Positions 1-64,000 of a stretch of 64,000 nucleotides of DNA are shown in pieces; within the stretch, counting starts at the first letter, position 1, and every line of letters starts with the position of its first letter. A program made the translations under genes and the position numbers. The notes under the pieces were generated by a model. That model was given only the letters and a program-made list of their open reading frames with translations, ran no database searches and was not told where the DNA came from. Source of the stretch: Apostichopus japonicus (taxonomy: Eukaryota; Echinodermata; Holothuroidea; Aspidochirotida; Stichopodidae); NCBI RefSeq assembly GCF_037975245.1, contig NC_092581.1:19428303-19492302 (forward strand), given 5' to 3'.

Positions 1-1161
1 AACCACTAATAGCAGAATCGTGGAGATCGTTATCGCCAGTGCTATCCTTTAAAAGAAACTATTCCTATCGGGAATTTACCGTATACCATCATATATATTG
101 GGCCAATAAAGTAGGCTGTTACATAACATACACTAACTGAGATATTACTTTAAGTTAGCAAATGAATCAGCAAAGGACTTAAATAATATTTACTGTATGA
201 GCTCAGAGACATTCAATGTGTGCTCTGAACTTGTAATAATGAAACTAACAGCACTGTGTGACTATGAGCCTATGCATGCTTGTGTTTGTCTAGCTGTGTG
301 TATCACACCCACATATGAGCACGGTTGGAATCGTTAAGTAAGTGCATTAATGGCAAGACTTATTTTGCACCCATCTTATATCCAACACAGCTCTGATGTA
401 CTGTAAGTGAAACAGAAAAGTTCCAATAGTGCTCAAGAGGGAATATTCCTGCCTTAATGTGATGGTCTTAAACTGAAATTAATGGATGAAACCAAAAATG
501 GATTTAAAAACAAAAAACGATACATGTAACAATATGAAAGACATTGTTACAGTTGTAGTAGATGTAGTACAGTTGCAGAGGTAACTGCAATTAAAAACCA
601 GTTCGTGTTTTATGCAGTTATGGTATATATTCATACCTTGGCAGAACTGAACAAATAAACAGCTTAAATAAGTTTTACTAGTGTCTTGTGGTTTTTGTGA
701 AGGCCTTTTTATTTATTGTCTATATATATTTTTGTCTCCCTTCACTGCTTTTTCTCTGAATTCTATTCAAGCTGATTAATTAATTAACCTCAATTCAGCT
801 TTAACTTTTTGTTGATGAATTGATGACAATGAAAATACAGTCAAGTTTCCTCTATTTGCAATAGACATCTTCCTCATTACTTGTATGTCCAATACTGTAC
901 TATATGTTAAGAGGAAGTAGTGTTTTGTCTTCAAGTACTGTAAGCTAGATGTTAAACATATGAGCTGCGATCTAGTAACCTACTTTCTTTTAAGCTCATG
1001 TAGCAAAGTTTTCTATTTTAAAAGTACTATGAATAGTTTAATCAAGTCTGGGAAAACACACAGTTTCCTGTATTTTAACCTATCCCTGATTCTGCCAAGT
1101 ACTGTCATTTTCGATACTGTAGTTACAGAATCTGTCATCAAACTATACATGTAGTAATAAT
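1..1161. other. Non-coding stretch, nothing recognised
   Basis: AT-rich DNA without any open frame that looks coding and without a repeat I can delimit. The last part (about 1,100-1,161) already has short words that recur in the tandem array that follows. Confidence 0.5.
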
Positions 1162-1950
1162 ATTGATGATTTTACCGTAACTGGCACTGTACAGTTGATA
1201 CTATGATACTATGTAGTACTGTATGTTAATATTGATGATTGTACAGTTACATGCACTGTACAGTTGATATTATGATACTATGTAGTACTGTATAACTAAT
1301 ATTGATGATGGTACGGTTACTTGCACTGTACAGTTGATACTATGATACTATGTAGTACTGCATGTTAATATTGATGATTGTACAGTTACATGCACTGTAC
1401 AGTTGATACTATGATACTATGTAGAACTGTATGCTAATATTGATGATTGTACCGATACTTGCACTGTACAGTTGATACTATGAAACTATGTAGTACTGTA
1501 TGCTAATATTGATGATTGAACGGTTACTTGCACTGTACAGTTGATACTATGATACTATGTAGTATTGTATATTAATATTGATGATTGTATGGTTACTTGC
1601 ACTGTACAGTTGATACTATGATACTATGTAGTACTGTATGCTAATATTGATGATTGTACCGATACTTGCACTGTACAGTTGATACTATGAAACTATGTAG
1701 TACTGTATGCTAATATTGATGATTGAACGGTTACTTGCACTGTACAGTTGATACTATGATACTATGTAGTATTGTATATTAATATTGATGATTGTATGGT
1801 TACTTGCACTGTACAGTTGATACTATGATACTATGTAGTATTGTATACTAATATTGATGATTGTATGGTTACTTGCACTGTACAGTTGTAACTATGATAC
1901 TATGTAGTATTGTATACTAATATTGATGATTGCTCCATTACTGTACAGTT
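1162..1950. repeat. 69-bp tandem array with higher-order period
   Basis: About eleven copies of a 69-70 bp unit. Each has the landmarks ATTGATGATT, GCACTGTACAGTTGATA and ACTATGTAGTA. Unit starts read at 1162, 1231, 1301, 1370, 1439 and then every 69 bp to about 1920. A three-unit block beginning near 1447 (variants ACCGATACTT, then GAACGGTTAC, then GTATGGTTAC) recurs almost unchanged near 1655. This gives a second period of about 207 bp, so part of the array grew by copying trimers. The array has no coding potential. Confidence 0.9.
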
Positions 1951-2682
1951 GATACAAGTCCATCATCAACATACAATTATACTGTACCAGTCACTATACT
2001 AGTTAATACTCAACAAAAACCACTCTCTAAATTAACGAGGCTGTGCACCGAACAGTCCATCACTGTCTACAGTTAGTGTGAATATGAAACATGAGACACA
2101 TCCACCGTCCACCATATTGAAGATTCAAGCAAATCACATAAATTATGCTACTCTATAGGCTCTATTATTCATGTGAAGACGGTAATTATAGGATTTTTTG
2201 ACATGTCCAAATATGTGTTCAAACACACACTGAAGCTACATATCTTTATTATCAGGCAGTGGCTTTTAACAACATGCAAACTATATATAAAGTATTCCAA
2301 GAATAGCTGGATACATGACTAAGACTTAACACATGGATGCATCAGTAGAATGAACCCTTTCAATACAACGGCATCACAGGTGTCCTGCATTGATTGTATC
2401 TTCACTTCTTTTGTTTTTGTCTGGTTTTGCTTTCAGTTTCTTTATTTTTTAGATATCCTCTCAATAACAGACACTTAGCTATTTTCATTCTTGTACAAGT
2501 AGACTTGTTCATATGCAGTGAAAAAAAAAATGTCCAATTTCCTTTTTCCACAGAATGCTTGCAAATGCCCTAAAGTTACTGGTTTGAGGATTTACGAGCA
2601 ACCATACTCACCTGTATATATCTCTACATATCAACTGCCTTATCTACCTAAAAATACTTGATAGAAAATTGTTAGCACTGTT
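1951..2682. other. Non-coding stretch, nothing recognised
   Basis: AT-rich sequence with poly-A and poly-T runs. No gene, RNA or bounded repeat recognised. Confidence 0.5.
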
Positions 2683-2803
2683 CCCCCCTCTTCTGGGGCA
2701 CCCCCTCTTCTGGGGCGCCCCTCTTCTGGGGCACCCCCTCTTCTGGGGCACCCCATCTTCTGGGGCACCCCCCTCTTCTGGGGCAACCCCCTCTTCTGGG
2801 GCA
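2683..2803. repeat. C-rich minisatellite, 16-18 bp unit
   Basis: Seven to eight copies of a unit of the form CCCCctcttctGGGGca. Each unit starts with a C run and ends with a G run, so single units can fold back. Because the units stay open in several frames, low-complexity ORFs appear on both strands (Pro/Ser/Gly-rich on plus, Pro/Glu/Gly-rich on minus). I do not regard these as genes. Confidence 0.85.
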
Positions 2804-4617
2804 CCCCCACTTGGGCACTGCCTACTTTTTCTTCCTTCCGAACCTACCATTCGGAAGATTTCTATGGCAACAACCTGACAGAAAATACACCTTCTAATAA
2901 GAATGAAGCCAAACTGAATAACACCGTAGAACTTGTATGGCATAAAACATTGGCTTGTGGTTAAATACCAACAGCTACACGTATGACATAGCTCATGAAC
3001 TGCTGAGTTAGAGTTGGAAGAAGTTAGTCACCACATTACCATGGAAACACTGTCATCTTGCCAAAAAAAAAAGCATATAGTTAGTGTGTACTGCTTATTA
3101 GTGCCGATAACCGTGTCCAGAAGACCAAAACATTGGGGTAACACTGATAATGTGAGACCAGGCCTTAGGCCTTTAAGATATGGTATGCTTTTAACTTGGT
3201 TAATAAAGAACATTATGCCTATGACTGGAAAATGAGGATTTTTTGCCTCTGACTTGAAAAAGAGAATTTTTAAAGGCTACAGTAAACTTTGCCATGGTAA
3301 CGCTTCAACATTTAATCACATCTAGGTCAATAAGCGTGAAGGATTACAACATTGTGAATGTTCATATACGTGCCTCTAGAGGATACTGAAACTCCATGTA
3401 TGATAGGCGAGTGTTTCCCACTCATATGCAATGTTCTTCACTACCAGGCCTAATTTACAGTTTGTGAAAATACCAGAGCAGTAGCTCCTGATACATATTG
3501 TACTGCAAATTAACAATTCATGAATATAAATTTGTTTGCATCTACAGAATGGGTTATGTGGTATATACATGCAGATTATTCCATTTGTACTTTACAATAT
3601 TCAGTGATATTTCAAACCGAGTAAAATTGAAAAACAACTTTTTTAGTCTTTGCTGATACAACATTTTGATGATTTACTCAAGTCACATACCACTGCATAC
3701 TGTCATTAGCTTTAGATGAACATTATTTCAAATAGTGAGGTAAAAATTAACAAACAAAAAAGGAAACATTTTCAGTTTGCTTTTTAAGATTCAGGTATGC
3801 TTTAACTCGGTTACTAATAAATATTATGCCCTATGACTTGAAAAAAGAGGATTTCTTGACTATGACTTGAAAAAGTCAAATATTGAGGTAAAAATTAACA
3901 AACAAAAATGGAAACATTTGCAGTTTGCCTTTTAAAGGTTTAATACTGTGAGGAGAGAAAAAGCAAGAGGAAAAGATATTGAGTGCATTTGGACATATAG
4001 TCAGTTTTGCGAAACGAAATGAGGACAACTTGTTTCCTTATGTCCCTTCCCCTTTACTCTGCTTTACTCTATATGGGTACAGACCTAACCACTGGTACAA
4101 AATATGTTCTACTTCAATGAACTCTAAGTGGAATTCAGATGCAACTTGTCAATCTTTTCACTTCCTCTTGACTTCATCTAATGAAACCACAATGGAATCA
4201 ATAATAAATAAATTCCAATAAACTTCAGCTTCCCTCAAGGGATAAACATACATCATGCAATATTAGATATTAAGTTTCTTTCCTTGTTAACATCTGCATC
4301 ATTTGGTGAATGTATGTACACCATTAGTTGCTGAGTGGATTAAGCTTGTTTGCTGCATGTACATAGTAAATTAATCACAATAGGAGACAATGAGAGTAAA
4401 GTGTTTGTTTGTTGACTTTGAAACTTCAAACCTCTTTGTTTTTTGAATCAGATGAGCAAGATATTGGAGGTGGTTCAAAAGTCATATAATGCTAGAGCAT
4501 TTTCTACTTGTGTCATTCTTCCAAAAACCTATAAACTTTGCAGTGTTTCAAAGATGTTTCCAGTAAGTAGCTTACTTGACATATGTAGGTAACAGAAATC
4601 TTTCAGATTTTGAATGC
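2804..4617. repeat. Non-coding stretch with a partly duplicated segment
   Basis: A segment near 3,180-3,270 (TATGCTTTTAACTTGG, then a TATGACTTGAAAA-type motif) recurs in diverged form near 3,794-3,880. A second motif (AGGTAAAAATTAACAAACAAA) occurs at about 3,739 and 3,888. This is a local duplication of unknown origin. No gene recognised. Confidence 0.5.
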
Positions 4618-4742
4618 TTAACGGATCAGCTTGAAGTAGGAGAAGTTGTAGCGGAGTGCCGGCCTCCCACTGAAGACGATGTGTGGGTCACTACCCAAAA
4701 TGAACACGAGACGTGACTCGACTCCCAAGCAGGAGTTGGGAA
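4618..4742 (-). CDS. Possible terminal coding exon, protein not recognised
   Basis: On the minus strand a good acceptor (TACATCAG at the 4,743 side) is followed in phase 0 by 41 codons and a TAA at 4,618-4,620. The peptide begins IPNSCLGVESRL, passes through GSDPHIVFSG and ends RYNFSYFKLIR. Its GC content and hydrophobic/polar alternation stand out from the flanks and suggest the last exon of a real gene with a beta-rich C-terminus. I could not find earlier exons upstream (higher coordinates), so it could also be a stranded fragment of a decayed gene. Family unknown. Confidence 0.4.
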
Positions 4743-7700
4743 TCTGATGTAGAAAAGTGTTATGCAGCCATGATTACAAACACAGCCTACGGTACATACT
4801 GAACAGTATTATTGATATACTGTAGCATGCATGGCCTCCACTGTAGTCTTGCTCAGTGATATATAAAATGATGTTTTTGCTGTCAATTGCTTGGTTATTA
4901 ATAACAGATGATCCCTTAGGGCAATCAAAAACTATGGAGATTACTAATCTTGTACTTCAGTTTGAACCTTAGATTTATGAAGGCAGTTGTTTAATTCTTT
5001 AGAATGACACATGTGGTACTTGTGAGTTTAATATATAAATTTTTTGAATAAATTGAGATCTTTCTTAAGAAAAGCTACAAAAAGTGTAAATATGGATATA
5101 TGAGTTCAGATTTGCAAGACTAATAGAAGTTGTTTTGAAAGGCTAGGATACAGATGTATGCATTACATTATGCTACTCAGACCTGCTGCAGTCTCCTATC
5201 TGTATACCACTTCATCCTCTTGCACTACTCTATGACTTGTGAATATAACATGTATATTCCAACCTCACCAAACAATGATAATACTGTATATGATATGAAT
5301 ATTCATATCAGTTTCATTTTCTTCGGCATAAGATCAGTCTAGTACTCAGCGTATCAGTGACTATCAGTAGTACTGTAACTATTGGTCTGCTATAGCATAA
5401 ACAGCTGTATGTTATATATTCTAGGGTTAGTTTATGCAAGGATGTTTTTAGACCTTTGATATTGTCATACATTAATAGATTACATACATACATGTAGTAT
5501 TATTTTTATTGTTTGAAACTTTCTAAGCCTTGTAGTTTGTCAAATGCAATTACCTTATTTTAACTTTATAGATTTTGATAATCAGATAGGATGGATAAGT
5601 TATTGCTTTCATATCCCTCTCTTATTGGCTTTAATTGTGCAATAAATTCTGTCAGAAGCCATTATCAGATCAATACAGTACATCAATCACAATCACCTCA
5701 ACACAAATCTTTTCTTCTCATTGCTGTATAATATCTCTTGAAATACAGTATGATACATGTAATTTATGCAAAAGTTCTCAGACATTGTGGAAACATGGAA
5801 AAATTATTGGAATATGGAGAACTTGGAAGTGCAGCAATGGGTGCCGATAAAAGTCTCTTGCTGGGAGAAAAATGTACATACATGCAACATATGTTTAATT
5901 TATATACAGAAAGAGAAGGAGCAAGATCTCACGAGTATATTGTATTCCTTTTCTTTATTGGTCTATGTGGGTAAACTGTCACAAATTTGTACCGTCTAGC
6001 TCCTTTTAATAAATTTGTCACATTAATTTAATTCACCCCTACTTGCAGACTGCAGTCAGGGTAATTTCTCATGTCTGAGAAGAAACTTGCTACTTCTCAT
6101 GAAATTAACACAGGTCTGTATATGGTACATGATATATAATGTGATTATGAGTAAATATATACATGGTAATAACCGATGCAAGAAAGGAATGAAATAGTAG
6201 CCAAGTCATCAACAGAATTTTAGGCAGACCGAATATTCTCAAAGACCTCCTGAGCCAGTTCCCCTCTGTTTCGAACTTATTTCATGGGCATGTTTACCAC
6301 TAGAAACAGATTTACTGTAATAAATTTCACATGTAGATGGAAGACTTTGTGAAATGCACTGTAACTTCAAAGTACAGACAAATGTGACTTTGAAAAGACA
6401 AAAAAATACAGACATTAATGTTTCCACAACAAGACACATTCACAAACAATGAGGGCAAAAGGACATGCATTCCTTTATAAATACTGAACTGAAATTGCTC
6501 AACGTCAGTTCCAATCTGAAATTACCTTCCTTGTGATGAACAAATCTAAACAACAAAAAATACTTTGAATGGAAGGATCACACAAAACACACTAATCAAG
6601 AATATCAATGTTTCCACGCCCTAGAGAAACTTGTCTAATTTGGTAGTGTGATAAAAGCTAGCCATATTTTTGATGTCCCTATTGTTTTGAATTCAACCTC
6701 TAGTAACAGATGTTCAATTCAACCATCACCTGTATTGCCATGAGAAGTACTCAGGTCTAACTTAGTCTTACATATTAGCAATACAAACAGATGAATTACT
6801 AAAATTCAGTTAGGCCTAGGAAAGTTCACATGTAGGAATGTATTGGTGGGCTAGTAATGAACATTGCCTAGGTCATAGGCCAAACTGAGGGCCGAGGTCT
6901 ACAGCTGGCTAGGATTTTTCTTGCAGTATCTAGCCTCATGTAGTCATGTATTCGTCATTGTTGTGGGCAGACTGAAAGTTGACAGTGGTTAGTTCCATAC
7001 ATAGTCAATAGTCTAGGCCTTGTGAAATTAAATAACATTTTCCATTAGTTGGTCAGGGTTTGTGTAGCCTAGTTAATTACATCAGCAACCGGCCAACAAT
7101 TACACTACAGACGTAAGATTACGTAGGCTAGACAATCGCCTACATATCACAATAATACATGCATGATGCAGTGTGGGGCCGGTCGCACCCCGTAATTTAT
7201 TTCTTCTGCATATGTCGTAACAAAGATTTATCTCGAGGAATGAGTACATGCAAGCGCCAATCAGACGCATCTGGGGTTTTTCTAAACTAAAAATATCATA
7301 TTTGGGTGTTTCATTGTTTATTTATCTTACCAGTTTGCTGTTTTGAGAGATTTTCATCGGGCCCTACATTCTCCGCCATGCTGATGATGTCAGAATGATA
7401 ATATTAGTAGACTTATATCAGTCGTTTCCGTCTAGCAGGTACATCTGTTTTCATGCAGTAAACTGAGTGTGGCGGGCTTTAAGAAAAATAGTAAGGAAGC
7501 GAACTACGTTCTTAGAAAAAAATAACACAATAAACAAAACAATATCTGCATTAAAAAAAAACCCTCACACAATCAATAATGACAAGGAAGAAAAATTACA
7601 CAGACTATGGCGAAATTTGAAGTGCCAGAACAATATTTATCACGACAGCATATAATCAAGAAAAGGTTTAGTTTCTATTCGTTTGGCAATGGTCTCATAG

Positions 7701-9786
7701 CACCTGTTAATTGTTCAAAATCGCAACATTTTGAATGCAGGTTACGCCTTCAGTCATTTCCAAGATAAGGACTCAACTTGGCACGATGAACTCACACTGT
7801 CTGTTGATGTTTTATTAATTTTAGTAACACTGAAAAAGTTCCCTTCATACAGTGTTACATGAACAACAGAATAACCGTGACTAGGTGTGAATCTAACATT
7901 ATTTGTCCTTGACAAGTTTATCATGCATTGTAAACTATTTTGACTGTGTTGTTTCATGTTGATGTTGTTTCTGAGGTGCAGATATTCTGGTTTGCATCAA
8001 CCTTGATAGTTCCACCACTTTTATTGATGGGTCTGCTTAATTAAACATTGTATTTAATAAATTTGCCATGGTATGCAGTGATATTTTGTGTAATTTTTTG
8101 ACTGAACAATCCAGAAACAACTTCAAGCCTGACAGAATGTAAATCATCCATCATTTAATAAATATTGAAACAAGTTCCCAAATTAACTGACAAAACCAAA
8201 GAAGGGATGAATTGGAAAGGACATTGCATAGGCATGTGAGTGGGTTTTGTGTGTGTGTGTGTGGAGGGGGGGTGGGGGTTTCCTGGACTGGAAAGTTGCT
8301 ATCAAAGCACTTGGTTGCATGTGGAGAACAATTTTTATCTCCCTCTCTCTAGCTGCGCCTGAAAAAATCCTGTTCAAGAACACTTTAATTCTCACTGTTG
8401 AAATAACCACCCTAACTATAAAAAAATCACAGACAAAACAAAAACTGCACGAAAAACATCTCCAGTATGTATATTTCTATCTATTATGAATTCTGTTCAC
8501 ATATAAATATATAAATTTATTCATCTTTCATTACAGTTACACTAAAATTACTAACAAACTCACAGCACACAATGGAAAGATCAACACAGCAAATATCACA
8601 CTTTGCACTAAAAGAAACTAAAAAATCTTTACTTGGTTCGATTATTTTTATCATTTCACACAGTACAAACACACACAGTCACACACACCAACAAATTAAC
8701 AACTGCCAGAGTGTTTCCCATGATACTTGAATACCTGACATCTAATCATGATCACTTCATTCTGTGACATCTGTGTCTCATTTTATTTTATTAGTGTTGA
8801 CCCAACATATGCTAGAAAGTCAAATAAATGGTCACTCATTACTAAACAACTTCAGTAAGCATCCTATTGCTTCCTTCAATATATCCATCTTCACTGAGAC
8901 AGTGGATTGTTTAATTCACACTTTTCTATATACCTTGATATAATCATCCAGAAAGTACTTTTATGGAACTTTTAGAAATTATTAGATGGCTAACATTTTG
9001 GCCAATACTGATGATCTGGCCATCTCACTGTTGGGGGATTTGACAGAGAGATTCTCAAGTATTTCCTTAAGGGCAGTGATACACAAATTCAGCCATCTGC
9101 CATCTCACTAAAAAGCAACTGGTTTCTTTGGCAGCAATGTTTGCTTTGTCATTCAAATTCTGTATGCTTCAACAGAAATTTATTAATCAGTTGTTTTAAT
9201 ATTATTGTATACATACAATAGATGTTTAAATGTTACAAAAGTCTGTTCTTTTTCAAAACAGGCAATTTAACACTTCCCCTGAGACTACCAATATTTCTGG
9301 AAAAAGTGATTGTTACAGCCAAGGTTGATCCTTGATGGCCAGTGATAGACTGTTCTGTTATTAGTATTTGACTATCTTTTTTAATTTTTTTTTTTTCAAA
9401 ACATTACTAATATTGCTGGAGACTACTTTATACTTTTATACCATTTGCATCGTTCATACATTAATATCTTGTTGAAACACATACAACATTGAGTCTGTTG
9501 AGACACTACTGACAATACACTATAGGTACTATAAAATAAACACATGTTGGAGAAATAGTAACAAAATAGACTCTAGTTTGTTCTTTTAAAGAAATAGAAT
9601 GAAAGCCCAGAAGGGTATAAGAAAGGGAAGAAGTTTAAAAAGAGGAAGAAACACAACTATGAAATTAATAACCACTCTTATGAATATTGATAACAAAAAA
9701 CAACCTTTGAAAATACTTTCCCAGGTTCTACCACCCCACCCCCTCCCCCAACATCATTACTTATCACCAAACATTCAATGATGAGG
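4743..9786. other. Long stretch without a supported gene
   Basis: Mostly AT-rich sequence. About 6,800-7,480 is richer in CpG and TAGGCCTA-like words and could be a promoter region, but I see no first exon. A minus-strand frame at 7,754-7,957 is open for 67 codons without good splice sites. A GT microsatellite next to a G run lies at about 8,248-8,280. Confidence 0.4.
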
Positions 9787-10014
9787 CTACAAATCTGTTA
9801 TTTTACTGCACCAGGGAGCCACATTTGTAAGTGGCTGTCCTAAGCTGAACGGCTTTCCGCATACACTCAAAATCGTGTTTTCAACCCAACAGTCTTGCAT
9901 ATAGAAATATTTTGTAACATATCTGTTAAGCGATAACAAAGCGAATTTCGCCTCCTCTTCAATCCTTTTGTAAACATTCTTACCAACCCACCTCCTCTCT
10001 TCCACCAAATTCAA
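9787..10014 (-). CDS. Hypothetical 75-aa ORF or exon
   Basis: Open minus-strand frame with a protein-like composition: it begins MNLVEERRWVGKNVYKRIEE, contains FALLSLNRYV and a Cys/Trp pair (QDCWVENT), and ends in a stop after KITDL. There is no clear acceptor with a pyrimidine tract upstream and no neighbouring exon that extends it. It may be a small gene, an orphan exon or a decayed mobile-element fragment. No family recognised. Confidence 0.25.
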   Translation of the reverse strand: MNLVEERRWVGKNVYKRIEEEAKFALLSLNRYVTKYFYMQDCWVENTILSVCGKPFSLGQPLTNVAPWCSKITDL

Positions 10015-10204
10015 ACTTCATTTCGAATCCATTTTAGTTTTACTTTTAGTCCATATAAATTAGTCCATATAAATTATTACATTTGATTGACTTATATTAT
10101 GATAATTGCTTTAGATAGTATATATATTTAATGGACATTGGAGTGGATAACACAACAACCAAATAGTCAAGATATATGGAAAAGAGCATAGAAATTTGTG
10201 GTTA

Positions 10205-10619
10205 GAACAGGATTCCAACTTTGACCTCTGAGTTAGGTCTCTGGTTCAAATCCCGTTCTAGCCATAAATGTCTTTGCTCTTTTCCGTTGTTTATAACTTC
10301 CCAGTCAGTTTCTGTTGTTCATTTTAATACTTGTATAGTCAAGAAATATGTAATACTTCCTATTAATGTTAATAGTAAATCAATCACTCAAAAAGACTTA
10401 GAACAGGACTTAGAACAGGATTCCAACTTTGACCTCTGAGTTAGGTCTCTGGTTCAAATCCCGTTCTAGCCATAAATGTCTTTGCTCTTTTCCGTTGTTT
10501 ATAACTTCCCAGTCAGTTTCTCTTGTTCATTTTAATACTTGTATAGTCAAGAAATATGTAATACTTCCTATTAATGTTAATAGTAAATCAATCACTCAAA
10601 AAGACTTGCAGAATAATGA
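10205..10619 (+). repeat. tRNA-related repeat, tandem duplication of 208 bp
   Basis: Two nearly identical 208-bp copies in direct tandem; for example GATTCCAACT starts at 10,211 and again at 10,419. Each has a Pol III B-box-like word GGTTCAAATCC (10,243-10,253 and 10,451-10,461) followed by CCGTTCTAGCCA, which looks like the 3' end of a tRNA with CCA. The first copy also has GTGGTTAGAAC upstream, like a tRNA D-arm. I read it as a tRNA-derived SINE fragment that was later duplicated, not a working tRNA gene, because cloverleaf arms pair poorly. Confidence 0.6.
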
Positions 10620-10991
10620 AAACTACAGTACACACTATTTGAAGTAAACAACAGAACAATTTCTTGAAAAACTGTTTAGGTCTGGATCACATTCATGCAC
10701 GAGCAAAGAATAAATCAACTAACGGTGCGACAAGCTTGACGTAAAATCATTGAAATGCCAAAAAGAAGCTTCCCTGAATGTGAAGTCTAACATGGTTGGC
10801 TATGGTTCTCTTACTTTACGAAATAGGAGAGATAAATGACACGAACTTCATTTATGTTACCTGATGATACGGAGTCAAAAAAGAAACCAAGCGAAGCATT
10901 CAACAAAAATTAGAAACATAAAGCAAAACATCCATAAGAGTTGAAGAGTCAAAGATGAGCAAAGTTATTTCACAGCACACAAAACCTGTAT

Positions 10992-11036
10992 TTAGCCTCT
11001 GAAGAAAATCCTGCTAGGATCGAAACGTCAGGCCAA
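10992..11036 (+). ncRNA. Hammerhead-like ribozyme motif, decayed (copy 1)
   Basis: The layout is that of a minimal type I hammerhead. Stem I 5' strand TTAGCCT (10,992-10,998) can pair with AGGCCAA just after the predicted cleavage site. Then come CTGAAGA (fits CUGANGA), one extra A, a helix AATCC/GGATC with loop TGCTA, GAA, the palindrome ACGT as a tiny stem III, and C. The first pair of helix II is broken (A opposite C), so activity is doubtful. A related copy lies 120 bp downstream. Confidence 0.45.
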
Positions 11037-11111
11037 CTTACTTTTACACATACTATTACACAGGCTCTCTAGTGGATAAGCAGTTTGCTAACAGTTTTAT
11101 TTTATTTTCAT

Positions 11112-11156
11112 TTAGCCTCTGAAGAAGACCCTGCTAGGATCGAAACGTCACGCCAA
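11112..11156 (+). ncRNA. Hammerhead-like ribozyme motif, decayed (copy 2)
   Basis: Same layout as the copy 120 bp upstream: TTAGCCT, CTGAAGA, extra A, GACCC/GGATC helix with TGCTA loop, GAA, ACGT, C, then ACGCCAA. Here helix II has one internal mismatch and stem I has an extra C-C clash. The shared flanking words (AACATACTATTACACAG-type) show that both belong to one repeat family, also seen inverted at 48,501-48,540. Confidence 0.45.
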
Positions 11157-12356
11157 CATACTATTACACAGCACACAAAACCAACGGAAAAGACCACAGC
11201 AAACTATTCTTTCTGATTACTATATGATTACATTAAGCTGACAAATCTTGACAAAACAAGTAAATATTTCAGTGTAAAACGAGGACTAATATGTACAGAC
11301 TTTGGCACAGTTACCAAATTATTACTAATGCAGGACTTGACAAAACCGATGGCACGAACAAGTTTTGTTGTCCATGTAGTTCACTTTTTAAGAGCCCGAT
11401 TCTGTGCCATCTCCTCTCCCAACCCCCTCCCCCCCCAACCCCATCACTCACAAGCCTTCATAAATGACCATACTGATGGAAAAAATGCTGAAATGAATGT
11501 TTGCTTGTTTCAACTGTGTTTTTACTCACTGAAAGGTTCAAACCATTAGATTTGTATAAAAATGACAGAATATTATCAGCTATCACTATTTGTCACTAAA
11601 GCAGTTGAACCACATAAAATTTACTTTTGGCACAAATAAAATTAAAAATGAATAGAATTAATTGAATAGTTCTATGTGTGTTTCTTAATTGTTCTGTGAA
11701 CAAATTGTAGAAAACACACAGGTAGCACCACTATACATGCTTGTTTCAAACTTTCAAGATTTGGGCCTGTCCTCTATATTTCACTCATATGAGCAACAGG
11801 TTCCTACCCCCACCCCCTTCAAACTGCTAGCCATCCAATGGTGCATATACCATGTATTTGTTTAAAACTGTCAAGCCCTGGTAATGTACTTGATAACAAT
11901 AACATATTGTCAAGAAAAATACTACTATAATACTGAAGGTGGGTTTGACTCTGTAAGGCTAACAAAAGTCCTAAGTTTCTCCTATTCAATCTATATTTGA
12001 TGGAAAACAGTTATACTGTATTTCTTCTCCCTCTACATAAACATAGTGACCCGAACCTGAAAAAATATTCCAGTCAAAAATGTTGATAATATCATAAATC
12101 CTATGGAGGGCAAGTCAAATAATCTGTGGTTTTGATGCTTTTTGATACATTGTCCAAACAATGTTTTTTCAATATATTCGATAAAACTAGAAAACAGTGG
12201 TTGCATAATAGTTCAACACTGGACAGATAAAAGTAAAAATATTGCAAAATATCAACAAGTCAAAAAAACTGCACACGACAGATTTCTACTCAACAGAACA
12301 ATGATTATTACAACTGCTGGAGACTTGATGAATAAAGTCAGTCAAGGATGATTCTG
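11157..12356. other. Intergenic stretch, nothing recognised
   Basis: No supported gene. It lies downstream of the 3' end of the minus-strand gene ending at 12,357 and must include its 3' UTR; I could not fix a poly-A signal. Confidence 0.4.
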
Positions 12357-15300
12357 TCAGAAAAAGTCATCCCAGGAATTTGAACTGTTTCTGCCCTTCT
12401 CTGAAGGAGGGCTAGGGCTGTCAAAATTACCGTCCTCTCGGTTGATGCCTGAATCCTTTTCTGAATCTGTAGGGGACAAAAATGGATGCAATGAAAACAG
12501 GAGACGAAAGTGCAAAAATGTAACGTAACTAAGTGAGGTAATTTGAAGTAATGATCACTGCTTTGAAAGTTTACACAGCCAAAAAGTGTCAAGAAATTTC
12601 AAAAAGGGACTCCCAAAATACAGTAAAGAAAACTAAAAAATATCTTGAACTCTAAGAATAGCTGAGCCTGGTTATAGCAGATCATATAGTGAAATATGCT
12701 GGTGCCTCTTTATATTTCTTAGTTACAAGATACCCAAGACCTTAAGGTAAACTGCTATATATACATCTTTGGATTTGTCTAACAATTTAGGTCATATTTG
12801 CATACTGGATAAATTATCACTGGATAATATGCAATATGCAATCAGGGAACAAATAAGTGGTTTTTGATAGCACATTTGAGGTTTCCAGATTCTGTGTTAG
12901 ATATTTCGCACAAAGACTGCTAAACATCTTTCCATTTATTTAACAACGGGGCTACTTTCAGATAGCAATTTGTTATTGCAATACAAGATTAATTATTCCG
13001 AGGCATTTACAGACATAACTTTCTTCATATATACTCACATTCTTGTTGTGAAAACTTCTTTCGAGTTGTAGTGTGCGGTGGTGGTTGCTGTCTGCTGAAA
13101 GTGCTGGACGGCTCTGAGTATCTTTGCTGGTTACCTCTTTCTTGTGAATACGAGTAGCTCGACTTTTTCTGACTGTAAGCGTACTGAGATTGTCCTAGAA
13201 TACCAAAAAAAATCATAGGGCAGCTGGTTTAATATTTTATTGAAGCTAAAAAAAAATATAAAAAACCTTGATATTTTTCATGTAAGTGAATACATTAAAG
13301 GGTGTGAAGACTCGCGCACAAAGAAATGTCTAATGCCGGTAATCGGACCTAGTTTCGAATGAGGTGTAACAGAAGTGTTAGACACCACCATTGATCCCAG
13401 AAAATACACACACAGCTTGCTACCATTGGTAATTAGACACTAGTGTACAGTCAATGTATACAGCTAAGGTCAACAACAGTGTACATAGCAGCGTGGACAT
13501 CTCAGGTCTAGATAAAAGATAACAAGGTATCACGTTTCATTACTGTCTGCATTTCGTAGCGACAAGAAGAAAACGTCATTTGCAAGCAACGGAAAGTTAA
13601 CTTTTTCAGAGTGCGGCACGCGGTTTTGGGCGAGTCTTCAATGCCTTTAATCCATTTGATTTTATAACCATTATTCAATCATACTGGACCATGACACAAC
13701 TGTTATTAAAGATCAGCACTCTGAATATAATCCTTTGATGATATACGAACTTAACGAAATAGCTTTCCCGTCCAGCTTGTCATCTGCAAAATGAAATTTC
13801 AAGCCTGCACACTTACCTCCACTTTGCCCGTATTTAGAGCCTTTCTCTCGACTATCAAGGAGTGACTTGAAACGAGGATCTTGAGATGTGTACCTTGAGT
13901 AGAAGCCTTTCATCGGGGGAGGAGATAACGCTGTCAACATGTCTTTGCGAGCAGCGGTGCCATCGTTACGGACGCTCCATATCACGTCCATGTCTGAGTT
14001 GCCCAAAAGAGATTTTGATTTGGAGGCACCTTATAATAGAGGAAATGAAAACATTACAAGCTTTACATTTTATCATGTTATTACATTAAAATACAAGAGA
14101 AAACAAAAGGGGGATCATACTAGAGATGATACAGGAAGTTTCTTAGCGTGAAATATTAAAGAAAACAACATTCTAGATTTAAATCAAGTGTCTGTTGAAA
14201 AACTCATTTACCCAATTACATTTAGCATTATAATATGTCGGCTGCTCAGACATAAGTATTGAAACTTATTCATTTGGGGGGGGGGGGCGGGAGAGGGGGT
14301 TGAATATGGTTGTCTAATCATGAAAATTGGTTAAAGCTTTACCTTACTCAAGTACCTAAGTACAGGGTATGCTAAATCTACAACACATGCCACCAAACAA
14401 GATAATTAATTTTGAATAGATATCCTCAATATTTATACTCAATCATCACTTTGACTGGTAGTTTTATGTTCTATAGCAACAGTTGCCATGGTAATAGTTT
14501 AGTAGAGCTCTTGGGGGATCACCCATTGTGGGATACCCCAGGGTGACAGGAAGTCCATGACTGAGGGAGGGGTCAAATCGTGTCTCTGTGTGTGTCCAAT
14601 TTTGTTCCTTCTAAGCGGCTGAGCTGATTTTCTTCAAACTTGGTTGGATTGTACCATAGAACCCTTGTGTTTTGCAGTCCATAGGTCAAACTTAGTGAAA
14701 AGTGCTTTTTTTTTAATATAACTCCAAGGGAAACATTGAATTGACATGGAACCATCACAGGTATATATAATGGAAATGTCAAGTACTACCCAAATATGTG
14801 GCTGCCGTGGTAACTGAGGTCAAATGTCACATGATCTAAGGTCAATTGTACATTTTTATCCAACTCCGGGGATTGCCCTCCTGTTCTGGTTTGCTTTCAT
14901 TCAGATTCTTTTTCAGAGCCATTGTGACCAGGTGATGTTGTTATATTACCTTTTCATCTTTGAGAAACTCTTACTGTGAGTGCCTTAGTTAACAAAATGT
15001 ACCTCTTTACTAATATTTATTTACTTACTGTCAGTAGGGTTATAGCTTGTCTGAAAACTATTCTGGCCATCACTACTGCTGCTGTTCGACTCCTTGTAGG
15101 AAAACCTCTTCACAATACCTGCATGGGGAAATGATTATTGCAAAGCTGAATTCATCAAAAATTTTCTTGAAATATGTGAGAAAGGTATACTGTTCTATGA
15201 TTTTTAACTTAGTTTTTGTGCATGCCCTAATGTCATGATATGTCATAATGTATAATATATAACTTTTGCATTAAAAAAAGCAATAATACTGATTTCATGG

Positions 15301-15947
15301 ATTTTAAAACTATGCAAAGGATTAAAATATTTAGATCTTAATTGAAAGAAACAGCCTTTGCAGTTTTCTGCAATTTAAGACTACTACTACTGGTCACTGA
15401 ATTACTTTTGATCAAACTCAGTCTATGACTATGACAACAGAAAGGCAGGCTATATCTTTCTTTCCTTGATTTTGCACATCTCTAAATACTTGTAGAAAAA
15501 CACCTGATTAAGCTGGTAATTTTCAACCATAAAAATTACATTAAACTGTTGAATAGGAGTTATTGCAAGTTGCAACATGTGTTGGTTAGGGCTTCACACG
15601 CTGTGTTGCAACATACAGTTTGGACTAGCCTACATACTCAGAGGCATATCACATGAAGTTAAATCATCCAATGCATATTGAAGCGACTTAGGCCCTAGGC
15701 TAAGTCGAAACCTGAATAAAGTTTGGCCTAGGCCTAGGTCCTGAGTCCCAAAGCTGGGCCTCGGGCTAATGTTAAATAGGCCTAGCCTATACTAGGCTAC
15801 AGTATATTACTGGTAATCACAACTTTACAAGTAACAGTAACAACAATGAAAGTTCAACTTTGATCCCAGTGATTGCCCTGGTCTCCAAACAATTCATTAG
15901 AATATGCAAATAAATATCCAACCTGAATCTTCTGGTGGGTTTCTCAT
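12357..15947 (-). CDS. Five-exon gene for an unrecognised 197-aa disordered protein
   Basis: Coding exons, 5' to 3': 15947-15923, 15118-15029, 14029-13817, 13194-13039, 12466-12357. All introns are GT-AG and all are phase 1; the sum is 594 nt with a TGA stop. The protein begins MRNPPEDSGIVKRFSYKE and is rich in Ser, Gln, Tyr and charged residues. The middle exon has an ordered-looking part (LLGNSDMDVIWSVRNDG, then SPPPMKGFYSRYTSQDPRF). Exon 4 is Gln/Ser/Tyr-rich (AYSQKKSSYSYSQ), and the chain ends NSSNSWDDFF. I know no family that fits. The acidic-aromatic tail could be a short binding motif; this is inference. An AG just before the start exon means an untranslated exon may lie further upstream, between here and SKA3. 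Confidence 0.75.
13295..13650 (-). mobile_element. TTAA-flanked MITE, copy A
   Basis: About 356 bp, in the intron between exons 3 and 4 of the minus-strand gene. The ends are TTAA-AGGGTGTGAAGACTCG and CGAGTCTTCAATGCCT-TTAA, i.e. inverted termini inside TTAA. The interior matches the copies at 22,353-22,720 and 27,693-28,023 in inverted orientation (shared AAGTTAACTTT, CAAAATGCAGACAGT-type and TTTCTGGGATCGATGGTGG-type words). It has no coding capacity. TTAA targets suggest mobilisation by a piggyBac-like transposase. Confidence 0.75.
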
Positions 15948-16558
15948 CTTTGACTGAATGAAGTATTGTAGTCTTAGATAGTCATGTTTTTTTTCAGTGA
16001 AAGTCACAGTGCGGCTGTACTGTTACTTTGTTAGTATGTGATTGATTCCATACACGTATGATAATCCGAAAACCAATCGTGACCAAGACAAGAATGTAGA
16101 GTGTTTGTGTTACTGCTACTACTTTCTTTTGAAGACCCGCCTCTTTGCATTTCTTGCAACTCAGATATTTGCAATCAATTATGTTAATACGGTGCTAACA
16201 AGATAAATTTAAATTCACAATTAAGCTAACTGTCAGGTACTAAGTTGTATTGCAAGAGACATTAATGTGGTTTTTGGGATGAATGGCTGTATAATTACAT
16301 CAGAGTATCATTGTTTATCTCAGTGCGTGGTGGTTGGAACTGTCATTTTCCTCGCACAAATACACGTAAACTTCTGTCAATCATATGACGCCACTGAATT
16401 TTTTCTTCAAACTCCGCCCATATTTCCAACTGCGGTTAATTTGAACGATCCAATGCACGTTACACGTACGGCAACCTCATCATCTGAACATAAATTTCAG
16501 ATTGTCTTTTAGAAATATTTGAACGTATGCAATTTGTAACACCTCAATTGTCCTGTGT
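15948..16558. promoter_or_regulatory. Shared head-to-head promoter region
   Basis: About 610 bp separate the start codon of the minus-strand gene (15,947) from that of SKA3 (16,559). No coding exon was found between them. It probably holds both 5' UTRs and a bidirectional promoter. I could not place a TATA box or initiator with confidence. Confidence 0.5.
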
Positions 16559-19500
16559 ATGATGGATCAGGAAAATTTGTTCTCGCGACTTAGACGACTG
16601 GCAAATAAAGTCGAAAATGAATCAAACTTATTCCAGGAAAGAATGCAAAAGCCTCCCGATCAGAGAGTTGCAAGTGATGCAACGGCGAATAACATACTGA
16701 AAGAAATGCAGTACGATGTACACAGATTGAAGGTTACTAACAATACTACTTTACTAATACTAGGCCTATATTTTAAGTTAGGCTATGCCAAGCCAAAGTT
16801 TAATCTAATCATCTGTGTTAGATTATCTCCTAGGCAAGGTCATAGCCTATACTATGCATAGAAATTTCTTTGATACTTTGCTGCTTTGGCTATGCTAATA
16901 CAGTAATACTATTCTCGAAACCGAGGGACATGTGACGTTGAATTAAAGAAGGGATGTAGGCCTATACTGTATACATATTGAAAGTTACTTTACTAGTATA
17001 GTCAGTAGTGCGAAGTTCGGCATATTGCGAAGATGGGACACCCCTAAGAAACACACGATTTCACCATGAAAAACTACAGGAAGAGCCAAATTTCACCAAA
17101 AAGTACAAAGCTACAGTTATTTTCTCTCCAAAATGACCCGTGTGCAAGAAATTACTTACATATTTGCATGGGCGTCAGCAGGTTTCAGAAAGTGGGGGGG
17201 ACACTATACTATCTAAGCGGAGCGCCACCATTGGTTGGCGCGTAGCGTACCAGAAAATTTTGGGTACATAAGACCCCCTAGATCGCAGGAGACGGCCTTC
17301 CTGAGTCGTTTTTAGTTACATCAGAACCAGATCTGTGAGGAGAAATTTTGTCTCACAAAACTAAATTCCGACAGAAAGTACTGGTAGAAAGATGCCGTTC
17401 TGACACCAAGGGAAACGAATTACACAGTGTCCATCTCAAACGAAATATTTTCGGTAGTTTGGTATCATCTAATACCCTGCATACAGGCAGAATACTGTCT
17501 GTAGGGCCTAAAATATATGATATTACCTTCCTGGTGGGGTCTTCGACTTGTTTTCAAGTTGAAATGCGTCGTTTTCTCTGATTCACAGTGTAGGGCAAGG
17601 GAATTCCATTTCTGGCGAGAAGGGGTGCTTCCACAAAACACTCTAAAACATCGTTCAAACATCGCACAAACTTTTATCAGAGGTCTCGGACGAAGCGGGG
17701 AGGGTGAATATCGGAGGAAGGGGGATAAAGGGCCAAGCACTGTTCTAATTTCCAGTGCAATTTATTGATAATGATTCTTAAGTTAGATTCTACTTGAATC
17801 AGCTCAGCAATTGTGATAGAAAATCGCGCATATGCATGTGATTTTTTTAATAACTGCTCTGAAAAGTGGGGGGGACAAATGATATGATATCCCCTCCACT
17901 TTTGAAAGTGGGGGGGACATGTCCCCCCCGTCCCCCACCTGTTGACGCCCATGCATATTTGTCAACAAAATGACGAAGATTTATGAAGTCTGTTTTAATT
18001 ATTGAAAGAGCATCTGCGCCACCAATTTTATCACCAGCGCCACACTGTGGGTTGCGCGTCCGAACTTCGCAATACTCTAGCAAAGAAATACAAGTTCCAC
18101 AATCACGAAGAATCTTCTTGGAAAACAACGTGAAAACAGTTTGCAGGAAAGAAAGTTTGGCCATGTATCGTACTATAACACAATTCTCCCACCATATGAA
18201 GTATATTTTCTGGTGAATTATACCAGAAGATTTAGTTTTGGGGTGTTTTAAGTCTTAAGTGTCCGAACTTCGAAGTCACCATGCTACTACTACTGCCCTA
18301 GGCTAGTAAATATTACTAGGCATTCTGAGCCAGCCTGTGTTACATCTGTGTTACTGACACAAGTGTTTTAGTATATATGTGAAGGGTATTCTAGTTTGCG
18401 TTAACATATTGTTTACTTGTTGTGTTATTAATATTATGACGTCACACATGGCTCTCGTTTTGGTGGTTTTGCTCTGTGGTGTGGCGGGCTTTGAATCATG
18501 CGCTAGTGTTAGAAGCGTGTACAGATGTTTTGTTTGAATGATTCGGTTTGTGGGGCTGGAAGACAGCCAAACTGGTTCAAATTGGTTGAGTGCTCATTTG
18601 CATGTGCTCATCTGCATATCGGGTTGTCACTCAACCAATCAAGAGTTGGGTGAAGGGTTAGCTATAAGTTTGGACCAATCAGGTGCCCTGTGCTTGTCGT
18701 CGTAGTTTGTTATTATAGAATCAAGGTTTGAGTGTCTCCCAAAGACCTATCGAGGAGTTTAAGTTTGTCTCCCAAAGCCTACAGACGTATTACATTTATA
18801 ATTAGCATTTATGTTCGTGTATTTTAATCATCCAAAGATATAGTTGTATTAATCGTTGAGTTCGTATATCAAGAGTTAATAAAAAGGAACTTAATCAAAT
18901 ATCAGCTTTTGAAGACTATGTTACGCTCGGTTTAACGTTACTAGTGTAAGGCCCAGATAACCATTACCAACTTAAACCTGGAACTATAATTCCTAGGCCA
19001 AAGTCATAGTCTATCCTATGCTACTTTGGTAAATAATATTCTCAAAACTGGGAAGGGGGTGGGGAAGGTACAAACTTCGAGGGACATGCCTCTACTTATA
19101 CTTAAAAAGGCGATATACATGAATGATTGAAGGTTACTTATAATCTATTATTTCTTAAATTCTACTTTCTAAGGTAAGCCTAGCATAACATAGTCCAATC
19201 TAAGCTGCTTTGGTAGATTGTAATACTATTCTTGAACCAGGGGGCAGGATGAGGTACAAGCTTCAAAGGACATGTGACTGTGACATAAAGAGGCAACCAA
19301 AAAATTTGATATAACAGTCCGGCAAAATGTACCCTGTGCATTCTGTACCACAAATTCCAGTATTTTAAAGTGTTTGAACAGAAGGGCACTATAGGCATAA
19401 TTAAAATGTTTATATAACAAAAGGTCACTTTTTTATTACAAAATGGAACAAATGTATGTTTTTTTGTTACCAAAAAGAGCACAGGTAGGCTTAGTTTATG

Positions 19501-22500
19501 AAAAGGGACACTTTAGATTTTGCAAAAAAGAGGAGGGGAAGGGAACAAACCCATGTAATGTCTTGATTGGTTTGTTTCTTACCAACAGAATGATGCAAGT
19601 AAAGAACTAACAAAGCAGAAGGAAGCCAATTCTTTTCAAGATGTCCTGGCAGCCTGCGACAATCTGGTTCGTGTTAACCAGAGACAAGCCAGCAGCTTAA
19701 AAGAGTATCTCATACAGTATGGGTATCAACCCATTAATCAGGAGACAAAATTAAGTAAGTTGTAGAATTTGTCCTGTATCGCCATTTAAAAAATTTCATT
19801 GTTATTTGATTCTTTAATTTTTGAGACTGAATGTATAATATTCAACCATTTTCCAACTCCCCATTATTTTTACCTCATTTGGTACCATACTTTAGTTACT
19901 CTGCAAGTCAGTGGTTTAGTTCTATCATTCAGCTATGCGATTTTATTGATGGTTTAAGTTTAACCAGATTCCACTAGAAATAGAAAGAATTGTAAAGTTC
20001 GGAAGTCAAACTGCTCGAAGCAAGGCAACATTTCCCGAATTTCGCGCATGCATTGAAATTTAATGACATATGATTCTGCTAAATGGGCGAAAAAATCCAC
20101 AAAAGTTTCAAAAAGAAAAACATGAAACTGATGATTCCTTGTTTCAATGTGGCAAGTTTGGCCATTACCATTCAGGCTTTGTGGATTAAAAGTGTGATTT
20201 AACTTATGAACATGGCAACTATGTAGTTTCTATTAGTGCAACTACTGTACATACCGTGTGTTTAACACACTACATATTAGTGCAAATTTGCTGGCTTGTA
20301 CTCATGTTTAGGACCTCTACTTGAACTCACAACATACTACATGCATGCTGTTTTGCGATTGTACTGGTAATAATATTACAAGTGGGCTTGTACCATATAT
20401 TCTTCATTTGTTTTGTACATCAAGACAATGAGCTCACTGATGGCTTCTGAAGCTGATATTTTTTCTCTGATAATCCCAGGGTTGTAAATATGTACAACAA
20501 TTGTCACCCAGAGAATTGAAGTTGTAGCGCTAAGTTTTAAAAACCCAAATGCTAGCTGACAGAGTGACCATCCAAATAAATATTTTGTTAACAAACTTTA
20601 TAATCTTTGTATGCATCAAGTAGCATCTAGTATAGCTCATACATAAGTGAATTTTGGCTACAGTACATTGATTATATCCAAACATTTTGTGAAAGTTTCT
20701 CATAGTTATCTTTGATTCTCCTTATTTTTAGCAACAAAGAAGAAAAGCTCATCTGACGATAAGGAAAATGCCCTGGGAGATGATGTTGCAAAAGTTGGTG
20801 ATGATCAGGTGCATTCGCAAAACAAAGGGTATGGAATAACACTTCCAAATGGTAGTTTATCATCTCATATGTCATATCATATAGCCAAACTGTATTTGGT
20901 ATGAGAGTCAAAGTCATTTGCCATTGCTTTGTGGCAACAGAAGTAGAAGAAGGGAAGCCGGATGTCAGAGGGAAGAAGTAGGATTGATTCAGAGGTATCT
21001 GGTTTTCAAAACAGCTTAATAAAGCAGCGTGTCCTACTGTCACAGTTCGCCTGATATATTGTTTTTCTTGCTTCTTGTTTAAGGCCTTGCACACCTCCAA
21101 AGGATGAAGCCAGTAGCTGTAAAGTTGACGGAGACAAAACCCCCAAAATGGAAGACTTTGGTCTGAGCATGAATCGAGTGAATATCTTTTTGAAGAAAGA
21201 TGGGCCAACCTCATCTCAGAAAAATGCAGATGTTCCAGATCCTGAAAGGTTTGTTATATAATTGTTTCTTTGGGTTATTGTTTTTGTGCATAAATAGTCA
21301 TATTTTAAGGATATTTTTAACAAAAGTTAAAGTGAGATAATGTGCTATATAATATTTTCATGAGATAGAAAAACTTTTTCTTTTTGTTTTCACAATAGCA
21401 AAGAATAGAATTGTTTATCAGTCAAGTGAGATAGGTGCTGACTGCTAACATTTCTGAACACCTTATCATTATACTGTGAACTTTAACATGGAAATCCCCA
21501 TTACAAAAGTTTTGGGTACCAAACTCATTAGCACTCTGTTTGATGATACAATTGGGCGATTCAAGGTTCTTAAATTGTTACTAATTTAAACAAACGTTCT
21601 ACTTAAATTTACTTTTCCATTATTATTCCATGCCATAATTTTGGTCCAGTTCCCTCCTCAACCTACTTTTCTTCTATGCCCTAATTTATTATTATTATTT
21701 TTTTTAAGATCACAGTTTAATGGATATTTCTCTTATTTTATCTTTTTGTAGATATACCCCATTCGAGGCCACGGCAGTATATCAACACTCTGGCAACTCA
21801 AATTTTAGTGGTAAAAACTCATTGTCTTAAACTCATATTCTCATATAAAGGTATTTATGTATAGGCCATCTAATATTTCATAAAAGAAATATTATGTAAT
21901 ATGTATAAGATATTTATGAAATTTTATGAATTTCAAACTCTGTTAGAATATTTACTTCATTGTCAATTTTATTTTTTGAGTTCTTAAAATATTTGCTATT
22001 AGAACAATAGACAAATAGCCATATGAATTGTTTGTGGGGTGGGGGGGTGAGGGTAAATAAACCAACTATAATTTTCACGCTACAAGTTTCATGCATGAGA
22101 AAGAAATCTTGAGGAACAACTTCAAAATTTGATAAGGTAGACACTTGCAAAGTGAATTATTTAGCGTACAGATGCATCTGAGGCAATGCTCATTGTGTTT
22201 CATTGCTATTTAATTAAGTTCACTGAACATTTACTTTTCCTGGAATGAAATAATGTAATTGTTCTCCTGAAAAGAACCAGTTAGAAGAATAATAGCTTAT
22301 TTCGTGTTAACGAGATAGAAGACTTCATTAACATTAGTTGAAACCAAATCTTTTAAGGCATTGAAGACTCGCCCCAAACCGCGTGCGGCCATCTGAAAAA
22401 GTTAACTTTATGTTGCTTGCAAGTGACGTTTTGTTCGTGTCGCTACAAAATGCAGACAGTAATGAAACGTGATACCTTGTTATCTTTAGCTGGACCTGAG

Positions 22501-25500
22501 ATGTCCATCACTGTATTGTTTATACACTGTGCTGTGGGTATTGACCGCAGCTGTATGTACAGGCTGTACACTAGTGTCTAATTACCGACGGTAGCAAGGT
22601 GTGTGTGTATTTTCTGGGATCGATGGTGGTGTCTAACACTTCTGTTACCACTCATTCGAAACTAGGTCAGATTACTGGCATAAGATGTTTCTTTTTGCGC
22701 GAGTCTTCACACCCTTTATTACAGTCCGTGTAGGTATTATTTAGTCATGATTTATAATGGAACACTCCTTTAGGATAAGTTTTGTCACTATGTTCTTCAT
22801 CACTCTCAACATTAGATGTTCATCCATGTAACATTTATATCTGGTTTAGATTCTGAGCTGAATTTGAGCAATGAGCCACAAGCTCCATTGCTATCCTCCA
22901 GAAAACAACACCCCCACATATCTCAGAACCTGTACCTGCAACACGGTGACCATTCCCGATGTGACAGCGTGGAGCCTCAATCTCCAAACATAACATCTTG
23001 GTTTCTCCAGGTAAAAGTAAAATCATCTGCATTGATTATTGAGGTAGGGGGTGGGGAGAGGGGAGGAAGCCTAGAAATGTGTGAGTTAATTAGAAATAAC
23101 ATTGTCTTTGTAGTGATGGAAGAGTGAAAGAAAACTGAAAGTTGATTTCTAGTTTGCTGGAAGTTGAATTCTCATGATAAAGTCATGAACTTCTGTTCAT
23201 GGACGTAAATTGGGTACACAAAGGTACTAATCGTTCAAGTGCAACCTCAGAGGTTGAAGTACGCATATGACCTCCTGGTATACTTAACAAGCAGTACATA
23301 GTAACAAGGTGATTGAATGCTGACATAAACTCCTTAAAAGTATTTCTACTAAGTTTAATAAACAGTTTAGTAGTTAAACAATTACCAAGCCATATTTAAT
23401 CCTAATTAGGCAAACTTGAAAAAATAAAATAATAATACACTATCCTTCGGTTTGCAATCAGTAAGGAATGCAAAAACGATGGTTGATTCTTGATAAATTG
23501 TTCTTATGGTATGCAGGACGACTTGACTTCTAAACAACCTTGTTCAATAAGAAATTTTCTTGTCTTAATTCTACCTGAAAAGCATTAAGAAGGGAGCCCT
23601 GATGATTCAATAGCATAGATGCCTGTGTAGAATATTCAGTCCTAAAGATCTACCTTCTCACTGCAGGAACCTAGCAAGCCCCCCGTTCAACCAGTGATTT
23701 CATTGCAAGCTGAACCTTTCACCCCTCCTACCCCTGATTGTCAAGCTACAGAGATGTTAAGTGTGATGCCAGAGGAACCAATGAGATCGATGGTTACGGC
23801 AGAGAAAACAGAACCCAAGGAACCAGTTCAAAATTATCCAAAGGTTGAAAATATCACCCCAGAGCTACCTCCCTGCCTCTCAGACTACCGGGGAAATCTG
23901 TCATCACAGGTTAGTCTAAATGCATGTACCTTTGAGACCGGGAACATGGAGGGTTTGCTGTATAGAGGGTCACCATGTTATTTTATCTGACAACAGGAGG
24001 TAAAATTGTTGTGGCCTGCGGGAGGGGTCTATATTGAGGGTTTTCTTCTTACCTTTATCGGGGGGGGGGGGGGGATAGAATTGATTTGAAGGGTACATTC
24101 ATGAAAATGGTACCAGTCTACCAGAGTTAAAACTTTAAGAACGATTTCCATTTCTGTGGTCAAATTGGAGTAGCTAGGGTAGATGACCAATTACAGTAAC
24201 ACAACAAACCTTAACACCTATTTAATGTCCGCTCAAGTAGTTTATTTTATGGTGAGAGAAATGATCCTGCAAGCTCTACCAGTCACATTATTTATACTTC
24301 ACAGCAGGATATGGCCACACCTGTTCACACAAAGGCAATGCCAAGCCGTTTAGCTTTCTTACAAGCAGAGCAAGGTACACCGAGGACCCCAGAGCTTACA
24401 ATGTCTCTGAGGTAAGTTATGAATAAGATATGCTAATGAAGATATTATATGCTAATCAGGTTACTTGATTACATTTCTATGACTTCCCTTTTTCAACTAT
24501 TTCAATGTAAGGAACTCCAGTGAAAGGATTAAATTAAAACTTTTGAATTTTCATTAGGAAATGTCCATTAGGTGTTGATTCTTTGAAATGGTTTAGGTCC
24601 ACTTTTCCTTTACATTATAAGGTAAATTGTCTTAGGTTTGAGTCTTACCCACCATAAATAATACCTTACACCAGCTGACTTTAATCTGAGGTAAGTGTGA
24701 ATGTTTGATTGATGACACCTGGGAGTTGTTATGGAATCACTCCCTGATGACACTACCTGAACTTCTGTTATGAAACTGAGTAGCCACATTTAGCACTGAC
24801 ACCAGGCTGTAACCAGTATGGGTGATCTTATTATGTAATCAGGCCATTGCTGACATAACCTTCCATACTGTCTACATTTCTGACCAATGAAACAAACATC
24901 CAGGATTGAGCAGAGAAGAGAAAGCCAACTGAGGTGCACTTAGATTTACCTAGGACAAAGCAGTCTGGTATATTTACCGCACCACACCAGTTTATTGTTC
25001 TGATGTGGTATAGAACTTAGAAGTGCCTCCTTGTAAAGTGAACTATTGAGTTATTTTAGTGTGTATGTGCACTATGTGGGTTTGAGTATGCTTACTAATA
25101 CCCATCATTTTCTATGTCAGAGTAATATGTAAACATCAGTCCCATCGGTAAATTAGGATCAACAAGAATAGTCTGTGGTTGATTAATTACAATAAATTAA
25201 GGATGAAGTGCTCAGCTTTGGCCAAAACACTCAATAAATAGATATTCTACTAAATTCGTCCACCCTATCACTTTCATGCCAAATTTTTAAAGATTAGTCA
25301 TTCCAGGCCAGGCATCATTTTCTGAGATGGTTTTACTTGCCATGAGTGAGTTGTGAAATATAGCGTATAGTTTAGACTATTTAGAGGCAACAAACCAGGT
25401 TTATTAAACATTACATCAGATGCCAGTTACCGTATCCATTTCATTCCTTTTTATTCTCATTGGACAGCCAAGTGCATTCCAGACCGGTTCCAAATGTCCG

Positions 25501-26488
25501 AGTGGATCTTCCGGTCAGCCAGGTCAGAGGAAACTACGGCCAGGCAAATGTTGCTGCTGACCTGCAAACACCGACTAGACAGGAAATGCATCCTCAAAGG
25601 TGAATGAAGCAATGTTCCCACTGTTGCTAAGTCTTCCTGACAATCTTCCCCCTCCTCCCCCACCCCCCCTCTCCCCACCAGTTCCATTTAGCTTGCTCCT
25701 TCAAATCTAGTTAACAGGAATAATCATTAAAGGAGTAACACACAGGAAGTCTCAACAAGCAAAAAAAAAAATCATCATTTCAATGTCAGATGTCAGCATA
25801 CTTCAAGTCAGTATTGTGTTTGAGTTAGTTATATTGTACAACAGCCCAATGTAGTCTTAGGTCAGCCAGTTGTGCAAATTTTACTCAGATCAATTGATCA
25901 TACATATGTTACTATGTATACATTCAACCTTTTTTTACTTAAAAAAAGAAGTTCTTTATGTTTCTTCTTTTTGGAAGACTTTATAAGATATTTTAAATCT
26001 ATTTGTACTTTTCTTTTCTTGCTCTCTCTCTCTCAAATTTCAGCATATCTTCCTGTGAACATATCGCCCCCATTAAAGAGCAGGAATTTTCCTCTCTCTC
26101 ATCCAAGATGAAACAGAATCTCTCAATTGAGAGGGTGAATGGTTGGATTAAAATCATGGACAATTACCTAGCTGAGAAACCAAGTAAGTAAGACTATCAT
26201 TCTAAGTGCTGCTTCTTATCTATACACAAGATGTACTCGATGTGAACAATGCATCCATTAGGGAATACATTAGGGAATACAGGAGCAACAAAATGCTTGA
26301 GTTAGGTGACATTGACTCATTTTTTCAGGTAGGATAACTATACCAAGAAAAAAATTTTTTGACACAGTGCAAGGATTTCACCAGATCATGGGAATGACAT
26401 GAAATACTTTAAAGGGACTTTTAAGTGACACAAAACTGCTAGATATGGTAAAATTGCCTCAGTCTCAGCTACTGAAAGCCAATTTTAG

Positions 26489-26520
<32 letters not shown>

Positions 26521-27229
26521 GTTAATCAATAAAGAATAACACACCAGAAAAATTCCACTTCACGACCGGTTTCGTCCTTTTGGGACTCATCAGGCGAAGG
26601 CAGGAATCGAACCCCGGATCTTCGTGTCACGAACCGAAGTCCGTACCACTCAACCACAGTGATTCTACTGGTGTGTTAAAGCGTATAAATTGGCTTTGAA
26701 TAACTGTCATTAAGGGCGTATTACCCAAGTGTTATGATTGTAGCGTATAAATTGCCTAAAGAGTGGTTATTCTGAGTAAAATTGTCAGATTCAAAGCGCC
26801 AGGGGTGCACTCTGTACAATCATAACACTTGGGTAATTTTTCCATCGTGACATACATTGAGCAAGGAAGCTAGTCTTTGCTGAATTACTAACAATGCTTT
26901 ACTTTTTGGGAGCTGGTTACATATGCAATATATAGCAGTCAACTAGTAATTTGATTGATAAACCAGCATTTCCAGATTGGGGTTAAGTTGCATTGCAGAC
27001 AGACACTCGTCAGATAAAATATTTGTAGGTTGACGTTTTCCGTTGATTTACGGTCTCTCTTTTTGTTGTTTCAGTGGGAGAGAAGATGCTTTGTTCAGAG
27101 GATCTAGAGTCTCTTCAGGGATACCCTTGGCTACGAGCATTGCTGATGCTGATGGTCAATTTCCAAAGGATGGAGAGAAGAGCAGATGGAGATGATGTCA
27201 TCTTTATTCCATCTTCTATGAACTTGTAG
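16559..27229 (+). CDS. SKA3: Spindle and kinetochore-associated protein 3
   Basis: Coding exons: 16559-16732, 19589-19754, 20732-20828, 21084-21248, 21752-21810, 22850-23010, 23667-23909, 24305-24411, 25468-25599, 26044-26183, 27075-27229. All introns are GT-AG and phases join; 1,599 nt give 532 aa (human SKA3 has about 412). The N-terminal 113 residues match the SKA3 coiled coil that assembles with SKA1 and SKA2: LFSRLRRLANKVENES, then MQYDVHRLKNDASKELTKQ, ending SSLKEYLIQYGYQP. The middle is Ser/Pro-rich and disordered, with KTPKMEDFG (like human KMDDF) and many TP sites that could be CDK1 targets for binding NDC80. The last two exons (about residues 442-528) look like the SKA1 winged-helix microtubule-binding domain, which human SKA3 lacks. 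The start ATG is followed directly by another ATG. Identity is secure; the C-terminal reading is inference. Confidence 0.9.
17167..17953. mobile_element. hAT-like non-autonomous DNA transposon, 787 bp
   Basis: It lies in SKA3 intron 1. Terminal inverted repeats CATGGGCGTCAGCAGGT and ACCTGTTGACGCCCATG are bounded by an exact 8-bp duplication CATATTTG (17,159-17,166 and 17,954-17,961). Subterminal runs AGTGGGGGGGAC and GTCCCCCCC add to the symmetry. An 8-bp duplication fits hAT-type insertion. Open frames inside are short and overlap on both strands, so I do not call a transposase. Confidence 0.75.
18418..18937 (+). mobile_element. Candidate solo LTR
   Basis: About 520 bp in SKA3 intron 1, flanked by the direct repeat TTACT (18,413-18,417 and 18,938-18,942). 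It starts TGTTGTG and ends TTTAACG, close to the TGTT...AACA termini of LTRs with a final base change. Inside are CCAAT boxes (ACCAATCA twice), GCTATAAG and a late AATAAA-like signal (near 18,877). No internal retrotransposon part adjoins it, so a solo LTR is the simplest reading. Boundaries are tentative. Confidence 0.4.
22353..22720 (+). mobile_element. TTAA-flanked MITE, copy B
   Basis: In SKA3 intron 5. The left end is TTAAGGCATTGAAGACTCG and the right end is CGAGTCTTCACACCCTTTATT, so the right target site has decayed. The interior matches the copies at 13,295-13,650 (inverted) and 27,693-28,023 (direct). No coding capacity. Confidence 0.75.
26498..26520. repeat. TA microsatellite
   Basis: A run of TA dinucleotides at the 3' end (in minus-strand sense) of the SINE in SKA3 intron 10. 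It may derive from the SINE tail or have been the insertion target. Confidence 0.8.
26521..26680 (-). mobile_element. tRNA-derived SINE carrying a hammerhead ribozyme
   Basis: Minus-strand element in SKA3 intron 10, about 150 bp. From 5' to 3' it has a Pol III A box TGGTTGAGTGG (26,656-26,646, full match to the consensus), a B box GGTTCGATTCC (26,613-26,603, full match) 32 nt further on, then a hammerhead ribozyme overlapping the B box, then an AT-rich tail. The words CTGGTGTGTTA (26,667-26,677) and TAACACACCAG (26,537-26,547) are exact inverted repeats and would close the RNA into one domain. The design resembles the Sm-alpha elements of schistosomes (known family, tRNA-like promoter plus hammerhead). 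Exact ends are uncertain. Confidence 0.8.
26551..26608 (-). ncRNA. Hammerhead ribozyme, type I, complete core
   Basis: Read on the minus strand: outer stem I GATTCC (26,608-26,603), internal loop TGC, inner stem I CTTCGC (26,599-26,594), core CTGATGA (26,593-26,587), stem II GTCC with loop CAAAA and GGAC (26,586-26,574), GAA (26,573-26,571), a minimal palindromic stem III ACCGGT (26,570-26,565), C17 (26,564), then GTGAAG (26,563-26,558), which pairs with the inner stem I, a single T, and GGAATT (26,556-26,551), which pairs with GATTCC. Every invariant core position is present. Predicted self-cleavage falls between 26,564 and 26,563. The 3-bp loopless stem III suggests the RNA cleaves best as a dimer, as known for such short-stem hammerheads. 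It lies antisense to SKA3. Confidence 0.88.
26720..26837. repeat. Perfect 23-bp inverted repeat (hairpin)
   Basis: The segment at 26,720-26,742 (ATTACCCAAGTGTTATGATTGTA, split here as ATTACCCAAGTG and TTATGATTGTA) is an exact reverse complement of 26,815-26,837, with a 72-bp loop. It lies just beside the hammerhead SINE; GCGTATAAATTG occurs on both sides (26,681 and 26,743). It may be a very short MITE or a deletion derivative. No mismatch means it is young or kept. Confidence 0.8.
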
Positions 27230-27692
27230 ACATTGATGTCCTCATTTAGAAAGCAACACTCCTCCAAAGGCGAAATAGATCAAGAGATGTCACCAACCAG
27301 CAGTTTACTGCAATGTCATGTTTTACCAGCTGGTGTTCATACTAAACCGAAAATAGTTTACAATACTATCTACATAACTCTAAATTTGAATCTAACAGCC
27401 TGTCTTAAAACTAACAGCCTGTCTGAAAAGCGGCAAGTCCACTCTATGAAACGTATATATATATTTTGTACTCATGTCAATGTTGCTCAGGAAAAGCTCT
27501 GATTTTCATTGACCAGTATGAATTGAGAGAGGGTCATTTTTTGACAATGAAAGTAACTTTTGCAAAAGTCAAAGGCAGGGATGTGTTTACCTTCTTGAGG
27601 ACCCTGGGCCAGACAGAAATTTTGTGGCCCACAGGTGACCATGATGCAACCAAGCATATCTTTTGATTGGTGTATATATGTCCTATACCTAC
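27230..27692. other. SKA3 3' flank
   Basis: Non-coding sequence following the SKA3 stop, probably 3' UTR at least in part. I see no clear AATAAA within it; the nearest clear one is at about 28,634. Confidence 0.4.
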
Positions 27693-28023
27693 TTAAAGGT
27701 ATTGAAGACTCACCCCAAACCGTGTGCCGCGCTCTGAAAAAGTTAACTTTCTGTTGCTTGCAAGTGAAGTTTTCTTCTTGTCGCTACAAAATGCAAACAG
27801 TTATGAAACATGATACCTTGTTATCTTTAACCTAGACCTGAGATGTCCATCGCTGCTATGTACATTGTGTTGTGGGTATTGACCGTAGCTGTATGTATTG
27901 ACTGTACACTAGTGTTTAATTACCAAGCTGTGTGTGTATTTTCTGGGATCGATGGTGGTGTCTAACTAGGTCAGATTACCAGCATGAGACGTTTCTTTGT
28001 GCGTGAGTCTTCACACCCTTTAA
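27693..28023 (+). mobile_element. TTAA-flanked MITE, copy C
   Basis: 331 bp, starting TTAA-AGGTATTGAAGACTC and ending GAGTCTTCACACCCT-TTAA. Both TTAA target sites are intact. The body is collinear with the copy in SKA3 intron 5 but has a deletion of the TAACACTTCTGTTACC-type segment near the right end. Confidence 0.8.
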
Positions 28024-30708
28024 TAAGAAAAGTAACATGAAGAAGCAAAGAAATAATTGTTTGGAAAGATGTGTGGGATTTTTTTTCAATAGGCCACTTT
28101 CCCCCCTTTTTTAGCCTTCTGAGTAATTTGGGGCCTTCCAAATCGGTGATTCTGGACCCATGCCAGGCACATCTGCCCTGAGGCTAAATCTAGCCTTGGT
28201 AAAATGGCAAACATGAAGGAATTTCTCTTTATGCCAAGACAAAGTCAAAGATTTGGTGAATGACTATATGTACTGGAATGAAATTTAAATTGGGTATGAT
28301 CACTGACATGAGGAAGAACCTGTCTGTTTGCTAAGCAATGGACAATATTTAATCAAATAAGAATTACAAGACATTGTGTTGTATAAGCTGAAAGACTATT
28401 TCAGTGGTAAACATTCTGGAAGAAAAAGTAACATTAATTAGATATATCCAATAACTTACGATGCTAATTTCATGTACCCCATGTCGTTGATATTTAGATC
28501 ATCTAAGATGACCTAAGCCGGTGTCATAAAATATAAGGTGTGAATCAGTCACCTTAATTATATCCATTTAACTTGGCAACAGTTGCTGAGCTGGTAAAAT
28601 TTGCAGCCTACTAGACAAGGTCAGGAAAATATAAATAAATATTCAGAACTCGTAAGTGTTATTTCTCCTTCTGTACTCTTTTGACTGATTTCTATCTAAC
28701 ATATGAAAGATTTTCAAAGTTTGCAACAAAACATGGTAGTGCAGAATATTTAAGACAAGTAAATCAACTCATGACATTGTAAATTAAGTTACTGTGCTGC
28801 TATCTAAAACAAAATCCCAGATTTTTATAATTCCAAACAAATTTAGGAGCAATTCCTGCATTTTCGTGCTTGAAAATCATGAGAGCAAATAAGTTGAAAT
28901 GCTGCAGCTTCCCCATGGACCACCCAGGCCTCTGCATATCAGCCATTAACAGTATACCCATCCCCAAATGAAGAATTTGTGTCTGAGAGAGGTTACAAAT
29001 ATATAAGATTTTTTCAAATCAAATTTAACCTCTTTTCTGATCATTATTGTGAGTGTTTCAACCTTAGGAGTAGGTCGACCAATTTCTGTTAAGACTACTA
29101 CTTAAAGAAAGATATTTTTCCCAAGGGAGGAAAATCCAGAGTAAAGTCCTGCCAAATCTAGCACCCCTTTGACTCTTCACAAGATATCCTTTCCATTTCC
29201 CTTCCGGTTCCCTCCACTTCCCTAACCTTCCTTATGATCTACTCATTTTCCTTTTCCTCCTCCTTTCTGTCTGCTCCTCCTTCTTCCCCTCAGACCCCTT
29301 CCTTCATCTCTCTCGCCCTCCGTCCCCTTCCCCCGGTTACCTTCCTTGTCCACTTCCCCTCTGTGCCCTTCTGCAATTTCCCTTTCCAACCTCCCTTTTC
29401 CCATCCTTTCTTCTCCCATTTATCGTCTTCATCTTCCCCGTCTCCCTTTCTCCTATATTTACTCTTGGCACCCTTTTCTCTGATGTTACCAATAATTTCC
29501 ATTTCCTCTTTTGCCATTTCGACTGCTTGTTGGAAGTACGATTGAGTGACTGGTCAATTTACAGAGAAAAAACCTGGCCGATAATATGTCAACCATTGGT
29601 CACACGTTTCCGTCCAGGGACTTTCGCAAACTGCAATAACGGGAATACTTCCAAGGACACAATTATCACTCAAACTGGTGTAAAGTCACGTTGGAGGTCT
29701 CTGCTACTACGAAGTTCACTGCAATCATGTTTTCTCATCGTCTTAACTTCCTTCCGAGGTGACTGGTTCTTCGAAATCCACATCAAGTTTAAGACAAAAT
29801 ATTTCATGTGACGAATGCATTCCTAGGATTTTTACAGGTTGACCAAACGTTGGTCCGAAATGTCAATGGTGGTACTGTTACTGTGTTAGCTTGTAACAAA
29901 ATCATCATATATTCAAAGGGTTAGGCTAGGTCTAATAGTAACTAGGCCTACTACTAGTAGTAGTACTAGGCCTACTAGCCTATGTATTGACAAAGTCAAA
30001 TTTAATTCACGAACAATAAGCACCAGCCTAAATTCAAAGCTAAATACTCAATTTAAACCTTACTTAGTGCCTCGAAATAAAGACTTAAGTGGGCAGAAGG
30101 CCTTACTTTTAGACTAGGTCCTACTCCTGAAGCAATAGCAGTTTAGGCTGAATAAGGCTCATTATACTGCAGACTTGCCGACTCTTCTAGTTTTACTGGG
30201 AGCCTCTTGGTTTCTTAAGGCTCTCCCAAGATATGTGCTAATCTCCTAACAAACTTTGATAAATACATTTTGCTCCTAAATTGCGAACCACTAATGGACC
30301 ATGCATATGTTGTTCTCTGTCCTAATGTGAAGAATTCCACTTGCTTTACACAAAGTAATTGTATCAAATGCTTTATGCCATAAATTTCTGTAGTGCTAAC
30401 ATTAGTGTGACAATAATTTTTCAATAGCCTAATTACTGCAGAGGTCACATTTGAAACCTTAGAATGTTGCTGTCTTACAGTCTTACTTTTCACTTGCTAT
30501 CTTGTTTTACATGAATTTTGCCCCATTCTCCTTATTTTTTCCAGTATCTTACAAGCCTACAAGTTTGAGGCTTTCATATCTACTTTCAGCATAATTTGTT
30601 CTTAAGATACCAGTGACTTCTCCATGCAACTGCCTTTACCCATGCAAGTTAGTCAATGGATATTAATGTTGCATTTTCTTTTCATGAATGTGTTTTGACA
30701 ATCCATAG
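28024..30708. other. Intergenic region before SOD2
   Basis: There is a pyrimidine-rich strand bias at about 29,160-29,520 (runs of CCTTCC/CTCC), which leaves long but low-complexity frames on both strands. The SOD2 promoter and short first exon should lie in the second half, but no start exon with the needed phase 2 junction could be fixed. TAGGCCTA-type words cluster at about 29,930-30,000. Confidence 0.4.
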
Positions 30709-33700
30709 GCTGGCTGCCCAGTACTGCAAAGCATCAGCCACAGGAAGCCGTATGAAGCACACACTTCCAGATCTGCCATATTCGTACAATGCGTTGGAAC
30801 CTGTTATCATAGGAGACATTATGGAATTACATCACAAGAAACATCACGCAACTTACACCAATAACTTGAACGCAGCAGAGGAGAAACTGGCAGCAGCACA
30901 TGCAGAAGGTTTGTGAAACTTTTCAGGGCAGTATGAGATCAAACAAATGATAAAACTTTTTTTCTGGGAGTTAACAAAACTGTTAAAGTGATCCCAATCT
31001 TGGAAAGCTGGATTTATTTTAAATTAATACCTAATTTGCTGACACCCTCGGATGCAGTTTTGCTCGCTTTTGTGTCTTTATGAAACAGTGTGCTCACTTA
31101 AAAAATTGTCTGATAGGAAAGAAGTTAACTTTATGGGGTATTCATATGGATACACGGTTTACCTAATTTATGCAATTATAGATCGTGTAGTATATGTTTG
31201 CTTGTGATAATAGTCAAAAGCCTTTAATGTTGCAAATATGATAAAGCCTAAAAAATGCAACTTGGGTTTTAACTTTGTACTGTTTGTACTTTGTGGTGTT
31301 CCTTAGTGGGTGCAAGAATCCATTTGTTCATGGAGTATTTCAGTGGTCACAGTAAAAAACATGGTGTATAAAGCTGTCACCAGGCACGTAGCCAAGGGTG
31401 GGGGGCGAAGGGGGCAGCCACCCCCATCCCTTTGAGCCTATTTTTTAAATTTTTTTTAAATGTTTTTATATGATATCGCTAGTAATTTCAAAAGAGAAAA
31501 TGCTAAGATACAACTTAGAAGACCTGGGAAGTGCCATTTCCAGCGATCTGGGAGGCATTTTCAGCCAAAATTTTTTGTGCGCTTCGCGCCAACCATGGTT
31601 GCGCTACGCTTAGATAGTTTGCAAGGCCGTTAGACGGCTCTGATAGTTTGACAACATTTTTGCCCCTCCCTTGGCAAAATCCTGGCTACACGCCTGGCTG
31701 TCACACATCAAATTTGCCCCACATTTGCTGAATTTCATTCTTGGTACAAACATCCTGCTTTGTCAGTACCAGAAGATTAGTTTGTTCATGGCTGCAATTT
31801 TTTCTCTTTCTTTTTTGAGCTCAAAATTAGGAAACTTTCTTGATGGAATTGTTCAACAATTTTATATGATTCTACAGCCGATGGTGACTAAGAGCAATTG
31901 CAAAATATGATGAAAATCTCAAAACCTTTTACATGTTATTGCTCATCAGAATACCTTGCTTGAAATGTATAGTTGGTACATGTACAAAGTTCATATTATT
32001 AAGCCTTGCTGATTGCTTTAAGTAGGTTAACACTGGTTAATATTTGAAAATTGTGTGTCTACTTAGATAAACTTCATATTCTTGCATTGCCCATCAGACC
32101 TAATATTTTCTTTGCAGGCGACATTGGTGGTATGATCGCTTTGCAGCCAGCTTTGAAATTTAACGGTGGAGGTTTCATCAATCATTGTATCTTTTGGACA
32201 AACCTATCGCCTCAGGGGGGTGGTGTTCCACAAGGTAGGTTAAAGTATCACAATCTTCAAGAACCCTTGATACCCACAGAAGCTTCCTTCCCCCCTCCCC
32301 ACCCACAAAGAATATTAAAAAAACTGTTTGCCAGCTAAAATATCACATGATGTAAAAGAAAAGGTATCTGTTGATCACAGTTTATGATGAAATCCAAACA
32401 GCAGACTTAGAAGCATCTATAAGATGTAAATTTCATACTCTGGGTTGTTAAAATGGAAAACGTTGTATCTGTTTGTTCTGTTAAAATTGTAAAAGAATGT
32501 AACTATCAATGTTCCTAATTTTCACATTTTATTAGCAATTTTTGTCGTTGAATTTGTGGTAGACAACTTTATTAGATTTAGAGAAGTTAAAATGGCTGAT
32601 AATGGACAAACTCTCTTTTGGAAAGAATTTGTAAGTATTGTCATTTCTGAATTTGATAAATGCGCCATATTTGAATGCTACCGTCTTAGCTTGATATTTT
32701 CACAGGTGATCTAGCAGACGCCATCAACAGAGACTTTGGTTCGTTTGACAGTTTCAAGACTACGTTGACAGCGGCCACTGTGGCAATTCAGGGATCAGGA
32801 TGGGGCTGGCTAGGGTTTGATCAGAAGACTCACCAGTTGAAAATAGCAACCTGTGCCAATCAAGACCCCCTCCAGGCCACTACTGGTGCGAAATTTTTAC
32901 TGTCTTGTGTTGTGTACCCTAATTATTGAATAGTGCGGGATTTAATCCTAGCAAATACAATGAGAATTTCTCCAGTGCTCTTGAAATGTGATGCTAGTTT
33001 AGAAGGGAGGTTTGAAGTATACTCATTGCATCGCATTTTGTACACTTGCATAGAGGGAAGTCACACAACTTGCTGGGTTACATATATTCAACCGAAAATT
33101 GTGACTCATAATGACAAACATGTAGTGTCTGCCCAAGGTTCAACCTAAATGCAACATGAACTCTAAACCAACCGCATGCATGCTTTGAAAGTAATACATG
33201 TATTCTGCTCTTGTTTAAATAAAAGGTTTGTAAAGGAACTTTGGTCAATATTCAAATTAGGAGTGTTTGCCTATGAACATACAGTATACCAAATATGTGA
33301 TATCACTAACATGAGATTCATTGCACAATCACTCTATACTAATATAGACTCAGTTTTGAGCCAGCATTCTAATTGCACTAATCAGCTATTTACCTCACTT
33401 TTCATGTAAGCAGCTTGTTGCATTTGAGGTATATTTTCTCTGGCTATCAAGTACTCTTAAACACAATGCTTCATGTATTGTAATTCTTGAAAGTGTCTGA
33501 CACCACAAACATTTATTATTCACGGGAGAATGTGTATTAGTTTATATTCAGAACATACATTGTCAGGTAGCCGATAGACTTACCTAGCCTACACTAGCCT
33601 AGCCTACAACAGCCTATATAGCCTAGACTGACCAAACTCTTCATAGCAGATGTACCTAGCATACCTTACTTTGCATATACAAATTCGGGCCGAAATAAGT

Positions 33701-34578
33701 TGTTTTTATGAATACACCAGACATTTGCACCTCCAGTAGAGATGATTTTTCCAGAATTCATACAGACTGTTGCACTGGTAACTTAAATAAATCTGATAGG
33801 AATATGGTAATTAAATTCAAATATCTGACTTAAATAAATTGATAAAATGGTTACATAATGGTAGTAGTAAACATATGTAGTAGTATTTACTACACCAGGG
33901 ACGTACATTCACTTATGAAAAAGTTGTTACCTCCGCATGTAACATTTAACAATGTGCAAGATACTGTCCACTCATGAATTTTCACAGCCAGTTGGGACAA
34001 TTTCCTAATGCTAATACCTCTATCAACTGTACTCCTATATCATGCTCTCAAAGCACTAGTATTGACAGTACAAACAGTCCCTAACCTTGATCTGATAGAA
34101 ACATGATATTAATACTGCTCGTACTGACAATACGAGTGCTCTGAAACAGAACATGACACTACAGTATAGAAAAAATTGTCCCAACTGGGTCATAAACTGC
34201 AAGCTGTTGGACAGTTTTCCAATGCTATTACCACTCAATACTGTTCTCTAACATCATGCTTTGAAGCACTCATACCGACAGTACGAACCGTTCTTTAAAC
34301 ATCTATCTGACAGAAACAGGGTATTCATACAGCTTATACTGTTAGTACCAGTGCTTTGAAGGGTGTTAATAGTCGCCCTTTCTCTGTAGAATGGTTATAT
34401 TATATTTCAATTATCTCTTATTATCTTCCTTTTAGGGATGGTGCCTTTGTTTGGTATTGATGTCTGGGAGCATGCCTATTATCTTCAATACAAGAATGCC
34501 AGGCCAGACTACGTCAAAGAAATATTTCAAGTTGCTAACTGGGACAACGTCAGCGAACGTTATCAAGCTGCTTTATGA
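30709..34578 (+). CDS. SOD2: Mitochondrial manganese superoxide dismutase (5' exon missing)
   Basis: It converts superoxide to hydrogen peroxide and oxygen in the mitochondrial matrix. Exons seen: 30709-30908, 32118-32234, 32706-32885, 34436-34578 (TGA). The introns are GT-AG and the three between these exons are all phase 1. The protein runs from [10 protein letters not shown] and [16 protein letters not shown] through [36 protein letters not shown] and NQDPLQ to [13 protein letters not shown]. The Mn ligands are present (His of LHHKKHH, His of INHCIFW, Asp and His of DVWEHAYY), as are the Gln of NQDPLQ and the gateway Tyr of HHATY. The first exon with the targeting peptide is not placed. 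A direct ATG at 30,656 is in frame, but its peptide ([13 protein letters not shown]) is not like a targeting signal, and an acceptor CCATAG precedes 30,709, so an upstream exon is likelier. Confidence 0.93.
31381..31696. mobile_element. hAT-like non-autonomous element, 316 bp, copy 1
   Basis: In SOD2, in the intron between the exons at 30,908 and 32,118. Inverted ends CAGGCACGTAGCCA and TGGCTACACGCCTG are bounded by an exact 8-bp duplication GCTGTCAC (31,373-31,380 and 31,697-31,704). The same family is at 61,504-61,850, sharing GTAATTTCAAAAGAGAAAA and GCCATTTCCAGCGATCTGG words. Confidence 0.8.
33980..34375. repeat. Diverged 212-bp tandem duplication with inner hairpins
   Basis: In the last SOD2 intron. 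One unit starts near GTTGGGACAATTTCC (33,992) and the next near GTTGGACAGTTTTCC (34,204). Inside the first unit, 34,053-34,071 and 34,123-34,141 are near-perfect inverted repeats (17 of 19), and the second unit has the same layout in worn form. It may be two copies of a small palindromic MITE. Confidence 0.6.
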
Positions 34579-36240
34579 ACATGATGGGGCTGCCATTTTC
34601 TTTGAGAAATTCAAGAGATAACAATCAAGAAACTTTTTGGGCATTTTTTTTCCACATTTCTCTGGATATAAAGAGTGGAAAAGCATTGAAATATGTTTGG
34701 TTATAACATTGAATCCAGCAGGAAGAGTTTGTGCTGTTAAATCATAAACATTGTTAAATTTGATTTCATAAATTTGTAATTCTTCCTGTTTTTGTTTGGT
34801 GCAAAGTTTCAGGAAGACTTATTGATGTCTGATGTGGGAATATCTTTCTTATTGGAAACACTTTGATTCTGAAAGAAGTTGATAATTTCTAGCCTATTTT
34901 TGGCTTATGAGTGAAGGTAGTTAAGTGAGACTAGGTGATTGAAAAGGGTACTTAGGCAAATTAATGTTTACTAGTCCTAGCTGGATCCGTGGGAACACTC
35001 ATGTGTTGTTGCAGCTTAAATTCCGTAAAAAGCAGTAACATTCCTATTTCATAGGTAATCAAAGCAAATGAGGGTCATATGTACCCCATCATTAAATTCA
35101 TTCTTATTTGATAAGGTAGCCAGAACTGGAAAGTGTTAAATTTGTCAATAAATATGTGAATTAAAATGTAATGTACATTGGCAAACAATGCACATTCCCC
35201 ATTAGCATTTCAAAGATGAAAAGGCATTTTTTTCCCTAATTAATCTCTTATTCTTTCTCGGCTCATCTTTGGGCTTTGTAATCTTGGGTATGAAACCCCT
35301 CTGCCTTCCTAAGCCTTCCCTATCCTGTTGTACCTCTGCAATATCAACTTTTTTGCTTGTAGGGTAAAATGGTTGCACAAAGTGATCACTTGTCTTTTCG
35401 CCCTTGCAATCTAACCTGGCCATTTTCTTCTCCCTTTTAACTTTAACTGTTGTCTCAGAATTGTGTCACTTTGCTCCATCACTCCTCCTCCCCTCCCCTC
35501 CCCCCCCCCCCATCCTCACCTGTGAAGATCAGTTGCATGTATCATCTATAAGTTGTGCATTATAGTGAAACTGAGATGATCAGCTAGAGTTTCGTACTTG
35601 CTTGTGCTACAAAATGTTTTCAATATTGGTCACAGAAATTCTTTGCAGGCTTTACTCTTCTCATTCACTTATGTTTACCATTTTATCAATTCAAGTGAAA
35701 TGTGTCTCCTTTTTTTTCCTTCTCTATACCAATATATATTGCTTCTCATTTGTGGAGGGAAAAATATTCTCCCACCCTCTCAACATGTCATCATGAGCTA
35801 CTTAATGTAGAGTGGGAAATCCTTGACAGTCAAGAAGTCCTACTTTTATTAATGACATTGTTAGAGGGAGGGGGATTTCCCCCCCCCCCCCACCATATAA
35901 CCATATCTAGCTACGCTACTTCTTTCAACATCTAGTTTAAATTGATTTTAAATCATCTTCCACCAATGTATATTTTTCCTAAGTCAATCACCAACATTAA
36001 ACACATATTCATAATAGGTTTTAATGTTTATAGCACACAGCTCCTTTTCATAATATGATGGAGCAAATATTATGTTGGCGTCCAAGTCATATAATGACTT
36101 CTAAGGGATATGCACTGAGACCTTTTTAATTTTGGAAACCAGATGAAATGTCTTAGTCATGTGCATAGCTTATCCTTTTGACATTTGTTATTCAAGTGCA
36201 AATAAAGATTGAATATTCAAATGCTTCCTTTTCATGTTTG
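34579..36240 (+). other. SOD2 3' UTR and flank
   Basis: Non-coding sequence after the SOD2 stop. It has an early AATAAA near 35,150 and a stronger candidate at 36,201-36,206. Poly-C runs occur at about 35,500 and 35,880. No other gene is seen. Confidence 0.5.
36201..36206 (+). terminator. Candidate poly-A signal of SOD2
   Basis: AATAAA followed within about 30-50 nt by a T/GT-rich stretch (TTTTCATGTTTGTGTTTTTTG). If used, it gives SOD2 a 3' UTR of about 1.6 kb. The alternative signal near 35,150 would give a short form. Confidence 0.5.
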
Positions 36241-39200
36241 TGTTTTTTGATTGGTTGTATTTCTAATTAGCAGTAGGCCAGTGATGGATCAAATGGACTG
36301 AGAGGGGGGGGGGGGGGCAGTAGGTTTGGGCAGGTTAATAGCTATTCAGAAAATAGCTAATGTATGTAGGACGAGAGTACTTACAAGTTCACAAACCAAA
36401 TAAATTTTAGAAAGATTGAGCTTGCTCAGATTGGGTCTCACTTCCCAACATGCTTCTTTTTTTTTACTGAGGCTTCTAAGCGTGAGTAAACGCAAGACCC
36501 AACTCCTACCTTTGAGTTCTTGATCTCCATTGGATTAGGAAAGAAGATGCTACATTGATCGTGACTGGAGCTGCAAAGTGGAAATGTAGCTAGGCTTGTA
36601 ACCATCTTTCTTTGGAGGGAAGGGAGATGACTCCTTCATATTCACTGTAGGGATCAATGTCCTGTTGTTCATATATAGTGTACGCTACCATATATTCGGG
36701 TTTCACTGTTTTTTTGTTGTTGTTTTTTTGCAACGTCGTGTTCTCTATAATTCTGTTGACCATCTTTCTCCGCTAAATGATCATCTGCCAGTTATCCCGA
36801 TTTTATTGCTAGTGAGTTATCATCTCGATCTTGCTTCTTCGGATATTTGTTCTGTGTGATGTGAAGTTACCCTCGATCCATTCTCTTGATATGTTCTAAT
36901 AATGTGACAGTTATAGTCAAGTTTTCGATAGGTCTGTGTCTTTTGGAAAACAGTTTTTTTCCTTTTGTTGTCCCTTGACCCTTGTATGAACTTATTTACA
37001 ACAGGAAAAGAAATAATGCATTCATTCAAATTGTCATTTGCCTCCCAGTTACTCTTGTCCTCAGGTTCCCACCGGTGTACCTTTCTGTACCAGTTTTACA
37101 TAGTTTTTCATATACAGTAGTACATAAAAGTGACCGTCAACGTCTAAGTTTGTCTACGGATTTTCCAAATGGCCATGTATAATTCACCACGTATTATAAT
37201 TCTTTTTTAGCTTAATCTTTTCTCATTAATGTTTTACCATTCCTATATTTGTAATGAAGGATATCATTCTGTTTTGGTTCGTATGCAATAGGGTATTATA
37301 TATGATCTAAGTTTAGAGATCTGAAAAACGAGAAACAAACAATATGGCTCTTGTTTGGAACAGTAGTGAGTATAGTGGTACCGAGAAGCGCCTTGAACAC
37401 TTGCTTTTTTTCGACTTTTCACCAAGCGTGCAACACGCGTAGTATACAACACCTCTGTACATAAATACTATTGGAACACACATAGCCTATAATAAGGTGT
37501 AGTACTAGTACAATACTACACAGGCCGCACAGTAGTAGCGTAAGATCGGTATTCACATTCAAACATGGAACTAGAAGAACAAGCTCGGAAGATACACTTG
37601 TAAATGCTTAAGAAGTCAAATTACCATCCAATTGCCATCGCTCTCAGGGTTTTATCCTGGCCCACACATCTGGACGGAAAGTATGTTGTCATTTGTTTTA
37701 ACGATTTACATCAATTTTGACGAAATTCTGAAAATATATGCGGTGTACATGAGCCAGGTTTCGGAATAGTGTGACCTTATGTTATGTAGTTTTCAGTGAA
37801 GATATACGGTAGGCTAGCCAAATGGTGATTTTACTGCATCAATTCATGGCTAGACCTAGGCCTACATCACCTAAACTGCACGAACTTGATTACGATTGCA
37901 GATGAGACGGACAGATTCAGCCTTGCATTAGGTTTTGGTAGCCTCTTCTACTGTTTATTTCAATCCTATCCCATAAGAGGACTTAGGCTAGCTTAGGTTT
38001 TACTCTTAGTAATCAGTTAGGCTAGGTCTTTACTTAAGTTAATTACAGGCCTATGTATTCTTAGTTGTTACTTGTTAGGACTAGCAGTAGGGTCTTGACT
38101 ACCACTGTACCAGTACTTGTACCACCACTAGGTCTAGTATTGTTAGTAACATCACTGTAGGCAAAACTTAGCAATATAACATTCACTTAGGCCTAGCAAA
38201 ACATACTTACTTAGTAACGGTAGAATTCAATTGTACTATTAGTTCCTCAGAGAGCTGTCATTACCCAGTATTGATCGCTTATACTGTCAAAATCTCAGCA
38301 TATGATGTTATCATCTTTCTTGCCTAGTACTAGCAAACCAACCAATATTACACTTAAACTTAAGATAGGCCTAACCTATTCTGACAACACACTTTCTGAA
38401 CGCTGAATTATGAACAAATTTAACCTGGAATTAGAGGGGCACAGTTTTATAAATATCCTTGTGACCAAGTTGATATATAAAAATACAAATACCTCTGGTG
38501 AGCAGTTTCCATCTAGAAAAATAGGCATACATATCCTTAGCCTATACCTAAAATGATATCTGTCCTATATCTGTAGGTTTTCTTTTGGATGCATATCAGG
38601 AATAGGAATTTGAAATTTGTGCTCTGTTGTATTTTAATTTCTGTGCAGCTAAAACTATTGAATGGATTTGGTATATATCATTCCTCAAAGTAACTATCAA
38701 ACTTACAGAGATAGTGATCAACCTATTGACTATGGGTGCATTATTGGGTCATAACTGCTGGTGCTTTTGACAAAGGCATATATACAGTAATACTCACACA
38801 CGATAGAACTGCAACTATCAAAATGTGACAATCAAAATGCTCACAAACCTTCCCCTTCTCCCGAAGGAAGAGTTTTCCAGTGTCTAACTATTGACCCAAT
38901 ACACATAGAAATATACAAATTTAGTGTTGTTTGTTGGTGCAAAACTAACTGTGCTAATTTCGATTTTTTTTTTCATCTTAATGCGATTGTGGTGGATTTC
39001 ACAAACAGCTCTAATGTCTTTCCAAATTCTTTTACCTTCCCTTGAAAAGTCTTTTGTGATATAAACTTAGCAAATTATACAGAAAATACCACATTAACCA
39101 ATTGTGTGAAGCACTTAGATCACTATGTACAACAAAAAAGATTTCTAGTTCATATAAGGAGAGTTGCCAAATGTACATGAAAATCATTCATTTAATAATT

Positions 39201-39376
39201 TACTATGATTATTTTACTTTGTGTTTGATGGGTTTGCACAAAAGAATGATCGATCAATTTTCAGGTCTTCCTTGTATCTAGATATTTGACATGATATTAA
39301 TATAAATTTGCACAAATAAATCAGTAAGCTGTTGGATGGTTGAATAATCTGGTCTTTTATCAATCTTTTGTTTCAG
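36241..39376. other. SOD2-WTAP intergenic region and WTAP 5' region
   Basis: A G run lies at about 36,302-36,317. The WTAP start ATG directly follows an acceptor (TTTCAG at 39,371-39,376), so an untranslated first exon must lie upstream. A CpG-bearing block at about 37,380-37,680 is a plausible promoter/first-exon site, but I could not fix its donor. TAGGCCTA-type words cluster at 37,850-38,400. Confidence 0.4.
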
Positions 39377-42300
39377 ATGACAGAAGAGCAACCGCCTCTT
39401 AAAAGGGTAAGCAGGTTTTTCCTTTTGAGACATCAAAATGATACAGACACCTACCACTTTCAGTATAGGCCAATCAACATAAAGAAATGGACATTTGGTT
39501 TGGAATAGTTAAACAGCCAACATCTTTCTCTAATTTTGGCTTAGAAAAAAACCCAACACAGACTTGTCTGACTTACTTTGCAATTCTGTAATTCTTTGAT
39601 TTCCTACATTGATCTTAAAGCCTATCTTTTAACACCTTTTTTGTGGTCAGGCCAATCATTTTAGCAAGCGTATCAAGTTTTATTCGGAATAAGATTATAG
39701 TTGATGAAACTAAATCACTGTCGTAGATGCTAAATTACTAATAAATAATAATTAATCACGACAATAATTCATTCATTCCCAAAATGACACTGCATGCTCA
39801 TTTTGTTTATGATCGTTATTGTTTCTTGAAGGTCCGTCTTAACGATGAGGCGATGATGGAAATGAAGAGGGAGGATCTACTCCACAAATGGAAGCAGCAA
39901 GATAATTATGTGGACTATCTGGAGAACTCCATGGCTATGCACAGCGGCAATGGTACGTTTCTTCTACAAGGATATTCAATATTAAAAGAAAAAAGAAGTG
40001 GGATGGCTAAAACATTATTAACAGTTGTGCAAGGCAATTTAGTGTTTAAATGGTAACTTATGGTTAGAAAGGCAGTTTGAACATTAGATAGGGAATCATG
40101 TATTAGGTATAGCATCACAACATGCTAAGCATAGTTGTCATATTGCTATACAAGTCCAAAGATTAAAAGCAGGTGTTTTTTCTTTGCAAAAGGGACAAAA
40201 CTTCATAGCCTTCAAAACTGATACACAAAATTGGAACATTTAATTCTTCCCTGTGTGGATTTATTGGAGACTTATAGGATCGTTAACATGTTGTGAAGAT
40301 TTGTTACCTGGGATTCAAAATTGCACCTGTACAGTCAAAGATTTGGAATGAAAGCCTGAGCAATCTTTGTCTTTATCAAAAATGTTCTCAATCTCTGTGC
40401 AAACAAGCAAAACTTTGGACAAGAAGTATTGAATGACAGACAGTCTGCGATAGTGACAGGGTTGGATAACATCAAGCTATGAAACAAAGCAAGAAAACAT
40501 AGCTTGTATACCTTAAATTTGCAAGTGTCAAAATACAGCAAAATTTTTACGTTCAATTATTGTGAAATTTCACAAAAAACGAGCACTTGTTTTGCATTGA
40601 CTAGTAGTTGATGAATGTAGATTAATACAGTATGGTTTTGTGGTCATCTTTATTCTTGCAGATGATATCGAAGAGAAACTCCGCCAGCAGCAGTCCGAGT
40701 TCACCAGGAAGGAAAAGATCCAGAAACTACGATTGAGCACCAAGGAACAGGAATTCCAAGAGTTAGCTGTGAGTCCCTTGATTGTAGAGAGATTATTCTC
40801 ATGATACACAAGACTTGGAGTTGATATCCCATAATTCAGATACATATATGACAAAAAATGCAACGGTACATGACGTCAAGAAACATCGCAAAACACAGCC
40901 TAATCATTAGGTACTCCACAGCAAATGAACTAGGTTTAGCCGTAAGAGTTGAGGCAGAAGTAGTTATTGTCATGATGTGGTAAGGCTCAGTACCGGTTGG
41001 TACCCCTTTACTGGTATAAAGAAATACTTTCAGGTTTTTGTATTTATTTATTTTATTATTTATATTCATTTTTAAGTTTACATATGGTTTCTCTTTTTAC
41101 TTGAATGAGCTTGATTACAAGTGAAAAATGTACTTTATGTTAAAAACGAGACACCACTTTAGCTGTTATGTACTCGTCCTTGGGCAACACTTCAACAGAC
41201 CCAATTATAGATGGTCATTTGTCTGTATCTTGCAATTGTTATGTCTGTGCCTGTAGATTATTTTATCAGACATTTTGAGATGTAGATATGGATAAGGAAA
41301 AAGTGAACATGGAATGTAATGTCTGCAAATTTGTCTGTAAAAGGTTGCCTTGTGTTTTAGCCCATATAGACCACCTATGATATCAACCCAGCAACAAAAC
41401 GTTTAACTGCCTCTTCTTTGAAAACAGAACAAACTTACTGAGATATCTAAAGGTCAGACTCCTGGAGCTAACCAGCTGAGATCTTGTCTGTTAGATCCAG
41501 CACTGAATCTCCTTTTCCAGAGGATGAAGAAGGAATTGGAGGACAAAAGTAAACAAATGCAGCAGGCCCAAGAAGATATGACCGCATGGAAGTTTACCTC
41601 AGACAGGTAGGCCAGTTGACTATGAAAAACAAAGCCCCGATCTTATGAATAGTTAGAAGAGATAGAGAACTGATATATACCAGACCTACAAGGTCTAGTG
41701 GATATAAAGAGGCGTCCCAGTAGTAGCAAGTGAAACCCTTGATTTGGGTACTTGTGGGTTGAAGTCTAGTTTTGTGGGGTGCATGAAGAATCAGTATTTC
41801 TCCCCCATTTGAAATTGATTTTTCAAAATGGTAATATTTAAGTAGATAAACTGTGGTATGAAACTACTATGGACTTTGCTAACTTATCTCAAGTTCAAGC
41901 TATAGGACATTCAGGGTATAGGACATTCGGATTTCCCTACCATGTATATATAGTATTAAAAAATCACTTCCCGTCAGGCTCAATGCGCTAATGAGTCAGA
42001 GGAGAATGGCACAAATGACGATGAAGTGACAAGGAGTGTGTAGGGAACATGTGGAGGCAAATTCCATAAATTATTGGTCCATCCTCCTGACGTTCTTGGC
42101 GTCCGTGTTGCACACAGAACCAACTGCGTGGATCATTTCTGTTTGAAAATCTTACCATTTGATAACAGTTAGGTTCCTATAGTGAAGTATCTGTCATGTT
42201 CAACACGTGTGCTTTGTCTTACCGTTCTGCATAATGATAGTGGGTATAATTATTATTATTATATACAAAATGCACAAAAATTGTCACACATATGACCCAA

Positions 42301-45184
42301 ATTACCAACAACAACAAAAATGCTACAAAAACAGCAATCTATTGTCAAACTCTCTACTGGTCATGAATATTGATAAAATGTTTGTAAAACAAGCGTTGGA
42401 AAGTTGGAACCGAAAGGTGGGGTAATTGTGATTCAGTTGCCGAGTATGTTTACGTTCCTTCTGTCCTGTACCACAGTCAAACCGGCAAGCGTCTTATGGC
42501 CCGCTGTCGCACACTACTACAAGAGAACCAGGACCTTGGGAAACAAGTTTCATCGGGGAAGATAGCAAATCTTGATGCTGAGCTGGCCATGCAGAAAAAA
42601 TACAACGAAGAAATGAAAGGGAGCCAGGACGGTAAGGTCTAGTTCTGTTTTGCCGCCAAAAGATGACTTCAGTAAACATCTCTTAGTATCTTGTTGTTTC
42701 TCATCAGATTTACTCACGTTTACATGAGCAGTGTTCTGTGTAAGTCTTTCGCCTAGAAAAAGAGGTGCAATTAGCTGGCAGGGAGCTCAGCAGTGAAATA
42801 TGATACTGGCCTCAGCAATTGATCTCATTCACAGTGTTGATGTTTGTGTTCAAGAAGCATCGGAAATTGTTCAGATTTTGAAGCAAGTGGTGTGAGATTA
42901 AAGAAGTAAAACTAACATTATAGTGTTTATCTAAAGATAATTGATGGTGACAAAAGTTTTACTCAAGAAGGCAACTAACTGCTTTAAATGGTAACGTGAT
43001 AGGTTAGGCCTTGGTTGTCTTTCATGACACAAGAATGGTATAAGGGTGGTTGTACTTTTAACAGGTGAGTGACCGATAAGGATTGAGGCTATGCTGAAAC
43101 AGCGTATTCTGTTAATGTCTTAGGAATTTTGTTCCATCTTGTTATACTTACATTAAAGCCAATGTTCACGGTCTAAATCCTCTCTTTTTGATTCACACTA
43201 ATATGTAGTGACCAATACCACAATCATGAAAATGACCCCCCCCCCCCCTCTCCGACACACCTTTTTACCCAGTATGTAACAGGTAGAGCTAAAGAAAACC
43301 TGAATGTCCTCAAACTATCAAGACTATGGCCCTGTCCCTGTTTACCAAAATTCCCTTTCAAAAATAACTGAAGTGCATGCATGAGCATGAAAAAGTGCAT
43401 CATCCTAATTGTGTCATTGTTTACCACGCTCTAGTCCCCATAAAATATTGATTTATGCGGTCCAAGTTCCATCCAACTTGTTATTGTTTTGGTCGTGTCT
43501 ATAATGTCATGCACGCCGTGGCTTTTTTCACACAATGATCTCGTTTTTGCTACATTCGCTGTTTGATCTCTCCCCCAACAGAGTTGTACGAGATGGTGTT
43601 GCAGTTGAACGAGGAAGGAGAAGGCATGCAGTCCACTATTTGTGCTCTCCAGCAGCAGCTTAAAGAAGCTCAAATGAAACTAGCCAATTATAAAGGCGAA
43701 CCCTCGACAGATACAAACTGCACTTTAACAAAACTTGCCCCTGTTGAACCTCCTCCTACGACTGACCAAGAAAATGCTGATAAGGTTAATGAAAGGACAG
43801 AAGATATCACAGAAAGTGATAAGGCAGGTAAAACTAAAATCAATAATCAAAAGTATGATGGTAGTGTTGAAAAATCAAATTATGACTTGCAAGGAGGTAT
43901 TGACAATGATGACAACGATGGCGGTGGTGGTGAGGATGAAGATCACTCAATGGTGTCAGCTCACGACGATGATGACTCGATAGATTCTCCCTCAGAGATT
44001 TCCAAAGGACCTGAGAAAGATCAGGAATCGTGGGGCCACCACCGCCACCCAGAGCAAAGTGGGCCCACGAGCCCCCGGCTAGATGACTTAAGGGACCCTA
44101 GTATAAAAGAGTCAAGAACTATGGACGACCTGGAGCCTAAAGAGCAATATGTCACATCTCAGGTACAACAACATGAAGCGAGTCAGGTTAGAACTACTAT
44201 GAGCAGGGGTTCCACCCTAAGCAACAATGATGATGACAGCAACATCCATCAGGGTCAGTTAAGAACTAACCCCCCACCTGAAATAGTATCACCTTCTGGT
44301 CAATCAGACGAAGTAGGTAGGACTGAAGTTTTCAGGACTCGGAGGAGCAATAGGGAATTGGAAAAAGTCGAGTATGAGAAAATGGAAAGCAGCAGCTATG
44401 CAGATGTGGAAATTAATGAAGTGTCCCTTGAATCAGAGAAAGATGATTTTGATAGCCAAGCTGATCGTGGCAGCAGCTTGGACTCAAGAACCGTGAACGA
44501 GATAAGTCCAGATAGCCCGCCTAATGAACCAACCATAACCGAGGGAGTAGAAATGGCACAAAGTAGGGAGTCTGTTGGGGAACACGAGATGAAAGGAATT
44601 CAGGAAGTCGAGACGAAAGATGGCCATGCGGACGAAGCAGACCACGAAAGGACTTCTAGTGATAAGGAAGGGACCGGTAAGCTAATGCAACCAAAAATCG
44701 AAATGGAAATAGGAGATCTTGAGGATAGTGAAAGGACGGCAGACCATTTGCAAGAAAGTGAAAGGACGGCAAGTCGCTTGCAGGTTAGTGAAAAGATAGC
44801 TGGGTACGATCAGGATAAAGAAACAGCAGCTGGCTTCACGCAGGATAACGAAAGGAAGACCGTCTGTGTGCAGGAAAATGAAAGGAAGGCCGTCTATGTG
44901 CAGGATAACGAAAGGAAGACCGTCTATGTGCAGGAATATGAAAGGACTACCACTGACCAAATGATGGAAAGTGAAAGGACAGCCACTGACCACACTCAGG
45001 ACAGTGAAAGGACAACTGACCACTTGCAGGATAGTCAAAGGACAACTGACCACTTGCAGGATAGTCAAAGGACAACTGACCACTTGCAGGATAGTGAAAG
45101 AAACATGGAGTATAGGACAGAGGGGGAAACAGATGGCAAAGTAGAGGTAATTGGTAAGGATGAAAGAAATGATGATGCTAATGG

Positions 45185-45215
<31 letters not shown>

Positions 45216-45683
45216 AGTTTAGATAACCAAGGTGATAAAATTAGTAGTGAGAGTCATTTTTCTGAAAAGGACGCCGAGTCAGTGGAAGACAATGGTAACC
45301 CCACCAGTCCAGAAAAGAACGGGGAGGTGACCACGCCCATGTCACCTCAGAGTCCCGAAAATCACAGTGAACCCAGTAACTGCGATACTGGTGACGATGT
45401 AGGAATGGTTAGCAAAGCAGACAGTGACACTAGTGAAAGTGACTGTCGCCCTCTAAGTGAGGTCAATGCAAATGATGACAAATCTGTCGTGAAGACGACT
45501 AACGGCTTAGAGAGCGACGAATTGAAAGATTCAGGTTTGCCTAATCATTCCCCTGAAAAGGAGAAGAATGTGACCTTGAAAGTTCAAGGCGCTGAGAGGA
45601 CGAACGGTCCCAGTGTCCCTCAGGGGGGAGAACTGGTCCAGGCAGATTCAGTAGAGGGTATCGGGGAGGTTAGGACTGCTTAA
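39377..45683 (+). CDS. WTAP: WTAP, m6A methyltransferase complex regulatory subunit
   Basis: Coding exons: 39377-39406, 39832-39952, 40662-40768, 41428-41606, 42477-42631, 43582-45683. They are joined by GT-AG introns in consistent phase; 2,694 nt give 897 aa, against about 396 in human WTAP. The protein is a nuclear subunit of the complex that guides METTL3/METTL14. Residues 1-245 are conserved: PPLKRVRL (NLS-like), REDLLHKWKQQDNYVDYLE, RLSTKEQEFQEL, LLDPALNLLFQRMKKELE, TAWKFTSDSQTGKRLMA, LDAELAMQKKYNEE and EGEGMQSTICALQQQLKE, a long coiled coil. The last exon alone adds about 650 residues of very acidic, Ser/Thr-rich disorder. This includes about twelve 10-11-residue repeats (SERTTDHLQD type, residues 580-705) and a poly-Asp run near residue 735. 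Identity of the front is secure; the function of the tail is unknown. Confidence 0.95.
44727..45105 (+). repeat. In-frame 30-33 bp minisatellite in the WTAP tail
   Basis: About twelve in-frame copies of a unit encoding [SN]ER[TK]xxxxLQ[DE]. The last three (SQRTTDHLQD type, about 45,005-45,095) are nearly identical in DNA and so arose recently. Earlier units diverge (NERKTVYVQD). Unit length stays a multiple of three, so the frame is kept. Confidence 0.9.
45184..45214 (+). repeat. GAT trinucleotide run coding poly-Asp
   Basis: About ten GATs in a row within the WTAP last exon, coding Asp. A run of this kind is prone to length change between individuals. Confidence 0.85.
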
Positions 45684-47886
45684 GGTCGGAGAGCTGATAA
45701 GTCACCTTTATTTGATGTGTCAGTCTTTTTAAATAATGTGTCGTATGGTAGAAATCTAGCAACTTCCTCTCCTTTTTTCCCGCCCTTTTTTCTTTTTTGC
45801 ACTTCCATATATGAGAAAGGCTTTGTACTGTATGTAGTGCTTGCATACAGGTGGAAATAATGTTGTCAGTTTATAGTCAGTTCAACTGTGGTCTGAAAAA
45901 TCATTACCTCAAAAAATCTGTTTTGTTTGTTTTTTGTTGTTGTGAGGCAAACATCGCAGCCATGGCTAATGCCGATATAACAGTAATGGTTAAGGTTTTT
46001 TATCTATAGGGCATAGTGTGTCGACGTATCTGTGTTTGGATTGTCAGTATTCAACCAATTCAACAACGGTCATGGTTTGTCCATTACTGAGGTGAATCAG
46101 CCGAGCTCTCATTCAATTATTTTGTGATCTTGCGTGGCTCGGTACTGGTGCATCAATGTGCTTATCGTTGTTCGAATTAACTGCCGTTTTCGCTTTGGTG
46201 TATCACAAACGAGGGAGTTAGGTTAGTAGGGGGCCGGGGGGTGGGGGTGTTTCGTACTATGGAGAATTTGGTACAAAGTGGGTAGGGAACCAGTTTTTGC
46301 ATAAATAATTATGACTAAGTACCATATATGCCTATTTATACCCAGACAATATTCAGTAGTAATATTAGTAACGTAATCATTAGTGTTACAAACATTCACC
46401 ATCACTTGTCAAGAGTAGCTGAAATGAGTCTAGTCAATGTGTCTATGGATGAAGAAGGAAGGCTAAATTTGGCCCACAGGAAGTCTTCCTTACCAGACCA
46501 GTAAGAACCAATGCCCTTGTCTCATGACCAGCAAAACAGAGACTGGCCAAGGTACCCGCAGTCAAGTCTTGACCAAAATCAACGAATCAGTTACTCTCTT
46601 TTGTTTATTAATTTTATTTCTCTAAACGTCCATCTAAAGTCATTCTGTAAGCCATGAAGCAAGTACTGAAGCCAGTCTGCAACAAAAGTATCTCTTAATA
46701 TTGATTGTTTTGTCGGTCCGGGGTAGGAATTAACGGTTGATCAGACTTGTGTAAGAACTCTTCGATACTGGAGTGACCTTTTCAAGCGAGAGTTCAGTTT
46801 CTCCCTATGGTCTATAATATGATTCCAAAATAAAACAGGAAAGAAAGTAAAACAAACAGAAGCAGTTACACGAAATGTTTAATTAGCTTTATAAGGTGAA
46901 TATATATGTGAATAATGAAAGTTGTGCTATCTGATTGCAGTTGCAAAAGGATGTGATAAGATGAAACAGAGGAGAAAGAAATAACATGTTTAGAGCTAAT
47001 TAACTGGCCTAACTTTATAAATAAATTCTAGGGAAATGTTAGCAAAAGTAGCAGGGTTTCAAAGTCCATCAAATGATAGGGAAGGAAAATTTGTGGCTAA
47101 TGTATTCTATGCGGTGTTAAAAAGTTGGACGAACATGTCATGTGTCAATTTTATCGACAGATACCAAAGGTCATGAAAGTACACTAGAAAGTAAAACTGT
47201 CTTGTTTGATAATTTCCTGTCCTGTAGTACTTGAAACCTGAAAATGTACCATATCCTGTGAGCTCGAGACGAGTAGTTTAACAACTTTACTGTATTATAT
47301 GGAAGAAATATGTGCCCATGCTAAAAATAGGCTTTTTGCACTGAAAGCAAACCGTGATATAGTAACTTAGTATGTTAATGGTGATACAGTCATGACCACA
47401 GGCTTCAATGGTTGACACCTTCATAATGTAAAGATATATATAAACTCAAGTCAACAGCTAGCTGAGATTAAAACTTATTGTCGGGACATTTTCGTGCACA
47501 GAGTTGAAGAAAGGTGGTGAAAAACATACATTAGAAGGAAAAACTTTTGGGTCGGGGAGGAGAAAGGGTGGAGGGGGGAAGGGTGGGGGGAGATGTCATT
47601 GGAGTGGGGTGATATCAAACTAAATTAGCAATTGCCACAATTTTAGCTCTATCAAAAGGGACGTAGACCATTAAGAGTTTGAGATGGACCATGATATGAT
47701 CTTTTGTGTACATTAAACACATAAACCCACATTTTACCAGTTGACAGGGGGGTTTCTTCTGATTTGTTAAGATATAACCCATTTCCAGTCTTAGAAGATG
47801 TAGAATATATTGAAAGGTTGGCAGAGAGGAGTGTTAGCCAATGTTAGCAAAGTTAGCCAATGCAACCAGTGCTGTATGATTTATAG
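45684..47886. other. WTAP 3' UTR and flank
   Basis: Non-coding sequence after the WTAP stop. Poly-A signal candidates are AATAAA at 46,829-46,834 and another near 47,020. A G-rich stretch lies at about 47,550-47,600. No gene recognised. Confidence 0.45.
46829..46834 (+). terminator. Candidate poly-A signal of WTAP
   Basis: AATAAA about 1.15 kb after the stop codon. It is the first clear hexamer downstream of WTAP; a second lies near 47,020. Which is used cannot be told from sequence alone. Confidence 0.35.
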
Positions 47887-48240
47887 CAGGGGTGGGCCAC
47901 ATGCGGCCCGCCAGTGATTTTTATTGCGGCCTGTGAGGTGTCTCAAGAAAAAAGAAAAAAAATCAATCTATCTTACATCATCACAAAAACCGAGCTAGCT
48001 GCTCAGAATTTATCGGCACTAATGATGCTTTCAGGTAGGCCTATTATTCCCATTAATTATTAACTGTACTGTATTGACATTATGTTTTTGTGAATACAGA
48101 TTAAGTACACACACCTATTGCTTGAAAGCCTCGGAATCAAAGGTTTGAAATTAACAGCAGGTCGTCGGTTAGGTGCGGCCCAGCCAATTTTTCACCCCTT
48201 ATATCTGGCCCATTTATTCAAAAAAGGTTGCCCACCCCTG
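47887..48240. mobile_element. hAT-type non-autonomous element, 354 bp
   Basis: It starts CAGGGGTGGGCCACATGCGG and ends GGTTGCCCACCCCTG, with an exact 8-bp target duplication ATTTATAG (47,879-47,886 and 48,241-48,248). The terminal CAGGGGTGGGC and GCGGCCC words are typical of a hAT MITE type found in many animals (known family). No coding capacity. Confidence 0.85.
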
Positions 48241-48248
48241 ATTTATAG

Positions 48249-51200
48249 GATAAAAAGTTGTTGAAACTATCTTGATCATTTATAAACATTTTTGTTTTTG
48301 TTTCTGGCTGTTATGCAGTTAGCTGTTGTTGTTTTTGTTGATAGTTGTATGGGGTGAGTTTATGAAATATCATCTAAGTTGCAGTTTTCATTGGTTTGGT
48401 AATTATTTTCCTACTTGTTAATTCTAAAAGTAAAAGCAAACTGGTAGCAGACTGCTTATCTACTGTAAAAAGCCTCTGAGGGTAGAGATATGTCACAGAG
48501 GGCATGACGTTTCGATCCTAGCAGGATCTTGTTCAGAAGCTATCAATTTATTCTGACGGTTCCATTTATGTCCAAGATAGGGGAATGGTAAAGTGCCCGA
48601 GTTTACAGAGTGAATTTACTATGTAAATTGGTGTTATGTTTTGTTTGGTAGATATTTGGGTGCAAAACATATCAAATTGGGCGCAGAGAACTTATCATAT
48701 TTTGAGAAGCATGTCAGAGAAGAGGCCATTTTTTGCAGCAGTGTTGTGGGCTGGTGGTTAAAGCATTCATACCATTCAGTAGGGCAATCTGTGATGGTGA
48801 TATTGTAATCTAGGTGGAATAGTGGAGGGCAATGCATGAATTTGCCTACATTTGTTGTACATTATTTTAAGCCCTTTGTGTGTATTTGATCTCGGTGTCT
48901 GCATTTCGTCTGGAAAGAATGCATCAGAGTTTTAAAGAAGTTTCCTATATAGGTAACAAACCCATGGAATGCTGTTTTTGAGGGGAATTTGGAAGACCTT
49001 TATTGCATTTTTTTGGGGGGGGGGGAGGGGAGGAGAGGGTAGGTGGTTTGAAGAGGCAGAAAAAAAAATAGAAAGTCCCATCTTCCTTTCATCCCCTTTC
49101 ATTCACCCTAGTAACAATCCAAATATTTTAATGTAAATGGAATCTGCCTCCTCTTAGTCATGAAAATTGTTTTTTTGTGACCAATTTTAATTGACCCAAA
49201 AGAATAACAAATTTTAGTTTTCAAATTGTACCTCTCAAGCACAAGAAACCAGAGGTTTATATTAAATCTAGGACCAGGGGAAAACACATCAAAATGTCAC
49301 TTCACGTACATTAGCAACTTGCCGGGTCGAATGATAGGATTCACAAGCCTAAGGCCTTAAGGGTCCATTTACCCCCACCTCCCCCCCCCCCAATAAGTGA
49401 AAGATTTGAGGCTCAACACTTTGCAAGCTGTGATTGTAACATTTTATGGGCTGGAGTTTTGTAGGTCTGTGAGAATCATGTTGATGAAGAGCTGTAACTT
49501 CAATACTAATGGAACATGTCTTTGAACAGATTCCAATTTGCAATAGGAAGAATAGATAGGTAGTAAATTCGGAAAGAAGGCGGTTTTCTGAAAGAAACCC
49601 CATCAGCTCTTACACCTTGGTCCATTTTGATGGTAGATCGTGTCAGGGTGAACCTAGGAATGACCTTATGTAATGCATGTAAAAGTTGGTGCTGAAGTTG
49701 TTATGGTGATATCAAGCCATTCTAAATGCAAAAGAAGTTGACCGATTGTGTCACTGGAAGATTTGTAGCATTTGGTAAGAAATGTACGTAGTTCAATGTG
49801 GTGGGGTAGGGAAAGGGTAACAGGTGGGTAGGGGTGATGCCTGGAGAAAAACTCATCCCAAACTGTACATCTGTCTTTCATGGAATTTCATCCTTTGTTT
49901 TGCCCTAATGTTATTATTCTCTGGGCTTTTAAGCAGTCTAGTTTTACAATACAGTGAGTCTTCTGGATCAATGAAATAGCAGCCTTTAAAAGACGAGAGA
50001 TAAAACATCAAGGTTTGCATGACCCTTTTTAAATGCACTTGCCTGGATTAAACTGGAAGTTTTAAGTACCTTCAAAGGCTGAAAAATGCTGGGTTTTTTT
50101 TTATTTAGTCTTGTAAACCGTTTGCTCCTGAATTCACGAGAGAAAAGAAAAAGTTTCTTTTGCCTTGTTTTAGCCCCCAGCAGTTCATAAACTGTATGAA
50201 GAAGAAATGCTGGGAAAATTGATCTACCCAGTCATGGAGTTAAGCTTTACTTTAAAGACCCCAAGAGATTGGTTTCTAATTTATTAACTCGAATAGCGCT
50301 CCATTAAAATGTCAACAGTTTGCGTTTGCTTCTGGTAATAACATCTCGAAACTGAACGAGGCTGTTGCGTATCTTTTCAAATTGTAGTTGCTTGACAATA
50401 AGCCATGAATATCTAGAAAGTAACTCAAGAGACCTTTTTGCTCTGTAAGATCCAGATAAAGTATATTTCTTTGTTGCTTGAGAAGTCGACAGGTAGTTTG
50501 CAATTCTACAACCATCGGTCTTTTACTCCAAAAAAGTTTAAAAACATATAGTATAGGGTCATGCATGTAAACAAAAATTGTTTACCTATATACAACAGGT
50601 ATGTTTTATGCATTGAGTATTCAAGATTGCCATGTAAGGCAATAAAGAAGGTACAGTTTTTATTAAAGCGAGTTTTAATATTGATATCACAGTTAGGTAG
50701 TCATCAATCCAGGAGGGACTTTTGGCCTTGTTTGTTCAGACTGAGCGATTCGTGCATTTTTGAGACCTACCTTGCATGTAACATTCCCTGTATGCATATC
50801 TTGTATTTTCATAATAATAGTGTAATATGAACATGCCTAGAGCAAAAACTGTTAGCACTATGCATATATTCATTCAAGACAAAGAAACACATGCCATCTC
50901 CCCCCCCCCCCCTGAGGTGGGTCATCAACATGGCATACCAAGGACTCCAAACCTCTGCTAATAATATTCCCAGCTGTGTGAAATCTTTTTGTGATCATTA
51001 ATCACTTTACGGCAGTTGCTCTCGGATTTTACCAACAACTGCCCAAATATTCCTTAAGATAAGGTTAAGATTTATCAACCTAAGACTCTGTTTTTTTTTG
51101 TTTTTTTTTCACCAAATTGAAATTAATTAATGCATAATTAATGGACTGATTCTGTGTGTAACATTTTGTCGCCCTGGTTTAATGACATTAAAAGGTATCC

Positions 51201-53204
51201 ACAAAGGTTTAAAAGTTTAGACATACTTCATGTTTGAAATGAAACTTTCATGGTTAAACTCATGATCTTAATAACTCTAATACCTTCCCTGAGTGGAATT
51301 ATGTATGGTCATCAATTATGCCAATAAGATCAAAAGATGTGTATAGCTGTGGTCAAGTCACCTCAGACCGTGAGGATGGTCAAATTTGACAGTTAAATAT
51401 GTTCTGAAACTGGGGATGGAGTGTGGGAGAGGGGAAGGGGGAACAGTAAAAGTCCACTGGTACATTACGCCCTACTTGTCTGCCAATTGCCTCTCACTGC
51501 TACATTAAACTATTTTAATTTTATCTGTCTCAATGTTTAGAAGGAATATAAGACATATTTTGGTGGAAGTCTCCTGGCATATTTACACTTTGTTTCTCTT
51601 GTTGGTAATAACAAAATCTTATAAAGGTAAGAGTCTGTTTTTCTCCATTGGTTAGAGTAGTAGTAAGAGAGACTTTCATACAGTTAGTTGTCTGACATGC
51701 AATATATCCTTGGATCACAGCCTCCTGGAAATATTAGGACATATAAAACATTTGGTTTTCCTGTTGCTGTTTCATAATAAGTTGTCATAAAAAGAAGCAT
51801 CCCCCCACCATCAGGGGAGGATGCAGGGAAGAGTGGATTCTGCCACCGTTCAACTTATATTTCCTAGTATTTTAACCTTAAAATTGTTTGGTGTTGTTCC
51901 TCTTTTATGGACTAACTGACTGTATGGTTGGTTATTGCTCAGTGCACCTCATTGGTAGAAGTTTTGAATGGGGAGTGGGGGAAGGTGGGATGGTATTAAA
52001 TCACTTCAACCAGTGTGATTGTCTCATGTGTGATTGTTATAAATTACCCCTGGACTAGAGTTAATGTAGCTGTGTACATGCTCACCGCAGGCAATTAAGA
52101 TTAAGTAGATAATTTATGCGCAGAGTGTGGGTGCTTCACTAAAACGTGGATGCACTAATTACACTTTGGGGGATGCTGTCATACAGTAGTTTATTTCATT
52201 ATCTAAGTTTACGTAATTATTTTGTTATTGAACAAGTCAACTATTATGATTGTCTTTTTCCTTTGGGTTAGTGTTATGTTACAAGTTGAAAATGTGTTGA
52301 GGTAATAGAAAAGCAAAGTTTCTATGGTTCCAGGTACATAATCTATAGCCAGTTATCACCGCTCTTGTGGGGAAGTGAAAACCAAAATTTTGCTTGGAAA
52401 CTTTTAAGGGGCTTTGAATTTGTAGCGGTAGGGAACAGCAGACTGTTGCGATGAAATCTTGTTTAGTAGATAATACTCGTACAGTTAAGTCTTTGTTGAT
52501 AGAAACTTTATCAAATGCATTAGCTGTTGAACTTTGTGAAGGTCCAGTTCAATGGATAGCTTTTGTGGGAGGGACTCACATGTTGAGGGTGTGGGGGGGG
52601 GAGGGTGGGAGAGGGTAGGGTATTGTTTTACTGTGAAGAAGCGTATCTGTGTAGACAATAGTCCTACAGCAAGTTTTCACTGGTAGGAACTTAGTCAAAT
52701 TAAGTAACATATTGAGAGAAAATGCTCGAGGACCTGTTTCATCAGTCAGTCCGTGAGGGCAGGGGGGGGGGGGGTTGGGGAAGGGACAGATTGGAGAGCT
52801 GGGAAATTTTGTTCCTGTGTAGACCAATGTCTGGCAGAGCATTTACTTCAATAGAAAGTCTTCACTTTGGTGTTCTCCACATAAAAGAAAAACAAATTGC
52901 GGACCGATTTCATCAATTCATCAATCATGTTTATGAAGTTAAGGTTTCTTTGGGGCTTTTTCACAGTGTTATAAATGTCATAACAGAGTTGAGGCTACCT
53001 TTTGGAGAGTATGATACGTTCTATGATAAGATTTTGGGCAGATGGCTAACATGACAAACTCTGTTCATATCTGGCAGTAATTCTTTGAATGTTAATGCCT
53101 TATGAATATTCATCATATTAGTAAATTGACATGTGACATGTTCTGTGTTAAATGCATCAAGTCATCAACACTATGTAACACAAGCTAACACAAGCTAACA
53201 TAAA
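48249..53204. other. Long intergenic region with simple repeats
   Basis: No gene recognised. It holds poly-G/C runs at about 49,014, 49,381, 50,900, 52,587 and 52,760. The 52,480-52,860 part seems to hold two weakly similar copies of a segment (TAAGTCTTTGTTGATAG / ACTGGTAGGAACTTAG, each followed by a G-rich run), which opens low-complexity frames on both strands. Confidence 0.4.
48501..48540 (-). ncRNA. Hammerhead-like ribozyme motif, decayed (copy 3)
   Basis: Minus-strand copy of the motif found twice near 11 kb. The perfect helix II GATCC/GGATC with loop TGCTA is followed by GAA, ACGT and C, but the core reads CTGAACA, so the essential G8 is a C. It should be inactive. Shared flanking words (AAACTGCTTATCC-like, here CAGACTGCTTATCTACT) show that it is the same repeat. 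Confidence 0.45.
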
Positions 53205-53440
53205 GGAGTGTTAGCTCAGTGGTGAACGCCGGTGCCTTTCAATCATAAGGTCCCGAGTTTGAGTCACTCCAAGATTAATGTATGTCGTCCAGTTACAGAG
53301 TTGTTGACAATTCATAATCATGGACGTTAAATATGAATCTAAGAGACTGACTTCGGTCAGCTTGCGGTTTGATAAGCCAATGATGGCTTCCTCGCGAGTT
53401 CCTGCTTGCAGGAGGATCTAAATTACAAATAAATACAATA
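53205..53440 (+). mobile_element. tRNA-derived SINE
   Basis: The head reads GGAGTGTTAGCTCAGTGG, with a perfect A box TAGCTCAGTGG (53,212-53,222). A weaker B box lies about 30 nt on (AGTTTGAGTCA, 8 of 11). CACTCC after it can pair with GGAGTG as an acceptor stem. A 150-bp body follows (GACTGACTTCGGTCAGC hairpin) and then an A/T-rich tail (CAAATAAATACAATA). It is not a working tRNA, because the T-arm does not pair. No hammerhead motif is present in this one. Confidence 0.7.
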
Positions 53441-53566
53441 CATAGATATTCATTGCTCTCTCCCCATTTTAATGATGAAATACTGTTTCATTCTTCTATA
53501 TTTCATCCTCACAGGTCTTTTAGAAAAAAAATTCGGAAGATTAGAGTCACAAATACCTCTATACAT

Positions 53567-53815
53567 GTTTTGAAGTTGTGTTATGAATAGGCAAGAGTAT
53601 AAATATTAATGCTATCAGCACCATGCCCAATACAACATTTTTATCTGTAAGGTATATATATGCACTTGTGTTTTAAATACTAAATTGGATGTTTTTGGAA
53701 GTTTCGTCATGAATAGGCATGAACCTGAATATTAATAAGATCGGTGTCATTGCTCAATACAACATTTTTATCTGTAGGGTATATAGACACTTGTGTTTTA
53801 GATACTGGGTTAAAT
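53567..53815. repeat. Tandem duplication, about 127 bp x 2
   Basis: Two diverged direct copies. Both hold GTNATGAATAGGCA, then ATATTAAT, then CAATACAACATTTTTATCTGTA and CACTTGTGTTTTA. Non-coding. Confidence 0.75.
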
Positions 53816-56800
53816 GTTTTCCATGTTCAACATTTTGTTCAAAATTTGAAAAAAAAATATCATTTTGTACATAAATAATTCATCTGACACATAATTGAAA
53901 AGATGTGTCTCTGCAGAAATTGTGTTTTGTTGTTGTTGTTGTTTTTCCTTGTTTTATTTTTCTGTGCGGGATGATATTTCATGTTTTTACCTAAATAAAT
54001 AATATTAAATATTAAAGGCAAAATGTCAAAACCAAAAGCTGCAAATTTACCTGCAGCAAGGCTGCATCAATATAAAACAATAGAGATTATCTCAGCAGAT
54101 GTGAAACTGCAAATCATAAACGATAGTTGTCATGAGCAGCATATTCATAAGTTATGACATGTTGCCTAAGTTAAAAATCATCAGAATAGCTCCCTAATTC
54201 TGGTGTGCTTAAACTCTCCAAAGTCCTTTTTCTGGAAACTTCTCCCTAAAGTATTGTCAGGATTGTTAAATTAAACAATTAAATGATAATATTGATAGGG
54301 TTAAGGGGTTCCGACCAGATGTCCCCAATTTTTGAGTATCACCCCCAGATTAAAGGTGTCCCCGGAAGTGTTCCCTGATGTTATGAACTGGCCCAGAAAT
54401 AACCCTGTTGTTCTGACACTGTATTATTATTATTGTAATGCGCGCTACAATATTGGTATTACTGGACAAGTGAACGATACCTAACATGACTGGACGTTGA
54501 AACTTCAAGTTTCATAGTCTCTGTACATTTGCAGTTTCAAACGCTAGCTGCGTAGGCAACTTATTCTGAGCCTGTCACTGCACTCACAAGCGCCCTCACT
54601 TTGTAGGTACCTACATCATCATGACTAAACTCCCTGGTGTGTTATCAGCCACAAGAATAACACCATGAGCAACCGAAAAGTGCTTATACTGCAAGCACTC
54701 CACACGCACTACAATAATGCATATTTGCAAAGTTCTTCCTAATACTGCAAGCACTCCACATGCACTGCATATCTGCAGGAAATGGCAGGAAAGACAAAAA
54801 ACCTGTTCCACCCAACCTTTAAACCTACAGTATTGGAAAATTGTGAGTGCAAGGGGGGGGGGGGCGGTGGGGGATCCAGATTTATTGGAAAATATGTGTT
54901 CACCTTACGGTGTAGGTGCTTATGGTGCACAACACCATGGTATAACAGATTTACATGTATGTATCCATGGCAGGCACGAAACTGGGATTACAATAATCTT
55001 TTGGATCCAATCTCTGGGCAGTAACAATTAAGGATGTGAAGAAACCCATGATCAAAATGAAACAGCAATATTCCATCATATGGGAACTAAAAGATCAAGT
55101 TATACTTGCGCATTGTCCACATTTTCACAACACTCTATCACTAAAGTAGGCCCCATCTACTAACTCCACAAAGTTTCATGGTTTTCCTTTCTGTCATACA
55201 GTGAATTTATTGTTTAAGTCGATCTATGATTGGATAAAAAGATTTCTCTGAATTTACAGGGTTCAGCTAGCTGAATAAATAGGGCTTTAACAGCCTTGTG
55301 GGTAGCAGCTCTATCCCCACAAGATGGTAAAGTATGTCATAAAAATATGGAAATGGAGACACTTTTGACTGGTTCATATACCATGTTTTTCATGAAAATC
55401 TTGAAAAAAAGAGAAAACAAAGTTTTTACCACTCACCAAGAACATTTACAAATCTTGATGAAATTTAGCCAAACAAATTGACAAGTAGTTCACATTGACA
55501 ATATGATATACCGGTGCTGATGATACAGAATAAGTTAAAATGATATATACATTGTACATTAATATATATTGCAATTGAGCAGTATTGAAACAATGAGGAA
55601 TACATTCTTAACAGCTTGACTATGTACAATTTATGAAGGGCAAAGAATCTTGCCATTCAGACAATGAAAATAGCTAAGAAGGGGGAATATTAAGACTGCA
55701 AGAACTAAACTTTAACACACTGATATCACAAAGTCACAAACAAAGACATCCTCTCCATTGTGTTCTGTAAATAATGGTCAGCATTCCCAACCCTACCCCC
55801 CCCCTCTCCAAAACAAAGGCTAAGAAGTAAATAAACATTTCAGTGGCGATAATCCTGGAATGACCATTGTACTCCCACCTTGATACCATTTCTTTTACTG
55901 ATATGGTAAAATTCTCCAAGGAAACAACCTTGACTGTTTAGGATTAATTTGACAGGTCACAAAATGCAGATTTGATCATTTTGGGCACTACTTAATTTTC
56001 TGCATTTTGGGAACAAAGTACTGGTAACTTGAGAGGGACAGAGAGAAGTGAAGGGAATGTGGAGGGTTAAGGGCAGGGACAAGTTACTTAAAATACATAA
56101 TACCTTTACAAAATGCACCCTGTCTATTAAGTGGTGTCCCTAATATGTGGTTAACTGGTAAAAGGCTTACATGTGGACATCAACTTGAGTCCCAGTCCAG
56201 TATTATTGTGCAGTGGCAATGGAACTTGAAGGCAAGGAATATCTACCATGTGAGATGATGCAGGACCCAATCCTACTTGATGCAACTAAAGAGGGGGGGG
56301 GGCGGTTGCACCACATGGTGGTGCTAACCACCTCTTGTACAGACAGGAAGGCCAAGGATGACCACCAGGTTTGTGGTTTTACTTTCGCTTGATATTATGT
56401 GAGGCAAAATTGTTAACTGTTAAGTCTAAATCTCACCATAGTTCTAGATATACGTATCAAAACTGGAGTCTTAGATTCAATGAAAATGGCATTAACATTT
56501 ATAAAAACAAGCATATCAGACAATTACAGAAGTACAGTTGTTTGCAAGGACACAATGGTATAAACCGTTAACTAGCTCCATACCTAGGTAACAAAGAGAT
56601 TTCATGTTAAACTATATAAATATTCAAAATTGATTGCAATTAATAATTAAGAACACTAAGACGTCACATTCCAACGTTAGATATATAAGTATTCAAAATG
56701 CAACCCTTGATATAACTCCCTTGTTTCATTGCCTGTTCCATGACAGACTTCATAAAGTAGTCAAATGTATTCATTTGTTATCTAGCTTGAGTAGATCCCA

Positions 56801-57990
56801 CAATCATTTGCAAAGTCACATCCGTCACTACACATTAAATTTTTTTTGATATCCTCTCAATGCCTTGGTTTCTCCATCCTCAACAAATTGCTTACAATTT
56901 ATAATTAAAGCCTCATTCTGACAAGCAATGTTGTATCTGAGTAGTGTTACACACAGTACATTGATACAGATGTGTAATACTGAGATAATACAATATTACA
57001 AAACAAATATTGATTTTTTTGTGGATGGCGAATGTTCTGATATCATCTGTGAATTCAGCAACGACAGCAAATTACATTTTCTTTCCTCTTTGATAATTTT
57101 CTTGTCTTGTTTCCGCAAGAAAAATAGCTTTCCTAAAGTTGAACGACCTAAAAGGTTACAGTGTGAATTCTTCAAATTCGACAGGAAGTAACAGAGCTTA
57201 GGCTATTGAACCCAGGATACTAAAACATTTGACTAAAAAATATGTATATTGCACGAAACAATTCTATACAAGTTTCAACCATCTGACATAAACTTATAAC
57301 ATCAAAATATAATTTACAAAGCACAAGAAGACATGTTAAAAACAGAACTGACAGATTTCCGTAGTGACCATTTAAAAACTTTCTGAAATGATGGTAAATG
57401 AGAAGCAGAATAATAAACATGTCAGAACACTGTAAACAGATTTGCGACTCAAAATAGTATATTTTCCGACATTTTGAGTTTGCTCAGAGACGACACAACT
57501 TTGCACCAAGTCAAACTTTCTTGACTTGTCCCCCTATCAGCAAGGTATGACAACTTCTCGTACACATTCAGGAAGAGCCACACAAATCACCAACAAGTCA
57601 GTGACAAGTGCAAACCTTAATGAGATGCATGAGAATAAAACAAAAGAACAGAACAGAACCACTTGCCAAACTTAGATATCCATGTAAGAAAATTCCGATT
57701 CTTAATCAGCATCTGGTTATCATCTATGTCACTGACGACATCATCACAAAGGACTTAGAATGAGGAACTTCCCTTTTGTTTCAATCCATATGACTATACA
57801 CTAATGGAAAGAAGAAAACAGAGTTTTCCAGAGCTGAAGATTGCTTTACAATTTCAGTTAAATAACTGTGCCAACTGACTCCTTGTCAAACCCCTTAGCA
57901 CTGGATGTTTTCCTGAAATCCATCGGAAGTGTCACACGCTGGGATCAGCATCCTTTACCAACACTCTTCTAGTGTTTGTGGCTTAAGTCT
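53816..57990. other. Intergenic region and RCAN 3' flank
   Basis: No gene recognised. A short duplication (CTGCAAGCACTCCACA words) lies at about 54,690-54,775, and G runs at about 54,855 and 56,290. The right end must contain the RCAN 3' UTR (minus strand); I could not fix a poly-A signal. Confidence 0.4.
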
Positions 57991-60900
57991 TCAGGCTATT
58001 GGTCTCTTGGTGTGCGCAATTTTAAGCTTAGGTCCGTCCTGCTCCTGATTTTCACACGTGTGGACGATAATCTTTGGCTTACCTGCATCTCCCGGATGCA
58101 ACTCGTGACTCTCACCTAAGAGGAAAGATGATCAGAAAATGAAATCAAATGAACATATTTAAAAAGGCAAACAAACAAATGCTGCGGGGAAAAAAAAGTA
58201 GTCTTTGAGAGACTTTGCCTCTTACTGGGAAATAATTTAAACAAATAAAGGGGCATGCACAGGATTCTGATGTCAAAGGATGTACTCTGAGGCATGTCAG
58301 CAAAGTTGTGCTAATAACTACTTTTGAGGTCCTGTGTGTGGTCAGCAGGAGGATGTAAACTTGCAACCCCCCCTCCCCCCCTCCTCCAAAGAATGTTTGC
58401 AGACAATGGGAAAGGGACAATAAGTGAATCAAGTCACTGGAAATTTGGAAAAGCACCATTGACTATTTTTAACAGGAAAATATCTGTCATAGAAATGTTG
58501 TAAGCTCTGCACCGGGATGTCACAACTTGCAGTTGATTGTTATGTCAATCATCTGCAGGATTGGATGAAATTTTGCTCCTTTGAGAAGAAGTTGTCGTTT
58601 TTTCATTCAATCATGTGAATTGTTATGTTTTGCATAAGCCTAGTTGAGTGTGTGTACTCAACAAAAAAACAGTTGCATACGTAGGACAAACAAGCAGTTT
58701 GAAGATTTTGCGTCCCTGGCTAAAACCTTGCGTCCCTGATGCAGTATCCTGCGTTCGTAACAATGCTGATTTCTTCACACTTCTTTCTGTATAACCTACA
58801 ATACTGATACTTCCAGCAGACTGGCTCTTTGCTACACCTACTGTACCTGGTGACAGAGTAGCTAAAGCCGACAGTAATTCGTAGTTTATGACCGGTTCAG
58901 ATTCCTTCTTGGGCGCCCAGCCGACAGGCGGTGATGCTGGTGGTGATAACAGGAACTGTCTGTCTGGTTCGGGTGGCTCCAGATTTTGTGACCCTTCAGA
59001 GACGGGATGAATCTACAACACAGGAGACAAACAGATATATGCAGAATACAGAGGTTAGGTCAGTCTTGACTGAAAAATAATTCAGAATCCTTTGTTCAGA
59101 TTGGTAGCATTTCTAACCTTTGTTGTACAATTTTTTTTTTCTGAAAGACACCTGAGCTGCTGGAGTTCAATTAGTGGTTAAATGAAACTTTCTTCCAAGA
59201 GTATATTTAGAGTACAGTTTCTTTTCATTGTGTAGAAGATTCCATGCCCGTTATGAATTTTTTCTCAAAGGGCAGTAAAGTTACCAAACAAAGAAATTGG
59301 AGTTATCTTTCAATAGCAGGTAATAGTTTGTTTATGTTGTACAGAAGCAGAGATATTTTGTATATGTTATACAGAACCAGACATCTAAGATAGGCAACTT
59401 AGTCTGGAAGAAATACAGCGTTAAAGCTGTTGGAACACATAATTTATTAATAGTGCTCACCGTTGACATATGTGAAGCATTTTTTCCAGCCACCACCCCC
59501 GGCCAAAATTTATAAAAAAGTAAAAGGTTCCACTTGTGAGACAATTCCTCAAATGTTTTATTACTATGAATCAACCTGTAGACCGAAGATGTTGTGAAGA
59601 GACATTCTAGAGATATTCAACATCATAATTAGTTAAAGTGTACTGTAACAAACCAACAACAAACTTATGTCTTTGTTCAGGTATTTACGTGCAGAATGGC
59701 AAACGTTATGTTCACTGCGAATGCAAAACAGATGCTGCTGAACTTCAGCAATTGATGATAGAAAGTGCTACGGTTTGAAGTACCTGAATGAAGTAGACAC
59801 CAATTTCTTGTCCACACATTTGTCTCTTGTCCATCGCTATTTTAGCAGCTAATGATTCCTCTCCGGACTGGTAATTTATCCTCACACGATGAAAACTCTT
59901 GAAGTACTGGAAGGTAACAGGACCTCCAAGCTTTTTAAACTGGGCCTCAAACCAGAGCTGCAAATTGTTTAAAAAAGAATAGATGGTTTCAATGTGTTTT
60001 TACAAGGAGACAATTAACAGTTAAAAAATCTTCAGATTTCACTATCATCAATAAACAAAATATTTATGTGCTAGGTAAACACCAACTTTGCTCAGGGTAT
60101 TACCTATAAGATGTCAAGCGATACACAATGGGATACTGCAAGAAATCTTTACTGCACCATTTTCAACAATAATGGTAAGTTTTCTTTACCATGTGCAGTA
60201 TATATCGGCCACAAGTTGTAGCACACTGTTTCATGTATTCAGAGTGCCATGTTTGCATGATACACAGCTCACAACTTTTTCTCAAGCAAATTCTGGTCGT
60301 CATACATCTGATGTATGATGCAAAATGGGAAAGGGGTATAAGGGGAAGGGCAACCCCCTCGCCTTCTGAAAAAACTGGCATTTTGAGACGCCCTACATGC
60401 AAAATGGTGGGATGCACATTATAAATGGCCGTAATAATGTATAACTTTATGGTAATTGTAAAGTAACGTACGTGTTGCTGTGTTTGAACTCTTTCAGTTG
60501 CCTTTTTAACTTTATGCCATGCAATGCAGTCTGATGTGGGATTTTGACTAGTACTGTATGTGCTGGTCAGCAGGTTTGCAACATCAAACACCAGTTTAAG
60601 GGTCACTTGGTTCTCTGATGATTTTGCTCTGCAGATTACAAGTGGGCACTAGGTGATTGGCCTAAGACACTGGTCACTTGTAGAAATTGCATATGTATAC
60701 TGGATGTGTTAAGTGCCAGATGTGAACTCAAATGTATGTACTGAACAAGCCATGATTATGAATAATTACATGTATATTTTTTTCACTGTGATATGCTATA
60801 CAAGGAAATAGACATTCCTCAAGTCATCAACTCAAAAATTGCATTGCTAAAGTAGGCTAGTAAAATTTGCAACCATGTGCAGACTACCCAAGCCTAGGCC

Positions 60901-61345
60901 TAATCTTCAGTATTTACAAATTCTAACTTGATAACCCATACATGTTAACTACATGGCCAATTAAGGCCTGTGTATTTATTAAAGCCAGAATGACTTATAC
61001 GTAAGTCTAGTTGTAGTAGACTAGTACAGAAATGCGGTATTTTGCGTTTAATTACATTTTGTCCATTGCATCATGCATGTTAGTATTTTGCATCGAAGTG
61101 ATATTTTTCGTTGACCTCTGTTAAGGTACCGATTCCACGAATATATGGAGACTGCGCTTACCAACCAGAATTAAGCCTACCTTTTCATCTTCATTAAAAT
61201 AAACTTCATTTGGGACGTTTGTAGCAACCAGCGTAGGTGGTATCACGGAATAATCGATCATATCCTCCATTATATGTGTTTTGGTTCTTTTCGTCTCTGA
61301 ACCATTCAGTCCATTTCTGTCTGAATCTTTGTCTTCAGTGTCCAT
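57991..61345 (-). CDS. RCAN: Regulator of calcineurin (calcipressin)
   Basis: Exons 5' to 3': 61345-61181, 59957-59784, 59012-58847, 58115-57991 (TGA). They are GT-AG with consistent phases; 630 nt give 209 aa, the usual RCAN size. It binds and tunes the phosphatase calcineurin. An RRM-like fold spans about residues 38-113 (TLVATNVPNEVYF, then GGPVTFQYFKSFHRVRINY, then GQEIGVYFIQ). The family signature FLLSPPASPPVGW is at 133-145, with the two SP sites that are phosphorylated in relatives. PVINYELLSAL follows, and PKIIVHTCE (182-190) fits the PxIxIT-like docking motif. The end HTKRPIA replaces the longer TRRPEYTPIHLS-type tail of vertebrates, so the terminal TxxP motif is absent. The first 35 residues are acidic/basic and not conserved. 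The start ATG is the only one upstream in frame. Which vertebrate paralogue (RCAN1-3) it matches best is not decidable here. Confidence 0.93.
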
Positions 61346-61503
61346 CTTCTATCTCAGGGAACAGATTTGTTACATTACGTCATTCCACAGCTGTTTACTT
61401 AAGACTTCTATCCATCGATCCATCAAAGACTTCTATCCATCGGCGTACATCGCATACGCCGCCGCGCCAATGCTTCTACCTAAACCTATCTGCGGAGATG
61501 AGA

Positions 61504-61850
61504 CAGGCGCGTAGCCAAGGGGGGGGGGGGCGAAGGGGTCAGCCGCCCCCCCTTGAGCATATCTTTGTGTATGTTTTTATGATATCGGTAGTAATTTCAA
61601 AAGAGAAAATGCTAAGATGCAACTTACAAGGCCTGGGAAGTGCCATTTCCAGCGATCTGGAGGCATTTTCAGCCAAAATTTCAGCCAAAAGGCAATTTCA
61701 GCCGAAAGGCAATTTCAGCCAAAATCTTGCACGCTTCGCGCCAACTTATGGTGGCGCTACGCTTAGATAGTTTGCAATGCCATATCTACGACTCTGATAG
61801 TTTGCCAACAGTTGCGCCACTCCCTTGGCAAATTCCTCGCTACACGCTTG
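61504..61850. mobile_element. hAT-like non-autonomous element, 347 bp, copy 2
   Basis: Same family as 31,381-31,696: it starts CAGGCGCGTAGCCAAGG and ends CGCTACACGCTTG. The flanks AGATGAGA and GAGTGAGA look like a worn 8-bp duplication (5 of 8). It has an internal 18-bp duplication (CAAAATTTCAGCCAAAAGG / GGCAATTTCAGC units) that the other copy lacks. It sits about 160 bp upstream of the RCAN start codon, so it may touch the promoter. Confidence 0.75.
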
Positions 61851-63292
61851 GAGTGAGAGGATGAACCACACATCTGCCTCCTCTTAAAATTTACAACAAA
61901 TGAATACCTGTCACCCTTAGCAATTACCATGTAACCCAACAATACTCTGTGTTTGATATGACTAGCTAGCTGGGAGTGCCAAGGGAAGGGCCCGAAATGG
62001 GAGTTCCGGTTGACGGCGACCATTCCTCCGCTTTCCCGGCATACGGAGAAGACTTGTCATTTGTGTATAAGGATGGTATTGAAGTTTGAGAGGATCAGCC
62101 CGATCATTGTTTCTAAGCTCACAAATTTTGCGCATAAACCTGGCACCTCCTACCCAGTGGCGTACTAAGCGGGTGTGGGCGGGGTGGTTCACCGGGTACC
62201 AGTCAGGGGTGCCATGCCACACATACCCCACAAAAGAGGGGGATGGGCTCGCCTGGGTACCTTTACGGATTGGGGGGTAGCCACTTGGAAAAGGGGCCCG
62301 ATTTGCATTATTACTCATGTTTTGCCCAAAAATTACAGGAAAATATCCGTTAGTTTGACCGAAATGTAGCGGAATCATAAGTATAGTCTGCTTGGCCGTA
62401 AGCTCTTACTGCTATCTGGCAACCCTGATCAGTATATGAACTACGCCTAGGCGGCTACTATATATAGCTATAGAGGAAAGGTGGAAATTTTCCCAATTTT
62501 TGAAAATCATTGTGGTGGTTAATTATGCCTATCTAAATTGTCTACTAAAAATTGAATATTTTGAACAAACAATAGGAAAGAGGAAGAAACATTCACAAAA
62601 GAATGAGAATTCCTGAACATATAACCAGTTCAAAGCTTTGCCAAAGATAGCACCATTTTGCATCTAGGCCACCTACATAAACAAAAGTTTCTCAAGGGGA
62701 GAGGGGCACCGCTGCCCTTAGATCCCTCCCCAGGACGCGTCATCCCCTGCACGGAGTGACAACAGAAGGATCCGTCCCAAGTGCCCACTATTCTGGGTAC
62801 GCCACTTCCACTCCCCCTACTCTAGAAACAGATGTATTTAGATAGTGTGTGTTCTTCGCATCTCTCTCTCTCAGTTTCTCTTCTTGCTCTACTCTTTTTC
62901 TGCGTGGTAACGGGACTAGCCCGAGCTTGATCAAGCCCCTCATGAGAGGTGGGGTTAGGACAGCTTAGCCCGGGTAAACGTTCACAAATGTCAATAAACA
63001 TACCTTGGGGTGTAAAAGTAACGGTGGATTTTATCAGTTTGCGGTTTCCGCCGCTTTCTTATTTCAGTATCGACATAAACTGTGTTGTATCTTCTAAAAT
63101 TGGTTGTGTGTACAAAGGACCAATGCAGTGAGAATGAAGGAATTACGTAAGGCATAGCTGAGTAGTACACAGTGTAGCTGCCCGCATATATATGCTTACA
63201 TACAGTATAAAGTTTTAGCTGCTGTCTTGAAGACGTTCGTGTAATCGGCAAAGCCCATTATTATTAATATTAACGATATTTTCCTGTACAAC
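61851..63292. other. Region between divergent RCAN and a possible gene
   Basis: It includes a possible further transposon from about 62,155 to 62,810 with inverted ends AGTGGCGTACT and GGTACGCCACT, for which I found no target duplication. The part at 62,900-63,290 is a plausible promoter/5' UTR for the exon at 63,293. The long frames here are chance. Confidence 0.35.
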
Positions 63293-63334
63293 ATGTCGCA
63301 GGAGACTAAGCAAAGTATGTGGTCGGACGATGAG
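63293..63334 (+). CDS. Possible first coding exon of a gene leaving the window
   Basis: ATG in the context ACAACATGTC starts 14 codons, MSQETKQSMWSDDE, ending in front of a donor GAG-GTAACA. The peptide is acidic and protein-like, and the placement head-to-head with RCAN fits a promoter-proximal exon. No later exon is seen before 64,000. Function unknown. Confidence 0.35.
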
Positions 63335-64000
63335 GTAACAAAGGTTTTGCCCCATGACGTAAAGCGTTTAGTCTACATGCCATAACTTCTTTGACGCAAT
63401 ACTAGCAAAATACACTGATAGTGGAATTTCTTGTTGGCAGCTTGCCAAGAAAAGTTTTTACATCAATGTCCAGTAAATTCAACCGGGTGCAGTATAAATT
63501 GGGTGCGGATATCGAGTTGCAACAAAACCTTTTGCACCATGTCTCGAGCCCAACCATTTTGTGTTAGGGGTTAAGTATATTTCTTTTGGGTAAAGTGTGC
63601 AAATAATTTTTTTCCATAGTTGTTAGAACAATTTTACGAACACAAAGTCGGCATATCTGCTAGAGTAATACTATTATATTTAGGTTTCCATTTTAATTTT
63701 ATTTCAGTTTGGAAACTATGAACGTTTTTTCTTTCCTTGAAGTATTTGGTTACGTTTACACCGCGACAAGTCATACCACCCAAAATATTGCTTTTCAGAC
63801 ATCAATGATTTTCTTGCGCAATGCATTGACTTTTTCAAAGCTGGTAAACGTAGAAAATAGTACGTTTGCACTGCTTGGATGATGTATGCACGTGCCGAAA
63901 ACACTCACTGCCTAGCTGTCGATCGCTGCTCGTATTCTCTGATGGATTAATCTATTTCTGTAACTATATTCTCTGCAAAATCGTGGATTTTTCGCGATTT
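63335..64000. other. Window end, nothing recognised
   Basis: AT-rich, probably the first intron of the gene that may start at 63,293. No exon or repeat recognised. Confidence 0.4.

What the first reader, a model, noticed from the sequence alone, without database searches (positions are those of the whole stretch)
26521..26680. SINE with a complete hammerhead ribozyme inside SKA3 intron 10
On the minus strand, perfect Pol III A and B boxes with tRNA spacing are followed by a hammerhead with every invariant core base, a two-part stem I (CTTCGC/GTGAAG, then GATTCC/GGAATT across an internal loop), a 4-bp stem II and a palindromic 3-bp stem III. The 5' strand of stem I overlaps the B box, so promoter and ribozyme constrain each other. 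The RNA ends can also pair (CTGGTGTGTTA with TAACACACCAG). The closest known design is the schistosome Sm-alpha type; a deuterostome version with this layout may be undescribed.
Basis: partly seen in the sequence, partly recalled or inferred. Interest (0 to 1): 0.88.

Follow-up and report, generated by a model that had tools for sequence, protein, structure and literature searches.

The report
Hammerhead retrozyme with tRNA-like promoter
This is one copy of a genome-wide 341-base mobile repeat that carries a probable self-cutting RNA and a tRNA-like promoter, and its insertion scars suggest that it is copied by Penelope-like retrotransposons of the same genome.

Summary
The motifs are real: Rfam type I hammerhead at 26558-26599 minus (38.8 bits, cut-off 34), A box 26646-26656 and B box 26603-26613, 43 nt start to start. 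The interpretation needs correction. The 150-bp "SINE" is part of a 341-nt unit seen as a tandem array elsewhere in the genome. Of 79 copies, 72 include sequence upstream of the A box, and 12 exceed one unit by 14 nt or more, so the RNA template was circular or multimeric, not a Pol III-started SINE transcript. 60 of 79 end at u50-54 or u78-90, 59 have (TA)n within 25 nt downstream, and 26 have a head-to-head antisense partner. Penelope-like elements (RT + GIY-YIG) of the same genome end at (TA)n 45-50 or 81-83 nt past a hammerhead-like motif in 14 of 15 copies; the repeat's modes are 43 and 81. Best reading: an echinoderm retrozyme of the Sm-alpha/metazoan kind, probably mobilised by Penelope-like elements. 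Against: no compensatory changes in the ribozyme stems, a plain tRNA SINE also sits at (TA)n, and tail sequences do not align significantly. Expression and cleavage are untested.

The parts
26514..26742 (-). Sense part of the retrozyme copy, unit positions u163 to u341 then u1 to u52
   Evidence: BLAST to the 341-nt unit of L017, 96%
26752..26852 (+). 5'-inverted segment of the same unit (u99-u200), head-to-head with the sense part
   Evidence: BLAST 90% on the opposite strand; inverted repeat I1
26491..26520 (.). Imperfect (TA)n stretch at the 3' junction
   Evidence: sequence; (TA)4+ within 25 nt downstream in 59 of 79 copies
26646..26656 (-). A box TGGTTGAGTGG
   Evidence: regex on window copy
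26603..26613 (-). B box GGTTCGATTCC; its last 6 nt are the 5' strand of outer stem I
26558..26599 (-). Type I hammerhead ribozyme motif; predicted cleavage between 26564 and 26563
   Evidence: RF00163 38.8 bits
26551..26556 (-). 3' strand of outer stem I (pairs with 26603-26608)
26548..26552 (-). T5 run, possible Pol III terminator
   Evidence: sequence; a TTTTT run follows the hammerhead in 59 of 72 aligned copies
26668..26678 (-). Internal inverted repeat arm TAACACACCAG
   Evidence: I10
26537..26547 (-). Internal inverted repeat arm CTGGTGTGTTA
   Evidence: I10

Best explanation
[quoted passage not shown] Multimeric RNA is made (from tandem copies, by read-through or Pol III; inferred), the hammerhead, probably as a dimer, cuts it into units, and a host ligase closes them into circles (inferred from published retrozymes). 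The circle or multimer is reverse transcribed from one of two internal start points, about 52 or 89 nt past the ribozyme cut, into (TA)n DNA. Often both target strands are extended, which gives head-to-head copies (insertion scars shown; mechanism inferred). The likeliest enzyme is a Penelope-like element of the same genome, whose own copies show the same target and nearly the same two offsets from a hammerhead-like motif. The window copy is an ordinary, 5'-inverted insertion.
For: RF00163 above cut-off. 341-bp tandem array in L017; other pattern matches in pairs 338 and 341 bp apart. 72 of 79 copies include sequence upstream of the A box; 17 of 79 span more than 341 unit positions, 12 of them by 14 nt or more. 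3' ends at u50-54 (44 of 79) and u78-90 (16 of 79); (TA)4+ within 25 nt downstream in 59 of 79, upstream in 27 of the 53 copies without antisense partner, background 12 of 2559 window 25-mers. 26 of 79 head-to-head; 15 of those 26 partners end at u52 or u83-89. PLE reading frames with RVT_1 and GIY-YIG, 4 of 5 scanned. (TA)5+ within 1.2 kb of the PLE 3' end in 19 of 24. PLE-A: 14 of 15 at 45-50 or 81-83 nt past GAAACGTC (GAAACGTT in one); retrozyme: 38 of 66 at 40-53, 16 of 66 at 76-83. A purified lizard PLE starts RT inside the RNA at two sites that bound the 30-40 bp tail, extends both strands and prefers AT-rich DNA; its commonest RT start (111-118 nt into the ORF) lies 85-92 nt past its hammerhead cut at +26, by my subtraction (PMC11167929 main text).
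Against: No compensatory change in stems I-III and a covariation score no higher than in shuffles. Sequence similarity of the 84-nt post-cut segments of retrozyme and PLE-A is not significant (p 0.12 global, 0.20 local). A plain tRNA SINE without hammerhead also sits at (TA)n (17 of 23 distinct places, 7 of 8 in L143-L148), so the target alone does not point to PLEs. PLE-B has its junction at 124 nt (3 of 3); L088 and L092 carry CGAAACGTC but no (TA)5+ within 1.2 kb. The PLE-A motif lacks an intact CUGANGA half (read). The lizard PLE starts RT at sites not homologous to the cut DNA, whereas u52 lies in a TATATAT stretch, so simple microhomology could place that junction. 12 of 66 retrozyme distances lie outside both ranges. 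No RNA evidence. The T5 run could end Pol III transcripts before the RT start region.
Confidence: 0.68

Rival explanations
1. A classical tRNA-derived SINE: Pol III starts at its own boxes, and the RNA is copied by a LINE; the hammerhead is a passenger.
For: A and B boxes are mostly intact: 20 of 22 and 21 of 22 similarity-sampled copies; A box 37 of 50 in pattern-sampled copies, where the B box was required by the sampling. A TTTTT run follows in 59 of 72.
Against: Only 1 of 79 copies starts in u237-250; 72 of 79 reach further upstream and 12 exceed one unit by 14 nt or more. A Pol III RNA ending at T5 would lack u16-u89, where the 3' junctions lie (inference).
Confidence: 0.1
2. A retrozyme, but mobilised by a non-PLE retrotransposon that targets (TA)n, the same one that moves the plain tRNA SINE.
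For: The plain SINE lies at (TA)n in 17 of 23 distinct places, without a hammerhead of its own; most of these places were seen only because they lie beside retrozymes or PLEs, but 7 of 8 places in L143-L148, found by the SINE itself, agree.
Against: Two-offset 3' ends and head-to-head copies match PLE biochemistry (PMC11167929) and the 3' ends of PLE-A. Whether the SINE shows them was not tested.
Confidence: 0.17
3. A decaying satellite or fossil family with no present activity; motifs survive only by recent common origin.
For: The hammerhead regex is broken in 12 of 72 aligned copies; no covariation.
Against: L017 matches its own tripled unit over 777 bp at 100%, and the 39 best other copies are 95-98% like the window.
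Confidence: 0.05

Closest known systems
Sm-alpha / Sj-alpha of schistosomes
   Same: SINE-like, tRNA-derived (2,368 tRNA-Gln-TTG-like predictions, 2,342 of them classed as SINE; PMC2770079), boxes A and B plus type I hammerhead (PMC2576457), 335 bp (PMC8490949); passages only
   Different: Different phylum; sequence not compared here. Whether Sm-alpha ends at (TA)n or shares PLE offsets was not examined. The founding paper (PMC108972) is not held.
Metazoan non-LTR retrozymes (PMC7229834)
   Same: Type I hammerhead, 170-400 nt unit, tandem copies, GC below 50%, PLEs in the same genome
   Different: That paper has 0 occurrences of SINE, Pol III, B box, echinoderm or sea urchin and leaves the mobilising enzyme open, with PLEs as strong candidate.
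Penelope-like elements (PLE)
   Same: Hammerhead motif, two internal RT start sites that bound a 30-40 bp tail, AT-rich target, both strands extended (PMC11167929)
   Different: No PLE domain was looked for inside the 341-nt repeat, which is too short for a PLE protein; it would be a parasite of PLEs. In the lizard PLE the RT start is not homologous to the target; u52 here lies in TATATAT.
tRNA-derived SINE
   Same: A and B boxes at tRNA spacing
   Different: No Pol III-defined 5' end.

Membership tests
Type I hammerhead ribozyme (RF00163) | Rfam gathering score | tested here: met
   38.8 vs 34 bits
Type I hammerhead ribozyme (RF00163) | self-cleavage | not testable with these tools
   needs in vitro assay
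Type I hammerhead ribozyme (RF00163) | stems kept by compensatory change | tested here: inconclusive
   0 of 18 hammerhead pairs change on both sides; 67 distinct, closely related copies
Metazoan non-LTR retrozyme | 170-400 nt unit with type I hammerhead, in tandem copies | tested here: met
   341 nt, array in L017; 12 of 79 copies exceed a unit by 14 nt or more
Metazoan non-LTR retrozyme | GC below 50% | tested here: met
   unit GC 0.419
Metazoan non-LTR retrozyme | target site duplications, when present, longer than 4 bp | not tested
   (TA)n at the junctions hides duplications
Metazoan non-LTR retrozyme | circular RNA in tissue | not testable with these tools
   no RNA data
tRNA-derived SINE | A and B boxes | tested here: met
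tRNA-derived SINE | 5' end at the Pol III start | tested here: not met
   1 of 79 at u237-250
Sm-alpha | homologous sequence | not tested
   design compared through papers only
PLE-mobilised element | two 3' junctions 30-40 nt apart, near those of a resident PLE | tested here: met
   retrozyme modes 43 and 81 nt, PLE-A 50 and 81 nt from cut motif to (TA)n; PLE-B differs, 124 nt
PLE-mobilised element | shared 3' sequence with the PLE | tested here: inconclusive
   alignment p 0.12-0.20; two short motifs at like offsets, null 0.022, chosen after looking

The most novel reading that the evidence does not exclude
Retrozymes are the SINEs of Penelope-like elements: a tRNA-like promoter joined to the hammerhead-plus-tail module by which PLE protein recognises RNA and starts reverse transcription internally. 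The ribozyme is then kept as part of the enzyme's docking and start site as well as for making circles, and retrozyme copies are the readout of circular templates used by PLE enzymes.
Probability: 0.42. Interest if true: 0.78.

Novelty: new member of a known kind. Interest (0 to 1): 0.56.

Why it matters
Which enzyme moves animal retrozymes was left open in the 2020 paper I read (PMC7229834 names PLEs only as a strong candidate). Here one genome holds both partners, with the same target and nearly the same pair of start offsets, so the question can be tested with one purified protein and one RNA. It also appears to extend the promoter-plus-hammerhead design from flatworms to an echinoderm (species inferred).

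Tried and rejected
MITE reading (11-bp inverted repeats as transposon ends, TA as duplication): rejected, because copies continue beyond both arms. Helitron-like non-autonomous element (microsatellite plus tandem core): considered and dropped once the unit proved circularly permuted with (TA)n junctions; not tested separately. Linear ribozyme-cleaved monomer as main template: the 24-mer starting at the cut occurs 247 times and 202 keep GGTC before it; of 17 fetched from listed places that do not, 1 (L130) starts exactly at the cut and 2 (L125, L127) within about 3 nt, so this looks like a minor route. Covariation: uninformative. tRNA identity: ARAGORN (bacterial mode) found no tRNA in the window, and RF00005 did not appear in the E<=10 search of 26400-26800. 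SKA3: the nearby + strand exon matches Pfam SKA1 weakly (23.5 bits, below cut-off) and the genome's clear SKA1 is on C13; gene name left open. If that exon is read from the + strand, the host transcript carries the antisense of the ribozyme. Relatives in other echinoderms were not searched; the collections on hand are of prokaryotes, phages, plasmids and viruses. Papers not held: PMC108972, PMC4209133 and a 2017 paper on minimal hammerheads whose DOI I recalled.

Sampling: 81 loci = 20 of the matches, the window, and 60 regions holding 62 of the 67 listed pattern matches on C1-C6 (2 of the other 5 were already held as L007 and L019; 3 lie in one C1 cluster and were left). 79 of 81 had a copy crossing the cut. 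Alignment A1 (72 rows) left out 12 loci with incomplete segments, one junction copy of L008 and one further array unit of L017. Of 17 copies spanning more than 341 positions, 5 do so by only 6-8 nt, which (TA)n matches could explain. The 24 PLE 3' flanks come from 24 of the 37 GIY-YIG matches.

Full report
Observation. Rfam RF00163 matches 26558-26599 at 38.8 bits (cut-off 34; E 2.8e-6 for the whole window), the only match at threshold in 64 kb. A and B boxes are 43 nt apart, start to start, and are the only such pair in the window. The B box lends its last 6 nt to the outer part of stem I. No shuffle of 200 folds as well as the RNA.

The genomic unit. Locus L017 (C14) shows an array with a period of 341 bp and a 777-bp stretch that fits its own tripled unit at 100%. 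Counted from the ribozyme cut (u1), the unit runs through a T run, a TATATAT stretch at u46-52, a tail to about u89, an upstream stretch, the inner repeat arm at u227, A box u249, B box u292 and hammerhead core u312. In the window the sense part is u163 to u52 and is preceded by u99-u200 in inverted order. A strict B box plus hammerhead pattern occurs 304 times in the genome, reversed control 0. RF00163 itself gave 70 matches from 74 scored of 66,307 candidates, 50 over the cut-off. All 20 further loci looked at, 18 of them regions from that list, belong to the same unit.

How copies are made. Of 79 copies that cross the ribozyme cut (81 loci sampled), 44 end at u50-54, 16 at u78-90 and 19 elsewhere; 59 have (TA)4+ within 25 nt downstream. 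Of the 53 without an antisense partner, 27 have (TA)4+ within 25 nt upstream as well, which makes (TA)n a target and not only a tail in those copies; 12 of 2559 window 25-mers do. The 5' ends scatter over the unit. 72 of 79 reach upstream of u237, 1 starts at u237-250 and 6 start further in. 17 of 79 span more than 341 positions, 12 of them by 14 nt or more. A Pol III-started SINE RNA cannot supply the upstream part, so the template was circular or multimeric. It seems rarely to have been the cleaved linear unit. 26 of 79 copies have an antisense partner head to head; 15 of the 26 partners end at u52 or u83-89, 11 elsewhere.

The likely partner. GIY-YIG hits in the genome (37 matches from 150 scored of 626 candidates) led to open frames with RVT_1 and GIY-YIG, the make-up of Penelope-like elements: 4 of the 5 frames scanned have both. 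Of 24 PLE 3' flanks, 19 hold (TA)5+ within 1.2 kb and 5 do not. In the PLE-A group (15 measured) the distance from GAAACGTC/T to (TA)n is 45-50 nt in 9, 81-83 in 5 and 340 in 1. The PLE-B group (3 measured) has 124 nt. Two further flanks (L088, L092) have CGAAACGTC without (TA)5+. The retrozyme, measured the same way, has 38 of 66 at 40-53 (mode 43), 16 of 66 at 76-83 (mode 81) and 12 elsewhere. A purified lizard PLE starts reverse transcription inside its RNA at two sites that bound the optional 30-40 bp tail, and extends both target strands. Its commonest start is 111-118 nt into the ORF and its hammerhead cut is at +26, hence 85-92 nt apart (my subtraction). Hammerhead mutants still insert (PMC11167929, whole main text read). 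The three sets of offsets agree closely enough to make PLE mobilisation the best explanation, though sequence similarity of the tails is not significant, and two short shared motifs at like offsets are a post hoc finding. The lizard PLE starts at RNA sites not homologous to the cut DNA; u52 lies in TATATAT, so microhomology with the target may help here.

Against the reading. The hammerhead stems show no compensatory change; over all 37 pairs given, 5 change on both sides against 5.2 in shuffles. The copies are related and alike, so this neither supports nor refutes the ribozyme. A plain tRNA SINE (RF00005 52.5 bits at L144 1174-1245, overlapping the SINE match at 1126-1201) also abuts (TA)n: 17 of 23 distinct places, 7 of 8 in the loci found by the SINE itself. 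So the target is not peculiar to hammerhead elements. PLE-A lacks an intact 5' core of the ribozyme as read; PLE-B has CTGAAGA and CGAAAGCTC but another offset. The T5 run after stem I might end Pol III transcripts before u16, so Pol III transcription alone may not yield the template. The boxes may have another role or the run may terminate poorly.

Known kinds. Sm-alpha of schistosomes has A and B boxes and a type I hammerhead (PMC2576457, passages), is tRNA-derived (PMC2770079, passages) and 335 bp (PMC8490949, passages). Animal retrozymes are 170-400 nt tandem repeats with type I hammerheads made as linear and circular RNA, with PLEs as strong candidate movers (PMC7229834: abstract, passages, sections 13, 14, 17). 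In what I read that paper names cnidarians, molluscs, rotifers, platyhelminths, annelids, crustaceans, insects and amphibians; it has no hit for echinoderm or sea urchin. Passages of PMC7761336, PMC3088659 and PMC6155905 were also searched without a hit for echinoderm. Searches for hammerhead ribozyme, SINE, tRNA and sea cucumber, any three (116 papers, 20 listed), hammerhead ribozyme with echinoderm (4), with sea urchin (4), hammerhead with sea cucumber (35, 10 listed) and retrozyme with polymerase III (1) showed in their listings none whose title or abstract start reports this element. The library holds open-licence papers only. Species: the assembly size fits Apostichopus japonicus (PMC10344927 passages); this is inference.

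Noticed in passing
L001, L003, L012, L143-L148; also other fetched loci: A plain tRNA-derived SINE (828 first-look candidates, 40 scored) also has its 3' end at (TA)n, 17 of 23 distinct places.
   Followed up: partly
L081 2433-5162, 5429-6262 and 6126-8183; L082 1488-3992; L083 1873-3300: PLE reading frames; in L081 two frames lie on the minus strand (one partial) and one on the plus strand, with outward 3' ends at (TA)n, like the head-to-head retrozymes.
   Followed up: partly
L106 (C15:15237700-15243700): Three retrozyme fragments (u252 to u89) 3.2 and 1.6 kb apart, perhaps carried in a larger repeat.
   Followed up: no
L069 886-1121: Two copies, 157 bp apart, that hold only u310-u52 of the unit, perhaps a secondary satellite made from a retrozyme end.
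   Followed up: no
genome annotation (PMC10344927 table): Published tRNA counts for this species differ widely (1,127 and 4,963); tRNA-like repeats such as these may inflate them.
   Followed up: no
window 25997-26188 +: Exon-like frame with a weak SKA1 domain match (23.5 bits, below cut-off); the clear SKA1 gene is on C13.
   Followed up: partly
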